A stretch of 10,247 bases of DNA from assembly GCA_018432565.1 (NCBI GenBank), contig JAHDSS010000005.1:1-10247 (forward strand), in the 5' to 3' direction. Origin of the DNA: Kiritimatiellia bacterium. GTDB lineage: Bacteria > Verrucomicrobiota > Kiritimatiellia > CAIQIC01 > Lenti-01. The position numbers and the translations under genes were made by a program. The notes under the pieces are model-generated. The model was not told the DNA's origin. It did no database searches and saw nothing but the letters and a program-made list of their open reading frames with translations. Positions 1 to 10,247 of this stretch are shown here, one piece after another (within the stretch, counting starts at the first letter, position 1; every line of letters starts with the position of its first letter).

Positions 1-480
1 CCAGGCCAGCCAGCCGAACGCCTGCATCCCCTGCAGCAGGCCCTGGAACAGGCTCATCCACAGGCTCGCGGCCAGCACCGCAAACGTCATGAACATCAGC
101 CCCGGCCCCACGTTCCAGAAGGCCGCCAGCGGTTCGCGGAAAAACCAGGCCCCCGCCACGATCGCCGCCGATATTCCGGCAAACAGAACCACCCAATGCA
201 GGAAAAACGGCAGGATCTCCTCGCGCCGCCCCGCGCGGTCCCTTGTCGAAATGAAATGCGCCAGCGTGTTCTGCAGCGCCAGCATCGGCGTGCTGACGAC
301 CAGAATAATGCCCAGCATCGCCACCAGCGAGCCGTACTCCGCATTGGGCAGCACGCGCTCCCGCCCCACCACCATGTGGAAAGCCGCATTGCACACCGCC
401 CCCGTCAGCGTGCCGGCCACCAGCATGCTGCCGTGCCGGAACAGTCCCGATGCGTCCCGCCCTGCCGGCGCGGCATTCAT
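1..480 (-). CDS. Wzx/MATE-like oligosaccharide flippase, N-terminal part (runs off left edge)
   Basis: The minus strand reads open from the ATG at 478-480 to the window edge, giving 160 residues with no stop, so the C-terminal part lies outside. The visible part is hydrophobic, with membrane segments at about residues 17-35, 48-70, 92-113 and 123-145. Short charged loops between them (for example STRDRAGRREE, about residues 77-87) give the spacing typical of the first helices of Wzx-type flippases, which move lipid-linked oligosaccharides across the inner membrane. No single catalytic motif defines this family, so the call rests on topology and on context. The ATG overlaps the stop of the upstream GT2 gene as ATGA, indicating translational coupling in one operon. 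Another multi-pass polysaccharide protein, such as an O-antigen ligase, is possible, but an N-terminal helix pair beginning right after a short cytoplasmic tail favours a flippase. Confidence 0.72.
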   Translation of the reverse strand, partial: MNAAPAGRDASGLFRHGSMLVAGTLTGAVCNAAFHMVVGRERVLPNAEYGSLVAMLGIILVVSTPMLALQNTLAHFISTRDRAGRREEILPFFLHWVVLFAGISAAIVAGAWFFREPLAAFWNVGPGLMFMTFAVLAASLWMSLFQGLLQGMQAFGWLAW

Positions 481-1253
481 CGGGGAGCCGGCTCCAGCTC
501 GATCACGCGCCCCAGCAGGCGGTCGTAGAGCGTCACCACCCAGCGCAGGGGCGAATACAGCAGGCGCAGCCGCACGATCGCCAGCAGCATCTGGAACGAC
601 ACCCGCCCGATCCGGAGCTTGGAGCCGGCCACGTCTCTCCACGTCGTCGGAATTTCCGCAATCCGGTATCCCGCCCGGCGGGTCTTGAACAGCATGTCCA
701 CGTCAAACGCCCATTTGGTCAGGCCGATGTGCGGCACAATCGCCCGCCACGCCTCGGCCGTCATCAGCTTCGCGCCGCATTGCGTATCCGTGATCTTCAG
801 TTTGAAAAGCGACCGGACCAGACCGTTGAACACCCGCGAAACGGCGCGGCGCTTCCAGGGCTGGCGGGGCCTCACCACCGCCCCCGGCAGGCGCCGCGAC
901 GCGATGATCAGCCCCGCACCGCCGATTTGCTTCACCAGATCCTCGAACGCCGCGGGCGGCGTGGCGCCGTCGGCGTCCACAAACCCGATCAGGTCGCCCC
1001 GGGCGATGCGCCCCCCCGCCATCACCGCCCCGCCCTTGCCGATCGGCTCCGGCGTCACCAGCACCCGCAGCTGGGGAAACCGCGGCTGGAAGTCCCGCAC
1101 CACGTCTTCCGTGCGGTCTTTCGATCCGTTGACGGATACAATGATCTCGAACTCATCGCCGTAGCCCGCCGAAAAGTGCGACAGATAGGCCTCCAGCATG
1201 CCGCCGATCCGGCATTCCTCGTTGTAGGCCGGCACGATGATGGACAGCTTCAT
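477..1253 (-). CDS. GT2 glycosyltransferase, dolichyl/polyprenyl-phosphate glucosyltransferase-like (ALG5 type)
   Basis: A complete 258-residue GT-A fold glycosyltransferase. Visible family 2 signatures are VPAYNEE (residues 7-13), VNGSKDRT (41-48), the nucleotide-binding stretch IGKGGAVMAG (71-80), the metal-binding DADG (93-96), ASRRLPGA (118-125) and DTQCGAK (156-162), followed by WAFDVDML. This set and order are those of the dolichyl-phosphate beta-glucosyltransferase group, which moves a hexose from a nucleotide sugar onto a polyprenyl phosphate at the cytoplasmic face of the membrane. There is no C-terminal pair of membrane helices, so it is probably soluble or peripheral. The start ATG overlaps the upstream stop as ATGA and the stop overlaps the next start in the same way. 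Placement between a GT-C enzyme and a flippase supports a donor-lipid role. The exact sugar cannot be read from sequence; mannose is an alternative to glucose. Confidence 0.88.
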   Translation of the reverse strand: MKLSIIVPAYNEECRIGGMLEAYLSHFSAGYGDEFEIIVSVNGSKDRTEDVVRDFQPRFPQLRVLVTPEPIGKGGAVMAGGRIARGDLIGFVDADGATPPAAFEDLVKQIGGAGLIIASRRLPGAVVRPRQPWKRRAVSRVFNGLVRSLFKLKITDTQCGAKLMTAEAWRAIVPHIGLTKWAFDVDMLFKTRRAGYRIAEIPTTWRDVAGSKLRIGRVSFQMLLAIVRLRLLYSPLRWVVTLYDRLLGRVIELEPAPR

Positions 1254-2980
1254 TCCCCGGCCGTTGCCGCCGGCTCCCCGGCGTCCTCGATCGGCTTGCG
1301 CCGCAGAATCTCCAGAACCGTTCCGGCCTGCCCGAAGCCCGGCACGCTTTCCACCGGCTCGAAGTGCTCCGCCAGGATCGCGTCCAGGGCCTGGCGGTCG
1401 TCGCGGGCGATTTCTTCGACCTCCGGCGACCGGATGGCCAGGCTGTACCCGCTGAACGCCGCGATCGGCGCGTTGGTGGAGGCCGCCAGCAGCTCCCGCA
1501 GCATGTCGCGGTTGACCACCCCGATCTGCTCCGCGCGCTCGCGGGGCCAGTCCGGATAATAGCTGAACGGCCCCATTTCAAGCCCGTGCGGCACCGGCAG
1601 GCCCGCCTCCACCGCCAGATACGTGTCCTGTGTCAGCAGCTCCGTGCCCTGTTCGGCCAGCGTCAGCTCCCGCACCCACCGGCCCATGTCCCGCAGCTGC
1701 GCCATGGGACTCTGCTCGCGCAGCCGCCACCAGATGCGGTCGCGCCCGGCCACGAACCAGTTCTGCGCCATCGGCGAGGAAAACACATGCAGCGCGCATA
1801 CCAGCCACAGGCCCGTCAGAACGGCCAGCCGCCGCGCGCTGCGCGCGTCGCCGGCGGGTTCTTCGGCGCACCGGGCTTCCATGCGCACCCACCAGCGGGA
1901 TGCCGCGACAGCCAGCGCGGCGCAGAAAACCGGATAGACCGGCACCTGATAGTCGTCGTACGGGAACGGCGCGGACAGATGGACCAGCGCCAGCGCCGCC
2001 ACCACCACCCACAGGAAGGCAGAAAAACACGGGGCCATGCCGTCGGCCCCGGCCTCCGGCCCCGGACCGGATGCGACGGCCGCTGCGGCCGCGCGGCCGG
2101 CCGGCCGCCGGAGCGCCGCCAGCAGCAGGAACAGACCGATCACCGCGGCCGGAAAATAGGCCTGAACCAGCCGCGACAGGCCGCCCGCCTTGTAGGCCCA
2201 TTGCACCATCCACGGCCCGGCCTCGCGCAGCGTGTGATATTCCAGGATGCCGAACCGGAATCCCTCGCGCCCCAGCGCCATGAACGGCAGCAACGTCACC
2301 GCCAGCCCCAGCCCCCCGCCCAGCGCGAAGTCCAGCCAGGCCCAGGCCTTGACGCGCTTGCGGCAGGCCAGCAGATACAGCCCGCCCAGCGCCAGCGCCG
2401 CCCCCAGCGAAATCCTCGTGGCCGCCGCGCACGCCAGCAGGAAGCCGGCCGCCGAGGCCGCCCGGAACGCATGGCGCCGCCCCACGAACGACAGCATGGC
2501 CAGCCCCGCCGCCAGAAACATCCCCGACAACGCATAGGTCTTCACCACCGTGGTGAAATACGACTGGTACAGATTGACCGCCGCCAGGATGAAGCAGATC
2601 CCGCCGGTCAGGCGCTGCGCCTGCCGCGGACCCGTTCGCATGGCCAGCCAGACCGCCGGCAGCAAACCCAGCGCTCCGAAAAACCAGGTCAGCGCCCGGC
2701 CGCCCGCCACCCCGAACCGCTCGACCCAGTGGTAGCCCCACGCATAGACCAGCGGCATCAGCGGCGGCTGGGTGAAGGCGAAATCCCGATACGGCAGCCG
2801 GCCGTCCCGGATCTGCCCGGCGGCATAGAGGTACCAGCCTTCATCCTGGTTCAGTTCCCCCATCCACAGATTCATGCCCGCCAGCCCCAGCCATGCCGCC
2901 CCGACCGCGACCGCCAGAAGCAAGTGCCCCCAGCGCCATGCCCGGCCATCCCTGCTCTCCGCCTGCGTTTTTGCTTCCAT
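1250..2980 (-). CDS. GT-C (GT39/ArnT-like) integral membrane glycosyltransferase
   Basis: A 576-residue multi-pass membrane protein. After a basic cytoplasmic N-terminus, helix 1 spans about residues 18-38. It is followed in the first periplasmic loop by NQDEGWYLYAAGQI with the acidic pair D46-E47, the hallmark catalytic position of GT39/GT83 enzymes, and then FAFTQPPLMPLVYAW, which matches the usual PPL/PPF segment at the start of the next helix. About ten helices follow, then a C-terminal soluble region of roughly 170 residues. Such enzymes take a sugar from a polyprenyl-phosphate donor and attach it to protein, lipid A or glycan outside the membrane. The acceptor is unknown here. An in-frame TTG at 3023-3025 would add 15 residues, but the ATG at 2978-2980 begins just before a normal N-terminus and has GGGGAG 13 bases upstream, so I use it. 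This is the first gene of the operon. Confidence 0.85.
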   Translation of the reverse strand: MEAKTQAESRDGRAWRWGHLLLAVAVGAAWLGLAGMNLWMGELNQDEGWYLYAAGQIRDGRLPYRDFAFTQPPLMPLVYAWGYHWVERFGVAGGRALTWFFGALGLLPAVWLAMRTGPRQAQRLTGGICFILAAVNLYQSYFTTVVKTYALSGMFLAAGLAMLSFVGRRHAFRAASAAGFLLACAAATRISLGAALALGGLYLLACRKRVKAWAWLDFALGGGLGLAVTLLPFMALGREGFRFGILEYHTLREAGPWMVQWAYKAGGLSRLVQAYFPAAVIGLFLLLAALRRPAGRAAAAAVASGPGPEAGADGMAPCFSAFLWVVVAALALVHLSAPFPYDDYQVPVYPVFCAALAVAASRWWVRMEARCAEEPAGDARSARRLAVLTGLWLVCALHVFSSPMAQNWFVAGRDRIWWRLREQSPMAQLRDMGRWVRELTLAEQGTELLTQDTYLAVEAGLPVPHGLEMGPFSYYPDWPRERAEQIGVVNRDMLRELLAASTNAPIAAFSGYSLAIRSPEVEEIARDDRQALDAILAEHFEPVESVPGFGQAGTVLEILRRKPIEDAGEPAATAGE

Positions 2981-3063
2981 GTAGATCGTCAGTCTCCCCA
3001 AACCCTCTTGCTCCCGCAATCCCAAAATGACCTCATCCCCGCCGCGCCCCCCACGATCCCGGG

Positions 3064-3112
3064 ATTATGGTTGTTATAACAACCATACTATGCTTGTTAT
3101 AACATCCATAAT
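3064..3112. promoter_or_regulatory. Divergent control region: two adjacent 22-bp palindromic operators flanked by outward CATAAT hexamers
   Basis: Site 1 (3066-3087) is a perfect 22-bp palindrome with half-site TATGGTTGTTA. Site 2 (3089-3110) is the same sequence with two changes (20 of 22 identical) and is an imperfect palindrome. One base, C3088, separates them, so their centres are 23 bp apart, about two helical turns on the same face. The block is symmetric about C3088: CATAAT reads outward on the plus strand at 3107-3112 and on the minus strand at 3064-3069. Each resembles a -10 element and would start transcription about 75 bases before the ATG on its side (2980 minus, 3194 plus). No good -35 is seen on either side, as expected for activator-dependent promoters. 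The binding protein family cannot be named with confidence. Confidence 0.75.
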
Positions 3113-3193
3113 GGCTTCAACGGCGATCACGGCCTCCGACGCCCGGCGCTTGTCCGTTCCGGATTGCGCGGGAGAACAAAACGGAGCATAGTG

Positions 3194-4960
3194 ATGCGCA
3201 TGAGTGAGTTGTCCCCGTCCATCCCGCCGGTTCCGATGTCGCGTCTGGAGGAGTATTCCTCCGCGGCGACGCTCTCGGACATGGAAATCTTCATCTTCCC
3301 CAGCCTGCTGTATCCGTTGGTGCTCGCCAACCTGATGTCGCCCCGGATCTGGCAGTGGCGCGAGGATCCCTGGTTCGCCAATTTCGCCAAACTGACGCCC
3401 TACCGGCGCATCCTGCGCCTGAAGCAGTTCATCATGGACCACTATGCGTTCAACCTGGACCTGGAAACCTGGGGGCTGACGACGCAGGAGAAGGAAATGG
3501 CGCGCTTTGCGCCGTTCATGGACCGGGACACCATCGCCCGGAGCAACGCGCTGTTCGGCTACGAAGGAGACCGGTTCTACTTCGACCTCGATATCCGCCG
3601 CCACTTCGGTCTCGACAAGTACACCCGCGACGTCATCCCCTACTGGAAGACTGAAACCGTCGAAGCCATGGATGCCTTCCGCTTCCAGCCCGGCCACGAC
3701 CAGGGCGCCGGCGAATGCGTGTCGCTCTCCACCCTCTATGCCGCCGCGCTCTACATCCTGTGCGGGATTTCCCTCGACGACATTTATCTGGTCGCCACCC
3801 CCCTGCATTCGCAAAACTTCGTGGATGTCCACGAAGGCATCCTGACCAACAACCGCCGGCTGGTCACCAAGGCCATGTGGTTCAACGGCACCGAACTCAG
3901 CGCCAAGGCCCGGCGCGCCCTTGAAAACGAGCAGATCACCATCGTCTCGCACTGCACCGGCTGGATCCATACGGTTTACCCGGAAGCCGGCATCGAGCCG
4001 GCGGCCTACGAACGCTTCCGGGAACGTCTCCGCGGGTTCCTGCAGACCGACGTGTCGCCTGAAATCCTGTTCAATTTCCTGCGCCAGAACCCCCAGCGGC
4101 AGCGCTGCTTCCAGATCGAACACATCGTGTTCGGCAAGCGCCGCTGGATTCCCGCCGAGCAGGCCTACGCCTTTGAAAACTCCTGTCCCTACAAGGTGTC
4201 CGACCGCACCCGCGAAAAACTGCTCGCCGAAATGGACGAGGATGAGTTTTTCCCCGAACCCCTGACCGACCGCATCCCCCTGAACAAGTTCGACGACTAT
4301 TTCCACCACAACCGCATTGACCTCGACAACGAGGATGACCGCCAGAAGCTCGGCCGCGAATTCAACTGCTACTCCTCCGACGCCTGCGACATCATCCGCG
4401 AGTTGCGCGCCTTCTGCAAACTGGAGCCGCGCTGGCCCGATGCCGGCGGAGAGAAAACTGTTGCGCCCGGGCCGCGCATCGACCTGCCCCCCGGCCTGTC
4501 GCGCGAGCAAATCGTGGAAAGGCTGGAAGCCCAGCGGGCGACCAACCCCGCGGCGGACCTGGCGTTCTATGCCGCCCGCGATCTGGCCCGCACCGATCCG
4601 CGCCCCTTCTTCAAGGCCGCCATCGAGCGTTCGCCCGTCTGCGTCGAAGCCGCCCGCGCCATGGATCCGGCCGCGGCCGCGGCCGTCCTCCGCGACATGC
4701 CCGGCGAGTCCATCTATGACGCCACCCGCGCCGCCCAGCCCGACGAAGTCTGGAATTCGCGCCGCGGCGACGGCCTGGAAAAAGCCGTCACCCTCGCCGC
4801 CATCCTCCATGCCCGGCAGCCGGAGATTCCCTTTGCCGTTCGCGCCGACGGGGAAACCGCCACACTGTCGTTCGACGGAACCGACCATGCCTTCCCCACC
4901 CGGAAAGGCCTGACCCTCGATCTGGAATGGCCCCTGCGGGACAGCCCCGGTTCCGATTAG
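3194..4960 (+). CDS. Uncharacterised 588-residue protein with transglutaminase-like Cys/His core
   Basis: I do not recognise a named family. The middle of the protein carries GAGECVSLSTLYAAALYIL (from about residue 171, with Cys175 at the start of a helix). Then come YLVATPLHSQNF with His205, and a following strand GILTNNRRLVTK with Asn219/Asn220. Order and spacing resemble the Cys-His-Asp/Asn core of transglutaminase-like peptidases and amidases. An N-terminal helical region (residues 30-165, rich in Trp, Tyr and charged residues) precedes it. A long acidic region and an Ala-rich helical C-terminus (about 435-588) follow. No signal peptide or clear membrane helix is seen, so it is probably cytoplasmic. 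ATG 3194 is preferred over an in-frame TTG at 3164 because GGAG (3183-3186) lies 7 bases upstream. It is divergent from the glycan operon and shares its operators. Its stop overlaps the convergent stop of the next gene. Confidence 0.6.
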   Translation: MRMSELSPSIPPVPMSRLEEYSSAATLSDMEIFIFPSLLYPLVLANLMSPRIWQWREDPWFANFAKLTPYRRILRLKQFIMDHYAFNLDLETWGLTTQEKEMARFAPFMDRDTIARSNALFGYEGDRFYFDLDIRRHFGLDKYTRDVIPYWKTETVEAMDAFRFQPGHDQGAGECVSLSTLYAAALYILCGISLDDIYLVATPLHSQNFVDVHEGILTNNRRLVTKAMWFNGTELSAKARRALENEQITIVSHCTGWIHTVYPEAGIEPAAYERFRERLRGFLQTDVSPEILFNFLRQNPQRQRCFQIEHIVFGKRRWIPAEQAYAFENSCPYKVSDRTREKLLAEMDEDEFFPEPLTDRIPLNKFDDYFHHNRIDLDNEDDRQKLGREFNCYSSDACDIIRELRAFCKLEPRWPDAGGEKTVAPGPRIDLPPGLSREQIVERLEAQRATNPAADLAFYAARDLARTDPRPFFKAAIERSPVCVEAARAMDPAAAAAVLRDMPGESIYDATRAAQPDEVWNSRRGDGLEKAVTLAAILHARQPEIPFAVRADGETATLSFDGTDHAFPTRKGLTLDLEWPLRDSPGSD

Positions 4961-5139
4961 TTCCGCCCCCCGCACCCTTTGCTGAAGGGGCAGTCTTCGC
5001 ATTTCGATCCGCAGGCGCCTGTGCCGGGGCGGGCCTCCTTCTGCCGCCGCCACTGGCGGCAGATCCGGAATCCCAGCCAGGCGGCGGCCAACGCCACGGC
5101 CAGCCCCACGGCCATCCAGTCGGCCCACTGCGCGTTCAT
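4957..5139 (-). CDS. FeoB-associated Cys-rich membrane protein
   Basis: A 60-residue protein with one N-terminal membrane helix (about residues 8-26), a basic stretch RQWRRQK, and a short cytoplasmic tail with a Cys cluster, GACGSKCEDCPFSKGCGG (Cys43, 47, 50 and 56, plus Cys27 near the membrane). This architecture is that of the small FeoB-associated proteins encoded directly after feoB in many bacteria. Their role is not firmly known; metal handling or assembly of the FeoB complex is proposed by position. The ATG follows the feoB stop by one base (TGACATG), so translation is probably coupled. The gene's TAA (4957-4959) overlaps the TAG (4958-4960) of the convergent plus-strand gene, leaving no room for a conventional terminator between them. 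Confidence 0.85.
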   Translation of the reverse strand: MNAQWADWMAVGLAVALAAAWLGFRICRQWRRQKEARPGTGACGSKCEDCPFSKGCGGRN

Positions 5140-5140
5140 G

Positions 5141-7252
5141 TCAGGGGACTCCCCATCCCAGCCACAGCCCGGCCTGAACCACCGCGAACGTGACCCCCCA
5201 GGCGATGACGGTCATGCCCACCAGCATGCCCAGCGCCCAGCTCCAGGAATTCGTTTCGCGCCAGGTGACGGCAATGGTCGCCATGCACGGAGCGCTCAGC
5301 AGGCAGAACAGCATCATGGCCAGTCCCTGCAGCGGCGAATACTGTTCCCGCAGGGTTCGCCGCAGGCTGTCGGGCTCGTCCTCCACGCTCCCCAGCGAAA
5401 ACACAATGCCCATCTGCGCGACAAACACTTCCTTGGCGGCAAAGGCTCCGACCAGCGCCGTCCCCACGCGCCAGTCAAACCCCAGGGGCCGCAGCACGGG
5501 CTCCAGCCCCCGGCCGATCCGGCCGATGGCTGTATGCGCCAGGCGTTCCGCCTGCCACGCCGCCTCCAGCTCCGCCGCCTCGGCGGGGCCCGCCGCCTGC
5601 TCGATGGCCGCGGCGTAGTCGCGGCTGAATTCCGCGCGCCGCGGAAACGTCCCCAGCGCCCACAGCACGATGGAAATGGCCAGAATCACCGTGCCGGCCT
5701 TCTGCAGATACATCCAGGCGCGGTCCCACATGTGGATGCCCACCGAGCGCCACGTGGGCAGCCGGAAGGGCGGCAGTTCCATCACGAACGGCGCGCTGTC
5801 CCCGCGCAGCAGCGTGCCGCGCAGCAGCCGCGCCACGCCGATCGCCGCCAGGATGCCCGCCATGTACAGGCCCCACAGCACCCATCCCCGCCATGCCGGC
5901 GCGAAAAAGGCCGGAATCAGCAGCGCATAGATGGTCAGCCGGGCGCCGCAGCTGACAAACGGCGATACCATGATTGTCGTGAAGCGGTCTCGTTTGCTCT
6001 CCAGCATGCGCGTCGCCAGAATCGCCGGCACGGTGCAGCCCAGGCCGATCAGCATCGGAATGAAGCTTTTCCCGTGCAGCCCCATTTTGTGCATCACCCG
6101 GTCCATCAGGAACGCCACCCGGGCCATGTACCCCGTGTCTTCCAGAAAGGCAATGCCCAGGAACAGCAGCAGAATGTTCGGCAGGAAGGAAATCACCCCC
6201 CCCACGCCGCCGATGATGCCATCCACCACCAGCGACTGCAGCAGCGGCGCCGCGCCGTCCGGCCAGACCGCCAGCACCCGATCCGACAACCAGCCCAGGC
6301 CGGCTTCGATCCACTGCATCGGCGGTTCGCCCAGCGCAAACACCAGATTGAACAGCGCCCACATCAGCGCCACGAAGATCGGCAGTCCCCAGACGCGATG
6401 CAGCAGCACGGCGTCCAGGCGCCTCGTGCGGTCGCGCCGCACGTGATGGGCTTCCGACTGGCTGGCTTCCGTGGCCGCGCCAAGGGCAAAGCCGTAGCGG
6501 GCTTCGGCCAGTTGCACGTCCACGGGACGCCCCCCTCGTTTTTCCAGGCGGCCCGCTTCCTGTCCCGCCGCCTCCACCGCGCCGGCCGGCGCGTGCGGAT
6601 CGTCCAGCCCGTCCAGCAGCGCGATCGCCCGGCGGCGAGCCGACACCGCATCGTCGCCTTCGAAGCGTTCGGCAATCGCCGCCACAGACGATTCGATATC
6701 CAGCCCGTAGAAGACCCGGCCCGTGCAGATGCGCCCGGACGCGGCCGTCTCCAGCGCCGCCTCCAGCAGCGCGCCCACCCCGTCGCCGTTGCTGCCGTTC
6801 GTGGGCACGACCGGCCCGCCCAGCAGGCTCGACAGCAGGTCCAGGTCGAACCGCAGTCCGCTGGCCTCGGCCTCGTCGCTCATGTTCAGCGCATACACCA
6901 CCGGAACGCCCATTTCGGTCAGCTGCGCCGTCAGGTGCAGATTGCGTTCCAGGTTGGTCGCATCCATCACCTGGATCACCACGTCTGCGGAGCCCGACAG
7001 AATCTCGTCGCGGGCGATGGATTCCTCGGGCGAGGCCGCCAGCAGGCTGTACACCCCCGGTAGGTCCACCAGTTCAATGCGCGTTTTGCCGCGCGTGAAC
7101 ACCGCCGACTTTTTCTCCACCGTCACGCCGGGATAGTTGCCCACGTGCTGGTGGGCCCCCGCCATCCAGTTGAAGACGCTGGTCTTGCCGCTGTTGGGAT
7201 TCCCGGCCAGCAGGATGACCCGGCCCGGCGCGCCGGCGGTCTTTCCGTTCAT
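5141..7252 (-). CDS. feoB: Ferrous iron transport protein B (FeoB)
   Basis: A 703-residue Fe(II) transporter, the usual length. The N-terminal G domain has G1 GNPNSGKTS (17-25), switch I NYPGVTVEKK (39-48), G3 DLPG (63-66), G4 NMSD (123-126) and a G5-like segment near SNGDG. A helical GDI-like domain follows, then the membrane part with both gate regions: GCTVPAILATRM to SPFVSCGARL (about 403-435), AKEVFVAQMG, and SAPCMATIAVTWRETNSW with Cys656. Together these show GTP-dependent ferrous iron import across the inner membrane. The ATG at 7252 has AGGGGG just upstream. The alternative ATG at 7270 overlaps the dtxR stop as ATGA and would add six residues; both are plausible. It lies between the DtxR-FeoA regulator and the Cys-rich FeoB partner on one transcript. 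Confidence 0.95.
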   Translation of the reverse strand: MNGKTAGAPGRVILLAGNPNSGKTSVFNWMAGAHQHVGNYPGVTVEKKSAVFTRGKTRIELVDLPGVYSLLAASPEESIARDEILSGSADVVIQVMDATNLERNLHLTAQLTEMGVPVVYALNMSDEAEASGLRFDLDLLSSLLGGPVVPTNGSNGDGVGALLEAALETAASGRICTGRVFYGLDIESSVAAIAERFEGDDAVSARRRAIALLDGLDDPHAPAGAVEAAGQEAGRLEKRGGRPVDVQLAEARYGFALGAATEASQSEAHHVRRDRTRRLDAVLLHRVWGLPIFVALMWALFNLVFALGEPPMQWIEAGLGWLSDRVLAVWPDGAAPLLQSLVVDGIIGGVGGVISFLPNILLLFLGIAFLEDTGYMARVAFLMDRVMHKMGLHGKSFIPMLIGLGCTVPAILATRMLESKRDRFTTIMVSPFVSCGARLTIYALLIPAFFAPAWRGWVLWGLYMAGILAAIGVARLLRGTLLRGDSAPFVMELPPFRLPTWRSVGIHMWDRAWMYLQKAGTVILAISIVLWALGTFPRRAEFSRDYAAAIEQAAGPAEAAELEAAWQAERLAHTAIGRIGRGLEPVLRPLGFDWRVGTALVGAFAAKEVFVAQMGIVFSLGSVEDEPDSLRRTLREQYSPLQGLAMMLFCLLSAPCMATIAVTWRETNSWSWALGMLVGMTVIAWGVTFAVVQAGLWLGWGVP

Positions 7253-7266
7253 GGCGCCCCCCCTGT

Positions 7267-7956
7267 TCATACCAGCCCGGGCCGCCACTTCACCCGGATG
7301 TTCGCCGCTTCGGCCTTGCGCATGGACAGCCGGTAGCCGCGCACCTCCACCGCGATGGGATCGCCCAGCGGCGCGACCCGTTCCACGGCGATCAACACCC
7401 CGGGGGTCACGCCCATTTCCACCAGTCGCTTGCGCAGCGAGCCATCCACGTTCACCGACATCACCACCCCGCGAACGCCCTGCGGCAGTTCGTTCAGCCC
7501 CGACTCCACTCCCGGCGCCCGCTCTCCCCGGGCCGACTCCCGCGCCACCTTCCACTTTTCCATCATGCCCGGATGCTGGCGCAGAAAGTCGCCCAGCAAG
7601 CCCATCCGCTCCACCACCATCGGCGTGGCATCGTGCTCCATGCCGCAGGCCGCCACCTCGGCATCCTCCGGCGCCAGCCCGAGGGTCTCGGTGAAAAACC
7701 GCCGCAGGGACACATGACGCCCCGCGATGTCTTCGGCGACTCGGCGCCCCTTGGGCGTCAGGCCCACCGACCCGTACGGCGCATAATCGGCCAGCCCCTG
7801 CTCGTTCAGGGACTTCAGCGCGGCGGAAACCGTCGAAGGCTGCACGTTCAGGGCCTGGGCGATATCCCCGGTCCGCGCTCCCCGAGGCGTCTCCGACAGC
7901 CGCAGAATCGTCTCCAGGTAATCTTCCGCCTTGGCGCTCAACCGCTCGATTTTCAT
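7267..7956 (-). CDS. DtxR/MntR-family metalloregulator with fused C-terminal FeoA domain
   Basis: A 229-residue protein in three parts. The N-terminal winged helix-turn-helix (about 9-70) contains RTGDIAQALNVQPSTVSAALKSLNEQGL. The metal-binding dimerisation domain (about 75-135) has H81 in AGRHVSLRRFF and C104, E107 and H108 in ACGMEHD. The FeoA/SH3-like domain (about 154-224) has LPQGVRG, RLVEMGVTPG and APLGDPIAVEVRGYRLSMRKAEAANI, a close match to stand-alone FeoA. Aligned by eye, D12 and E15 correspond to MntR Asp8 and Glu11, whereas C104 corresponds to DtxR Cys102 rather than MntR Glu99, so the metal site is mixed. It probably represses its own feo operon when metal is replete, and its FeoA domain may contact FeoB. 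Start ATG 7956 gives a normal N-terminus; GGAG is 14 bases upstream, which is long. Its stop is at 7267-7269, overlapping an ATG as ATGA. Confidence 0.9.
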   Translation of the reverse strand: MKIERLSAKAEDYLETILRLSETPRGARTGDIAQALNVQPSTVSAALKSLNEQGLADYAPYGSVGLTPKGRRVAEDIAGRHVSLRRFFTETLGLAPEDAEVAACGMEHDATPMVVERMGLLGDFLRQHPGMMEKWKVARESARGERAPGVESGLNELPQGVRGVVMSVNVDGSLRKRLVEMGVTPGVLIAVERVAPLGDPIAVEVRGYRLSMRKAEAANIRVKWRPGLV

Positions 7957-7980
7957 GGCCGTTTTCAGGTCTCCGTGAAA

Positions 7981-7998
7981 TGTTTGAATCATCAAACA
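7981..7998. promoter_or_regulatory. Inverted repeat, probable operator of the dtxR-feoB operon
   Basis: TGTTTGA and TCAAACA form perfect 7-bp arms around the 4-base spacer ATCA. The repeat lies 25 bases upstream of the regulator's ATG and overlaps the last three bases of the predicted -10 and the predicted transcription start. This is a classic position for autorepression by the DtxR-type protein encoded downstream. It is not the canonical DtxR (TTAGGTTAGSCTAACCTAA-type) or Fur box. That it is the regulator's own site is inference. Confidence 0.6.
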
Positions 7999-8023
7999 AT
8001 ACCATGCGCCCGGCAAATGTAAA
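7996..8023 (-). promoter_or_regulatory. Predicted sigma70-type promoter of the dtxR-feoB operon
   Basis: Read on the minus strand, TTTACA (8018-8023) and TATTGT (7996-8001) are separated by 16 bases. They place the start near 7989-7990, inside the inverted repeat and about 33 bases before the regulator's ATG. The match to consensus is moderate. Confidence 0.45.
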
Positions 8024-8060
8024 GGAATGCAAAGGATGGACTGGATGCGCCCTGCGTCCA

Positions 8061-8089
8061 TTGACAAGCCCGTGCCCCGGGAGTACGGT
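8061..8089 (+). promoter_or_regulatory. Predicted promoter of the PHP phosphatase gene
   Basis: A perfect -35 TTGACA (8061-8066), 17 bases, then TACGGT (8084-8089) as a weak -10. The predicted start is near 8096, only about 4 bases before the ATG at 8100 and about 13 before the alternative ATG at 8109. Confidence 0.5.
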
Positions 8090-8099
8090 GTGGCCTCCC

Positions 8100-8906
8100 A
8101 TGAACCCCATGAACCCGTTGCCCGCTGACTATCATACGCATACGCACTTGTGCCGCCACGCCGGCGGGACGCCGATCGACTATGCCCGCGCCGCCGCCGA
8201 ACGCGGCATCCCTGAAATCGCCTGCACCGACCACATCCCCTTTCCCGACGATCCGAATCCATCCATCCGCATGCCCCGCGAGGACTTCCCCTCCTATCTG
8301 GCCATGGTCCGCGAAGCCCAAAACGCCGGTTTCTGCCGCGTCCTGCTGGGCATCGAGGCCGACTACCAGCGCGATCTCGTCGGCGGCCACATCCAGTCCG
8401 TTCTCGACCTGGCCGATTTCGACATTGTGCTGGGCTCGCTGCACACGGGTCCCTTCTGGGACCTGGCGCCCGGCGACCCCGCCGCCACGCCCGAATTCGT
8501 CGAGCAGATGAACCGCACCTATTACCGGCGCATGGCCGAACTGGCCCGCACGCGCCTCTACGACGTCTGCGCCCACTTCGACATCGTCAAGCGCGCCGGC
8601 ATCCACGCCCCCGAACCCCTGCTGGCGGAAATCGTGCCTCCCGCCCTCGATGCCGTCGCCGAAGCCGGCATGGCCATCGAAATCAACACCAGCGGCCGGG
8701 ACCACGGCGCAGCCGAACCCTATCCCTCCGCCTTGATCCTGTCCCTGATGCGCGAACGCGACATCCCCATCACGTTCGGCTCCGACGCCCACGACCCCGC
8801 CCAGATCGGTCGGCACTTCGAAACCGCCATCGTCCTGGCCCGCGCCGCCGGCTACACCCAACGCGCCCAGTTCCGCCGCCGCCAAATCACCCTCGTGCCG
8901 TTCTGA
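8100..8906 (+). CDS. hisJ: PHP-family histidinol-phosphatase (HisJ type)
   Basis: A 268-residue PHP-domain hydrolase of normal HisJ length. All metal-binding motifs are visible in order: DYHTHTHLCRHA (H12, H14, H20), CTDH (D44, H45), GIEADY (E86), GSLH (H115), CAHFD (H159), EINTSG, and GSDAH (D229, H231). These build the trinuclear metal site that removes phosphate from L-histidinol phosphate in histidine synthesis. HTHTHLCRHA and the GSLHTGPFWD segment are typical of HisJ rather than of polymerase-associated PHP domains. No other his gene is present, so another phosphoester substrate cannot be excluded. ATG 8100 is used; ATG 8109 (three residues shorter) is the alternative. Neither has a convincing ribosome-binding site: GGGAG at 8079-8083 is too far away and within the promoter. 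It is divergent from the dtxR-feo operon. Confidence 0.85.
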   Translation: MNPMNPLPADYHTHTHLCRHAGGTPIDYARAAAERGIPEIACTDHIPFPDDPNPSIRMPREDFPSYLAMVREAQNAGFCRVLLGIEADYQRDLVGGHIQSVLDLADFDIVLGSLHTGPFWDLAPGDPAATPEFVEQMNRTYYRRMAELARTRLYDVCAHFDIVKRAGIHAPEPLLAEIVPPALDAVAEAGMAIEINTSGRDHGAAEPYPSALILSLMRERDIPITFGSDAHDPAQIGRHFETAIVLARAAGYTQRAQFRRRQITLVPF

Positions 8907-8990
8907 TCCGGATTTTCCACACCGTGGAAAAAAGTTTTCCATAGCGTGGAAAACCCCGCGGAAATTTTTCCATGCCGTGGAAAATCCGGA
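8907..8990. repeat. Nested inverted-repeat cluster: three TTTTCCAnnnCGTGGAAAA hairpins inside a 14-bp outer inverted repeat
   Basis: Three copies of TTTTCCAnnnCGTGGAAAA lie at 8913-8931, 8935-8953 and 8966-8984, each with 7-bp arms (8 in the first) and a 5-base loop ending in CG. The fixed CG gives all three the same orientation. The cluster is bounded by a perfect 14-bp inverted repeat: TCCGGATTTTCCAC (8907-8920) and its complement (8977-8990). It can therefore fold either as three small hairpins or as one long hairpin, with a second paired block 8923-8932/8965-8974 containing one G-U pair. A degenerate fourth right arm, CGCGGAAAT, begins at 8957. It starts immediately after the hisJ TGA and could act as a terminator or 3' stabiliser. 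It could also be a dispersed REP/MITE-like repeat. Confidence 0.85.
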
Positions 8991-9205
8991 ACCGCTTTTC
9001 ACCACGAATCAGGCCCATGACCCCGAGGAAATAACCGGCCTTCCCCATTCGTCCTTCGCTCGATTCGCAGGCAGGCGGCTGGCCTGTTCGATCCAAAGCG
9101 GTGCCGCGCTGCGCTTGTCACTCCACTCCACAACAAACCCGGCAGCGCCGCAAGACCGCCCACCCCTTTCCGAATCCTTCCGGTGCTGCGCCCCTGTCTG
9201 TGCGT
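8991..9205. other. Intergenic region with no gene seen
   Basis: About 215 bases between the hairpin cluster and the antitoxin stop. Short open frames exist on both strands, but none has a plausible start signal or a protein-like composition. No tRNA-like fold, clear terminator or promoter was found. A weak AAGCG...CGCTT inverted pair near 9096-9117 and a 4-bp CGGC/GCCG pair near 9140-9150 are too short to call. It may be a decayed sequence or the untranslated tail of the toxin-antitoxin transcript. Confidence 0.5.
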
Positions 9206-9526
9206 TTACGCCATCGCCACCTTGACGTGGGGAACGTATCCCAGGTCTTCCCGAATAGCGGCCACAATTTTGGCGAGGGTGCGGGCCGTCGGATTTCCGT
9301 CCGTGGACAGGATTCGGTGCAGGGACTTTTCATTGCAGCCTGTTTGCCGAGCCAATTCCTTGAATGTGATCTCCGCGTGAACCAGATCGCGCAGAATGGA
9401 CAGGCCCTCGGCCGTTTCGCCATCCAGGATCGCATCCAGCGCCTCGGCATACAGCGCCTTGGCAAACGCCGGATCCCGTTTGATTCGCGCCTGGACCGTT
9501 GCCTTGTATTCCCGGGTCAATGCCAT
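9206..9526 (-). CDS. XRE-family antitoxin of a HigBA-like toxin-antitoxin pair
   Basis: A 106-residue protein matching the 'probable addiction module antidote protein' group. The start MALTREYKATVQARIKRDP and the middle LRDLVHAEITFKELA are characteristic. The helix-turn-helix (about 54-91) reads TFKELARQTGCNEKSLHRI and then GNPTARTLAKIVAAI. It should bind and neutralise the upstream toxin and repress the shared promoter. The start at 9526 has a very good ribosome-binding site, GAGGTGA, five bases upstream; this includes the toxin's stop codon, so the two genes are only 4 bases apart. That strong site, compared with the weak one of the toxin, would favour antitoxin excess. An in-frame upstream extension to 9583 lies inside the toxin and is rejected. 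The region looks less G+C-rich than the neighbouring operons, consistent with transfer. Confidence 0.9.
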   Translation of the reverse strand: MALTREYKATVQARIKRDPAFAKALYAEALDAILDGETAEGLSILRDLVHAEITFKELARQTGCNEKSLHRILSTDGNPTARTLAKIVAAIREDLGYVPHVKVAMA

Positions 9527-9530
9527 TTTG

Positions 9531-9845
9531 TCACCTCGCTGCCTTGTGGCGTTTCCATCTCTCCACCGCCGCACGGATGTCAACGGTCTGGCGCCTCTTT
9601 GTCCCGCCGCCGAGCAGAATCACCAGCACCTTGCCGTCCCGTCCGTAGTACACGCGGTAACCAGGCCCAAAATCCATCCGCAACTCGCACACACCCTCTC
9701 GCAATGCCTTGGAATCACTGAAGTTCCCGGTTTCCATCCGGCGGACGTAACGATCCACGCGTACCGCAGTTGGCGGATCCAACCGGTCAAACCAGTCACC
9801 AAAGGGAGATCGCCCTTCCTCCAAGTATTCCCGGACTTCAATCAT
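9531..9845 (-). CDS. RelE/Gp49-like toxin (addiction module killer protein)
   Basis: A 104-residue protein with the features of the phage Gp49-like/HigB-type killer family: MIEVREYL at the start, SPFGDWFDRLD (13-23), GNFSDSKALREGVCELR (40-56), MDFGPGYRVYYG (57-68) and LLGGGTKRRQTVDI (77-90). Members with the RelE fold are mRNA interferases that cut transcripts on the ribosome; activity here is inferred from family. The length is normal and the motifs are intact, so the module is probably functional. Gene order is toxin first, as in higBA. The start ATG 9845 is preceded by AACAGG directly against the codon, which is no useful ribosome-binding site, and the predicted promoter places the transcript start about 3 bases upstream. 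Confidence 0.92.
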   Translation of the reverse strand: MIEVREYLEEGRSPFGDWFDRLDPPTAVRVDRYVRRMETGNFSDSKALREGVCELRMDFGPGYRVYYGRDGKVLVILLGGGTKRRQTVDIRAAVERWKRHKAAR

Positions 9846-9854
9846 CCTGTTCTG

Positions 9855-9882
9855 ATAGTAGCGTATAGATTACCATTGTCAA
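9855..9882 (-). promoter_or_regulatory. Predicted promoter of the toxin-antitoxin operon
   Basis: On the minus strand a perfect -35 TTGACA (9877-9882), a 16-base spacer and -10 TACTAT (9855-9860). The predicted start is only about 3 bases before the toxin ATG. The stretch is A+T-rich compared with its surroundings. No clean dyad for antitoxin binding was found. Confidence 0.55.
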
Positions 9883-9907
9883 CCCGGTGTTGGGCCAAAG
9901 GATTGAA

Positions 9908-10247
9908 TTACCGCTGCAGCGCGAAGGTGCAGCCGGGCAGTCCGCCGATGATCACGCCCTCGTACGAACGGCCGTCGGCGGACACCTGGCCGGAGAGAAC
10001 CACCTCGGCCTGCGCCTTGGCGGACGGTCCTGGATCGGCCATGCGGGGGGCCGGCACCACCACCGGCTCAAAAAAGCTCATCTCTTCCTGAAGTGTCAGT
10101 TCCATCCGTGAACCCTGGATCGCCCCTCGAACCGTGCCGATGCTGGCCGGTCCGCCGTTGGGCTGGATATAGACCTGCCCCCGCACGTCCGCCCCATCCT
10201 GCCGCAGATCCAGTTCCAGGTGGCCGCTGACCCAGTCGTTGCGATAA
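9908..10247 (-). CDS. Uncharacterised beta-rich protein, C-terminal part (enters from right edge)
   Basis: The minus-strand frame is open from the window edge to the TAA at 9908-9910, giving 112 residues of a protein whose N-terminus lies outside. A GTG at 10184-10186 could start a shorter product, but the frame continues upstream with protein-like sequence (RNDWVSGHLELDLRQDGADV), so I read it as partial. The pattern of alternating hydrophobic residues with repeated Gly turns (GHLELDL, VRGQVYI, VRGAIQGSRMELTL, SGQVSADGRSYEGVIIGG) suggests a beta-sandwich or small barrel. It is like secreted or lipoprotein domains with repeated 'G-x-V-x-G' strands. The single Cys near the end (GCTFAL) is not diagnostic. 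No function can be assigned. Confidence 0.6.
   Translation of the reverse strand, partial: YRNDWVSGHLELDLRQDGADVRGQVYIQPNGGPASIGTVRGAIQGSRMELTLQEEMSFFEPVVVPAPRMADPGPSAKAQAEVVLSGQVSADGRSYEGVIIGGLPGCTFALQR

Follow-up and report, generated by a model that had tools for sequence, protein, structure and literature searches.

A 49-bp tandem palindrome between two divergent genes is one copy of a dispersed intergenic element in a Kiritimatiellia genome

Does the 49-bp double palindrome between two divergent genes of this Kiritimatiellia bacterium serve these genes only, or is it one instance of something more widespread? The original prediction, made on the window (the whole stretch of 10,247 nucleotides analysed here), proposed a private switch that joins a glycan gene to a 588-residue protein.

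As predicted, the element contains two 22-bp palindromes that lie one base apart and differ at two positions (91% identity), with a start-to-start distance of 23 bp (Table 1). The core TTGTTATAACAA occurs twice in the window at up to two mismatches, compared with 0.03 occurrences expected, and two occurrences are reached in 0 of 200 shuffles. The outward-facing CATAAT hexamers are indeed symmetric, as had been proposed, but each has four bases in common with its palindrome and is thus not an independent flanking feature. At 10.5 bp per helical turn, the 23-bp spacing corresponds to ~2.2 turns, so the proposed binding of two dimers to the same DNA face holds only approximately.

Table 1 Features of the window, arrays of the assembly, and other repeats. 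Positions refer to the window unless an L handle is given.
Feature	Position	Strand	Details
Family 2 glycosyltransferase gene	477-1253		next to the 1250-2980 ORF
ORF, glycan gene of the original prediction	1250-2980	-	no Pfam or NCBIfam match
Likely promoter of the 1250-2980 gene	2991-3019	-	TTGCGG (3019-3014), 17 nt, GAGACT (2996-2991)
Block GCAATCCCAAAAT	3016-3028		common to the window and 8 relatives
Extra DNA with array, 123-133 bp	3029-3163	.	absent at the same gene pair of 8 relatives; limits approximate
49-bp inverted-repeat element	3064-3112	.	arms of 24 nt, 3064-3087 and 3089-3112, 1 nt between (repeat search of the window); centre, base 3088
CATAAT, outward	3064-3069	-	symmetric with the next about base 3088
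CATAAT, outward	3107-3112	+
Unit 1, perfect 22-bp palindrome	3066-3087	.	TATGGTTGTTATAACAACCATA
Unit 2, imperfect 22-bp palindrome	3089-3110	.	TATGCTTGTTATAACATCCATA
Likely promoter of the 3200-4960 gene	3164-3192	+	TTGCGC (3164-3169), 17 nt, CATAGT (3187-3192), 7 nt to ATG at 3200
Conserved protein, transglutaminase-like in the original prediction	3200-4960	+	no Pfam or NCBIfam match
feoB	about 5141-7255	-
DtxR-FeoA fusion regulator gene	7267-7956	-	start at 7956
Second tandem-palindrome family, TTTTCCAYNNNRTGGAAAA	8913-8984; L023 4667-4799; L128 about 10679-10916
HigB/HigA-like toxin-antitoxin pair	9206-9845	-	TIGR02683 above cut-off, TIGR02684 below
Array C391 (window locus)			glycan ORF / 3200-4960 protein, divergent
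Array C57			pyk > DUF6941
Array C75			glycosyltransferase (below cut-off) / hypothetical, divergent
Array C101			rpoC > priA
Array C176			hycI-type protease > marR-kamA
Array C203			thrC, start facing the array
Array C268			rplT > < phosphatase-like, convergent
Array C508			ORF > degT aminotransferase
Array C522/C552			heptosyltransferase > epimerase
Array C561			thioredoxin-like / glgB, divergent
Repeat of 110-290 bp	L020 177-464, 1137-1423, 2895-3026; L021 1863-1985; L024 2440-2549
REP-like palindromes at two Y1_Tnp loci	L054 338-369, 1433-1460; L055 1402-1430, 2479-2501		CTGACCCCTTTT..., TTGTCAGTGCCTGACACTGACAA

The 49-bp element is one copy of a dispersed intergenic element, in which two or three palindromes follow each other head-to-tail with an exact 23-bp period. 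A search of the 2.5-Mb assembly with the 20-mer at up to three mismatches gives 25 places, with none for the reversed control. In particular, 24 of the 25 places fall into arrays on 11 contigs, and one is a lone variant at C352. Two of the contigs, C522 and C552, share 98% identity around the array (306 and 290 bp) and probably represent one locus. The 11 contig places thus correspond to ten distinct arrays (eight doublets and two triplets), which lie beside unrelated genes. All 13 adjacent pairs, with C522 and C552 both included, have their units 23 bp apart, and in a scan open to spacings of 18-60 bp this unit recurs at no distance other than 23 (and 46) bp. A degenerate tandem pattern finds the same 13 pairs, with CATA-S-TATG at every junction; the 23-bp period was fixed in this pattern beforehand, which therefore is no test of the period. 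A motif whose pairs would mark further carriers is ATGNWTGTTATAACAWNCAT, and most array units carry TTGTTATAACAA or are mixed. A looser degenerate search gives no further array, and what it adds outside the arrays is weak (C96, C164, and C352); it reached 2-3 mismatches, so more decayed lone copies could escape. With 604 contigs and 82.9% completeness, the assembly may lack array sites as well as the regulator.

By our reading of the ORFs, all ten arrays appear to be intergenic, with long antisense ORFs that overlap some arrays in this GC-rich DNA discounted. The original prediction named many unrelated sites, including sites inside genes, as an outcome that would speak against it; the many unrelated sites were found (ten distinct loci), and by the same reading copies inside genes were not. 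Ten neighbours were identified with Pfam and the others by eye from translations. Several of them are envelope-glycan genes, and no single theme spans the whole set (by eye). The array at C268 sits between convergent genes, and a promoter-type function cannot account for it.

The relatives provide array-free versions of two loci, the window gene pair and pyk-DUF6941. The 3200-4960 protein is encoded in 14 of the 17 genomes of the family, own included. The divergent glycan ORF is kept in eight of the 13 other genomes, and the array is present in none of these eight. The distance from block GCAAYCYCAAAAT to the start codon is 38-48 bp in 8/8 relatives, versus 171 bp in the window. At pyk-DUF6941, the array is absent from all 15 relative loci displayed, in 12 of which pyk is directly upstream (by eye). 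Two further relatives' loci also lack arrays, but their neighbours differ. At up to three mismatches, the tandem pattern is found in 1 of 96 genomes, its own, and in none of the 95 relatives, two of which belong to the same genus; this search of the relatives covered nothing but the tandem pattern, and could have missed lone units and arrays of greater divergence. Tandem palindromes of any type were also sought in stretches of G002 (~176 kb) and G007 (200 kb); those found belong to the TTTTCCA family or to a few other kinds, none of them that of the arrays. The exact tandem pattern matches no contig of genome_contigs or viral_contigs, sets from which the own and very near genomes are possibly left out. 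As for the single unit, its only exact match in genome_contigs is in a Methylotenera MAG, and viral_contigs has none.

The same comparison points to likely promoters, in blocks that lie outside the array. The arrangement of TTGCGG, 17 nt, and GAGACT upstream of the 1250-2980 gene has counterparts in the relatives, with the spacing read by eye. On the other side, the order of a TTG hexamer, then another hexamer, then an ATG a few bases on recurs in the relatives and at 3164-3200 (by eye), and the 3200-4960 protein is perhaps read from a leaderless transcript. A consensus promoter scan of 2950-3250 called neither block. Because the relatives' promoter-like blocks recur outside the array, the CATAAT hexamers are part of the element, and it is unlikely that they act as promoters or mark the start sites that the original prediction placed there.

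Pieces longer than the array have been copied along with it at least twice. When the 137-bp stretch 3029-3165 of the window is used as query, its bases 10-108 resemble C203 at 87%, and the remaining matches cover the array and a few surrounding bases only. The flank of the C508 array matches the 3′ end of pyk that adjoins the C57 array, at 85% across 128 bp that include the array. In addition, C203 and C391 have 24 of 27 bp in common next to the array, and this score of 21 is reached by 1 of 5000 random pairs. For most arrays, the flank comparison found nothing significant in common and no mobile-unit ends. As a separate observation, a repeat of 110-290 bp, 83-94% identical between copies, is present on three array contigs.

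The variation between units is confined. Over 44 half-sites we count 28 differences, 21 of them distinct by array, position, and base, and every one lies within positions 4-7 of 10. Positions 1-3 and 8-10 are invariant, leaving ATG, TTATAA, and CAT constant in the 22 units, a count that leaves out C552 (the duplicate of C522), the single variant at C352, and the weak matches at C96 and C164. Detection stopped at 2-3 mismatches and may have missed units with stronger decay; in addition, copies derived from one element do not count as independent. Such confinement to four of ten half-site positions suggests sequence-specific protein binding, and could equally stem from transposition machinery. 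Position 5 is either A or T, and the two halves are unmatched there in 11 of the 22 units, as expected of a degenerate DNA contact and not of a hairpin that needs pairs.

Our preferred reading, to which we give an about even chance, is that the arrays are a species-restricted dispersed family of candidate tandem binding sites for one dimeric protein. Each palindrome would bind one dimer of the sequence-specific protein, and dimers on neighbouring palindromes would bind side by side. The earlier proposal of two adjacent dimer-type sites is plausible, given the constrained site positions and the regular period. The element would have been copied into places upstream of existing promoters. In the window, the array would lie ~45-50 bp outside the genes' -35-like hexamers, with its centre ~110 bp from each start codon, and any effect on the two genes would come from the array and not from the CATAAT hexamers. 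In tandem operators such as those of lambda CI and the ARG boxes, adjacent dimers occupy palindromic sites about two helical turns apart. By analogy, the arrays, with two to three palindromes about two turns apart, would suit side-by-side dimers. They differ from these operators in their sequence, in their ten dispersed copies, and in that a matching repressor gene was not identified; the candidate binders examined were MarR, Fur, and DtxR-FeoA.

Four other explanations are to be weighed against tandem binding sites. The least probable is a dedicated bidirectional switch, in which the CATAAT hexamers would be the promoters of the glycan ORF and of the gene for the 588-residue protein: the symmetric layout between two divergent starts is real, but the same array lies at nine other distinct loci, and the promoter-like blocks common to eight array-free relatives lie outside it. 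The claim of a private switch is thus abandoned, with ten loci beside unrelated genes and eight relatives that keep the gene pair without the array. A transcribed RNA hairpin, acting as an mRNA stabiliser or in a terminator-like manner, is highly improbable. The inverted repeat is able to fold on itself, and two copies lie 18 and 50 bp past the stop codons of pyk and the heptosyltransferase gene; against this, position 5 is unpaired in half of the units, a terminator-like site is absent from 2950-3250 of the window, and the window has no Rfam match. Pairing between units, as in a REPIN-type long hairpin, is not above the random level either (11 mismatches in 8 dimers, versus 13.7 at random, p = 0.19), so we find no support for this fold. 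Chromosome-organisation sites read by a nucleoid or partition protein, comparable to those of SlmA, Noc, MatP, or parS, are improbable, if somewhat less so. About ten dispersed palindromic sites without a functional theme would suit such a role, but site systems of this type are usually common to related species, and the arrays are absent from the 95 relatives.

The strong rival, which ranks next behind tandem binding sites and which we consider possible at clearly less than even chances, is a REP/REPIN- or MITE-like repeat without regulatory role, spreading for itself, with palindromes that serve mobility. REP/REPIN elements are mobilised by RAYT transposases. They are described as short, dispersed palindromes that form doublets outside genes and are sometimes species-specific (REPIN, PMC3116915; REP, PMC3733652). 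In terms of these descriptions, the arrays resemble REP/REPIN elements as short palindromic doublets that are extragenic, dispersed, and species-restricted: all ten have two or three units and are intergenic by ORF reading, their neighbours are unrelated, one site is convergent, and among the genomes searched they are restricted to one species. The array comes with extra DNA relative to the relatives, flanks have been copied along, the genome has 12 Y1_Tnp (RAYT-type) genes above cut-off, and the same genomes harbour a second, family-wide tandem-palindrome repeat. However, neither the GTAG or CGTC tag nor the RAYT linkage of REP/REPIN elements was found. No tag lies beside the units, whose 22 outward flanks start with AAT, ACT, AGT, AAA, AAG, or ATC (flanks by eye). 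The 12 Y1_Tnp genes all lie on contigs other than those with arrays (the contigs are short), and of the eight Y1_Tnp loci scanned, four have other palindromes and four have none. The arrays also occupy only about ten loci, with no lone decayed copies or singlets at the mismatch limit, and keep the fixed 23-bp period. Moreover, terminal repeats and a target duplication were not seen by eye at the window block. REP-like palindromes of other sequence are present at two of the Y1_Tnp loci (Table 1).

Still rather unlikely, on our estimate, is a mobile operator, that is, a self-spreading 49-bp tandem-operator element that would place some ten unrelated loci of one species under a single regulator and would have been caught early, while array-free sites survive in relatives. 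It may be part of a wider habit of the family, with intergenic tandem-palindrome arrays of fixed helical spacing. If the arrays are operators, they would make up a newly assembled regulon, and since relatives keep array-free ancestors, its spread would be datable for each locus separately. Should they be REP-like, the arrays would form a class of low copy number that lacks both the usual tags and a linked transposase gene. In either reading, an operator-like palindrome is to be counted genome-wide before it is called a private switch.

The statement that the window has no regulator gene is wrong, as both a DtxR-FeoA fusion and an HTH antitoxin-like protein are encoded there. The DtxR-FeoA fusion is disfavoured as binder, because the protein is 87% identical in G002, which has no array. 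The fusion gene is followed by feoB; together they form an iron uptake locus that has a regulator domain of its own, and in G002 the locus likewise lies near the 3200-4960 homologue. A HigB/HigA-like toxin-antitoxin pair is also encoded in the window (Table 1).

Beyond the window, the product of marR at C176 has no close orthologue in the 16 other genomes of the family (12 have a match at 24-38% identity, four have none). At E ≤ 1e-20, relatives of this gene are found in 17 of 387 genomes of the phylum, own included. Within 250 bp upstream of marR, TTCGN4CGAA occurs exactly at 5 of the 17 loci and with up to one mismatch at 11 of 17, compared with 0.06 and 1.38, respectively, expected from shuffles; the own copy is exact and lies at -68. 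By comparison, TGTTATAACA is exact upstream of marR at the own locus only. MarR was rejected as specific binder, since the gene and its relatives in the phylum have this other palindrome. Closer public homologues of the protein are 94% (perhaps the same species) and 79% identical.

Fur/Zur is disfavoured as well, because the sole FUR-family gene found resembles those of the array-free relatives G002 and G007 (65% identity). The Zur box of the Rhodobacter group, among those of alphaproteobacteria, is GATATGTTATAACATATC in the excerpt cited (PMC2706843), and has ATGTTATAACAT in common with two C508 units. The 12-bp core of this box is found in only 2 of 22 units, those with A at position 5 on both halves. 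Unlike in a Zur regulon, a zinc gene was not recognised beside the arrays, and most units belong to the TTGTTATAACAA or mixed kinds. In the literature, the matches listed brought up no evident work on repeats of this kind in Kiritimatiellota or on TTTTCCA palindromes, which is no proof of absence; for the core string, the matches listed are two mitochondrial genomes and one plague vaccine paper.

The protein encoded at 3200-4960 belongs to a large family, with E ≤ 0.001 for 6057 of 8000 scored candidates, and the labels of its homologues, which place the organism probably in Kiritimatiellia, also include Spartobacteria, Opitutae, and Lentisphaerota. An alignment of 34 sequences shows Cys173 and His203 to be invariant. 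Among solved structures, a profile search found one match, which is not meaningful (E = 0.63).

The second tandem-palindrome family, TTTTCCAYNNNRTGGAAAA, is possibly more interesting than the 49-bp element. Its centre spacings alternate between about 22 and 31 bp. The genome has 204 copies, and 13 of the 16 other genomes of the family have 9-253 (none in G003, G006, and G009). Beyond the bacterial family, it is found in 7 of 79 genomes, with 0 for the reversed control.
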